Virus record (IMG/VR): IMGVR_UViG_3300047564_001323
Span: 1 to 32,030 of that record
Source: a virus
Length of the DNA: 32,030 nucleotides
Direction: 5' to 3' (one strand)
The notes beneath the pieces were generated by a model. The model saw nothing but the letters and a program-made list of their open reading frames with translations, ran no database searches and was not told the DNA's origin. The translations under genes and the position numbers were made by a program. Shown here piece by piece: positions 1 through 32,030 of this stretch (positions are counted from its first letter, which is position 1; every line of letters begins with the position of its first letter).

Positions 1-1
1 T

Positions 2-397
2 ATCAATCGTTATTTGAAAGAGTTGGATTTCTATGTTTCGTTTAATCTTAGTGAAAACTTTGAGGAAACCATCAAGTCACGTTATCGTGATGACTTCTCT
101 TATGCTTCTTTTAGCGAAGGTGAAAAAATGCGAATAGACTTAGCTCTATTGTTCACATGGAGAACCATCGCTAAGATGAAGAATAGTGCTAACACCAACC
201 TTCTTATCTTAGATGAAATCTTTGATAGTAGTTTGGATACTTCTGGCACAGAAGACTTCATGAAGATCCTTAGAACTTTCTCTGACAATACAAATGTATT
301 TGTGATCTCTCACAAACCAGACGTACTGCAGGACAAGTTCAATAAGATTTTGAGAATAGAAAAGAAGCAAAACTTCTCTGTTATAACAGAAGAATAA
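2..397 (+). CDS. gp46: gp46 recombination endonuclease subunit, C-terminal part (5' end outside window)
   Basis: The reading frame is open from the window edge, so this is the last ~131 residues of a longer protein. It matches the C-terminal ATPase lobe of the SbcC/Rad50-type gp46. An ABC signature-like stretch (SFSEGEKMRIDLALLF) is followed by a Walker B strand (NLLILDEIFDSSLD) and the D-loop and switch-His region (VFVISHKP). In T4, gp46 works with nuclease gp47 to resect DNA ends for recombination-dependent replication; that role is family knowledge. The stop codon TAA lies inside a late-promoter-like heptamer at 394-400. No RBS can be judged because the start is missing. Confidence 0.9.
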   Translation: MNRYLKELDFYVSFNLSENFEETIKSRYRDDFSYASFSEGEKMRIDLALLFTWRTIAKMKNSANTNLLILDEIFDSSLDTSGTEDFMKILRTFSDNTNVFVISHKPDVLQDKFNKILRIEKKQNFSVITEE

Positions 398-400
398 ATA
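394..400 (+). promoter_or_regulatory. T4-late-like promoter motif ATAAATA
   Basis: ATAAATA matches the T4 late consensus (TATAAATA) and the cyanophage late motif (NTAAATA). It sits 18 nt before the ATG at 419. Its TAA (395-397) is also the stop codon of gp46. Assigned by motif and position only. Confidence 0.5.
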
Positions 401-418
401 GTAAATCATACATTTGTC

Positions 419-613
419 ATGGCACACTACAAACCCTATACTCCAGAGTGGCATCGAAAAAGATATCTGAAAGAAGCTATCGATAAGTATCTGGATGAAC
501 AAATTGATAATGAAGTAATCTTGACTGATCTTTCTGATATCCTTTCTGAAAGATCTGAGAAGGCATATCAAGAATTTGCTAAACTGAATGATTTGGAATC
601 TAGAATCAAATAA
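419..613 (+). CDS. small conserved-type cyanophage protein, unknown function
   Basis: 64 residues, acidic and helical in appearance, with no transmembrane segment or recognisable catalytic motif. It begins MAHYKPYTPEWHRKRYLKEA, with a Trp/Arg/Tyr-rich start followed by amphipathic helices. The ATG lies 18 nt after a late-like motif, which suggests late transcription. The stop overlaps the next possible ATG as TAATG at 611-615. I recall similar short proteins near gp46 in other cyanomyoviruses, but I assign no function. Confidence 0.75.
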   Translation: MAHYKPYTPEWHRKRYLKEAIDKYLDEQIDNEVILTDLSDILSERSEKAYQEFAKLNDLESRIK

Positions 614-642
614 TGTTAACAAACCCTATCTGGAGATTGTAT

Positions 643-963
643 ATGCTTTCTACACAATATCGTTTACGCTTAGAAGGTATTTGTAATAAGATTGCTAAAC
701 ATGAAGAGGTGAGTTTGGAAGAAATGATATGGGCAGAGAAGCTTGCAAAAGCAAATAGAACTGCTGCTACGATGCTTCGTCAAGCAAGAAGGACCGCTGA
801 GAATCCCGACATGCAGGAGGGAGATATGGACGATTTTTTAAATCAACTTGACATCGGCGGCACAGGGCTTGACAGGTTCGGCAAAAGGGGTTTTAATAGT
901 GTGGATGACATGGTGGACTGGTTCACCGAAGACAAACCCGACGACTGGAGGCAACGTGACTAA
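643..963 (+). CDS. conserved-type cyanophage protein, unknown function
   Basis: 106 residues from the ATG at 643, which has a GGAG Shine-Dalgarno at 632-635. An in-frame ATG at 613 would add ten residues but has no ribosome site. The N-terminal two thirds are helical (YRLRLEGICNKIAKHEEVS, then an Ala/Lys-rich helix). The C-terminus is acidic and glycine-containing (GGTGLDRFG ... DWFTEDKPDDW). No enzyme motif is visible. The stop overlaps the GTG start of the next small gene by 8 nt. Confidence 0.75.
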   Translation: MLSTQYRLRLEGICNKIAKHEEVSLEEMIWAEKLAKANRTAATMLRQARRTAENPDMQEGDMDDFLNQLDIGGTGLDRFGKRGFNSVDDMVDWFTEDKPDDWRQRD

Positions 964-1132
964 CGTACCCAACTGGCAGCATCACTCCAAGAAGGAGCAA
1001 AAGCGCCATCTCAAGCCACAGGCATTACGACAGGCGAAAGCCCGTCTGAGCCACTTCAAGAAGTGTCACATGAACCCTGCCAAGCGCAGGGTTTCTTCGT
1101 ATTATAGGGTCATCCAAGAGACACCAGCATGA
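956..1132 (+). CDS. small basic protein, GTG start, unknown function
   Basis: 58 residues from GTG at 956, which has GGAG at 947-950 five bases upstream. The frame is open further upstream but only as a shadow of the preceding gene. The product is strongly basic and rich in Lys, Arg, His and Gln (NWQHHSKKEQKRHLKPQALR), so nucleic-acid binding is possible but unproven. The stop overlaps the next start as ATGA at 1129-1132. A terminator-like hairpin lies within its 3' half, which is odd for a coding region. The whole 840-1130 segment looks more GC-rich by eye than its surroundings. Existence of the gene is moderately supported. Confidence 0.5.
   Translation: MTNVPNWQHHSKKEQKRHLKPQALRQAKARLSHFKKCHMNPAKRRVSSYYRVIQETPA
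1073..1097 (+). terminator. terminator-like hairpin
   Basis: AACCCTGC (1073-1080), loop CAAGC, then GCAGGGTT (1086-1093): an 8-bp perfect stem followed by a mixed T-rich tail TCTTC. It would end transcription just before the CobT-like gene, but it lies inside the small ORF 956-1132. The weak T-tract makes it only plausible. Confidence 0.45.
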
Positions 1133-3243
1133 ACAACGTCAAAGACCAGCTCGCTCGCCTGCTCGCCCAAGAGGATCTGATCGTAGAGCATCGCCAGGTT
1201 GAGACCGCACAGTTCAACGTAGAGACTCGTGTGCTCACTCTTCCTATGTGGAAGAAGGCTAGTAACGATGTTCTTGACTTGCTGATCGCTCATGAGGTTG
1301 GTCATGCTCTGTATACTCCTAATGACTGGTCGTTCGAGAACGAAGTCCCTGTTCAGTTTGTGAATGTGACTGAGGACATTCGTATCGAGAAGATGATGAA
1401 GCGTCGCTATCCTGGTCTTGCTAAGACGTTCTTCCGTGGATACAAAGACCTTAGCGATCAAGACTTCTTTGCTCTCGGTGACTCTGATCTGACCACCTAC
1501 AATATTGCTGACCGTCTCAATATTCATTTCAAGATCGGTAACTTTATCACTGTTCCTTTCACTCAAGAGGAAGAAGAGTTTATTTCGATTGCAAATTCTC
1601 TAGAGACTTTTGCTGATGCTGTTGAGTTTGCAAAGGTTCTCTTTAAGTATTGCAAGGATGCTGTCAAGCAGAAAGAGCCAGATCTTGATATCGATCTTCC
1701 CCAGTCTCCTCAATCTGGTTCTAGTCAAAATCCCTCTCAGGATTTTGGGAATGAAGGTGACTCTGATTCTGAGGATGAGCAGGAGAACCAAGGAGTTTCT
1801 CCAGATCTTTCTGGATCTCGCTCTCCTGAATCTAAGGATAGTGAGGACCAGATGGATGATCTGGGTGCTGGTAGGCATGACACCGATGTTAAGACTGATG
1901 CCAACTTCAACGACTTTGTTAAGGATCTGATCGATGAGAACCAGTCAGAGTATGACTACATCGAGATGCCGAACTTTGACTGGGATCAAGTTATTGTTCC
2001 CAACAATCGTGTTCATGAGCATATCGAATCTAGCTGGATTGCAAACGGTTTCGATGATAACCACACTGAGTTCTATCGTGTTGATTCTGAGTACAGACAG
2101 TTCAAGAAGTCTTGTCTCCAAGAAGTCAACTATCTGGTAAAAGAGTTTGAGTGCAAGAAGTCTGCTGCTTCCTATGCTCGCTCTAGTACTTCTCGGACTG
2201 GAGTTCTCGATTGCACTAAGTTGCATACCTACAAGTACAACGAAGATCTCTTTAAGAAAGTTACCAACCTTCATCAGGGTAAGAATCACGGTTTGATTTT
2301 CAATCTTGATTGGTCTGGTTCTATGCAGGAGACCATCTTCTCTACCTTCAAGCAGTTGATCAGCTTGGTTACTTTCTGCCGCAAAGTCGGTATTGCCTAT
2401 ACCGTATATGCTTTTAGTGATGGTTGGATTCCTGAGACCGCTCGTGATTACAGTCACAACGAAGCGAACAAGCTCTGGATTCACCCAGACTTCTCCATGC
2501 TGACTCTTCTCAGCAGCAAGTCCAACAACTCTCAGCACGAGAGGCAGTGTCGCAGTCTGTTCAGGATTGCAGCATCTCACGGTCGGGTAAACTTCCCCAC
2601 CTACTACCCTATTGCTCGCAAGATGCACCTCTCTGGTACGCCTCTTAATGAAGCAGTTCTGTCTATGTTCCATGTTGTTCCTAAGTTCAAGCAAGAGAAC
2701 AAGTGTGAGAAAGTTCACATCATTAATCTGACTGACGGTGAGGGTCATCCCATCTGCCGCAGTAAGATGGTTCGTAGCTATCGTGATGAATCTGATGTGA
2801 TCATTCGCAATCACATTCATCCCAATTGCCTGCTTCGCGATCGCAAGACTGGCAAGACCTATAAGTTTGGTTACAATCAGTGGGCACAGACTGGCACGTT
2901 CGTGGAGAACTTCCGTGATCGTTTCCCAGAGTGTGAGATCATTTCAATAAGACTTCTTGCAAGTCGTGAATGGAATCGTTACAAGACTTGCGATGTCCCC
3001 TTTAAGCATGATATTGTTGTGAAGGCAGACGAGGAATGGAAGAAGACTCGTTCTTACATCAACCCTCATACTGCATACACTCTTTCTTATGTTCTTCGCA
3101 GCGAAAGTCTCGACAACGATGTTGAGTTTGAAGTAAGTGAAGATGCTTCAAAAGCACAGATCAAGAACGCATTCAAAAAGTCCTTGACTGGCAAGAAAGC
3201 TAACAAGAAGATTCTTTCCTCCTTTATCGAGCAGATCGCATGA
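1129..3243 (+). CDS. cobT: CobT-like protein: HExxH metallopeptidase-like domain plus vWA (MIDAS) domain
   Basis: 704 residues. The N-terminal domain has a zinc-peptidase motif HEVGH (residues 55-59), followed about 25 residues later by NVTEDIRIEK, a likely third-ligand helix. Next is a Ser/Asp/Glu-rich low-complexity linker (about 190-255). The C-terminal half contains a von Willebrand A MIDAS motif DWSGS (394-398). Annotations of cyanophage relatives call this CobT or a peptidase. Pairing with the MoxR/CobS-type AAA+ ATPase at 4170 fits the general MoxR-vWA chaperone pairing. I infer a protein-remodelling or proteolytic role rather than true cobalt chelation. The start overlaps the previous stop (ATGA), and the stop overlaps the next ATG. 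Confidence 0.8.
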   Translation: MNNVKDQLARLLAQEDLIVEHRQVETAQFNVETRVLTLPMWKKASNDVLDLLIAHEVGHALYTPNDWSFENEVPVQFVNVTEDIRIEKMMKRRYPGLAKTFFRGYKDLSDQDFFALGDSDLTTYNIADRLNIHFKIGNFITVPFTQEEEEFISIANSLETFADAVEFAKVLFKYCKDAVKQKEPDLDIDLPQSPQSGSSQNPSQDFGNEGDSDSEDEQENQGVSPDLSGSRSPESKDSEDQMDDLGAGRHDTDVKTDANFNDFVKDLIDENQSEYDYIEMPNFDWDQVIVPNNRVHEHIESSWIANGFDDNHTEFYRVDSEYRQFKKSCLQEVNYLVKEFECKKSAASYARSSTSRTGVLDCTKLHTYKYNEDLFKKVTNLHQGKNHGLIFNLDWSGSMQETIFSTFKQLISLVTFCRKVGIAYTVYAFSDGWIPETARDYSHNEANKLWIHPDFSMLTLLSSKSNNSQHERQCRSLFRIAASHGRVNFPTYYPIARKMHLSGTPLNEAVLSMFHVVPKFKQENKCEKVHIINLTDGEGHPICRSKMVRSYRDESDVIIRNHIHPNCLLRDRKTGKTYKFGYNQWAQTGTFVENFRDRFPECEIISIRLLASREWNRYKTCDVPFKHDIVVKADEEWKKTRSYINPHTAYTLSYVLRSESLDNDVEFEVSEDASKAQIKNAFKKSLTGKKANKKILSSFIEQIA

Positions 3244-3767
3244 ACATTTTTGCAACTGATCCATCTCCTCGCAAATCAGCTCAGGTTCTTCCTGATAAGC
3301 ATGTCGTGAAGATGCCACTTGAATGTTGTCAGATGATTTCTATCATCTATTCAAAGTGGTATCATGACTGGGGTGTTGTGCCCAAAAAAGATAAGCAACC
3401 CTATGAGACAAAGGGTGGTGCATTTCGCAACCATCCCTGCACAAAATGGGCAGCAGAAAATATCTACAATCTTGCTTGGTTGATCCAGCACGGATGTGCC
3501 TTGACAACGGAATATACATATAGGTATAATAAAGTACATGCTTGTGCGTACTCTCTTTTTGAAGCTAAAAAGATTTTTCATCTAAAAACATTAGAGGCAA
3601 TCACTTGCTATAGCATGGCATCAGACTTTGCTAGAGCCATGCCTGATGAATATAAGTTAGACACTTCCATAGACACATTTACTGCATACAAAATGTATGT
3701 TGCATCTAAACCTTGGGCAGCTTCAAATTATCTGCGTAAACCTGATCGAAAACCTGACTGGATATGA
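3240..3767 (+). CDS. conserved phage protein of the NIFxTDP...DKHVVKMPLE type
   Basis: 175 residues starting MNIFATDPSPRKSAQVLPDK, followed by HVVKMPLECCQM and later FRNHPCTKWAAENIYNLAWL. I recognise this set of motifs from many phage hypothetical proteins but know no verified activity. The conserved Asp, Lys, His, His-Pro-Cys and Trp residues suggest an enzyme. It has ATGA overlaps on both sides (CobT-like gene before, speD after), so translation is probably coupled. A sigma70-consensus promoter lies within its coding sequence at 3501-3530. Confidence 0.8.
   Translation: MNIFATDPSPRKSAQVLPDKHVVKMPLECCQMISIIYSKWYHDWGVVPKKDKQPYETKGGAFRNHPCTKWAAENIYNLAWLIQHGCALTTEYTYRYNKVHACAYSLFEAKKIFHLKTLEAITCYSMASDFARAMPDEYKLDTSIDTFTAYKMYVASKPWAASNYLRKPDRKPDWI
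3501..3530 (+). promoter_or_regulatory. intragenic sigma70 promoter, TTGACA-N18-TATAAT
   Basis: TTGACA (3501-3506) and TATAAT (3525-3530) are both perfect hexamers with an 18-bp spacer. The expected start is near 3537, about 230 nt before speD. It lies inside an open reading frame, so it would give speD transcription independent of the upstream operon. Chance occurrence of a perfect pair in a window of this size is low. Confidence 0.6.
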
Positions 3768-4099
3768 TACACATTTTATTTACTTTGAAAGGATGCCCAC
3801 ATAATCTTTTAGATGATGAAGGATGGATCAGGGATACAATCTATATGGCATCTAAGAAGTGTAACTCAACCTTGCTTGCTTTGAATTCTCATAAGTTCGA
3901 ACCTCAAGGTGTTACCTGTGTTGCTATGTTAGCTGAGAGTCATATCAGCATCCACACTTGGCCAGAGGAAGGTATGGCAGTGTGTGATGTTTTTACTTGT
4001 GGAGATCATACAGATCCTCAAGCTGGAGTAGATTGGATGTATCAGGAGCTAGAAGCAACGAACATAATTACTCAGCAGTTCGTCCGACCACTTTCATAA
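3764..4099 (+). CDS. speD: S-adenosylmethionine decarboxylase proenzyme (SpeD)
   Basis: 111 residues, the size of the short prokaryotic class of AdoMet decarboxylases. The self-cleavage site is in LAESHISIHTWPE, with Ser59 the predicted pyruvoyl precursor. His64 and Cys79 (VFTCG) lie 5 and 15 residues further on, the same spacing as Ser63/His68/Cys83 in the Thermotoga enzyme. The enzyme makes the aminopropyl donor for spermidine, a polyamine step carried by many cyanophages. The start overlaps the preceding stop (ATGA), and a strong terminator follows the stop by about 10 nt. Expression could come from the operon or from the intragenic promoter at 3501. Confidence 0.93.
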   Translation: MIHILFTLKGCPHNLLDDEGWIRDTIYMASKKCNSTLLALNSHKFEPQGVTCVAMLAESHISIHTWPEEGMAVCDVFTCGDHTDPQAGVDWMYQELEATNIITQQFVRPLS

Positions 4100-4109
4100 G
4101 TGTCCACTG

Positions 4110-4131
4110 CCCGCCCTCCAGGCGGGTTTTT
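4110..4131 (+). terminator. intrinsic terminator after speD
   Basis: CCCGCC (4110-4115), loop CTCCA, GGCGGG (4121-4126), then five T. This short GC-only stem with a T-tract ends the unit that runs through speD. Confidence 0.85.
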
Positions 4132-4169
4132 GCTTTATGATATGTCCATACCAATCAAGGAAACCACTT

Positions 4170-5276
4170 ATGACTTCCAACTTTGTTGCTGAAATTCGTT
4201 CTGAGTATGGCGAGACTGTCACTGCTGCTGACGTGAAGGCATTTGCTCGCAGCAAAGGTGTTTCGTATCCTACTGTTACTCGGTATCTGGAGCCCTTCAA
4301 AGTCAAGCGTGGCACTTGGAACCTGACTGTGCAGGAGCGTCTTGAGCAAACCTATCAAGCTCCTGCTGCTGTTGTTAATGTTACCGCTCGGGAAGATCAG
4401 AACTTGATTCCTGCTAAAGACCATCAATATGTCCCGTTCGGGAACTTTTCTGACATCAAGAAGATCATCAAGTCTGGCATCTTCTATCCCACATTCATCA
4501 CTGGTCTCTCTGGTAACGGTAAGACTTTCTCTGTTGAGCAAGCATGTGCCCAGCTGGGTCGTGAGTTGATTCGTGTCAATATCACCATCGAGACTGACGA
4601 GGATGACCTGATTGGTGGTTTCCGTCTTGTCAACGGTGAAACTGCCTGGCACAACGGTCCTGTGATCGAAGCTCTTGAGCGTGGTGCTATTCTGCTGCTT
4701 GATGAGATTGACCTGGCATCTAACAAGATCCTGTGTCTCCAATCTATTCTTGAAGGTAAGGGTGTCTTCCTGAAGAAGATCGGTCGTTTCGTCAATCCTG
4801 CTGCTGGGTTCAACGTCTTTGCTACTGCCAACACCAAAGGTAAGGGTAGTGATGACGGTCGCTTCATCGGCACCAACGTTCTCAACGAAGCATTCCTTGA
4901 GCGTTTCCCCGTGACCTTTGAGCAGGAGTATCCTGCTCCTGCTACTGAGCAGAAGATCCTTGAGGGTGTTTCTCTGGATCTCGGTATTACAGATCGTGAC
5001 TTCTGCAAGCGTCTTGTTGACTGGGCAGACATTATCCGTAAGACTTTCTATGACGGTGGTATCGATGAGATCATCAGCACCCGCCGTCTTGTTCACATCA
5101 TTCGTGCCTATAGTATCTTCAACGACAAAGCAAAAGCTATCCAATCTTGCATCAATCGTTTTGATTCCGAGACTAAGCAAGCTTTTGTTGAATTGTATGA
5201 TAAAGTAGATGTGGATGTAAACTTTGGAGATAGAGATGATCGATCTGTGGAAGCAGTACAGGGAAGCCCTTTTTGA
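4170..5276 (+). CDS. cobS: CobS/MoxR-type AAA+ ATPase
   Basis: 368 residues from the ATG at 4170, which has AAGG about 9 nt upstream. An upstream in-frame ATG at 4137 lies next to the terminator and is unlikely. The N-terminus resembles a small DNA-binding helix-turn-helix (VSYPTVTRYLEPFK, about 31-44). The AAA+ core has Walker A GLSGNGKT (112-119), Walker B LLLDEID (about 175-181) and a later STRRLVH arginine segment. Phage relatives are annotated as cobaltochelatase subunit CobS. Sequence alone supports a MoxR/CobS ATPase that probably acts with the vWA protein at 1129. Its last 41 bases overlap the start of the bilin reductase gene. Confidence 0.88.
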   Translation: MTSNFVAEIRSEYGETVTAADVKAFARSKGVSYPTVTRYLEPFKVKRGTWNLTVQERLEQTYQAPAAVVNVTAREDQNLIPAKDHQYVPFGNFSDIKKIIKSGIFYPTFITGLSGNGKTFSVEQACAQLGRELIRVNITIETDEDDLIGGFRLVNGETAWHNGPVIEALERGAILLLDEIDLASNKILCLQSILEGKGVFLKKIGRFVNPAAGFNVFATANTKGKGSDDGRFIGTNVLNEAFLERFPVTFEQEYPAPATEQKILEGVSLDLGITDRDFCKRLVDWADIIRKTFYDGGIDEIISTRRLVHIIRAYSIFNDKAKAIQSCINRFDSETKQAFVELYDKVDVDVNFGDRDDRSVEAVQGSPF

Positions 5277-5859
5277 GACTTTCCCTGACCTAGAATGGGG
5301 AGGTAGTTGGGCTCGATGGTCTGAAAACGATACAGACCTAAGAGCTCAAATCTACACCAGTCCCCACTTTATTAAGTCTAGGGAGGTTTTGATTTGGGAT
5401 GAGAAAGCTTGTATCTATAACAATATTCTCTACCCTAAGACTGGATCAAATCTCCCTTGTTTCGGAATGGACCTGATGGGTTTCTTTGAAAAGAAAGTCA
5501 TTATCGTTTTTGACTTCCAGCACCCAACAGAAAACTATATGTTCTCTGTTCCTGGTCTTCCAAAGGCAGAAGGTTCATTCAGATTTTTTGAACCTGGCAA
5601 TCACTTCTCTGAGAATGTGTATGTTGCCAAGTGTACCATGTCCCAAGTTAACGATCATCTTCCGATTTTTAAGCAGTACTTGACTGCATACAAGGATATG
5701 GTAGAATGTAGTTGTCCTACTGGAGAAGATACCTCTGTGTATGCTGACTTTGACAGGTATATGACAAAGCTAGATCCAGTTGGAGGTTACCTCTCAAGTA
5801 AATTCGGTAAAGAAAAATCCGAATCTCTTGTAAATGATTTCCTTTTTTGCTATGGTTAA
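5236..5859 (+). CDS. pebS: ferredoxin-dependent bilin reductase, PebS type (phycoerythrobilin synthase)
   Basis: 207 residues from the ATG at 5236, which has GGAGA at 5226-5230. An in-frame TTG at 5224 is less likely. It closely resembles phage PebS as I remember it: LYPKTGSNLPCFGMDL, KKVIIVFDFQHP, GNHFSENVYVAKC, and VNDFLFCYG at the C-terminus. Asp79 (GMDL) and Asp180 (KLDPV) are 101 residues apart, the same separation as the catalytic Asp105/Asp206 of P-SSM2 PebS. PebS reduces biliverdin IXa to phycoerythrobilin in two steps using ferredoxin. The protein is about 25 residues shorter at the N-terminus than that reference. No heme oxygenase gene lies next to it in this window. PcyA or PebA specificity cannot be fully excluded. 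Confidence 0.85.
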   Translation: MIDLWKQYREALFETFPDLEWGGSWARWSENDTDLRAQIYTSPHFIKSREVLIWDEKACIYNNILYPKTGSNLPCFGMDLMGFFEKKVIIVFDFQHPTENYMFSVPGLPKAEGSFRFFEPGNHFSENVYVAKCTMSQVNDHLPIFKQYLTAYKDMVECSCPTGEDTSVYADFDRYMTKLDPVGGYLSSKFGKEKSESLVNDFLFCYG

Positions 5860-5884
5860 TTCTTGGTCCCTACTTTATGATGTT

Positions 5885-6289
5885 ATGAACGAAGACAAAA
5901 TTGTTTTGAACTATGATCGTGACCCCGTTGTCGATTATGCTCCTGGCAGTAGTCTCACTATCACTGGCGGCAGCTTCTCTGATTCTTTTAACTCTGCTGT
6001 AAAATACAAGTATGAAGAAGATAAAATTATTCGTGAGCTCCTTGAATATGTGCGTGGAACTTATCAGCAGCACTATTCAGCTGGTGATGATAAAATCCAG
6101 ACCCTTGATCTGATTGAAGCTTGCGGTGACGGTGAACCATTCTGTCGCAGTAACATCCTGAAGTATGCTTCTCGATATGACAGGAAGGGATCTGCCCGCA
6201 GGGATATTCTGAAGATCCTTCACTACGCAGTTCTTCTGCTACACTTTAACGATAAAAATGCAAAGCGTGATACCTATGAAACTTTCTAA
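5885..6289 (+). CDS. DUF3310-like small phage protein
   Basis: About 134 residues from the ATG at 5885. In-frame ATGs at 5834 and 5852 overlap pebS and also lack a good ribosome site, so the start is uncertain. The C-terminal half fits the DUF3310/SaV pattern seen in many phages: QHYSAGDDKIQTLDLIEACG, then NILKYASRYDRKGSARRDILK. Some relatives are loosely annotated as nucleotide kinases, but no P-loop is visible here. The gene lies directly upstream of the clamp gene and overlaps its start by 14 nt, so translational coupling with gp45 is likely. Confidence 0.65.
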   Translation: MNEDKIVLNYDRDPVVDYAPGSSLTITGGSFSDSFNSAVKYKYEEDKIIRELLEYVRGTYQQHYSAGDDKIQTLDLIEACGDGEPFCRSNILKYASRYDRKGSARRDILKILHYAVLLLHFNDKNAKRDTYETF

Positions 6290-6944
6290 AAGCACCCTCG
6301 ACATCCTGAAGAATTTCTCTACTATCAATCAGTCGATCTGCTTTAAGAAAGGTAGCAACATTTCTACGCTTTCAATCCAAAAGAACATCCTTGGTCGTTG
6401 TGCAGTAGAAGAAACATTCCCTCGGGACTTCGCTATCTATGATCTCAGTGAGTTTCTTTCTGGACTCACTTTGTTTAATGATGCTGAGTTTGATTTCTCC
6501 AACGAGAACTATCTGACCATCAAGGACAGCAGGAACAAGACTCGTTATTTCTTTGCTGATCCTTCTGTCATTACTACACCTCCAGATAAAAAAGTAGATC
6601 TACCCAGTAAAGAAGTTTCCTTCTTGGTATCTGCATCTGACCTTTCTAACATCGTAAAGGCAGCTGGTATCTATGGTGTAGAAGATCTCTCCGTAGTCGG
6701 TAATGGGTCAACTATCGATCTGGTTGTGAGAGACAAAAAGAACGACACCTCTAACAGCTATGCTGTAAGTGTTGGGGAGACCACCTCCGACTTCTGTTTC
6801 AACTTTAAAGTGGAAACACTTAAGCTTCTGCCTGGTGATTATTCTGTCACTGTTAGTAAGCACAACGCATCTCTCTTCAGACATGCTACACTTGACCTGG
6901 AATATTTGATTGCCCTTGAACCCGACTCTAAGTATGAAGGATGA
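6276..6944 (+). CDS. gp45: gp45 DNA polymerase sliding clamp
   Basis: 222 residues from the ATG at 6276. The N-terminus MKLSKSTLDILKNFSTINQ aligns with T4 gp45, which fixes this start over the in-frame ATG at 6258. The length is close to the T4 protein (228). The C-terminus (YLIALEPDS) also matches the clamp family. It forms the trimeric ring tethering gp43 to DNA. In T4 it also activates late transcription by linking replication to the late sigma factor, which is relevant to the NTAAATA motifs in this window. It overlaps gp44 by 11 nt. Confidence 0.93.
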   Translation: MKLSKSTLDILKNFSTINQSICFKKGSNISTLSIQKNILGRCAVEETFPRDFAIYDLSEFLSGLTLFNDAEFDFSNENYLTIKDSRNKTRYFFADPSVITTPPDKKVDLPSKEVSFLVSASDLSNIVKAAGIYGVEDLSVVGNGSTIDLVVRDKKNDTSNSYAVSVGETTSDFCFNFKVETLKLLPGDYSVTVSKHNASLFRHATLDLEYLIALEPDSKYEG

Positions 6945-7878
6945 TTTTCTGTGGGTGGAAAAGTACCGCCCACAAACTATTGAGGATTGTATTCTTCCTA
7001 AAGAAACGAAGAGTACTTTTCAATCTTTTGTTGATGCTGGGGAGATCCCCAACCTTCTTCTTTGTGGCACTGCTGGTATCGGTAAGACTACAGTTGCCAA
7101 AGCTCTGTGTAATGAACTTGGTGTAGATTCTTATGTCATTAATGGATCCGACGAGGGTAGATTCCTCGATACTGTCCGAAACCATGCGAAGTCTTTCGCT
7201 TCGACCGTCTCACTTACCTCGACTGCTAAGCACAAGGTCATTATTATTGATGAGGCAGACAACACAACCCACGACGTACAACTCCTCCTACGGGCGTCTA
7301 TTGAGGAATTTGCTGGCAATTGCCGTTTCATCTTTACCTGCAACTACAAGAACAAGATCATCGAACCTCTCCACTCCCGTTGTGCGGTCGTTGATTTTGG
7401 AATCAAAGGAAAGCAGAAAGCTCAAATTGCTGGAACTTTCTTCAACCGTGTCAGGACTATACTTGAGGCAGAAGGTATTCAGTATGATCCAAAGGTTACG
7501 GCAGAAGTCATCCAAAAACACTTTCCCGATTTTCGGAGAGTGTTGAATGAGTTGCAGCGTTATAGCGTTAGTGGTATAATTGATACGGGCATCCTTGCCA
7601 ACATGGCAGAAGTTCGCATGGGAGAACTGATGGATGCTCTGAAAAGAAAAGAGTTTACCGTAGCTCGCAAGTGGGTTAATACTAATTTGGATAACGATCC
7701 TAACGTTATTCTTCGGACCATCTATGATAGTCTGTACGATAGTCTAGAACCTCAAAGCATTCCTCAAGCTGTCTTGGTGATTGCTAAGTATCAGTATCAA
7801 TCTGCATTTGTTGCTGACCAGGAAATCAATCTACTTGCTGCTCTTACTGAAATTATGTGTGAGTGTCAATTTAAATGA
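6934..7878 (+). CDS. gp44: gp44 clamp loader large subunit (AAA+ ATPase)
   Basis: 314 residues from the ATG at 6934; upstream TTG codons lie within gp45. It has the conserved N-terminal EKYRPQTIEDCILP box, Walker A GTAGIGKT (45-52), Walker B VIIIDEAD (about 109-116) and an SRC arginine-finger motif (HSRCAVVDF). With gp62 it loads the gp45 clamp. In T4, genes 44 and 62 are adjacent; here dam and a small ORF separate them. The start is embedded in the end of gp45 and the stop overlaps dam (ATGA). Confidence 0.95.
   Translation: MKDDFLWVEKYRPQTIEDCILPKETKSTFQSFVDAGEIPNLLLCGTAGIGKTTVAKALCNELGVDSYVINGSDEGRFLDTVRNHAKSFASTVSLTSTAKHKVIIIDEADNTTHDVQLLLRASIEEFAGNCRFIFTCNYKNKIIEPLHSRCAVVDFGIKGKQKAQIAGTFFNRVRTILEAEGIQYDPKVTAEVIQKHFPDFRRVLNELQRYSVSGIIDTGILANMAEVRMGELMDALKRKEFTVARKWVNTNLDNDPNVILRTIYDSLYDSLEPQSIPQAVLVIAKYQYQSAFVADQEINLLAALTEIMCECQFK
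7552..7580 (+). promoter_or_regulatory. possible intragenic extended -10 promoter
   Basis: TGGTATAAT (7572-7580) is a full extended -10, with TTGCAG (7552-7557) 17 bp upstream as a weak -35. It lies inside gp44, about 290 nt before dam. It could serve dam, but it may be chance. Confidence 0.3.
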
Positions 7879-8759
7879 AATCATTAAAAACCCCCCTTAG
7901 GTATCCTGGTGGTAAGTCAAGAGCTCTTACCAAGTTATTCAAGTATCTTCCTGATCAACCGTTCACTGAGTATCGTGAACCTTTCCTTGGTGGTGGAAGC
8001 ATGGCAATTGAGATTACCAAATCATTCCCTGGACGAGTGGTATGGGTAAATGATCTCTACGAACCTCTGGTTAACTTCTGGCAGCAACTCCAGATGTTTG
8101 GTACAAACATGTGCAAAGATCTTACTGACATCAAGAATGATCTTGGCACTGTTCCTGAAAAAACTAATACATTTGAACTTACCGCATACTATGCACGAGC
8201 CGAGAAAGTCTTTCTAAAAGCAAAGGAGAATCTTAATGACGGAGCAACGAGTAACTATCAACGAGCTATTGATTTCTGGATCGTTAATAAGTGCTCTTTT
8301 TCTGGTCTTACTGAATCTTCCTCATTCTCAAAACAAGCAAGTGTTGCCAACTTCACGTTGCGAGGAATTGAAAAGTTCCCAGACTACTCAAAAATAATTG
8401 AGAAATGGAAGATCACAAACCTGTCTTACGATCAACTGGTATCGAATGACTCTAATGTGTTTGTGTATGCAGATCCCCCTTACGACATCAAGGACAATCT
8501 GTATGGCAACAAGGGTAATATGCATAAAGGTTTTGATCACGGACGTTTTGCAGATGAGATGGATTCATGGTTGTGTAACATCATGATCTCCTACAACAAT
8601 CATCCAGATATCTGTGCTCGATTTGAAGAGTGGTGTCAGTACGACTACGCTCACACTTATACCATGAGGTCTACTGGTGACTACATGGCAGACCAACAAG
8701 ACCGTCGTGAATTGATTCTTACTAATTATGGGAAGTTTAGGGGTGCGTGTACTCCGTAG
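7875..8759 (+). CDS. dam: DNA adenine N6-methyltransferase (Dam, D12 class)
   Basis: 294 residues. Motif X is LRYPGGKSRAL near the N-terminus, the AdoMet-binding motif I is PFLGGGSMAIE (about 37-46), and the catalytic motif IV is DPPY (200-203). This order is typical of the alpha/D12 class that includes Dam and T4 Dam, whose usual target is GATC. The target here is inferred, not shown. It starts inside the end of gp44 (ATGA overlap) and is followed by a small overlapping ORF. The insertion splits the usual 44-62 pair, so dam is co-expressed with the replication genes. Possible roles are protection from host or phage nucleases, or marking of replicated DNA. Confidence 0.92.
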   Translation: MKSLKTPLRYPGGKSRALTKLFKYLPDQPFTEYREPFLGGGSMAIEITKSFPGRVVWVNDLYEPLVNFWQQLQMFGTNMCKDLTDIKNDLGTVPEKTNTFELTAYYARAEKVFLKAKENLNDGATSNYQRAIDFWIVNKCSFSGLTESSSFSKQASVANFTLRGIEKFPDYSKIIEKWKITNLSYDQLVSNDSNVFVYADPPYDIKDNLYGNKGNMHKGFDHGRFADEMDSWLCNIMISYNNHPDICARFEEWCQYDYAHTYTMRSTGDYMADQQDRRELILTNYGKFRGACTP

Positions 8760-8940
8760 TGGGTATTGCCAACTGTATCACACAACTAGAGGTCCACTCT
8801 CTACGTTTTGTCCGAATGCTCAGTTTGCTTTGATTAATGGTGATGAGATCCATGTAACTCTCAAGAGTGGATCTATAGCTATCTATCGAGTTAACAGTAA
8901 TGGCAGCGGAGTCAACGGACCAACGAAGATTATTACTTGA
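8743..8940 (+). CDS. small hypothetical protein between dam and gp62
   Basis: 65 residues if translation starts at GTG 8743; an in-frame ATG at 8728 would give 70. Upstream GGAAG (8730-8734) suits the GTG. The frame overlaps the last 17 bases of dam. The product has a short beta-rich look (FALINGDEIHVTLKSGSIAI, then YRVNSNGSGV), perhaps a small barrel. I recognise no family. It is clearly not the clamp-loader small subunit, which follows directly. Confidence 0.6.
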   Translation: MRVLRSGYCQLYHTTRGPLSTFCPNAQFALINGDEIHVTLKSGSIAIYRVNSNGSGVNGPTKIIT

Positions 8941-8942
8941 TT

Positions 8943-9326
8943 ATGATTGAACTGAAAGACTGGTTAAACAGTATTAATGAAAACAAGAAGAATCTTCTAG
9001 AGGAAGATCCTACAGTAGAAAAATCATACCCTCCATTTATCATCAACAAATGCTTGTCTGGGCATGTAGATACTATCTTATTCTCTAATGAGATGAATAA
9101 GGTTCATCATCTAGACAAGAAGTTGCAATATGATTTCTATATAAATACCGTTAGAAAACGGAAACGTTTCTCACCCTGGTTGAAGAAAACTAAGATTGAC
9201 GATCTAGAGCATGTAAAAAGTTACTATGGATATAGCAACGAAAAAGCAAAGATCGCTCTCACTCTTCTAACTGAACAACAACTTGAATTTATCAGATCAA
9301 AACATGATATGGGAGGAAAAAGATGA
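8943..9326 (+). CDS. gp62: gp62 clamp loader small subunit
   Basis: 127 residues from the ATG at 8943. The sequence has the features I associate with cyanophage gp62: LKDWLNSINENKKNL, YPPFIINKCLSGHVDTILF, KKLQYDFYINTVRKRKRFSPW, and YYGYSNEKAKIAL. It is shorter than T4 gp62 (187), as expected for cyanophages. It forms the 4:1 gp44/gp62 loader. The stop overlaps the RegA start (ATGA at 9323-9326). Confidence 0.88.
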   Translation: MIELKDWLNSINENKKNLLEEDPTVEKSYPPFIINKCLSGHVDTILFSNEMNKVHHLDKKLQYDFYINTVRKRKRFSPWLKKTKIDDLEHVKSYYGYSNEKAKIALTLLTEQQLEFIRSKHDMGGKR

Positions 9327-9748
9327 CGGCGATCACTGAGCAAGAAGTCCAGTGGACTTCTGATTGCATGGTGGAAGTTAGCTTGAACGAGCCAGATGAT
9401 TTCTTAAAAGTCCGTGAGACGCTGACCAGGATTGGTGTTGCATCTCGCAAGGAAAAGAAACTCTATCAGTCTTGCCACATTCTGCACAAGCAAGGTAGAT
9501 ACTACATCGTTCACTTTAAGGAGCTCTTTGCCCTTGATGGTAAGAAAGCAAATTTGAGCTTGAACGACGTACAACGTAGGAATAGAATCATTCAACTTCT
9601 TAGTGACTGGGGTTTGATTACGATTACCAAAAAAGAAGATATCGTAGATATCGCTCCTCTGAGTCAGATCAAAGTTCTTTCTTATAAAGAAAAGAATGAT
9701 TGGACGCTGGAGAGCAAGTACAATATCGGTAAGAAGAAAGCGGTCTAA
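9323..9748 (+). CDS. regA: RegA translational repressor
   Basis: 141 residues, with a strong GGAGG just before the ATG. It contains the RegA core: DDFLKVRETLTRIGVASRKE, LYQSCHILHKQGRYYIVHFK, and LLSDWGLI. T4 RegA has 122 residues and starts where this protein reaches about residue 16, so there is an N-terminal extension of about 15 residues. RegA binds start regions of early mRNAs, including clamp and clamp-loader messages, and represses their translation. The position 45-44-62-regA-43 is the conserved T4 order. The stop TAA lies within a CTAAATA motif. Confidence 0.93.
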   Translation: MTAITEQEVQWTSDCMVEVSLNEPDDFLKVRETLTRIGVASRKEKKLYQSCHILHKQGRYYIVHFKELFALDGKKANLSLNDVQRRNRIIQLLSDWGLITITKKEDIVDIAPLSQIKVLSYKEKNDWTLESKYNIGKKKAV

Positions 9749-9751
9749 ATA
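9745..9751 (+). promoter_or_regulatory. late-like motif CTAAATA fused to the regA stop
   Basis: CTAAATA is an exact match to the cyanophage late motif, and TAA 9746-9748 is the regA stop codon. A terminator lies only 44 nt downstream, so a transcript from here would be a short RNA unless it reads through to hsp20. Confidence 0.4.
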
Positions 9752-9794
9752 CTTCTGTGCCATTCGTGCGGCACTCTACAAGTCGGAACACCCT

Positions 9795-9836
9795 ATAGAG
9801 AGGTTCGGTTTTCACCGTTCCTCTCTATTTTGTTTT
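9795..9836 (+). terminator. intrinsic terminator after regA
   Basis: ATAGAGAGG (9795-9803) pairs with CCTCTCTAT (9820-9828). A 2x2 T:T internal loop and a 3-bp CGG/CCG inner stem close on the loop TTTTCA. The tail TTTTGTTTT follows. This is the probable end of the 45-44-dam-62-regA unit. Confidence 0.85.
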
Positions 9837-9840
9837 ATGG

Positions 9841-9847
9841 TTAAATA
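9841..9847 (+). promoter_or_regulatory. late-like promoter TTAAATA for hsp20
   Basis: TTAAATA directly follows the regA terminator and lies 52 nt before the hsp20 ATG. A stable hairpin occupies the leader in between. Confidence 0.4.
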
Positions 9848-9848
9848 G

Positions 9849-9871
9849 TAATGTCGCCTTCGGGGACATTA
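9849..9871 (+). promoter_or_regulatory. UUCG-tetraloop hairpin in the hsp20 leader
   Basis: TAATGTC (9849-9855) and CC (9857-9858) pair with GG (9863-9864) and GACATTA (9865-9871), with a single bulged G and a TTCG loop closed by C-G. That gives nine pairs capped by the very stable UUCG tetraloop. No T-tract follows, so it looks like an mRNA-stabilising or processing 5' hairpin rather than a terminator. Confidence 0.5.
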
Positions 9872-9899
9872 AACTTACAGACGCTCAAGGAGGTCTATC

Positions 9900-10340
9900 A
9901 TGCCTACAACTAATGTAGTAAAGTATAACGTAGCTGACATCAACAGATTGTTGGATGATGCTACAAGATGGGGAATTGGAATGGATGAATGGATTCGTAG
10001 GTTCGCAACAATTCACGAATCATCTCCAAATTTTCCACCATACAATTTAATTCAAGAAAGTTCTACCCAGTATACTTTAGAAATCGCTCTAGCTGGATAC
10101 AGAAGAGAGGATATTGAAGTATCTACAGAATGGAATAAGTTATTCGTAGAAGTTAAAAAATCAGAAAATGAATACGAGTATCTTCATAATGGAATTGCAA
10201 GGAGAGCTTTCACTTGGAGTAGAACATTATCTGATGATGTAGAAGTATCTGATGTTAAATTTGAAAATGGTCTCTTGACAATTTCTCTGAATAGAATTAT
10301 TCCAGAGCATCAGAAAAAGAAAACATATGAGTTGAAATAA
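9900..10340 (+). CDS. hsp20: small heat shock protein (Hsp20 / alpha-crystallin family)
   Basis: 146 residues with a strong Shine-Dalgarno AAGGAGG at 9887-9893. The alpha-crystallin domain spans about 45-135: YTLEIALAGYRREDIEV, FTWSRTLSDDVEVSDVKFEN, and GLLTISLNRIIPE. The usual IxI-like tail is not clearly present; the C-terminus is Lys-rich (KKKTYELK). Hsp20 is a common cyanophage core gene and likely acts as a holdase during infection or virion assembly. It stands alone between a terminator and a promoter region, with a late-like motif upstream. Confidence 0.93.
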   Translation: MPTTNVVKYNVADINRLLDDATRWGIGMDEWIRRFATIHESSPNFPPYNLIQESSTQYTLEIALAGYRREDIEVSTEWNKLFVEVKKSENEYEYLHNGIARRAFTWSRTLSDDVEVSDVKFENGLLTISLNRIIPEHQKKKTYELK

Positions 10341-10343
10341 ATA
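10337..10343 (+). promoter_or_regulatory. late-like motif ATAAATA fused to the hsp20 stop
   Basis: ATAAATA, in which TAA 10338-10340 is the hsp20 stop codon. It lies 82 nt before the next ATG, upstream of a separate sigma70 promoter, so the next operon may be read both early and late. Confidence 0.4.
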
Positions 10344-10363
10344 GTACCGAATATCGTCGGCGC

Positions 10364-10397
10364 AAGAGGGTCCTTGACAAAGACCAAGGACCCTCTT
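10364..10397 (+). repeat. 13-bp perfect inverted repeat overlapping a sigma70 promoter
   Basis: AAGAGGGTCCTTG (10364-10376) and CAAGGACCCTCTT (10385-10397) are exact inverse complements around an 8-nt loop, ACAAAGAC. No T-tract follows on the + strand, so a simple terminator is not well supported. The left arm holds the start of the -35 and the right arm ends on the first base of the -10. An operator or an RNA hairpin are both possible. Confidence 0.7.
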
Positions 10398-10402
10398 ATA
10401 AT
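10374..10402 (+). promoter_or_regulatory. consensus sigma70 promoter, TTGACA-N17-TATAAT
   Basis: TTGACA (10374-10379), 17-bp spacer, TATAAT (10397-10402): both hexamers perfect at optimal spacing. The predicted start, near 10409, is about 17 nt before the ATG at 10426. It would drive the three paralogs and the DNA polymerase/uvsX/gp41 operon using host RNA polymerase. Confidence 0.8.
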
Positions 10403-10425
10403 GTTTAGTAAAAGTATTTGAGCGT

Positions 10426-10761
10426 ATGGTAAAATCAGAACGAGTAAAAGTTGCTGTACTTGTAACTGGCGAAACAGTGATCGCTGATGTTCAAGAAGCA
10501 GTACACAGAGAAACTGGAGAGCGTCAAGCTTGGGTGTTTAACTTCCCTTATAAAGTTACTTATGATGAACCAAAACTGGATGGCACTGGAATTGTCCTGG
10601 ATCCAGAAGTAAAGGTTCATTATCAACCCTGGTGTCCTCTTAGTGCTGATATTCAGATGGCAGTCAATACTTCTTTTGTTGCAACAATTCTGGAACCAGT
10701 GCCAAGTCTTCGCGACACTTATATTGAGAATGTCCGCAAGATGGGTGGTGAGGTAGAATGA
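10426..10761 (+). CDS. phage protein, paralog 1 of a tandem triplet, unknown function
   Basis: 111 residues. An N-terminal beta-strand motif VAVLVTGETVIADVQEA is followed by a PWCPLSADIQMAV segment and then ILEPVPSLRDTYIENV. The same order of motifs recurs in the next two genes. The N-terminal motif resembles small-barrel (Sm-like) strands, but that is a guess. It is the first gene after the consensus promoter and overlaps the next gene by ATGA. The Shine-Dalgarno is weak. Confidence 0.8.
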   Translation: MVKSERVKVAVLVTGETVIADVQEAVHRETGERQAWVFNFPYKVTYDEPKLDGTGIVLDPEVKVHYQPWCPLSADIQMAVNTSFVATILEPVPSLRDTYIENVRKMGGEVE

Positions 10762-11246
10762 GTGTAAAACTTTTGCTATTGAAATCAGGTGAAGAAATCA
10801 TCAGCGAAGTAAAAGAGATCTGCTCACCAGAAAGTAAAGATCCAATTGGATTTCATTTACACAAACCATTTCGCCTTGACATCGTTTCTGATATTGATGG
10901 TGGAATTGTTTTTAACCGAGAGAAAGGATACCAACTGCACTGGTTTCCTTGGGCACCGTTGAGTAAAGATCGAGACTTCTTTCTTCCTGGACATCATGTG
11001 CTAACAGCATACGATCCTTTGGATACAATTGCAGAACAATATATCTCTGCAATTAAAGAAGATACCTACGAAGAAAACTTCAAGAAGCATGAAGCTATGC
11101 TTGCTGGTAAGGGTATCGAAGAACTTGATATGGAATCTATCTTTGAAGAAGCTGAAAAAATCTTACAGGAGGAAACAAATGAAAACGATGTTGGTGATTC
11201 TGAGAACGGGGATGACCCTAATCTCTCAGGTGGAACAGCTGGATGA
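10758..11246 (+). CDS. phage protein, paralog 2 of a tandem triplet, with acidic tail
   Basis: 162 residues. Residues 1-100 follow the same plan as the preceding gene: VKLLLLKSGEEIISEVKEI, HLHKPFRLDI, FPWAPLSKDRDFFL, and TAYDPLDTIAEQYISAIK. A C-terminal extension of about 60 residues is strongly acidic and helical, then Gly/Asn-rich. The last 68 bases overlap the third paralog. Function unknown. The acidic tail suggests protein contacts or nucleic-acid mimicry, which is inference only. Confidence 0.8.
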   Translation: MSVKLLLLKSGEEIISEVKEICSPESKDPIGFHLHKPFRLDIVSDIDGGIVFNREKGYQLHWFPWAPLSKDRDFFLPGHHVLTAYDPLDTIAEQYISAIKEDTYEENFKKHEAMLAGKGIEELDMESIFEEAEKILQEETNENDVGDSENGDDPNLSGGTAG

Positions 11247-11418
11247 AGAACCAGCTTGCCACCTCTTCAAACCATATATGGTGAGGGATGATGGAACCAT
11301 CGCCCCTTGGCCAATCTGGTCAAATGATGAAGACATCTTGCTTTATTCCGAAACACTTGCTACAATAGTAGAACCAGCGGAGGACATCCGCCTGAAGTAT
11401 GAGCAAGTGACTAAATGA
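11179..11418 (+). CDS. phage protein, paralog 3 of a tandem triplet, short
   Basis: 79 residues from the ATG at 11179, with a strong GGAGG at 11169-11173 directly upstream. The frame is open upstream only as a shadow of paralog 2. It is the most compact copy: MLVILRTGMTLISQVEQ, CHLFKPYMV, PWPIWSNDEDILLY, and TIVEPAEDIRLKYEQV. Its stop overlaps the DNA polymerase start (ATGA), so it is probably translationally coupled to gp43. Confidence 0.8.
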   Translation: MKTMLVILRTGMTLISQVEQLDEEPACHLFKPYMVRDDGTIAPWPIWSNDEDILLYSETLATIVEPAEDIRLKYEQVTK

Positions 11419-13916
11419 GTTTTTACACAAACGTTCAACTGGTCGGAGACGACCTTCTCTATCTTGGATACGAAGAGGGACCTGGTGGGTTGCTGGAGCG
11501 TATCCAAAGAAAGATGAAGTTCTCTCCGACTCTTTTTGTCGTTACCGATAAGCAGACTACGCATAAGACCCTGGATGGTCGTTATGCCAAACCTGTAAAG
11601 TTTGAGTCTGTTCGCGAAGCTCGTCAGTTCATCGATAGATACCGTGACGTGGAGGGATTTGAAGTCCATGGGTATGACCGTTTCTTATACCAGTTCATCT
11701 CGGAGGAGTTCCCAGGAGAAGTTGAATATAATCTTAAGAGTCTTAAGATTACGTCTTTGGATATTGAAGTTGCATGTGAGAATGGTTTCCCTAACGTGCA
11801 GGAGTGCGCTGAACCGCTTCTGTCGATTACAGTCCAGGACTATACCACCAAGAAGATTCGTGTATGGGGGACGCGCCCGTACCAGACGGATCGTAAGGAT
11901 GTTGAGTATATGTTGTGTGACGATGAAGAACATCTGCTCCGTTGTTTTCTGGCTTATTGGTCAACTTCGTTTCCAGATGTGCTCACGGGATGGAATGTCG
12001 AACTGTATGATATACCGTACATTTGTGGACGTTTGGAACGTCTGTTCGGAGAAAGAGAGATGAAGCAGATCTCCCCGTGGGGAATTGTCCACCGCGAGGA
12101 GATGGAAATTAAAGGAAGAAAGCAAATCATCTTTAACATCTACGGCATTAATGTCCTCGATTACCTTGATTTGTATAAAAAGTTCACATACACCAACCAA
12201 GAATCGTATAGATTGGATCATATAGCCTATGTAGAATTGGGACAGAACAAATTGGACCACAGTGAGTTTGAGAACTTCAAGGAGTTCTATACTCGCAACT
12301 GGCAAAAGTTCATCGACTACAACATCAAGGACGTGGAACTCGTTCTTCGCCTTGAGGAAAAAATGAAGTTGGTTGAGCTTGCTATTGCTCTTGCATATGA
12401 CGCTAAGGTGAACATGAAGGATGTGTACTTTCAAGTACGCATGTGGGACACCTTGATCTACAATTTTCTTCGCGATAAGAATATTGTTGTTCCTCCCGCT
12501 AAACGTAGCGATAAAAGCGAAAAGTACGCTGGAGCATATGTCAAAGAACCGATTCCTGGGCGTTATGATTGGGTGGTTAGTTTTGATCTTAATAGCTTGT
12601 ATCCCCATCTTATTATGCAGTACAACATCTCGCCCGAGACACTCACCCAAAGGCGACATCCCACTGCGACTGTTGAAAGGATCTTAAACCAAGAGATTGA
12701 ACCTGATCCTCGTTATTGCCTGTGCGCTAATGGTTCACAGTACCGCAAGGACATTCATGGTTTTCTGCCAGAGATGATGCAGAAGATCTACGATGAACGT
12801 GTCCAGTCTAAGAAGCTAATGCTTATGGCAAAGCAGGAGTATGAAAAGAATCCTTCTCAGGAATTGACCAAAGCAATTAGTAAGTACAACAACATCCAGA
12901 TGGCGAGAAAGATCCAGCTTAACTCTGCCTATGGTGCTATCGGTAACCAATACTTTCGTTACTATAACTTGGCGAATGCTGAGGCAATTACCCTTTCGGG
13001 TCAAGTCTCAATTCGCTGGATTGAAAACAAGATGAACAAATACCTGAACAAGGTACTAAAAACTGATGGAGTTGATTATGTTATTGCTTCTGATACTGAT
13101 TCAATTTACCTCAATCTGGGTCCTCTGGTTGACTGTGTATACCAAGGAAGAGAGAAAGATGATGAGAGCATCGTTGGGTTCCTTGACAAGGTGTGTAAGG
13201 TGGAACTTGAAAAATATATTGAAAATTCTTATTCGACCCTTGCACAGTATGTGAATGCATACGAGCAGAAGATGATGATGAAACGAGAGAACATCGCCTC
13301 TAGTGGAATCTGGACTGCAAAGAAGAGATACATTCTCAACGTGTGGGATAGTGAGGGTGTTCGCTACAAGGAACCCAAGCTCAAGATGATGGGCATCGAA
13401 GCAGTCAAGTCATCTACACCTGCCCCTTGCCGCCAGGCAATTAAGCAAGCCCTGACAATTATTATGTCAAAAACTGAAGATGACCTGATTGAATTTATAG
13501 ATAACTTTAGGGATGAATTCAACTCATTACCTCCCGAAGACATCGCATTCCCGAGGTCTGTAAATGGGCTCAGTAAGTTCAAGGCGCACGGAACAGTGTA
13601 TACAAAGGGAACCCCTATACATGTTCGTGGAACGCTGTTATATAATTTTTATGTTGCTCAAAAGAAGTTAGAGTATAAGTATCCTCTAATTCAAGAAGGT
13701 GAGAAGATCAAGTTTTTGTATTTGCGCCGTCCAAATAAAATCAACGAAAACGTCATCTCGTTCCTCAACACATTTCCTCTGGAACTGGAGTTGAAAAACA
13801 GTATTGATCTGGATGCCCAGTTCCAAAAGGCATTCTTGGATCCTTTACAAATCATCCTGAATGTGATAGGATGGAAGACGGAAAAAGTAACTAGCCTCGA
13901 ATTTTTGTTCTCATGA
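11415..13916 (+). CDS. gp43: gp43 family B DNA polymerase
   Basis: 833 residues in one uninterrupted frame. The 3'-5' exonuclease Exo I motif is SLDIEV (Asp116, Glu118). Polymerase motif A is DLNSLYP (391-397), motif B is KIQLNSAYG (about 499-507), and motif C is DTD (560-562). Slightly shorter than T4 gp43 (898), as is usual in cyanophages. Overlaps of 4 nt link it to the short paralog before it and to uvsX after it. No intein or homing insertion is visible at motif C. Confidence 0.97.
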
Positions 13917-14929
13917 ATTTCTTGCAAGAAGTAGTCAAAGACATCGGTAATGAATATGCTGGTCTGATCAGTGAAGGAGGTATCGGTGACATCGAATCGT
14001 TTATTGATAGTGGTTCTTACATTTTCAACGCTCTGGTTAGCGGCTCTATCTTTGGTGGTGTTCCATCAAACAAAATCACCGCCATCGCAGGTGAATCGTC
14101 TACTGGAAAGACCTTCTTCTGTCTTGGAGTAGTCCAGCATTATCTCGCAGCAAATCCTGATGCTGGTGTAGTTTATTTTGAATCTGAATCTGCCATCAGC
14201 AAAGAGATGATTCTCTCTCGGGGCATCGATGGTAATCGAATGATTCTTGTTCCTGTTACTACTGTGCAGGAGTTTCGCACACAAGCTATCAAGATCCTTG
14301 ACAAGTATCTTGAGCAGAAGAAAGAAGATCGCAAACCCATGATGTTTGTTCTGGACTCTCTGGGAATGCTTTCTACCAGCAAAGAGATGGAAGACTCTGC
14401 TGCTGGAAAGGATACCAGAGACATGACTCGTGCTCAAGTTGTCAAAGCAATCTTTAGAATCCTTACCCTCAAGCTCGGTAAAGCAGGAGTTCCGATGCTT
14501 GTCACCAACCACACCTATGATGTAGTTGGTGCATATGTTCCCACTAAAGAAATGGGTGGCGGTAGTGGTCTTAAGTATGCTGCATCTACTATCATTTATC
14601 TCAGCAAATCAAAAGAGAAAGATGGTAAGGAAGTTATTGGTAACATCATCAAAGCTACAACTGCAAAGTCTCGCTTGACTAAGGAGAATGCTAAAGTAGA
14701 AACAAGGTTGTTCTATGACGCACGGGGATTGGATCGCTATTACGGACTACTGGAGTTGGGTGAGAAGTACGGAGTATTCGAACGCAAAGGTAATCGGGTC
14801 GTTGTTGGGGAATCTTCCGTTTATCCTTCTGCTATTCTTGCTGATCCAGAGAAGTATTTCACTGAAGAAGTGATGGAGAAACTTGACTGGGCAGCAGGTC
14901 AAGAATTTAAGTATGGAACTGACACATGA
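13913..14929 (+). CDS. uvsX: UvsX RecA-like recombinase
   Basis: 338 residues. Walker A is GESSTGKT (60-67), the Walker B strand is [11 protein letters not shown], and an [20 protein letters not shown] stretch follows in the DNA-binding loop region. It catalyses strand exchange for recombination-dependent replication. It is placed directly after gp43 with a 4-nt overlap, and the stop overlaps the next ORF (ATGA). Length is close to T4 UvsX (391) minus part of the tail. Confidence 0.95.
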
Positions 14930-15507
14930 GAACAGATCTATTTTCTTCCCCCTTCAGAAAGTATCATGTAAATCTTTCTGATGAGGTCAAGCAAAGTATC
15001 TTGGATTATTACCAATCTCAGAAGTTTAAGGAAAGTTCTCCATTCTTTGTGTATGATGAATACGTTCAAGAACTTCTGGGATTTTATGTAGAAGCTTTAG
15101 ATGAATTCCGAGATGAAGTTTATCCAATCGGAACAGTTACGATAACATCTGCTTCATTAGCTGTGCTAAGACCAGGAGATTTTCTCTATAGAGACACCTA
15201 TCTTCCAGGTCACTTTGCTGCAGTACACTACATTAAATATGACGAATCCAAACACCAAGCAGATCTGTACTACCATCCTGCCTACGATGTGCTAAACTGT
15301 GTGAAACCAGAGACCATCACGAATGAGCTTGATGCTGTAAAGGGACTATGGGTCAAGGAGGGAGATCTTGTAATCTATCCTTCTTATATTGAAACCTCTT
15401 CTCCAATCAATACTTCTACGGAGGAGAGAATTACTTTGATGTTTACTTTTGTGGTTACGCATGATGAGTACAGTAGAGAATCTGGTACTAAAGAATCTTC
15501 TAAATGA
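14926..15507 (+). CDS. 2OG-oxygenase-fold protein with apparently lost metal ligands
   Basis: 193 residues. The C-terminal half keeps the layout of phage 2OG-Fe(II) oxygenases (double-stranded beta-helix): a [10 protein letters not shown] strand, a [15 protein letters not shown] strand, and [15 protein letters not shown] at the end. Compared with the intact homologous layout at 17518, the HxH positions read Arg89/Thr91. The distal histidine reads Thr157, and Arg168 (2OG-binding type) remains. This alignment was made by eye. If right, the protein is a non-catalytic relative, perhaps structural or regulatory. It sits between uvsX and gp41, overlapping uvsX by 4 nt and gp41 by about 44 nt. Confidence 0.65.
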
Positions 15508-16837
15508 TGAGGAGTATTTAAGAAAGACTCTACCATTTGTCAAGCCAGAATATTTTTCAAGCATGGAAGATCGGGTCATCTTCCAGATGATCTTTGATTA
15601 TTTTTCCAAGTACAACTCCATTCCTTCGAAGGAAGCTTTGGAGATTGAAGCAGGACACCTTGATAATATTTCTGATGATCAGCACAAAAAGATTATTGAA
15701 TATGTACAAGGTGTAGATGATGAAAAATCGGAACTTGACTGGGCACTTGATACAACGGAGAAGTGGTGTAAGGAGAGGGCGATCTACCTCGCACTCATGG
15801 AGTCAATCCGAATTGCGGATGGTAAAGATGCTGATAAGACTCCCGACGCTATTCCTAGTATTCTTAGCGACGCGCTGGGAGTATCTTTCGATAATCATAT
15901 TGGTCATGACTACATCGAAGATTATAGTGAACGCTATGAAAGCTACCACAGGGTAGAGAGTAAGATCCCATTTGATATTGAGATGCTGAACAAGATCACT
16001 AAAGGTGGTCTTCCTAACAAGACTCTTAACATCGCTCTCGCTGGTACTGGTGTTGGTAAGTCTTTGTTCATGTGTCACATGGCAGCTGCTACTCTGCTCC
16101 AAAGTAAGAACGTTCTCTATATCACTTTGGAGATGGCAGAGGAAAAGATTGCAGAACGTATTGATGCTAATCTTCTCAACGTGAACATCCAGGAATTGTC
16201 ACAGCTTCCTAAGATGATGTTTGAGAACAAGGTAAATAGTCTTGCCAAGAAGACTCAGGGTAAGTTAATTGTTAAAGAGTATCCTACTGCATCAGCCCAC
16301 GTTGGTCATTTCCGTGCTCTTCTTAATGATCTTGCTCTCAAGAAAGATTTCAGACCAGATATTATCTTTATTGATTACCTTAATATTTGCTCTTCCCAAC
16401 GTTTTAAAGGTTCTCTTGTCAACTCCTACACATTTGTCAAAGCAATCGCAGAGGAACTTAGAGGACTTGCAGTTGAATTCAACGTCCCAATTGTATCAGC
16501 CACCCAAACTACTCGTTCTGGTTATGGTAGCTCTGATGTTGAACTTACTGATACTAGTGAATCCTTTGGGCTTCCTGCTACTGCCGATCTTATGTTTGCT
16601 CTTATTAGTACGGAAGACTTGGAACAAGTTGGACAAATTATGATCAAGCAATTGAAGAACCGTTATAATGATCCGACAGTCAACAAAAGATTCGTTGTGG
16701 GTATTGACAGAGCGAAGATGAGGCTGTATGATTGTGAACAGTCAGCACAAAGAAACCTTGTTGATTCTGGGCAAGACTTTGATGAAGAGATCAACCCCAG
16801 TGATATTTTACAAAAATTTTCAGGATTTAAAGTATGA
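15464..16837 (+). CDS. gp41: gp41 replicative DNA helicase (DnaB-like)
   Basis: 457 residues from the ATG at 15464. In-frame ATGs at 15449 and 15461 are alternatives, and none has a clear ribosome site. The N-terminal domain ([16 protein letters not shown] ... YFSSMEDRVIF) resembles the DnaB N-terminal fold. The RecA-like core has Walker A AGTGVGKS (about 192-199), a LYITLEMAEEKIAERID block, a Walker B-like FIDYLNIC, and a SATQTTRSGYG loop. It forms the hexameric 5'-3' helicase working with primase gp61 (26712). The start lies inside the previous gene; the stop overlaps mazG (ATGA). Confidence 0.95.
   Translation: MSTVENLVLKNLLNDEEYLRKTLPFVKPEYFSSMEDRVIFQMIFDYFSKYNSIPSKEALEIEAGHLDNISDDQHKKIIEYVQGVDDEKSELDWALDTTEKWCKERAIYLALMESIRIADGKDADKTPDAIPSILSDALGVSFDNHIGHDYIEDYSERYESYHRVESKIPFDIEMLNKITKGGLPNKTLNIALAGTGVGKSLFMCHMAAATLLQSKNVLYITLEMAEEKIAERIDANLLNVNIQELSQLPKMMFENKVNSLAKKTQGKLIVKEYPTASAHVGHFRALLNDLALKKDFRPDIIFIDYLNICSSQRFKGSLVNSYTFVKAIAEELRGLAVEFNVPIVSATQTTRSGYGSSDVELTDTSESFGLPATADLMFALISTEDLEQVGQIMIKQLKNRYNDPTVNKRFVVGIDRAKMRLYDCEQSAQRNLVDSGQDFDEEINPSDILQKFSGFKV
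16704..16732 (+). promoter_or_regulatory. intragenic sigma70-like promoter, TTGACA-N17-TATGAT
   Basis: TTGACA (16704-16709), 17-bp spacer, TATGAT (16727-16732). The -35 is perfect and the -10 matches 5 of 6, with optimal spacing. It lies near the end of gp41, about 100 nt upstream of mazG, and would give mazG and the thioredoxin-like gene an extra promoter. Confidence 0.5.
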
Positions 16838-17238
16838 GCATCGATTTCAAACGTTACGAACATTTTGTAGATGAGGTCACTAGTGACGCTTCTAAAGATT
16901 TTGTTTACCTGGCTGATCGCCTCGTTGAGCTTGATGCTAAGGGTGCCAATATTGAACGACTGCTTACTGCTGGCGTTGGTATTAATGCTGAAGGTGGTGA
17001 GTTCCTTGAGATCATTAAGAAGATGGTCTTCCAAGGTAAGCCTTGGAACGACGATAACCGAGAGCATCTTATTATTGAGTTGGGTGATATTATGTGGTAC
17101 GTAGCTCAAGCAACTCAAGCACTGGGTATTTCTTTTGACGAAGTTCTTGAGCGTAATGTTAAGAAGTTGGAGAAGCGTTATCCTGGTGGACAGTTTGATA
17201 TTCACTATTCTGAGAACCGAGCAGAGGATGACCGATGA
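16834..17238 (+). CDS. mazG: MazG nucleotide pyrophosphohydrolase
   Basis: 134 residues. The metal-binding core EGGEFLEIIKK (ExxE type) is followed by ELGDIMWYV (ExxD), as in all-alpha NTP pyrophosphatases. The segment KMVFQGKPWNDDNREHL is characteristic of phage and cyanobacterial MazG. The enzyme hydrolyses (d)NTPs to monophosphates. A ppGpp-lowering role was proposed for cyanophages, but dGTP/dCTP hydrolysis is the better supported activity in the literature I recall. Flanked by 4-nt overlaps with gp41 and the thioredoxin-like gene. Confidence 0.92.
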   Translation: MSIDFKRYEHFVDEVTSDASKDFVYLADRLVELDAKGANIERLLTAGVGINAEGGEFLEIIKKMVFQGKPWNDDNREHLIIELGDIMWYVAQATQALGISFDEVLERNVKKLEKRYPGGQFDIHYSENRAEDDR

Positions 17239-17528
17239 GTAAGTTTATTATGTTCACCAAGGATTCTTGTGGTCCTTGCGGTTTAGTTAAACGATATATT
17301 AATGCATTAAAAGATGAACGCACTAGCGTCATCGAAGAAGTCTTCCTCGAAGACTTTAGTGATGTTCCCATTCCTCAAGAGAATCTAGATCTCGCCAAGA
17401 AGTATGGTGTAACCGCTACTCCAGTTCTGGTTATTGCTGATGAGAATGGTGAGTTGCTAGAGACTTATACTGGTGGTATGGGAATCACTCAAAACATTCG
17501 CAAGTTGTTTGATAAGTATGGCGTGTAA
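17235..17528 (+). CDS. thioredoxin/glutaredoxin-like protein (CGPC)
   Basis: 97 residues. The active-site motif is CGPC (12-15) after strand FIMFTKDS, the cis-proline motif is ATPVLVI, and a Gly-Gly turn follows (YTGGMG). The CGPC centre is thioredoxin-like while the length is glutaredoxin-like. Its likely partner is the ribonucleotide reductase NrdA encoded at 27704, as NrdC serves in T4; this is inference. It overlaps mazG by 4 nt and the following oxygenase gene by 11 nt. Confidence 0.88.
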   Translation: MSKFIMFTKDSCGPCGLVKRYINALKDERTSVIEEVFLEDFSDVPIPQENLDLAKKYGVTATPVLVIADENGELLETYTGGMGITQNIRKLFDKYGV

Positions 17529-18156
17529 CTTGCATACATTTGCTCCCCTGGTAGTTTACGAAACTGAACTGCCAGGGTTTTTGCCTGCAATCTATAAGTC
17601 ATATGATGACCATAAGTTTACTACTGATGATGGAAAGATTACTGGAGAGCTTGCTGGTAAAGTATTAGTGCATCAAGATCATAGACTGCACAACTTCTTC
17701 AAAGCAATAGCGAGAAAGACAAAGGATTATCTTTCTCGTTTTGATATGGACACAGATGCCTTTGAAGTGAACATTACAAAGAGTTGGTTTGGTATCTGTG
17801 AACCTGGTCAATCATTTCCGATGCACTATCATTCATGTGCTCACATCAGCTTTGTATATTATGTGCAACCAACTGGTGATCCAATTGCATTCCATGTTGA
17901 GAATCCAAACCAGTGGTTCGGTGCAGCATTCTCTTTTACTGGGCAGCAGAATAGTCTCAACACTAGGGACTATGTGATTGAACCAAAGGCAGAGCACCTC
18001 TTACTATTTCCTGGTTCACTAGAGCACTACACTGTGCCAGTTGACAGACTGCACACTCGCATCTCCCTTGCTGGGGACATCGTGCTAACCTTGAAGAAAC
18101 ATAAGGTTGGCAGTGAGGCAGGATTACTTTCTCCCCGCTTTTGGAAACGATTCTAA
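17518..18156 (+). CDS. 2OG-Fe(II) oxygenase family protein
   Basis: 212 residues from the ATG at 17518. The double-stranded beta-helix carries the expected ligands: FPMHYHS (His103, His105), then HISFVYYVQP, and LLLFPGSLEHYTVP with distal His170. Arg181 in TRISLAGDIV is the likely 2-oxoglutarate binder. This fits the phage 2OG-Fe(II) oxygenase family with an HxH...H pattern. The substrate is unknown. A strong intrinsic terminator hairpin lies within codons about 10-22, so expression probably depends on read-through or coupling. The stop codon is part of a CTAAATA late motif inside another hairpin. Confidence 0.82.
   Translation: MACNLHTFAPLVVYETELPGFLPAIYKSYDDHKFTTDDGKITGELAGKVLVHQDHRLHNFFKAIARKTKDYLSRFDMDTDAFEVNITKSWFGICEPGQSFPMHYHSCAHISFVYYVQPTGDPIAFHVENPNQWFGAAFSFTGQQNSLNTRDYVIEPKAEHLLLFPGSLEHYTVPVDRLHTRISLAGDIVLTLKKHKVGSEAGLLSPRFWKRF
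17546..17582 (+). terminator. strong intrinsic terminator inside the start of the oxygenase gene
   Basis: CCCTGGTAGTT (17546-17556) pairs with AACTGCCAGGG (17567-17577): 10 Watson-Crick pairs and one T-G, then TTTTT at 17578-17582. It would end the 43-uvsX-41-mazG-trx transcript. It lies only 28 nt into the next open reading frame. Confidence 0.75.
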
Positions 18157-18176
18157 ATAGCTGGGGAGAATTTTTT
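18129..18176 (+). terminator. terminator hairpin with late promoter in its loop
   Basis: TTCTCCCC (18129-18136) pairs with GGGGAGAA (18163-18170), extended inside by GC/GC across a bulged T, and TTTTTT follows (18171-18176). The 26-nt loop is long and holds the CTAAATA motif and the stop codon of the upstream gene. The right arm GGGGAGAA is also the Shine-Dalgarno for the ATG at 18179. Confidence 0.6.
18153..18159 (+). promoter_or_regulatory. late promoter CTAAATA fused to a stop codon
   Basis: CTAAATA, with TAA 18154-18156 ending the oxygenase gene. It lies 19 nt upstream of the ATG at 18179, the expected position for a late promoter of the next unit. Confidence 0.6.
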
Positions 18177-18178
18177 GT

Positions 18179-19351
18179 ATGGTCGCACTCAACTGGACGC
18201 AATTTGAAAAGCGTCTACGTCCCAATCTAAAAACTTTCTGGCAGATGGTTATTAACAACCGTCGCTTTGTGCTGGAGAAAGCAGTGAAGGATTGGGATGG
18301 CACTACTAAGTTAACTGAGGGAATTCAGTTGACTGGTATTGTGTATCAGACAAAGAAGATGGAAAGGGGAAGAGAAATAAAAGATGACAGAGAGTTTTTC
18401 TGTCAAAACTATTCTTCCGCTGATGACTTTGCTGACGCAGTAATGCATCGCCTTCCTTTAAAAAATCTTGATGGTAAGAAATTGAAACTCATCTTATATG
18501 ATGAGACAACATATGTTCCATTTGGGGCACTGTTTAAATCAAGTGACTTTGGTGGTGGTAGCACTAGTCTTGATCTTGGACAGCTCAAGTGGGGTCATCT
18601 GGGATTCTTTGCTGAGCGTTGCAACTTCAGACTTCTTCCTCCTGGTAAACAGATTGAACTTTACTGGTTGAATGACTTCAACGATTTGGTTACTAGAGAG
18701 CGTGAGAAGTTAATGAAGAGCGGTGAAGATGTTTGCCTTGACTTTGAGATTGCTGGGGTAACAGTTCATAATGTTATCGGTGCGATGGGAGCTCCTGATG
18801 CATCCAAGGATCCCAAAGCGGATATTGTGTTTGTCACTTGCAAAGATGGATGCCTAGAGTACACTGGATTCGCATCTCTCAAGGACGGTACGGATGTTAA
18901 ACACTTCCAGCAGTGGGGTGGTCTTTCGGCATTTAAAGACCATGAGGAAGTTAAGCAATTTGCAGAAGATCTGAAGCAATTATATCCTCAAGGTATCTCT
19001 GCAGCAGGTGGTGGTGTTAACGTCGGTAGAGAGATCGAAGATAGAAAGATGAAGATTGAAGCTATCTATGGTCCAAGTTATCGAAGAGGTCATTACAATT
19101 CTGAATCTGTTCAGTTTGTAATACAAGGTACACCACAAAGAATTCAAAAGCAGGGTAACGTATATAAATTAATCACTGGATCTACCCATCACTACAGCGA
19201 TAGTGTTGCTCATCAAAATGAACTGATGACTGGGAATACTAGACCTGTATTCATGGCAAGAGCAGATAATAATCGAAACGATCTTGGTGTTCCTAAGACC
19301 AGGATATTCATTTATTCTGCTGGTGGTCGTACAAATTGGAATTGGATCTGA
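18179..19351 (+). CDS. unknown late protein, possibly a PD-(D/E)xK-like nuclease
   Basis: 390 residues with a good Shine-Dalgarno (GGGGAGAA, 18163-18170). I recognise no family by name. The middle part has KADIVFVT (Asp215) followed by a short hairpin and FASLKDG (Lys235), then HFQQWGGLS. This beta-hairpin spacing is seen in some restriction-type nuclease cores, but the usual Glu/Asp before xK is Ser here, so the idea is weak. The C-terminus (VFMARADNNR ... FIYSAGGRTNWNWI) looks compact and conserved. It heads a three-gene cluster with a ligase-like and an NMNAT-like gene; the stop and next start share one base (TGATG). Confidence 0.75.
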   Translation: MVALNWTQFEKRLRPNLKTFWQMVINNRRFVLEKAVKDWDGTTKLTEGIQLTGIVYQTKKMERGREIKDDREFFCQNYSSADDFADAVMHRLPLKNLDGKKLKLILYDETTYVPFGALFKSSDFGGGSTSLDLGQLKWGHLGFFAERCNFRLLPPGKQIELYWLNDFNDLVTREREKLMKSGEDVCLDFEIAGVTVHNVIGAMGAPDASKDPKADIVFVTCKDGCLEYTGFASLKDGTDVKHFQQWGGLSAFKDHEEVKQFAEDLKQLYPQGISAAGGGVNVGREIEDRKMKIEAIYGPSYRRGHYNSESVQFVIQGTPQRIQKQGNVYKLITGSTHHYSDSVAHQNELMTGNTRPVFMARADNNRNDLGVPKTRIFIYSAGGRTNWNWI

Positions 19352-20565
19352 TGGCAAACGTAGTTCAACTCAAGCACTTAGAACATTTAGAAGATGAAAT
19401 GCTGAACTACGGTGTGGAGGGATGCCATGCTGCAGTTAGATTCATGAGAGAGTTGATTAAGATGCTTGGCACTAAAAAGGGATCTGGTTATCTCCAAACC
19501 AAATGGGATGGATCTCCTTCTATTGTTTGTGGTATAGATCCAGATACTAAAAACTTTTTCGTTGCAAACAAATCTGCTTTCAACGTGGGAACACCAAAGA
19601 TTGCTTTTAACTATGAAGAAGTAGATTCTTTATATGGAACTGGCGGACTTGGTGCTACTTTAAAAACCGCACTGAGATATTTTTCTCAGATGAATATCAA
19701 AGGAGTGGTGCAGGGAGATGTTATTTTTGTAGAAGATAAAGTAAAGACAGAGGTTATTGATGGTGAAAGGTTGGTAACGTTCAGACTTAATACACTGACC
19801 TATGCTGTCCCATACGATCAACCTTTAGCTCAACAAATTCTGAGAGCAAAAATAGGAATCGTATTCCATACTCATTATGAGGGAGACAAGATAGAAAGCA
19901 TGAGAGCTCTTGCAGGAGCAAATGTACCTAATAATAATGATCTTCCAGAAGTCGTTCAGTTATTTAATGATACCCCACTAGCTGATACTGCTATTGGGCA
20001 AACAACGTTGTCTGCATTTGCTAGAAACGTAGAGATAATCAATAGGATGTGTTCTATCTGTGGCAAGTTCTTGGATAACCTTGTCTCAAACATGGGAACA
20101 ACAGGTAATGCAAAATATCATATTGCTTCATATCTCAAGCAGTTTTTTAATGACGAAGTTAAAAAGCAAAACACAATTGATCCAACCAAAGCTTTCAAAG
20201 ATCTCGGTAAGTTTTATCACACGAAGATGACTGCCGTGATTGATAAGTTAAAATCTCCTGCAGCAAAAACTGATAAGAGAAATTTGATGTATGCAGGTCT
20301 TAAGTATCTTGAAGATAACGAAAGAGAATTTAAGGCTATGCTTGCCCTATATAAAAAGATACAAGAAAATAAACAACTTGTTATTGATGAACTTGATCGT
20401 GTAGAAAATCTTGGTCCCATCAAGTATTTTGTAAAGACTTCAGATGGGTACAAGGTAACTAATCCTGAGGGATATGTTCTTCACCTTGATGGAGACATGA
20501 TCAAGTTAGTGAACCGTTTGGAATTCTCGTATAACAATTTCACGGTAGAGAAGGACTGGAAGTAA
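19351..20565 (+). CDS. RNA/DNA-ligase-like nucleotidyltransferase (DUF6267-type phage protein)
   Basis: 404 residues from the ATG at 19351; an upstream in-frame ATG at 19336 overlaps the previous gene. Residues 48-58 contain LQTKWDGSPSI, matching nucleotidyltransferase motif I KxDG, with Lys51 the candidate AMP-accepting residue. VVQGDVIF (119-126) suits motif III. The extreme C-terminus has EGYVLHLDGDMIKLVNR, which resembles motifs IV (EGYV, as in T4 Rnl1) and V (IKLV). About 230 mostly helical residues lie between III and IV, longer than usual. I believe relatives are listed only as a domain of unknown function. The activity is inferred from motifs and needs a structure comparison. It is followed with no gap by the NMNAT-like gene. 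Confidence 0.75.
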   Translation: MANVVQLKHLEHLEDEMLNYGVEGCHAAVRFMRELIKMLGTKKGSGYLQTKWDGSPSIVCGIDPDTKNFFVANKSAFNVGTPKIAFNYEEVDSLYGTGGLGATLKTALRYFSQMNIKGVVQGDVIFVEDKVKTEVIDGERLVTFRLNTLTYAVPYDQPLAQQILRAKIGIVFHTHYEGDKIESMRALAGANVPNNNDLPEVVQLFNDTPLADTAIGQTTLSAFARNVEIINRMCSICGKFLDNLVSNMGTTGNAKYHIASYLKQFFNDEVKKQNTIDPTKAFKDLGKFYHTKMTAVIDKLKSPAAKTDKRNLMYAGLKYLEDNEREFKAMLALYKKIQENKQLVIDELDRVENLGPIKYFVKTSDGYKVTNPEGYVLHLDGDMIKLVNRLEFSYNNFTVEKDWK

Positions 20566-21144
20566 ATGGAAATAGTAGATTACAAACCAGTCTACTTTAC
20601 ATTTGGCAGGTTCCAACCATGTACACATGGTCACGAATCAAACTTTAGAGCTTTACAATCGATTGCTAAACAAGCTGATTGGTTTATCATCCCATCTCCA
20701 ACATCGGGTGATGATGATAATCCCCTTTCAATTGATACTAAAATTAGATACATGAAGAAAGCTCTTCCATGGGCAAGCAAGCACATCATAAGTCCATCGT
20801 TGGTAACGAGAGCAGGTAGAAACAATCCAGTTGTTGCATCTATACAAAGTTTGCAGGACATGGGATATGACAAATGCTACATGGTAGTTGGTAGTGATAG
20901 GGTAAATGCTTTCAAGTGGACTAAGACGGGAAACGGCGGGAAGGATTATTCCTTTTATGATTTTGATATCGTTAGCTCTGGAGAGCGCGATGCTGACGGT
21001 GATACGTTTGCTATCTCTGGAACTAAGATGCGCCGAGCTGCAATCGCTGGAGACTTTGCAACATTTAAATCTGGTATGCCAAAGGCGATGAGCGAAGGAG
21101 ATGCGCGGAATCTCATGAAGGAGATCGCTTCTTTTTATAAATAA
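20566..21144 (+). CDS. nucleotidylyltransferase, NMN-adenylyltransferase/cytidylyltransferase-like
   Basis: 192 residues. The HxGH signature lies in FTFGRFQPCTHGHESNF (His21, His23), and the C-terminal ISGTKMR motif (150-156) corresponds to ISSTxxR. YMVVGSDRV is the central strand. These define the HIGH-type nucleotidyltransferase superfamily that includes NMN adenylyltransferase (NadM) and cytidylyltransferases. NAD synthesis or nucleotide-linked modification are both possible. It starts directly after the stop of the ligase-like gene. Its stop codon is the end of a TATAAATAA sequence that forms the next late promoter. Confidence 0.85.
   Translation: MEIVDYKPVYFTFGRFQPCTHGHESNFRALQSIAKQADWFIIPSPTSGDDDNPLSIDTKIRYMKKALPWASKHIISPSLVTRAGRNNPVVASIQSLQDMGYDKCYMVVGSDRVNAFKWTKTGNGGKDYSFYDFDIVSSGERDADGDTFAISGTKMRRAAIAGDFATFKSGMPKAMSEGDARNLMKEIASFYK
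21136..21143 (+). promoter_or_regulatory. T4-consensus late promoter TATAAATA
   Basis: TATAAATA is an exact match to the T4 late consensus, 23 nt before the ATG at 21167 of the long probable virion protein. It overlaps the end of the NMNAT-like gene. Confidence 0.7.
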
Positions 21145-21166
21145 AGTATGATCTTTAACATTATTG

Positions 21167-22663
21167 ATGCATAGTTTTAGCGAGTTTCATAAGAAGGCAC
21201 AGGTTGCGGAAACGAATATCAACCGCGACAAATTTTATCGTAATGAAATTTACAAGATTGGTGAGTGGATTCTTACTGAAAGTGGAAAGGTTGGAAAGAT
21301 TATTCGCCGTGGACCAAACTACGTTCTCTGCTTGACCGCAGAAGAAACGACATTTAGATCCTGGATTACTGATATCAAAGAAGTCTTTGAGATTGGTACT
21401 GATGCGTATAGAGAATATCTTCAGTCTCTTACTCCTGGCGAAAAGAAGCAACCGTTTTCGAAGATTAAAGTAAAACAAGTCATTCCCCCAGACCCTAAAA
21501 AAGATAAGATGGAAAACAACGAGTATGTAGCAGCGGTGGTAAACGCCCTGTCCAAAAAAACAAGTGGTGTTTTATCCGCTAACGTAAAGAGCGTTGATGA
21601 AACCTGGCGCTATGATAACTCAGCGAAGATGGCAAGCAAAGATCCTAAGGGTCTTGGTGCTGCTGGCGTCGGCGGCGGTGACGCACCTGGCATGAAGATG
21701 GCAGAACCAGCAGGAACTGCAGGTAAGCCAAAGGTCAAGAAGCCTATGCACTCTTGCGCTACTAAGGTTGAGCACTCTGAGTGGGGAGAGGGTAACTGCA
21801 TTAAAGAAATGCACACTCTCGATGAAGAGGGTCACATCACTCACTATGATGTTATGTTCGAGCATGGTCTTGAGCAAAATGTTTCCGTTGCTGCTCTGAA
21901 TGTTCTCGTTAGCGAGATGCATGAGCACGCTATCAACGTTGAAAAAAATCAGGAAGTTCTTGAAGCAAAGAAAGCAAAGAAGCTTGATCCAGTTGGAAAG
22001 GAAGATGGTGATGTAGATAATGATGGTGACTCTGATTCATCTGATTCTTATCTGAAGGCACGTCGCGCTGCTGTTTCTAAGGCGATGGGCAAAAAGATGA
22101 AGGAAGAGGTCGAGGAGATCGAAGAAAAGAAGGGACTGTATGCTAACATTCACGCTAAGAGAGAGCGTGGCGAGCGTCCAGCAAGACCAGGTGAAGAAGA
22201 TTATCCAGCAAAGGATGCTTTTAAGAAGTCAGCTAAAACTGCTAAGAAGGAATCAGTAGAACTGGATGAGGTTGCCCCTCCAGGTGCTAAGGCAGAGCGC
22301 ATGGTCAAGCACATCAAGAAGTCATATGCTAAGGATGGTAAACTGACCGATAAGGAAAAGTCCATCGCCTATGCTACTGCTTGGAAAAATGCCAAGAAGA
22401 CTGAATCTTATGGCATGGAAGATGATGAGGACGACAAGAAGGAAAAGAAAATGAGCAAGGATGCCAAAGCCAAGCACGAAAAGGGTGAGAAGAAAATGGA
22501 TGAAGGCATGAAGCAAGCTCGTGCTAACGTCGGTGCTTCTACCTGTTGGGATGGTTACGAAGCAAAAGGAACCAAGACCAAAGGTGGTAAGGAAGTTCCT
22601 AACTGTGTAAAGAAAGAGCACACCTTCTCTGATTGGCGCAAGGAGATTGCTGAAAAAAAGTAA
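21167..22663 (+). CDS. large Lys/Glu-rich late protein, probable virion or capsid-associated protein
   Basis: 498 residues from the ATG at 21167; the upstream in-frame TTG is unlikely. After a compact N-terminal domain (MHSFSEFHKKAQ ... YREYLQSLTPGEKK) the protein becomes low-complexity and charged. An EF-hand-like acidic loop DVDNDGDSDSSD lies near 281-292, then KGLYANIHAKRERGERP, an ELDEV segment with GAKAERMVKHIKKSYAK, and a C-terminal MKQARANVGASTCWDGYEAK block. These blocks recur in marine phage proteins I have seen annotated as structural or hypothetical. A T4-consensus late promoter precedes it. Its end carries an A AAA AAG slippery heptamer and the signals of a -1 frameshift. Confidence 0.82.
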   Translation: MHSFSEFHKKAQVAETNINRDKFYRNEIYKIGEWILTESGKVGKIIRRGPNYVLCLTAEETTFRSWITDIKEVFEIGTDAYREYLQSLTPGEKKQPFSKIKVKQVIPPDPKKDKMENNEYVAAVVNALSKKTSGVLSANVKSVDETWRYDNSAKMASKDPKGLGAAGVGGGDAPGMKMAEPAGTAGKPKVKKPMHSCATKVEHSEWGEGNCIKEMHTLDEEGHITHYDVMFEHGLEQNVSVAALNVLVSEMHEHAINVEKNQEVLEAKKAKKLDPVGKEDGDVDNDGDSDSSDSYLKARRAAVSKAMGKKMKEEVEEIEEKKGLYANIHAKRERGERPARPGEEDYPAKDAFKKSAKTAKKESVELDEVAPPGAKAERMVKHIKKSYAKDGKLTDKEKSIAYATAWKNAKKTESYGMEDDEDDKKEKKMSKDAKAKHEKGEKKMDEGMKQARANVGASTCWDGYEAKGTKTKGGKEVPNCVKKEHTFSDWRKEIAEKK

Positions 22664-22708
22664 TCGGTCCCGTCGAGATCATGCCTCAGATCGACGACCC
22701 AGAGGGAC
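22641..22708 (+). promoter_or_regulatory. candidate -1 programmed frameshift cassette
   Basis: Three elements occur in order. An internal Shine-Dalgarno-like AGGAG is at 22641-22645. The slippery heptamer A AAA AAG is at 22654-22660, correctly phased and immediately before the stop TAA. A 3' stem begins six bases later: GTCGA 22672-22676 with TCGAC 22691-22695, and GTCCC 22667-22671 with GGGAC 22704-22708 across an 8-nt asymmetric bulge. Slipping back one base continues into the frame of the ORF at 22681 with no stop. The arrangement is that of E. coli dnaX. Confidence 0.5.
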
Positions 22709-22833
22709 AGAAGCAGGGCGACAAAAAGATGCCAAAGGCACCTAAACAAAAAGAAGAGTCAGCTTGCAATCACACCAAAGAAGGTGTAGAATGTCCTGTA
22801 CATGGATCTAAAGCTTGCCCAGAGCAAAGATGA
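22681..22833 (+). CDS. 50-residue Cys/His-rich ORF, separate gene or frameshift extension
   Basis: From the ATG at 22681 the product has 50 residues, Lys/Gln/Pro-rich at first, then CNHTKEGVECPVHGSKACP. Its four Cys and two His are spaced like a small zinc-binding knuckle. There is no convincing Shine-Dalgarno; only GAG lies near. The frame is open upstream back to the slippery site at 22654-22660. A -1 shift would therefore append VIGPVEI plus these 50 residues to the 498-aa protein, giving 555 residues. The composition continues that of the upstream protein. I favour extension over independent gene, at modest certainty. Confidence 0.6.
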   Translation: MPQIDDPEGQKQGDKKMPKAPKQKEESACNHTKEGVECPVHGSKACPEQR

Positions 22834-22836
22834 TAT

Positions 22837-23535
22837 ATGAGAAAAATTTGGCATGAGGATAGCATTCAAACGCTATCCTCTTTTCGTAATCTTCAGACAT
22901 ATTATCAAGATATCATCCCAGAAGTTCTAAGTTTCGTTGAGGATAATCAACGGATACTTGATGAATGGCGCTTAGATAAATGGGTTGATGATCGTAATTT
23001 AGGTAGGGTAAAGTTGTGGGATGGTGATTGGAGAGTTATCCCATTTCCTATTAACTGTGTTGGAACCACTGCCACTGATGAGGACTTTGAACTCAGTGAG
23101 ATGGTTACCTTTACGAAGCTATTTAATACTACAACGGAAAGATGTCAAGAGGTTCTTCCTTTAATAAAGCAAAGTTTTATTAAGACTTGCCCGCTTACCT
23201 TTAAATACTTACAGGAAGATATTGATAACAAACTTTTAAAGTCTGCTACCATCTCACGTCTTTCTCCAGGTACAGTTATCAATCCTCACTGTGGAGATAT
23301 CGATTCACTCCGTATTCACTTTCCTGTCGTTGCAGACCCTGGCGCATGGATTAAAGTCAGAGGCAGAAGAAGAGTATGGAATGTCGGTGAGGTATTTGCA
23401 TTCAAAGATCATGACAAACACTGGGTTAAGCACGAGGGAGATCATGATCGGATTATTGTCATTCTCGATTATAGTATTGAACAGTTAACAAAACATGGTA
23501 TCTTTCTCTCGGAAGAGGAGGAAGATGCTATATAA
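22837..23535 (+). CDS. aspartyl/asparaginyl beta-hydroxylase-like oxygenase
   Basis: 232 residues from the only usable start (ATG 22837). The C-terminal half matches the Asp/Asn beta-hydroxylase fold. RLSPGTVINPHCG has ligand His151, followed by SLRIHFPV, WNVGEVFAFKDHDKHWVKH with His195, and DRIIVILD with Arg205. The acceptor protein is unknown. A terminator hairpin covers codons 7-16, so either the start is further downstream at a non-standard codon or expression is attenuated. It begins three bases after the preceding small ORF's stop. Confidence 0.8.
   Translation: MRKIWHEDSIQTLSSFRNLQTYYQDIIPEVLSFVEDNQRILDEWRLDKWVDDRNLGRVKLWDGDWRVIPFPINCVGTTATDEDFELSEMVTFTKLFNTTTERCQEVLPLIKQSFIKTCPLTFKYLQEDIDNKLLKSATISRLSPGTVINPHCGDIDSLRIHFPVVADPGAWIKVRGRRRVWNVGEVFAFKDHDKHWVKHEGDHDRIIVILDYSIEQLTKHGIFLSEEEEDAI
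22855..22884 (+). terminator. intrinsic terminator within the first codons of the hydroxylase-like gene
   Basis: GAGGATAGC (22855-22863), loop ATTCAAAC, GCTATCCTC (22872-22880), then TTTT. The stem is 9 bp and perfect. It is well placed to end the late transcript of the large virion protein, but it lies 18 nt inside the next open reading frame. Confidence 0.75.
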
Positions 23536-23557
23536 ACTGTAGAGTTTGGAATTATCT

Positions 23558-23737
23558 ATGGGTGCAGTAGTAGCAGTGGTAAAACCACTTCTTCTTCAAC
23601 TTGCAACTAGTCCAGCAGTTAAGAATCTTGTTATTGATCTTTTGACTAAGTATGTAAAAACAACTGATAATAGCATCGATGATATGGTTCTTGCCACCGT
23701 CAAAGAACTTCTCTTCAAGCCACAAGCTGAAGCATGA
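23558..23737 (+). CDS. small phage protein, unknown function
   Basis: 59 residues from the ATG at 23558; an upstream TTG at 23546 is in frame. The N-terminal half is hydrophobic (MGAVVAVVKPLLLQLATSPA) and the C-terminal half amphipathic (VIDLLTKYVKTTDNSIDDM). It could be a small membrane-associated or helical bundle protein. No family recognised. A clear terminator follows 21 bases after the stop. Confidence 0.7.
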   Translation: MGAVVAVVKPLLLQLATSPAVKNLVIDLLTKYVKTTDNSIDDMVLATVKELLFKPQAEA

Positions 23738-23758
23738 TCACCTGCTTAGTAACTAATT

Positions 23759-23788
23759 GGGGGATCACTAAATAAGATCCCCCTTTTT
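23759..23788 (+). terminator. intrinsic terminator with CTAAATA in its loop
   Basis: GGGGGATC (23759-23766) pairs with GATCCCCC (23776-23783), then TTTTT. The 9-nt loop ACTAAATAA contains the late-type heptamer CTAAATA. The T-tract runs directly into the consensus late promoter TATAAATA. Confidence 0.9.
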
Positions 23789-23795
23789 ATAAATA
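23788..23795 (+). promoter_or_regulatory. T4-consensus late promoter TATAAATA
   Basis: TATAAATA begins on the last T of the terminator tract and lies 32 nt before the ATG of the Ig-like structural gene. A good Shine-Dalgarno (GGAGAAA) follows at 23819. Confidence 0.8.
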
Positions 23796-23827
23796 AAATA
23801 TAGATATTCGCTAAACCTGGAGAAACC

Positions 23828-24445
23828 ATGTCCTTATACGGAAGAACGGACAGCACCGATAACCAGACTAAGGCTGGTCGTGGTGTTGTTTCAGATTCAA
23901 ACACAAAAACAATTGTCTTCATCGATAATACTGAAGCTCAACTTGAAGAGAATAAGTCTCGTGGATTAAATTCTCCAGGTTGGTGGGCGTATGATACTTA
24001 TACCGACATGCACGGTAACACCCGCCACAAGGCAGAGCTCATGGTCACTATCGCTGGTCCTGAGGACAACGCTGATGAAACTCTTGCTGATGACGCATAC
24101 GCAGCAGACGTAGCATCGGCAGTGACCATCACTGCACAACCTGCAAATAGCACTTCTTCCTCTGGTGCTGGTACATTTACTCTTACCACTTCCACCACAG
24201 GAACCCCTGGAGCACTTTCCTATCAGTGGCAACGTCAGACTGCATCTGGTACAGTCTGGAGAGATATCACTGCATCTCTCGATAGCGGTGTTACCTATGC
24301 AGATTTTACAACTGCAACTCTTGCTTACAGTGGTCTTGCAAATACTAACCTGAACGGTTACAAGTATCGCGTCAAGATCACCTCTGCAGGTGGTACTGAG
24401 GAAGTAATTTCTAACGGTGCTGCAACTCTGACATTCGGAACCTGA
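23828..24445 (+). CDS. virion structural protein with C-terminal Ig-like domain
   Basis: 205 residues. The N-terminal part starts MSLYGRTDSTDNQTKAGRGV and contains SPGWWAYDTYTDMHGNTRHKAE, which I associate with cyanophage structural proteins. Residues about 95-205 form an Ig-like beta-sandwich: VTITAQPANSTS, LSYQWQRQT with the core Trp, LNGYKYRVKITSAG, and a Thr/Ser-rich texture. Such domains often decorate phage particles and may bind weakly to cell-surface sugars. It is preceded by a terminator, a late promoter and a strong Shine-Dalgarno, consistent with high late expression. Confidence 0.85.
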   Translation: MSLYGRTDSTDNQTKAGRGVVSDSNTKTIVFIDNTEAQLEENKSRGLNSPGWWAYDTYTDMHGNTRHKAELMVTIAGPEDNADETLADDAYAADVASAVTITAQPANSTSSSGAGTFTLTTSTTGTPGALSYQWQRQTASGTVWRDITASLDSGVTYADFTTATLAYSGLANTNLNGYKYRVKITSAGGTEEVISNGAATLTFGT

Positions 24446-24451
24446 TAAGGT

Positions 24452-24823
24452 ATGAGATTTGATGAGTTGAATGAAGATAATTATCTTCTCTTTGCCATTA
24501 GAAATTATGACAATCCTCAGGCAGCGACCAAGGAGGATTTCTATGAAGACTTGAGGCGCTTTAAGTATATAAAGCGCCTCTTGAAAAAATATTATAAAGG
24601 CGAAGATATAAAATTGAATCTTCTTCTAAACCACATCATTATCTTATATAATGTTTTTGGTGACGCAGCTACACCTTTATTGTTCTATAAAATAGAACAT
24701 CAGTATTGGTCTATAATTAAATCTCTTATGGTTTTCTTGGATCGATACCCACAACCTGATACTCTGAGTCTACGAGTTATAGAAACAGACGCTACTATAA
24801 TAGAGGAGTTGAGAAAGTTATGA
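24452..24823 (+). CDS. conserved-type phage protein, helical, unknown function
   Basis: 123 residues, starting 6 nt after the structural gene. It has an acidic N-terminus (MRFDELNEDNYLLFAIRNYD), a basic helix (RRFKYIKRLLKKYYKGED) and a hydrophobic helical core (LLLNHIIILYNVFGDAATPLLFY). I recall similar proteins in marine T4-like phages listed as domain of unknown function. The hydrophobic stretch is short and more like a buried helix than a membrane segment. The stop overlaps the next start (ATGA). Confidence 0.8.
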   Translation: MRFDELNEDNYLLFAIRNYDNPQAATKEDFYEDLRRFKYIKRLLKKYYKGEDIKLNLLLNHIIILYNVFGDAATPLLFYKIEHQYWSIIKSLMVFLDRYPQPDTLSLRVIETDATIIEELRKL

Positions 24824-25545
24824 TGGGATCTGCTGGTATTACTAATGTAGGACCAATCAATACTCCTACTACTGGTCAAGGTGCTATCGCTGGTGTTGAC
24901 CCAATTATGAAGTTCTCTAAGAGAGCTACAAAGAAACGCAAGAAAATGGAGTCCGCTGGTAAGCAGTGGAATCGTCGCAGAAGTGATCCAACCTATATAG
25001 ATGGTAGGAGTAAAACTGCTCGCAACCTTATCAAACGTCTCGCTAAACGCAGAAAGAAAATGTCAGAAGAAACTATCCTTGAAGCCGAAAATTCATCATC
25101 CAGTGGTGGAGGTGAAACCACTAAAGCGGCATATAAATTTATTGCTCAGAAGCGTAAGGTTCAGAAGAAGCAAGAGCGTGAGAAGCGTGCAGCAAACCGT
25201 AAGCAAGAGATTCAGATGATCTCTCGTGCTAAGGCAACTGATTACCAGAAGAAAGCTAAGGCACGTCAAGGTGCTCTGGCACAGCAGTTGCAGAAGCAAG
25301 CACAAAACAATTCATATTCTTTTGATGGTCTGACCTATCTTGAGTCCCTGGCAGATCAACTTGCTGGTGAAAATCCAAATCCAGTTTTCTACTTCTTCAA
25401 CGATGAGACCGAACTGGAGGTCACTTCAGAGATGGCAGAACAGTTCCTTGCTAGATTTGGTGAACTCAGTGAGGAGAACATGGAGAAGTTCATGTCCTTG
25501 CTTCCCGAGTCTGCAGACTATATTGTTTCCTTCATGCAGATGTGA
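24820..25545 (+). CDS. Lys/Gln-rich coiled-coil late protein, unknown function
   Basis: 241 residues; the start may be the ATG at 24820 or at 24823. The N-terminus is Gly/Thr-rich and disordered. Basic clusters follow (KFSKRATKKRKKMESAG, then LIKRLAKRRKKM), and then a long charged helix of alternating K/E/Q/R (about 105-165), likely a coiled coil. The C-terminus is acidic and globular (LTYLESLADQLAG ... VFYFFNDETELEVTSEM). No enzyme motif. It sits within the late block and overlaps the following oxygenase gene by ATGA. Confidence 0.75.
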   Translation: MMGSAGITNVGPINTPTTGQGAIAGVDPIMKFSKRATKKRKKMESAGKQWNRRRSDPTYIDGRSKTARNLIKRLAKRRKKMSEETILEAENSSSSGGGETTKAAYKFIAQKRKVQKKQEREKRAANRKQEIQMISRAKATDYQKKAKARQGALAQQLQKQAQNNSYSFDGLTYLESLADQLAGENPNPVFYFFNDETELEVTSEMAEQFLARFGELSEENMEKFMSLLPESADYIVSFMQM

Positions 25546-26291
25546 TGTCTTGTGGTTTTATTGATGTATTAAGTGAACACCAAGCAAAAGAAGCAGTCAC
25601 TCTAGTTCATAAGCTAAACAAACTTTGGATCAGTAGGTCCCCTAATGTTGTTCCTTTCTATACATTAGGTGCTGTGACCTATATTGATGCTTGTCGAAGC
25701 AACGAACAGTATCACAAACATAGAAAAGTTCTAAACCCAGTGCTGCTTAAGAATTTTTCTTGGTTGTATGATATCGTTTTGGGAAAACTCAAGACTGTAT
25801 TTGGACCATGTGAACTTCTTTCTGATGTTGCATATCCTGGATTCCATATCTTTGGAACGAAACTGGATGAAACTCTACATCCATATGCAATTGAATCTAT
25901 GAAGAAACCACTAGCATCTTTGCATGTGGATCTACAATATCGAGAGCACTATTCTATCTGGAATAGGTATGGGGAAATAGATTATGATGATCTGTTTTCA
26001 TTTACTCTGGCACTAGAACTTCCTAGATCTGGTGGAGGTTTATATCTTTGGGATGATGTTGAACTGACCTCCCAGCAAATAGATACCTTTAACTTTCAAG
26101 ACCCCAGAGATAAAGAAAATCAAGTTCCTACCCCTAGATATATTGAATATGAGATGGGAAAACTTTTCTATCACACTGGTCACATACTACATCAGATAGC
26201 ACCAGCGACAGATCTGCAAGATGGAGACAGGAGAATTACATTACAAGGTCATGGAGTAAATTGTCAGGGAGTCTATAAAATTTACTTTTAA
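25542..26291 (+). CDS. prolyl-4-hydroxylase-like 2OG-Fe(II) oxygenase
   Basis: 249 residues. The facial triad is visible as HVD (His128, Asp130) and the distal His217 in HTGHILHQIAP; Arg231 in RRITLQGHG is the 2-oxoglutarate binder. The strand LPRSGGGLYLWDD is typical of the P4H/EGL-9 group. It is the most complete catalytic set among the oxygenase-fold genes in this window. The substrate is unknown; phage proteins of this class may hydroxylate proteins or modified bases. It overlaps the previous gene by 4 nt, and its stop codon is within the late motif TTAAATA. Confidence 0.85.
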   Translation: MMSCGFIDVLSEHQAKEAVTLVHKLNKLWISRSPNVVPFYTLGAVTYIDACRSNEQYHKHRKVLNPVLLKNFSWLYDIVLGKLKTVFGPCELLSDVAYPGFHIFGTKLDETLHPYAIESMKKPLASLHVDLQYREHYSIWNRYGEIDYDDLFSFTLALELPRSGGGLYLWDDVELTSQQIDTFNFQDPRDKENQVPTPRYIEYEMGKLFYHTGHILHQIAPATDLQDGDRRITLQGHGVNCQGVYKIYF

Positions 26292-26298
26292 ATAAATA
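26288..26298 (+). promoter_or_regulatory. late-like promoter TTAAATAAATA fused to a stop codon
   Basis: TTAAATA (26288-26294) overlaps ATAAATA (26292-26298). TAA 26289-26291 is the stop of the oxygenase gene. The motif lies 28-31 nt before the ATG at 26326. Confidence 0.5.
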
Positions 26299-26325
26299 TT
26301 ATTTGACCAGTAATAACTTTGTGGG

Positions 26326-26715
26326 ATGGACGCACAATCAGCTATTATTGATAGGCTAGAAAGAATAGTAGCTTCACTACAGGATAACTCAATTAAGATG
26401 GGTCAACTGTTAGCAGTCCATCAAGAAAAACTAGACAAGCAAGAAAAAGCAGACGATATTCTTTTTCAAAAGATCGATCATCTGCATAATGATCTTCATC
26501 AAAAGACAGACGAGATTAAAAAGGGATGCGAGCGTGACATCAAACTTGTTGATGAGCGCATAAGAGTTCTTGAAAGAAAACTCTGGAGCATCGCTGGAGC
26601 TCTTGCTGTCCTTTCGTTTATGGTTTCCGATGCTGGTATTAGAATTCTTAAACCCATCTTGACTCCTTCCCCCGTCAGTGCTAGGATTCATACAGAGACG
26701 AAGTTGCCTAGATGA
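26326..26715 (+). CDS. coiled-coil protein with one transmembrane segment
   Basis: 129 residues. Residues 1-85 are a charged coiled coil (IIDRLERIVASLQDNSIKMG and LDKQEKADDILFQKIDHLH). A hydrophobic segment of about 20 residues follows (LWSIAGALAVLSFMVSDAGI), then a short Pro-rich tail. The topology suggests a membrane-anchored helper, for example a holin- or spanin-like role, but no lysis gene is adjacent, so this is conjecture. It overlaps the primase start by ATGA and has a late-like motif upstream. Confidence 0.78.
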   Translation: MDAQSAIIDRLERIVASLQDNSIKMGQLLAVHQEKLDKQEKADDILFQKIDHLHNDLHQKTDEIKKGCERDIKLVDERIRVLERKLWSIAGALAVLSFMVSDAGIRILKPILTPSPVSARIHTETKLPR

Positions 26716-27707
26716 GTTTTATTGACGAAAAGTACATCAACCTTTCGTCCTCCTTTTTAGATAAATTCTCCAAGAAAAAGTCTGGAGTATATAACTTTCG
26801 TTGCCCCTACTGCGGTGATTCTCAGAAACACCGTAACAAAGCTAGGGGTTATCTAGTCAAGAAGAGGGCTGATTATCTTTACAAGTGCCATAACTGTGGC
26901 ATAGGTCGGTCTTTTTCCAACTTCATGAAGGAGAAGATCCCTCATCTCTATGATGAGTATCTGATGGAACACTATGCTGAAGGGCATACTGGCAAGGGTA
27001 CACCAATACCTAAGCCTGTGCTGCCATCTTTTGATGTGCCTGTCTTCAAATCAAAAAAAGTATTAGATCTAACACCGATATCAGAGCTAAATAATTTTCA
27101 CCCAGCTAGGGGTTACTTAGCGGGGAGGGGTATCCCAGAGGAAAAACTTCAAGAGTTATACTTCTGTCCAACTTTCAAAGAGTGGACGAATAAACAAAAG
27201 CAAACTTTCTCGGATACTCAAAAAGACGATGAGCGAATTATCATTCCACTTAAGGATAGAGAGGGAAATCTTTTTGGGTATCAAGGCAGATCACTAGAAC
27301 CAAACGCAAAAATGCGTTACATCACCATCATGCTAGATGAAGATGCCCCGAAAGTTTTTGGTCTCGATAGAGTTAACGAAGAAGAAACAGTCTATGTTGT
27401 TGAAGGTCCATTAGATTCTTTATTTCTCCCCAATAGCATCGCTATGTGTGGAGCTGATGTTGATCTCAGCAAGTTTAATTACAATCTGATTTATATCTTC
27501 GATAACGAACCAAGAAACAAACAGATAACAGACAGAATCGAGAAGGTAATACTCTCGGGATATCCTGTGGTTATTTGGCCAAAGGGAATATTGGAGAAGG
27601 ACATTAATGATATGATTAAAGCTGGTATTAATGTCCAAGATGTGATAGAATCAAACATCTACCAAGGGTTAGAAGCACAGTTAAAACTTACAGATTGGAA
27701 AGTATGA
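26712..27707 (+). CDS. gp61: gp61 DNA primase
   Basis: 331 residues. The N-terminal zinc finger has CPYC (31-34) and CHNC (59-62). The Toprim core is visible as VYVVEGPLDSLFLPN and later YIFDNEPRN, with RIIIPLKDREGNLFGYQGRS before it. It synthesises RNA primers with helicase gp41. It is not next to gp41 here but leads the nrdA/nrdB unit. Its start overlaps the coiled-coil gene and its stop overlaps nrdA (ATGA at 27704-27707). Confidence 0.94.
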   Translation: MSFIDEKYINLSSSFLDKFSKKKSGVYNFRCPYCGDSQKHRNKARGYLVKKRADYLYKCHNCGIGRSFSNFMKEKIPHLYDEYLMEHYAEGHTGKGTPIPKPVLPSFDVPVFKSKKVLDLTPISELNNFHPARGYLAGRGIPEEKLQELYFCPTFKEWTNKQKQTFSDTQKDDERIIIPLKDREGNLFGYQGRSLEPNAKMRYITIMLDEDAPKVFGLDRVNEEETVYVVEGPLDSLFLPNSIAMCGADVDLSKFNYNLIYIFDNEPRNKQITDRIEKVILSGYPVVIWPKGILEKDINDMIKAGINVQDVIESNIYQGLEAQLKLTDWKV

Positions 27708-30010
27708 GTAACGGAATCAAAGTTGTAAAGAGAGATGGTCGTACTGAACCCATTAATCTGGACAAGGTTCACAAAATGGTAGATCTTGCTTGCGAAGGTC
27801 TTGCAGGAGTATCTCCATCACAAGTAGAAATTAATAGCGGTCTTCAGATGTTTGATGGCATCAAGACTAGTCAGATCCAAGAGATCCTGATTCGTTCTGC
27901 ATCGGATTTGATTACTCTAGACAACCCAAACTACCAATACGTAGCTTCAAGGTTACTTCTTTTTGGTCTGAGGAAGTCTGTATTTGGACATCCAGAAGAG
28001 TTTCCTGCTCTGGTTGATCAGGTTCAACTCTGTGCAGAGAGAGGTGTCTATGACAAATCAATCCTTTTAAAGTACTCCTCTGATGAGTGGGATGTACTGA
28101 ATAGGTTCATCGATCATGATCGTGACTTTTTGTTTACATACGCAGGATTACGACAGGTTGTAGATAAATATCTTGTTCAGGACAGAAGCTCTGGAGTGCA
28201 TTACGAAACTCCACAGTTCATGTACATGATGATCGCTCTCACCCTGTTCCAAAACTATCCAAAGGAAACAAGGATCGATTATGTCCGTCGATACTACAAC
28301 GCAATCTCCAAACACAAAATCAACATTCCCACACCTATCATGGCGGGAGTGCGAACTCCACTTCGACAATTTGCTAGCTGTGTTCTTGTTGATGTTGATG
28401 ACACCCTCGATAGCATCTTTAGTTCTGATATGGCTATCGGCAGATATGTTGCACAAAGGGCGGGCATCGGTATCAACGCGGGTCGCATCAGGGGCATCAA
28501 CAGTAAAATCAGAGGCGGAGAAGTTCAGCACACAGGTGTTATCCCTTTCCTCAAAAAGTTTGAAGCGACTGTCCGATGCTGCACTCAAAATGGCATCCGA
28601 GGTGGATCAGCGACTGTCCACTTCCCCATCTGGCACAAAGAAATAGAAGACATCCTTGTTCTCAAGAACAACAAAGGAACCGAAGATAACAGAGTTCGTA
28701 AGCTAGACTATTCTATTCAGATCAGCAAACTGTTCTATGAACGATTCATTCAAAACAGAGAGATCTCCCTCTTCTCTCCACACGACGTTCCTGGTCTGTA
28801 TGATGCTTTTGGCACTGATGGATTTGACAGTCTATATGAGTCTTATGAACGAGATCAATCTCTTCCAAGAAAGACTATCGGAGCTCAAGAACTCATTCTG
28901 GATCTTCTGAAAGAGCGAGCAGAGACTGGTCGTATCTACATCATGAATATCGACCACTGCAACTCTCACTCTTCCTTCAAGGACAAAGTGAACATGTCCA
29001 ACCTGTGTCAGGAGATCACTCTCCCCACAGATCCTATTAATCATATTGATGATGCTGATGGAGAGATTGCTCTGTGCATTTTGTCTGCCATCAACGTTGG
29101 TAAGATTACCCATCTGAAAGAAGACATGGAAGAACTCTGTGATCTTGCTGTTAGAGGTCTTGAAGAGTTGATTGACTATCAGGAGTATCCAGTTGCTGCA
29201 GCACGCCGTAGCACGCTTGCAAGGCGCTCCTTGGGCATCGGATTCATCGGTTTAGCACATTACCTAGCCAAGCACAAAACTAAGTATGGCGAACCATATT
29301 CTCTGACTGAAGTTCACAAATTGACTGAGGCATTTCAATACAATCTCTTGAAGGTATCCAATCAGATTGCCAAAGAGAAGGGTCCATGTGAAGCATTCTC
29401 TCGTACTAAGTATGCTGATGGTATTCTTCCAATTGATACATACAAGAAGGACGTTGACGAACTTGTAGCACCTGCTTATTTCTATGATTGGGAAACTCTA
29501 CGAACCGAGATTCAAACACATGGACTGCGACATAGCACTCTGTCCGCACAAATGCCTTCAGAGAGCAGTTCCGTTGTGTCAAATGCCACAAATGGCATCG
29601 AGCCTCCTAGAGACTACCTGTCCGTTAAAAAAAGCAAGAAGGGACCCCTTAAGCAGATTGTTCCTCAGTATCACACCCTCAAGAATAACTATACTCTTCT
29701 TTGGGATATGCGTGATAATTCTGGGTACATCAACGTTGTTGCAATCATGCAAAAGTTCTTTGACCAAGCAATCTCAGGCAACTGGAGTTACAACCCAGAG
29801 AACTACCCAGATAATGAAGTACCTCTGTCGGTAATGGCAAAGGATCTTTTAACTACATATAAGTACGGTTGGAAAACCAGCTATTATCAAAACACCTATG
29901 ATGCAAAGAAAGATGCTGATGAAGAATTAGATTCCAAGAGATCTCAGTTAGAAGCACTTATCGCTGAGATTGAAAATGCTGATGAAGATTGTGAGTCCTG
30001 TAAGATCTGA
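27704..30010 (+). CDS. nrdA: ribonucleoside-diphosphate reductase large subunit (NrdA)
   Basis: 768 residues from the ATG at 27704. An N-terminal ATP-cone-like segment (VVKRDGRTEPINLDKV) is present. Catalytic Cys226 (FASCVLVD), Cys435 (NLCQEI, with the Asn and Glu of the active site) and Cys458 (IALCILSAIN) correspond to E. coli Cys225/439/462. The C-terminus ends CESCKI, the thiol pair that shuttles electrons from thioredoxin-like proteins. It converts NDPs to dNDPs for phage DNA synthesis. Cotranscribed with primase and nrdB. Confidence 0.96.
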   Translation: MSNGIKVVKRDGRTEPINLDKVHKMVDLACEGLAGVSPSQVEINSGLQMFDGIKTSQIQEILIRSASDLITLDNPNYQYVASRLLLFGLRKSVFGHPEEFPALVDQVQLCAERGVYDKSILLKYSSDEWDVLNRFIDHDRDFLFTYAGLRQVVDKYLVQDRSSGVHYETPQFMYMMIALTLFQNYPKETRIDYVRRYYNAISKHKINIPTPIMAGVRTPLRQFASCVLVDVDDTLDSIFSSDMAIGRYVAQRAGIGINAGRIRGINSKIRGGEVQHTGVIPFLKKFEATVRCCTQNGIRGGSATVHFPIWHKEIEDILVLKNNKGTEDNRVRKLDYSIQISKLFYERFIQNREISLFSPHDVPGLYDAFGTDGFDSLYESYERDQSLPRKTIGAQELILDLLKERAETGRIYIMNIDHCNSHSSFKDKVNMSNLCQEITLPTDPINHIDDADGEIALCILSAINVGKITHLKEDMEELCDLAVRGLEELIDYQEYPVAAARRSTLARRSLGIGFIGLAHYLAKHKTKYGEPYSLTEVHKLTEAFQYNLLKVSNQIAKEKGPCEAFSRTKYADGILPIDTYKKDVDELVAPAYFYDWETLRTEIQTHGLRHSTLSAQMPSESSSVVSNATNGIEPPRDYLSVKKSKKGPLKQIVPQYHTLKNNYTLLWDMRDNSGYINVVAIMQKFFDQAISGNWSYNPENYPDNEVPLSVMAKDLLTTYKYGWKTSYYQNTYDAKKDADEELDSKRSQLEALIAEIENADEDCESCKI

Positions 30011-30059
30011 TAAACGAATGGAATTTTTAACTGCTCTCCCAAAACAAAATATTCAAGGA

Positions 30060-31190
30060 ATGACGGTATTCAATACCAAACCAACCAATATCAAAAAGCA
30101 GCCCATGTTCTTTGGTGCTCCTTTGGGACTTCAGAGATATGATAACTACAAATATCCAGTCTTTGATAAGCTCACTCAACAGCAACTTGGATATTTTTGG
30201 AGACCAGAAGAAGTTTCTCTTCAAAAAGATCGTGCTGATTATCAGCAACTCACTCCAGAGCAGAAGCATATCTTCACCAGCAACCTGAAGTATCAGGTTA
30301 TGTTGGACTCTGTTCAGGGTCGTGGTCCTGGTATGGCATTTCTTCCATACTGCTCACTCCCTGAACTGGAGTCTGCCATGACTGTATGGGAGATGATGGA
30401 GATGATTCACTCCCGCTCCTACACCCACATCATTAAGAACGTATACTCTGATCCATCCGAAGTCTTTGATACAATTCTTGAGGATGATAAGATCTTAAAC
30501 CGTGCAGCAACGGTGACTTCCTCCTATAATGATCTCATCAACGCTGCCCAGAATTATGGTACAAGCAACGATTGGATCTTCGCACAGGAAAATGTCCCAA
30601 CAGCAAAAGAAAACCTCAAAGATCTTAAAAGAAAACTCTACAGAGCAATTGTCAACGTTAACATTCTTGAAGGAATTAGGTTCTATGTCTCCTTTGCTTG
30701 CTCGTTTGCGTTTGGTGAGCTCAAACTTATGGAGGGATCCGCTAAGATTATCTCTCTCATCGCACGAGACGAAAACCAGCATCTTGTCCTTACTCAAAAC
30801 ATCATCAAAAACTGGCATCAAGGGGACGATCCAGACATGCTGGAAATCGCTAAGGAAGAAAGGCAGAACGTGATTCAAATGTTTAGGAATGCTGTTGATG
30901 AGGAGCGTTCCTGGGCAGAGTATTTGTTCAAGGATGGATCGATGATCGGTCTGAACGATAAGCTCCTCACTCAGTACGTTGAATGGATTGCCAACCGCCG
31001 TCTTAAGGCAATTGGATTTGATCCAATCTATAATGTATCTGCAAATAACAATCCTCTCCCTTGGACACAGTATTGGTTGAACTCTAAGGGTCAACAAAAC
31101 GCACCACAAGAAACGGAAATCGAAAGCTATGTCATCGGAGGAATCAAACAAGACATCACCTCAAACTCCTTCAGTGGGTTTCAACTTTGA
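30060..31190 (+). CDS. nrdB: ribonucleoside-diphosphate reductase small subunit (NrdB)
   Basis: 376 residues from the ATG at 30060, chosen because MTVFNTKPTNIKKQPMFFG matches the T4 NrdB N-terminus. An in-frame ATG at 30018, seven bases after the nrdA stop, would add 14 residues, and neither has a good ribosome site. Di-iron ligands are visible in LDSVQGRGP (Asp), WEMMEMIHSRSYTHI (Glu, His and the radical Tyr region) and ARDENQHLVL (Glu, His). It forms the tyrosyl-radical subunit of the class I enzyme with NrdA. Its last 62 bases overlap the next ORF. Confidence 0.95.
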   Translation: MTVFNTKPTNIKKQPMFFGAPLGLQRYDNYKYPVFDKLTQQQLGYFWRPEEVSLQKDRADYQQLTPEQKHIFTSNLKYQVMLDSVQGRGPGMAFLPYCSLPELESAMTVWEMMEMIHSRSYTHIIKNVYSDPSEVFDTILEDDKILNRAATVTSSYNDLINAAQNYGTSNDWIFAQENVPTAKENLKDLKRKLYRAIVNVNILEGIRFYVSFACSFAFGELKLMEGSAKIISLIARDENQHLVLTQNIIKNWHQGDDPDMLEIAKEERQNVIQMFRNAVDEERSWAEYLFKDGSMIGLNDKLLTQYVEWIANRRLKAIGFDPIYNVSANNNPLPWTQYWLNSKGQQNAPQETEIESYVIGGIKQDITSNSFSGFQL

Positions 31191-31569
31191 GGTTGTTTTA
31201 GATAAAGAAAAAGAAACTGATATACAAAAAATCAAGAGGTGGATTCGTAAACAGAAACCACCTCTAAACACTATTCTTGAGCATCTCTTTTCCTTTGTGG
31301 AGAAGTGGTATATGGATTGGAAAGTGAATGAAACTATGCGTGATGTTGATCGTCAAGCAGAAGAAATTGTAAAACAGTGGGAGGAAGAAGATGAAAAAAA
31401 TCGACCCAAAGCAGAGATCGTGGAGGAGGGATTATTTGGCGAGGAAGGCTGGTCTATCAGCATTTCAAATCCAGTTGTTGAACGAGGGTCCGAAGCAGCT
31501 GACGGACGCATGGGCACTGGGAGCGATGAGAAAGGATTGGGAGGACCACTTCCAGATCCTTGGGGATGA
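31129..31569 (+). CDS. hypothetical protein overlapping the end of nrdB
   Basis: 146 residues if the ATG at 31129 is used; a GTG at 31174 would shorten it. The N-terminal 90 residues look like a genuine helical, charged protein (IQKIKRWIRKQKPPLNTIL, FVEKWYMDWKVNETMRDVD). The last 60 residues run through the reading frame of another ORF with a much better ribosome site and are Gly/Pro-rich at the end. Either two genes overlap by about 180 bases or this one has been extended by loss of an earlier stop. Function unknown. Confidence 0.55.
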   Translation: MSSEESNKTSPQTPSVGFNFEVVLDKEKETDIQKIKRWIRKQKPPLNTILEHLFSFVEKWYMDWKVNETMRDVDRQAEEIVKQWEEEDEKNRPKAEIVEEGLFGEEGWSISISNPVVERGSEAADGRMGTGSDEKGLGGPLPDPWG

Positions 31570-31579
31570 TTCATATTAA
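31391..31579 (+). CDS. small hypothetical protein with strong ribosome site
   Basis: 62 residues. The ATG is preceded by GGGAGG (31379-31384), one of the best Shine-Dalgarno sequences in the window. The product is a compact basic-then-acidic helical protein (QRSWRRDYLARKAGLSAFQI, LLNEGPKQLTDAWALGAM). It lies in the +1 frame of the 31129 ORF and outlasts it by ten bases. No family recognised. Confidence 0.65.
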   Translation: MKKIDPKQRSWRRDYLARKAGLSAFQIQLLNEGPKQLTDAWALGAMRKDWEDHFQILGDDSY

Positions 31580-31604
31580 ATTGTATTAAATGTTACAGCA
31601 GGTA

Positions 31605-31634
31605 TTGACTATATACCTTTGATCGGTGTATACT
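31605..31634 (+). promoter_or_regulatory. sigma70-type promoter, TTGACT-N18-TATACT
   Basis: TTGACT (31605-31610), 18-bp spacer, TATACT (31629-31634), each 5 of 6 to consensus, in the only sizeable non-coding gap of this end (31580-31693). The expected start is near 31641, giving a 53-nt leader before the ATG at 31694. Confidence 0.65.
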
Positions 31635-31639
31635 GATCA
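31620..31639 (+). repeat. imperfect palindrome over the -10 region
   Basis: TGATCGGTGT (31620-31629) and ATACTGATCA (31630-31639) form a 20-bp palindrome with 8 of 10 pairs. It covers the -10 box and the expected start region, where an operator could lie. It contains two GATC sites, possible Dam targets. Confidence 0.4.
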
Positions 31640-31693
31640 CACGTTCATCCCTATGGGACGGAAGTAAGCCGACTCGGAACGGATCGTTCATCT
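31640..31693 (+). promoter_or_regulatory. structured leader with CGTTCATC direct repeats
   Basis: The leader contains the octamer CGTTCATC twice (31642-31649 and 31685-31692), the second copy ending one base before the start codon. It also contains a TCCC/GGGA hairpin (31648-31658) and the palindrome CCGACTCGG (31669-31677). I recall similar leaders upstream of the same small gene in other cyanophages, so a conserved regulatory RNA is possible. Confidence 0.4.
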
Positions 31694-31849
31694 ATGGAAA
31701 CACTTTTCTTATCCTGCTTACAAGCTCAATTAATGATTGCTAGAATTAATGCCAGTCAAATTGTTGAGCCCCAGCACAAAAATGATCTTGTGTGGGAGAT
31801 TAAACAGGTCACTAAGAAAGGTTGTTTCGTAGACGCAAAAGCCGACTGA
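31694..31849 (+). CDS. small conserved-type cyanophage protein, unknown function
   Basis: 51 residues, METLFLSCLQAQLMIARINA onward, ending KGCFVDAKAD. The N-terminal helix is hydrophobic enough for a surface or membrane-edge helix but too polar for a clear transmembrane segment. I recall near-identical short proteins in many marine cyanomyoviruses, always of unknown function. It has its own sigma70-type promoter and leader, pointing to early, host-polymerase transcription. No classical Shine-Dalgarno is seen before the ATG; the leader repeat occupies that place. Confidence 0.8.
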   Translation: METLFLSCLQAQLMIARINASQIVEPQHKNDLVWEIKQVTKKGCFVDAKAD

Positions 31850-31888
31850 AGGAACGCTCTTTAACCTAAACACTTAAGGAGAACCCTA

Positions 31889-32026
31889 ATGTCTAAAGTC
31901 GTATACCGTGGCATCGAGTATGATACCCAGAAGCGTCTGGAGTATCAACAACAAATGATGCAACAACCCCAACAGCAAAATGAAGTCTATCGTGGCGTCA
32001 AGTTTGTAAAAGAGGGGCACAAGTGA
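31889..32026 (+). CDS. small DUF4278-like protein
   Basis: 45 residues with a perfect AAGGAG (31876-31881). It has two copies of a short motif, VVYRGIEYD near the start and VYRGVKFVK near the end, separated by a Gln/Met-rich stretch. The YRG-x-x-Y/F motif is typical of DUF4278, a family of tiny cyanobacterial proteins, so host origin is plausible. Function unknown. The stop overlaps an ATG at 32026-32028 that may begin the next gene beyond the window. Confidence 0.75.
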   Translation: MSKVVYRGIEYDTQKRLEYQQQMMQQPQQQNEVYRGVKFVKEGHK

Positions 32027-32030
32027 TGCA

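What the first reader, a model, noticed from the sequence alone, without database searches (positions are those of the whole stretch)
18179..21144. Late cluster: unknown protein, ligase-like nucleotidyltransferase, NMNAT-like enzyme
Three genes with no gaps follow one late promoter. The middle protein has KxDG (Lys51), a GDVIF strand and a C-terminal EGYV...IKLV block, the signature order of covalent nucleotidyltransferases such as RNA ligases. The third has the HxGH and ISGTxxR motifs of NMN adenylyltransferases. The first has a weak nuclease-like core. Late timing argues against a general replication ligase. Together they could act on RNA repair, NAD-linked nucleic-acid or protein modification, or capping of virion components.
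Basis: partly seen in the sequence, partly recalled or inferred. Interest (0 to 1): 0.72.

Follow-up and report, generated by a model that had tools for sequence, protein, structure and literature searches.

The report
Ligase-like late operon, packaged in relatives
A marine T4-like virus carries three joined late genes for a restriction-enzyme-like nuclease, a new kind of RNA/DNA-ligase-like enzyme and a nucleotide-attaching enzyme, and in many related viruses these proteins bear the address tag that sends proteins into the virus head, so there they may be injected into the host with the virus DNA.

Summary
The three gap-free genes are real and conserved. Gene 2 is Pfam DUF6267, without known function. 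Its ligase residues Lys51, Asp53, Gly54, Asp123, Glu373 and Lys385 do not vary in 189 aligned proteins (one gap at the first four), nor in two divergent forms. Its model (pLDDT 90.6) matches RNA ligases best (Naegleria Rnl Z 8.1, T4 Rnl1 7.2). Gene 1's C-terminal domain models as an MspI/HinP1I-type restriction endonuclease (Z 7.3, 6.8; next row 3.4) with Ser-x-Lys. Gene 3 is a HIGH-superfamily nucleotidyltransferase (TxGH, not HxGH). Genes 2 and 3 are sometimes fused. Late promoter: supported by comparison (51 of 55 gene-1 upstream regions).

New: in the far group of relatives 62 of 96 DUF6267, 42 of 72 gene-3 and 14 of 24 gene-1 proteins begin with a T4-type capsid-targeting sequence (other ORFs 35 of 736). 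Gene-3 proteins reported in cyanophage virions (S-SM1, S-CREM2, S-SCSM1) carry it. The window's three proteins lack it, and untagged DUF6267 of S-CREM2 and S-SCSM1 was not reported in virions. Best reading: late nucleic-acid end-processing enzymes, head cargo in many relatives. Activity, substrate and packaging here are untested.

The parts
18152..18159 (+). late-promoter-like octamer TCTAAATA before gene 1
   Evidence: position kept in 31 of 32 and 20 of 23 distinct gene-1 upstream regions; not above chance by count in the window
18179..19351 (+). gene 1: protein with a C-terminal MspI/HinP1I-like restriction-endonuclease domain (Asp215 at 18821-18823, Ser233 at 18875-18877, Lys235 at 18881-18883)
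   Evidence: model pLDDT 89.6, VIA-align Z 7.3 and 6.8, invariant residues in 21 of 21 sequences, phrog_13937
19351..20565 (+). gene 2: DUF6267, ligase-like covalent nucleotidyltransferase (Lys51 at 19501-19503, Asp123 at 19717-19719, Glu373 at 20467-20469, Lys385 at 20503-20505)
   Evidence: PF19782 E 2.4e-107, model pLDDT 90.6, VIA-align RNA ligases first, residue conservation
20566..21144 (+). gene 3: HIGH-superfamily nucleotidyltransferase
   Evidence: phrog_3041 E 1.7e-50, PF01467 20.8 bits just under its cut-off of 21, motifs
21167..22663 (+). next gene (ATG at 21167, 498 aa): begins MHSFSEFHKKA, carries the domain that is fused behind gene 3 in S-SM1; possible but unproven part of the set
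   Evidence: pattern statistics weak

Best explanation
The three genes form one late operon for nucleic-acid end-processing enzymes: a restriction-endonuclease-like nuclease (gene 1), a ligase-like enzyme that charges Lys51 with AMP and passes it to a nucleic-acid 5'-phosphate end (gene 2, DUF6267), and a HIGH-superfamily nucleotidyltransferase of the same pathway, perhaps supplying or recycling the AMP donor (gene 3). In many far-group relatives the proteins carry a T4-type capsid-targeting sequence, which would take them into the prohead, be cut off by the prohead protease and leave them to be injected with the DNA; late timing then means cargo for the next infection. Computed here: operon, promoter conservation, folds, invariant residues, co-occurrence and fusion of genes 2 and 3, tag in relatives. 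From the literature: virion detection of tagged gene-3 proteins and of one gene-1-type protein. Inferred: self-adenylylation, sealing, injection. For the window's own untagged proteins packaging is doubtful; they may act in the producing cell.
For: Invariant ligase residues. Model pLDDT 90.6, pTM 0.88. VIA-align rows 1-33 are ligase chains, RNA ligases first (rows 28, 30 and 32 are chains of end-joining complexes whose numbering fits ligase IV). Gene-1 model hits MspI and HinP1I well above all other rows. Fusions: L209; 591-, 599- and 915-aa 'cytidyltransferase-like' viral proteins matching the gene-2 model at E <= 0.001; phrog_455 matched by both genes. Late promoter. Tag counts, non-redundant far group: DUF6267 62 of 96 (shuffled N-termini mean 0.2), gene 3 42 of 72 (1.2), gene 1 14 of 24 (0.1), other ORFs 35 of 736 (2.1). 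T4 IPII and IPIII match the same pattern in the T4 record; T4 rules: residues 4 and 7 target, 8 and 10 process (PMC9026906). S-SM1 gp190, S-CREM2 gp154 and S-SCSM1 ORF91 match it in exact register and were reported in virions (PMC3037559; PMC10665884 Table 3; PMC9602691). S-SCSM1 ORF90, gene-1-type, is marked as virion protein.
Against: Window and near group lack the tag (DUF6267 0 of 20, gene 3 1 of 18, gene 1 0 of 21). S-CREM2 and S-SCSM1 do encode DUF6267, untagged and away from gene 3; S-CREM2 gp87 is not in the virion table and S-SCSM1 ORF257 is not marked as virion protein. S-SM1's proteome table could not be read for DUF6267. S-SCSM1 ORF90 was detected without a tag, so the tag is not the only route or carry-over occurs. 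For gene 3 only 8 of 72 are in the exact T4 register. The pattern was noticed before it was counted. Sequence profiles do not join DUF6267 to Rnl1 (hhalign E 0.028, 20 columns at motifs IV-V) or Rnl2 (0.27); Foldseek alone finds nothing in the PDB below E 0.28. Motif III has Asp where ligases have Glu. Substrate unknown.
Confidence: 0.5

Rival explanations
1. RNA repair: gene 2 reseals tRNA or other RNA cut by host nucleases, as T4 Rnl1 with PseT does.
For: Closest folds are RNA ligases. Some relatives have HAD phosphatases near DUF6267 (7 of 206 loci by motif; phrog_415 'polynucleotide kinase' E 2e-9 and 1.9e-4) and zeta/AAA_33 P-loop kinases, free or fused behind gene 3 (phrog_505 'polynucleotide kinase' E 1.5e-10 and 2e-6), as an end-healing set would need.
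Against: Those kinases and phosphatases are in few loci. Gene 1 resembles DNA restriction enzymes. Profile comparison with Rnl1 and Rnl2 is not significant.
Confidence: 0.2
2. NAD+-linked pair: DUF6267 takes AMP from NAD+ and releases NMN, and gene 3 rebuilds NAD+ from NMN and ATP; or gene 3 simply restores NAD+ drained by host defence.
For: Tight pairing (37 of 38 within 60 bp in the near group) and fusion of a ligase-like and a HIGH nucleotidyltransferase; gene 3 has its best NCBIfam hit in nicotinate/nicotinamide nucleotide adenylyltransferase. Phage NAD+ synthesis with HIGH nucleotidyltransferases is described (PMC7824862).
Against: Gene 3 scores far below NMNAT cut-offs and has TxGH. No domain of the NAD+-ligase type was identified. 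Whether the partner of that pathway that makes NMN is present was not searched.
Confidence: 0.15
3. The ligase fold modifies proteins or caps virion parts with nucleotides rather than sealing nucleic acid.
For: No OB-type domain seen in the model, helical insert instead; late expression.
Against: Gene 1 beside it is a nuclease fold; nothing observed points to a protein target.
Confidence: 0.1
4. The tag reading is mistaken: the N-terminal pattern is a chance or unrelated helix and the virion detections are carry-over.
For: Authors of two proteomes name carry-over as possible; an untagged protein was also detected; the window lacks the tag.
Against: Enrichment far above shuffles and other ORFs, match to T4 IPII and IPIII, all three checked virion gene-3 proteins tagged while two untagged DUF6267 were not reported.
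Confidence: 0.15

Closest known systems
Naegleria gruberi RNA ligase, T4 Rnl1, T4 Rnl2, TbREL1
   Same: nucleotidyltransferase fold; order KxDG, acidic motif III, EG, motif V Lys; similar spacing from motif IV to the end (NgrRnl residue numbers from PDB titles)
   Different: no significant sequence-profile match to Rnl1 or Rnl2; Asp in motif III; helical insert about 217-352 before motif IV; capsid-targeting tag in many members
T4 internal head proteins IPII and IPIII (capsid-targeting sequence cargo)
   Same: same N-terminal pattern in relatives; late expression
   Different: cargo is an enzyme set; the window's own proteins lack the tag; T4 IPI and Alt do not match the strict pattern
MspI and HinP1I restriction endonucleases
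   Same: fold of gene 1 residues 157-383, invariant Asp and Lys
   Different: Ser at the acid position (MspI and HinP1I have Asn and Gln there, recalled); extra N-terminal domain; no methylase partner was looked for
HIGH-superfamily nucleotidyltransferases (NMNAT, PPAT, cytidylyltransferases)
   Same: domain and motifs
   Different: below NMNAT equivalog scores; TxGH; fused to or beside a ligase-like enzyme

Membership tests
covalent nucleotidyltransferase superfamily (polynucleotide ligases, capping enzymes) | motif I KxDG with the nucleophilic lysine | tested here: met
   188 of 189 with 1 gap; KIDG and KMDG in two divergent members
covalent nucleotidyltransferase superfamily (polynucleotide ligases, capping enzymes) | motif IV EG and motif V lysine | tested here: met
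   189 of 189
covalent nucleotidyltransferase superfamily (polynucleotide ligases, capping enzymes) | motif III acidic residue (Glu in known ligases, recalled) | tested here: inconclusive
   Asp123 invariant instead of Glu
covalent nucleotidyltransferase superfamily (polynucleotide ligases, capping enzymes) | fold | tested here: met
   predicted model only; VIA-align rows 1-33 ligase chains, best Z 8.1; Foldseek not significant
covalent nucleotidyltransferase superfamily (polynucleotide ligases, capping enzymes) | self-adenylylation | not testable with these tools
   needs purified protein
T4 Rnl1 or Rnl2 family of RNA ligases | family-level sequence similarity | tested here: not met
   hhalign E 0.028 and 0.27; among Pfam families only DUF6267 matches P0002
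HIGH-superfamily nucleotidyltransferase (PF01467) | family score and (H/T)xGH plus Ser/Arg motif | tested here: met
   window protein 20.8 against 21, just under; relatives 28.5, 29.7, 30.4, 22.3 over it; S-SCSM1 ORF91 gives no Pfam hit at 0.01 but matches the gene-3 profile at 4.4e-72; motifs
NMN adenylyltransferase | NCBIfam equivalog score | tested here: not met
   TIGR00482 20.5 against 112.45
PD-(D/E)XK nuclease | restriction-endonuclease fold with Asp and Lys | tested here: met
   predicted model, MspI 7.3 and HinP1I 6.8; D215 and K235 in 21 of 21
PD-(D/E)XK nuclease | acidic residue two before the Lys | tested here: not met
   Ser233 in 21 of 21
T4-type capsid-targeting-sequence cargo | N-terminal tag, window proteins | tested here: not met
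   none of the three window proteins begins this way; near group 0 of 20, 1 of 18, 0 of 21
T4-type capsid-targeting-sequence cargo | N-terminal tag, far-group relatives | tested here: met
   62 of 96, 42 of 72, 14 of 24
T4-type capsid-targeting-sequence cargo | presence in the virion | not testable with these tools
   literature only: gene 3 in S-SM1, S-CREM2, S-SCSM1 yes; DUF6267 of S-CREM2 and S-SCSM1 not reported

The most novel reading that the evidence does not exclude
T4-like marine phages of the far group carry inside the head a ready-made nucleic-acid cutting, healing and sealing kit (restriction-like nuclease, a new family of ligases, a HIGH nucleotidyltransferase, in some phages P-loop kinases and HAD phosphatases) that is injected with the genome and works before any phage gene is expressed, for example to mend damaged incoming DNA or undo nuclease-based defence.
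Probability: 0.25. Interest if true: 0.88.

Novelty: new variant of a known kind. Interest (0 to 1): 0.72.

Why it matters
tblastn with one short-form DUF6267 protein finds 470 of 50,697 public phage records, 456 of them named after Synechococcus, Prochlorococcus or 'Cyanophage', and the family has no function in Pfam or PHROGs. A predicted fold, an invariant lysine and constant partners make it directly testable. The capsid-targeting tag offers an explanation for cytidylyltransferases in cyanophage virion proteomes, which two author groups could not tell from carry-over, and gives a sequence rule for listing injected proteins of marine T4-like phages.

Tried and rejected
Sequence-only proof of ligase homology failed: searches of solved structures gave ribosomal and coiled-coil rows; hhalign against T4 Rnl1 and Rnl2 alignments was not significant. 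Foldseek alone gave no significant PDB row for either model; the fold claims rest on VIA-align and on which rows lead it. A Z of 7 to 8 can be a common arrangement by the tool's own note.

Late promoter by count in the window: not above chance. PADLOC: no match for P0001, P0002, P0003, P0012. A partial tag in the gene after gene 3 of the near group is weak: 18 of 49 against 63 of 518, redundant. The link of S-SCSM1 ORF90 to gene 1 comes from a profile that had drawn in ORF90-like relatives over six rounds (E 6e-31); the earlier gene-1 profile does not hit it. S-SM1 gp188 and S-CREM2 gp155, gp156 and gp160 are not hit by that profile; gp188 has a D...SxK pattern by eye only. Of 170 genes directly upstream of DUF6267, 108 link to gene 1 by single linkage and 66 by the final profile.

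Groups: 'near' = loci L001-L090, L095, L096 (found with the window's own proteins, plus some named cyanophages); 'far' = L091-L094, L097-L212 (found with alignment A1, plus named phages). They are search groups, not host groups. Rows dropped: DUF6267 ORFs under 290 aa, duplicate sequences, ORFs running off a locus start (tag counts); later Met within 40 residues was allowed as a start. A first, looser tag count gave 75 of 185, 49 of 139, 14 of 61 and 54 of 1201 background. The strict pattern misses T4 IPI and Alt, so it undercounts cargo.

Corrected while checking: I first took S-CREM2 and S-SCSM1 to lack DUF6267 because the stretches fetched had none; a whole-record search shows one in each. 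Their absence from the virion lists made me lower two odds (0.55 to 0.50; 0.30 to 0.25).

Papers: PMC10665884 passages and sections 18 and 19; PMC7824862 passages and section 21; PMC3037559, PMC9602691, PMC9026906 and PMC5512222 passages; others listings only. Supplementary tables were not available. Searches behind 'not in print': 'DUF6267' 0 papers; 'cytidyltransferase', 'phage', 'RNA ligase' 0; 'cyanophage' with 'capsid targeting' 1, a T4 review; a five-term search 0. No preprints are held.
Full report
Setting. The window is a 32,030-base linear IMG/VR virus record. Family matches place a UvsX-like recombinase at 13913, a DnaB-like helicase at 15449 and a 2OG oxygenase at 17473 before the finding. 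By position, as in S-RSM4 and P-HM1, primase and ribonucleotide reductase genes should follow (ORFs at 26712, 27695, 29970; not scanned). It is a T4-like marine myovirus of the cyanophage type (inferred from gene order and nearest matches).

The three genes. They abut without gaps. tblastn of gene 2 finds 322 of 50,697 phage records; a short-form member finds 470. In S-RSM4, P-HM1, P-HM2, P-RSM4 and S-SM1 DUF6267 (T4-GC71 where labelled) is followed by a cytidylyltransferase (T4-GC190 where labelled), beside replication genes. Among distinct loci with enough flank the gene-3 family lies within 2.5 kb downstream in 38 of 38 near-group and 63 of 77 far-group cases, but within 60 bp in only 11 of 77 far-group cases; often another short ORF lies between (38 of 55 such ORFs form one cluster). 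In S-CREM2 and S-SCSM1 DUF6267 lies elsewhere than gene 3. Genes 2 and 3 are one protein in L209 (635 aa), and 591-, 599- and 915-aa 'cytidyltransferase-like' viral proteins match the gene-2 model.

Gene 2 is a covalent nucleotidyltransferase by residues and predicted fold. Across 189 aligned proteins Lys51, Asp53, Gly54 and Asp123 are unchanged (1 gap each) and Glu373, Gly374 and Lys385 unchanged in all; the divergent S-CREM2 (295 aa) and S-SCSM1 (294 aa) members keep them too, with KIDG and KMDG. The model from 63 sequences has pLDDT 90.6, pTM 0.88. Foldseek sees no significant PDB match. Among its top 1000 chains VIA-align ranks eleven Naegleria RNA ligase entries first (best Z 8.1, rmsd 3.9, 183 aligned), then T4 Rnl1 7.2, REL1 6.7, Rnl2 6.6 and DNA ligases from 6.2 down; rows 1-33 are ligase chains. 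Spacing agrees: K-x-D; 12 residues from motif IV Glu to motif V Lys (14 in NgrRnl); 14 from that Lys to the alignment end (13 in NgrRnl). A helical stretch (about 217-352) lies before motif IV; it is shortened in short-form members, which keep the catalytic residues. Family-level links to Rnl1 and Rnl2 fail, so it is filed under the superfamily only.

Gene 1. A model with pLDDT 89.6 matches MspI (Z 7.3, rmsd 4.1, 174 aligned) and HinP1I (6.8, 4.0, 173) over residues 156-383; the next row is 3.4. Glu160, Asp215, Ser233, Lys235 and Gln245 are invariant in 21 sequences: a PD-(D/E)XK-like pattern with Ser for the acid. Whether it cuts is unknown. The family diverges fast.

Gene 3 belongs to the HIGH superfamily with TxGH. 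It does not reach NMNAT scores, so its substrate is open.

Late expression. [AC]TAAATA stands within 70 bp before gene 1 in 31 of 32 and 20 of 23 distinct upstream regions; before genes 2 and 3 in 0 of 58 and 0 of 61 (near) and 18 of 113 and 13 of 74 (far); other ORFs 84 of 377 and 93 of 712. Regions come from related phages and are not independent. This fits a late operon headed by gene 1.

Capsid-targeting sequence. T4 internal proteins reach the head by a 10-residue N-terminal sequence; residues 4 and 7 target, 8 and 10 serve processing after L/I-x-E (PMC9026906, passages). T4 IPII and IPIII match the pattern used here, IPI and Alt do not. Many relatives of all three genes begin this way. 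Non-redundant far-group counts: 62 of 96 DUF6267, 42 of 72 gene 3, 14 of 24 gene 1, 26 of 77 genes directly upstream of DUF6267, against 35 of 736 other ORFs; shuffled N-termini give means of 0.2, 1.2, 0.1, 0.1 and 2.1. In the exact T4 register: 48, 8, 12, 20 and 30. In tagged DUF6267 the cut would leave 4 residues before the conserved H..H motif in 54 of 69 cases, so the tag sits in front of where the window protein begins. The near group lacks it (0 of 20, 1 of 18, 0 of 21), and so do the window's three proteins.

Virion evidence from the literature. T4-GC190 was detected in S-SM1 virions (PMC3037559); S-CREM2 ORF154 with 3 unique peptides (PMC10665884 Table 3); S-SCSM1 ORF91 (PMC9602691). 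All three proteins carry the tag in exact register. S-SCSM1 ORF90, a gene-1-type protein, is marked as virion protein in the record though untagged. Untagged DUF6267 was not reported: S-CREM2 gp87 is absent from Table 3, S-SCSM1 ORF257 is not marked. Two author groups name carry-over as an alternative. So tag and detection agree for five of the six proteins checked, and the evidence speaks against packaging of untagged cyanophage DUF6267, the window's included.

Reading. The best-supported account is a late operon of nucleic-acid end-processing enzymes, loaded into the head in many far-group relatives. The window's untagged proteins may act in the producing cell or ride with the next gene's product (MHSFSEFHKKA..., carrying the domain fused to gene 3 in S-SM1); support for the latter is weak. 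Kinase and phosphatase genes near DUF6267 in some relatives fit end healing. Whether the substrate is DNA or RNA and the donor ATP or NAD+ cannot be settled here.

Novelty. I found no paper on DUF6267 or on head-targeting of these proteins. The fold, the targeting principle and the virion cytidylyltransferase are known; the combination and the ligase-like architecture are, as far as searched, new. Hence a new variant of a known kind.

Noticed in passing
L114:7944-8555, L106:6384-7001, L098:5608-6210, L152:6330-6944: HAD-type proteins with a capsid-targeting-like N-terminus near DUF6267; two of them tested match a polynucleotide-kinase PHROG weakly.
   Followed up: partly
L196:8185-9462, L123:3185-5251, L126:6870-9059, L205:4594-5277, L193:8224-9478, L192:1239-2508: P-loop kinases of zeta/AAA_33 type, free or fused behind the gene-3 domain, and an adenylate kinase with a targeting-like N-terminus at L193:8224 (only L196, L205 and L193:8224 were scanned against Pfam).
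   Followed up: partly
L100:3733-4533, L178:13150-13722, L099:7131-7586: Further proteins with the tag pattern: one with a D...ExK look directly before DUF6267 (by eye, no Pfam hit), an HD-domain protein, and one with a ParB-like look (by eye).
   Followed up: no
window 21167-22663: The next protein ends with a CWDGYEAKGTKTKGGKEVPNC segment also seen in long gene-3 proteins of L093 and L094, and has a PVGKEDGDVDNDGDSDSSD stretch like one in S-SM1 gp191.
   Followed up: no
window 22837-23535 and 17473-18156: An aspartyl/asparaginyl beta-hydroxylase-like gene and a 2OG-Fe(II) oxygenase gene lie near the operon.
   Followed up: no
L078:7226-7588: A near-group locus whose gene right after gene 3 begins MKSYSEFISEA, in the exact register of T4 IPII and IPIII.
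   Followed up: partly
L281:7358-12836 (S-SCSM1 ORF89-ORF93): Five consecutive genes around gene 3 are all marked as virion proteins; only ORF91 has the strict tag among the four checked.
   Followed up: partly

Follow-up and report, generated by a model that had tools for sequence, protein, structure and literature searches.

The window analyzed in this work, by which we mean the whole stretch of 32,030 nucleotides (IMG/VR record IMGVR_UViG_3300047564_001323), is a 32-kb virus contig that shows the synteny of marine T4-like cyanophages. Its gene order is DNA polymerase gp43, DUF6267, cytidyltransferase, the gene described here, a TlmH-like hydroxylase, and a head protein, and the neighbors of the locus in the window and in isolates are DUF6267, cytidyltransferase, hydroxylase, head protein (phrog_613), and primase. 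The gene encodes a protein of 498 amino acids (aa) in which several modules can be recognized, viz. an N-terminal part related to T4-GC534, an EF-hand-like DGDVDNDGDSD, a CWDGY...NCVK module, and the end FSDWRKEIAEKK; a Pfam search gave no match in this protein or in its tail. The features of the locus are as follows.

21136-21143, + strand: TATAAATA, resembling a T4 late promoter, 23 nt 5' of the ATG of the gene and weak on its own
21167-22663, + strand: 0-frame open reading frame (ORF) of 498 aa, modular and Lys-rich, from ATG 21167 (TTG 21164) to TAA 22661-22663
22641-22645, + strand: internal Shine-Dalgarno (SD)-like AGGAG, 8 nt upstream of the heptamer
22654-22660, + strand: slippery heptamer A AAA AAG, in the 0-frame phase
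22661-22663, + strand: 0-frame stop codon TAA, immediately 3' of the slip site
22660-22833, + strand: -1-frame extension of 57 aa plus stop (22831-22833), with CNH-x8-CPVH-x4-C at its end
22667-22708, + strand: two-part stem-loop starting 6 nt after the heptamer (-16.6 kcal/mol, z -1.9)
22681-22683, + strand: ATG within the extension, annotated as the start of a separate ORF and probably just an internal Met codon

The first-pass annotation, made from the letters of the window alone, had described an ORF end of GAA AAA AAG TAA with the heptamer in the correct phase, an AGGAG before it, a stem after it, and a -1 frame open through ATG 22681. All of these elements were recovered at the positions listed (the ORF end at 22652-22663), and from 22660 on the -1 frame stays open over 57 codons, reading V-IGPVEI-MPQ...CNH...CPVH...C. 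This is the only in-phase A AAA AAG in the window ORFs of at least 80 codons. The 184-kb genome of P-HM2 contains seven in-phase copies, two of which lie within 10 codons of a stop, viz. the one at this locus and one near the end of the dam gene PHM2_149 (L245:35218-35251). The latter was rejected as a candidate, the -1 frame there being simply that of the overlapping next gene; because this gene has its own ATG upstream of the site, the heptamer there is probably due to chance.

The same annotation had called the product a late virion-type protein. The presence of TATAAATA at 21136 (3 copies in the window vs. 1.1 expected, a weak difference) suggests late expression, so that this half of the description has some, weak, sequence support, whereas a virion-type nature has not been shown. 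A protein of the family of the neighboring gene, the T4-GC190 cytidyltransferase, has been found in S-SM1 virions (PMC3037559), which makes a head-associated role for the product of the present gene plausible without showing it. As a separate observation, TTTTTATAAATAAA at 21136-21143 and 23788-23795 precedes this gene and the head-protein gene (23828) in the manner of T4 late promoters.

We regard it as highly probable, from comparative evidence and in the absence of proof at the protein level, that the modular, probably late gene at this locus of marine T4-like cyanophages undergoes programmed -1 ribosomal frameshifting of the dnaX type. During the decoding of AAA AAG, the 16S rRNA would pair through its 3' end with the AGGAG and the ribosome would be slowed by the stem downstream, while the two tRNA-Lys would slip from A AAA AAG to AAA AAA G, and a fraction of the ribosomes would escape the adjacent stop codon and add a C-terminal tail. 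One gene would in this way give rise to a short form (...EKK) and a long form (...EKK-V-x-GP-VE[VI]MP...). Part of the product most likely receives the extension; there are no protein or ribosome-profiling data on this, and the ribosomal (as opposed to transcriptional) nature of the step, its efficiency, and the role of the tail are inferred.

A search with the 57-aa tail identified 27 contigs and the isolates P-HM1, P-HM2, and MED4-213, all of which have split frames and GAAAAAAAG. A wider profile search with the tail protein yielded 70 distinct loci, a set that was found by the tail protein only and is unbiased for the slip site; GAAAAAAAG is present in phase and in the -1 register in 70/70, and the 0-frame stop follows directly in 63 and one codon later in 7. 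The E-K-K at the junction is encoded as GAA AAA AAG in every one of these 70 loci. Within a larger set of 123 distinct junctions, which was selected for GAAAAAAAG, the other EKK in the same ORFs carry GAAAAAAAG in 4 of 124 cases (codon usage predicts 13%). The residues before the site vary freely (FSDWRKEIAEKK, FSEWRKLSEKK, FTFKSFRSIAEKK, MKEETEKK, RKEIEEEKK), as does the 0-frame stop codon (TAA, TAG, or TGA), and the G after the A run and the exact heptamer phase are invariant. Locus counts are not independent because the sequences are related; at 85% identity the junction sequences form about 41 clusters.

A DNA pattern combining the slip site with VE[VI]MP revealed a second class, with a different 0-frame ending and with tails that lack the Cys/His motif, for which a DNA search lists 34 records. 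It includes the isolates S-PM2, Syn1, S-RIM32, S-CAM1, S-CAM3, Sf-FP1, and S-H9-2, and the position, after the cytidyltransferase, is the same in all cases. A scan for VE[VI]MPE-coding DNA, made without requiring the slip site, gave 67 distinct stretches, consisting of 60 with seven A, 4 with six A, 2 unrelated ORFs (L338 and L346, which were set aside), and 1 natural fusion. Hence, to the question raised by the first-pass annotation of whether homologs keep the heptamer and the split frames, the answer is that they do, without exception among relatives with the split arrangement. A mosaic junction was also observed (L028:2940-3186), in which a 0-frame end from one lineage (EFSEWRSISEKK) is followed by a tail from another (VTSTIEVMPELEDPDG), a pattern that recombination at or near the slip site could have produced.

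That annotation had also considered that the A7 tract might be a misread homopolymer, i.e., a sequencing or assembly error in a gene that is really one frame. Homopolymers are error-prone; however, the same A7 (or A6) with split frames recurs in >120 distinct junctions, drawn from many assemblies, and is shared by the genomes of isolates from different laboratories, and all three stop types and shifted stop positions are found. The many independent contigs and isolate genomes exclude this explanation, whose remaining probability we consider negligible. A further alternative is transcriptional slippage, in which RNA polymerase slips in the A run and the altered mRNA is translated normally to the fused product. 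An A run is present at all sites, and slippage of bacterial polymerases is known at runs of nine A or T (PMC5009743). However, the run here has just seven A, and six contigs (L336, L342, L343, L350, L351, and L344) have six A only with the heptamer A AAA AAG and its phase kept, whereas about nine are used in the known cases of efficient polymerase slippage on A/T runs (PMC5009743). The invariance of the following G and of the heptamer phase, together with an SD and a stem that fit ribosomal stimulation, likewise speaks against it, and ribosomal slippage is favored, though not proved, with only a slim chance left to the polymerase.

The region between the slip site and the ATG provides evidence of another kind. 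It contains no stop in the -1 frame in any sequence and 20-50 stops in the other two frames, and the share of single-base codon differences that are synonymous in the -1 frame is 0.79 and 0.72 in two spacer classes, as against 0.31/0.36 and 0.11/0.02 in the other frames. Spacer lengths of 6, 7, 8, 9, 10, and 21 codons are found, which change only by multiples of three, and when any spacing of 6-18 nt was allowed in a pattern scan, 99/99 distinct matches were in frame. Judged from these substitution patterns, the spacer evolves as -1-frame codons, under purifying selection from the slip site on. Since the -1 frame of the window spacer has no ATG, GTG, or TTG, the simplest assumption is that ribosomes enter it from the 0 frame.

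These data bear on the possibility that two separate proteins are made, the tail being translated from ATG 22681 by re-initiation or coupling, as GenBank has it for P-HM1, P-HM2, S-PM2, and Syn1. The tail ATG is present in 123/123 junctions, which could hint at additional independent initiation, and at about 15-60 nt past the stop it is near enough for coupling to be possible. This reading does not account for the conservation in the -1 frame, with synonymous change, of the VE[VI] codons upstream of the ATG, nor for a spacer length that changes by threes only. The poor ribosome site that the first-pass annotation had noted at ATG 22681 was borne out, with SD pairing of -2.9 in the window (mean -2.5) vs. 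-3.7 at the other gene starts of the window. Moreover, the Met is found in mid-protein in the natural fusion L347, and the ATG-aligned position is occupied by Asn in S-CAM8 (KVKINPK). We consider that separate synthesis has a very slim chance of being the explanation.

The natural fusion, which occurs in L347/L354, is a single-frame ORF of 281 aa that comprises CNHTGAGTNCPVHG, a CWKGY module, LYANIHAKRKRGES, an EF-hand-like module, and ...EGKKPEVEVMPEIDD. The KK of this protein is encoded by AAG AAG, and the slip site is thus absent where it is not needed; these are the relatives with a continuous frame for which a check had been proposed. Comparison of sequences from relatives thereby documents that the site, the split frames, coding in the -1 frame before the ATG, and a spacing that preserves the frame are conserved, and that a fusion in one frame occurs naturally. 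In S-CAM8 and S-RIM12, the downstream ORF starts with MLSFKAL[AS]E[KR]KTKVKINPK and continues in one frame into the Cys/His module, without a slip site. In addition, 23 tails share modules (viz. DUF3008, APPGxxYxRMVKHIKK...ATAWK, and CGCGxxPCxTYGK) with the 0-frame parts of relatives; the tail modules are also found in 0-frame parts and fusions, indicating that the two frames draw on one module pool. Some nearby proteins start with M[KR]S[FY]K[DQ]F (L347).

Tail matches in S-SM2, SynMITS9220M01, and Bellamy were not accepted as further cases, as the Cys/His module (C.H...GE.CPVHG..CP) lies there inside other large proteins, encoded just upstream of the terminase gene (L034:917-3043, L035:1046-3043, and L036:1187-3043). 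From its sequence, it seems that these phages share it as a mobile module.

An SD core is present in 123/123 junctions, 7-15 nt upstream of the heptamer (a review gives 9-14 nt for the internal SD in -1 shifts), and its anti-SD pairing is -7.7 vs. -5.0 kcal/mol in synonymous shuffles. Owing to the Lys/Arg/Glu-rich peptide, the pairing is not exceptional when the sequences are taken one by one (median p 0.375). The 60 nt after the heptamer have a mean folding z of -2.33 vs. -0.45 in other ORF stretches, and folding is more stable than in synonymous recodings in 40/41 clusters (p<0.05 in 28). In class 1, RNAalifold found no consensus helix after the slip site, and in class 2 it found three pairs; the stems differ by lineage and there is no one conserved helix. 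S-CAM1, L336, and L344 have an inserted spacer that contains an AGGCTTG...CAAGCCT hairpin, about 6 nt downstream of the slip site. In the S-PM2-like class, the stem is small and weak. The lack of a consensus stem, the weak S-PM2-like stem, and an SD that is unexceptional singly are points against a frameshift. What looked like a trade-off of SD strength against stem stability disappeared when it was tested (Spearman -0.002).

A pattern search of four Prochlorococcus/Synechococcus genomes found UUU as the sole anticodon of tRNA-Lys in three host-type genomes, and no tRNA-Lys match in the fourth, which is possibly incomplete; the hosts of the window phage itself are not known. A AAA AAG is especially shift-prone in E. 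coli (PMC5009743), which likewise has tRNA-Lys(UUU). The E. coli dnaX signal shares with the cyanophage site the A AAA AAG, the upstream internal SD, the downstream stem-loop (PMC7282821, PMC5009743), and the single tRNA-Lys(UUU). The gene and protein are unrelated, however, the cyanophage stems differ between lineages, and the cyanophage shift leads to the long product and the 0 frame to the short one, the reverse of dnaX. Frameshifting of the IS911 type also uses A AAA AAG and an SD. IS911 insertion sequences additionally rely on a downstream structure (PMC5009743), but the cyanophage gene is no transposase and has modular domains.

The tail chaperones of lambda (G-GT) and the Ig-like capsid/tail extensions of T3 and A2 resemble the proposed system in that a minority of the product receives a C-terminal extension by a -1 shift (PMC5009743). 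In contrast to G-GT, the cyanophage gene lies between the cytidyltransferase and head-protein genes, and a tape measure gene or tail chaperone context was not found at the locus, which has other neighbors. For T4-like tail chaperones, the title of a 2022 paper by Vladimirov (as cited in PMC10885494) names a mechanism other than frameshifting. Unlike the T3 and A2 extensions, that of the cyanophages is not Ig-like: no Ig-like domain was found by Pfam, which gave no match for the window tail and DUF3008 for the S-PM2 tail, and the AlphaFold model of the 57-aa window tail (mean pLDDT 60) has no usable or confident fold.

The class 1 motif CxH-x8-CxxH-x4-C suggests metal binding; since class 2 lacks it, metal binding cannot be the general function. 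The Cys/His end that the first-pass annotation had noted in the 57-residue tail is accordingly a feature of only one of the two tail classes. The role that we infer for the tail is probably to fix how much of a late protein, which may be associated with the head, is made in each of its two forms; in class 1, the tail would in addition carry a metal-binding knuckle. It is also conceivable, though we put this forward only tentatively and would not be surprised to see it fail, that a fixed recoding joint (SD, A AAA AAG, stop, VE[VI]MP) has stayed in place while the flanking modules were exchanged in the marine T4-like cyanophages carrying it. The short and long forms of a protein that is packaged or bound to DNA would then be kept at a set ratio, and the module added (Cys/His knuckle, DUF3008, or others) would be a variable payload.

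The class 1 0-frame end (TFSDWRKEIAE, FTFKSFRSIAE; window 22605-22660, L032:2414-2450) and the MLSFKALAE of S-CAM8 were observed to resemble a T4 capsid-targeting sequence, ending as an [IL]xE prohead-protease site. The FxxWRxxIAE|KK of class 1 resembles a gp21-type site, which is absent in class 2 (KMKEETEKK), and there are no cleavage data. A gp21 cleavage or capsid-targeting site is a lead only.

In the isolates S-PM2, Syn1, S-RIM32, S-CAM1, S-CAM3, P-HM1, P-HM2, and MED4-213, the site is annotated in GenBank as two genes or as one with the second omitted, and the two parts are filed as unrelated "hypothetical" families (e.g., T4-GC534 and 535, 842 and 843, and 1080 and 1081). Proteome searches using those annotations could therefore not have found the fusion. 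No report of frameshifting in cyanophages was found in the open-access papers searched; the mechanism is known, and the gene and its distribution appear to be new. Many cyanophages of the ocean carry this gene, whose strictly conserved signal very probably sends a share of the ribosomes back by one base, so that both a short protein and a long one with a tail are made. The locus provides a well-conserved case of programmed frameshifting for T4-like cyanophages, including the model isolates S-PM2, Syn1, and P-HM2, and, because its lineages carry different stems at one invariant heptamer, a natural experiment on the joint evolution of SD strength, stem, and slip site.

A small T4-GC534 protein adjoins the cytidyltransferase in relatives (L157:2145-2420, L156:2130-2411, and similar), and its own relatives include the N-terminal part of the 498-aa protein of the window. 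In S-PM2, S-RIM32, S-CAM3, and others it bears the name ribonucleotide reductase (NrdB) or "possible cytitidyltransferase," and, on sequence grounds, the two names seem to be propagated errors.
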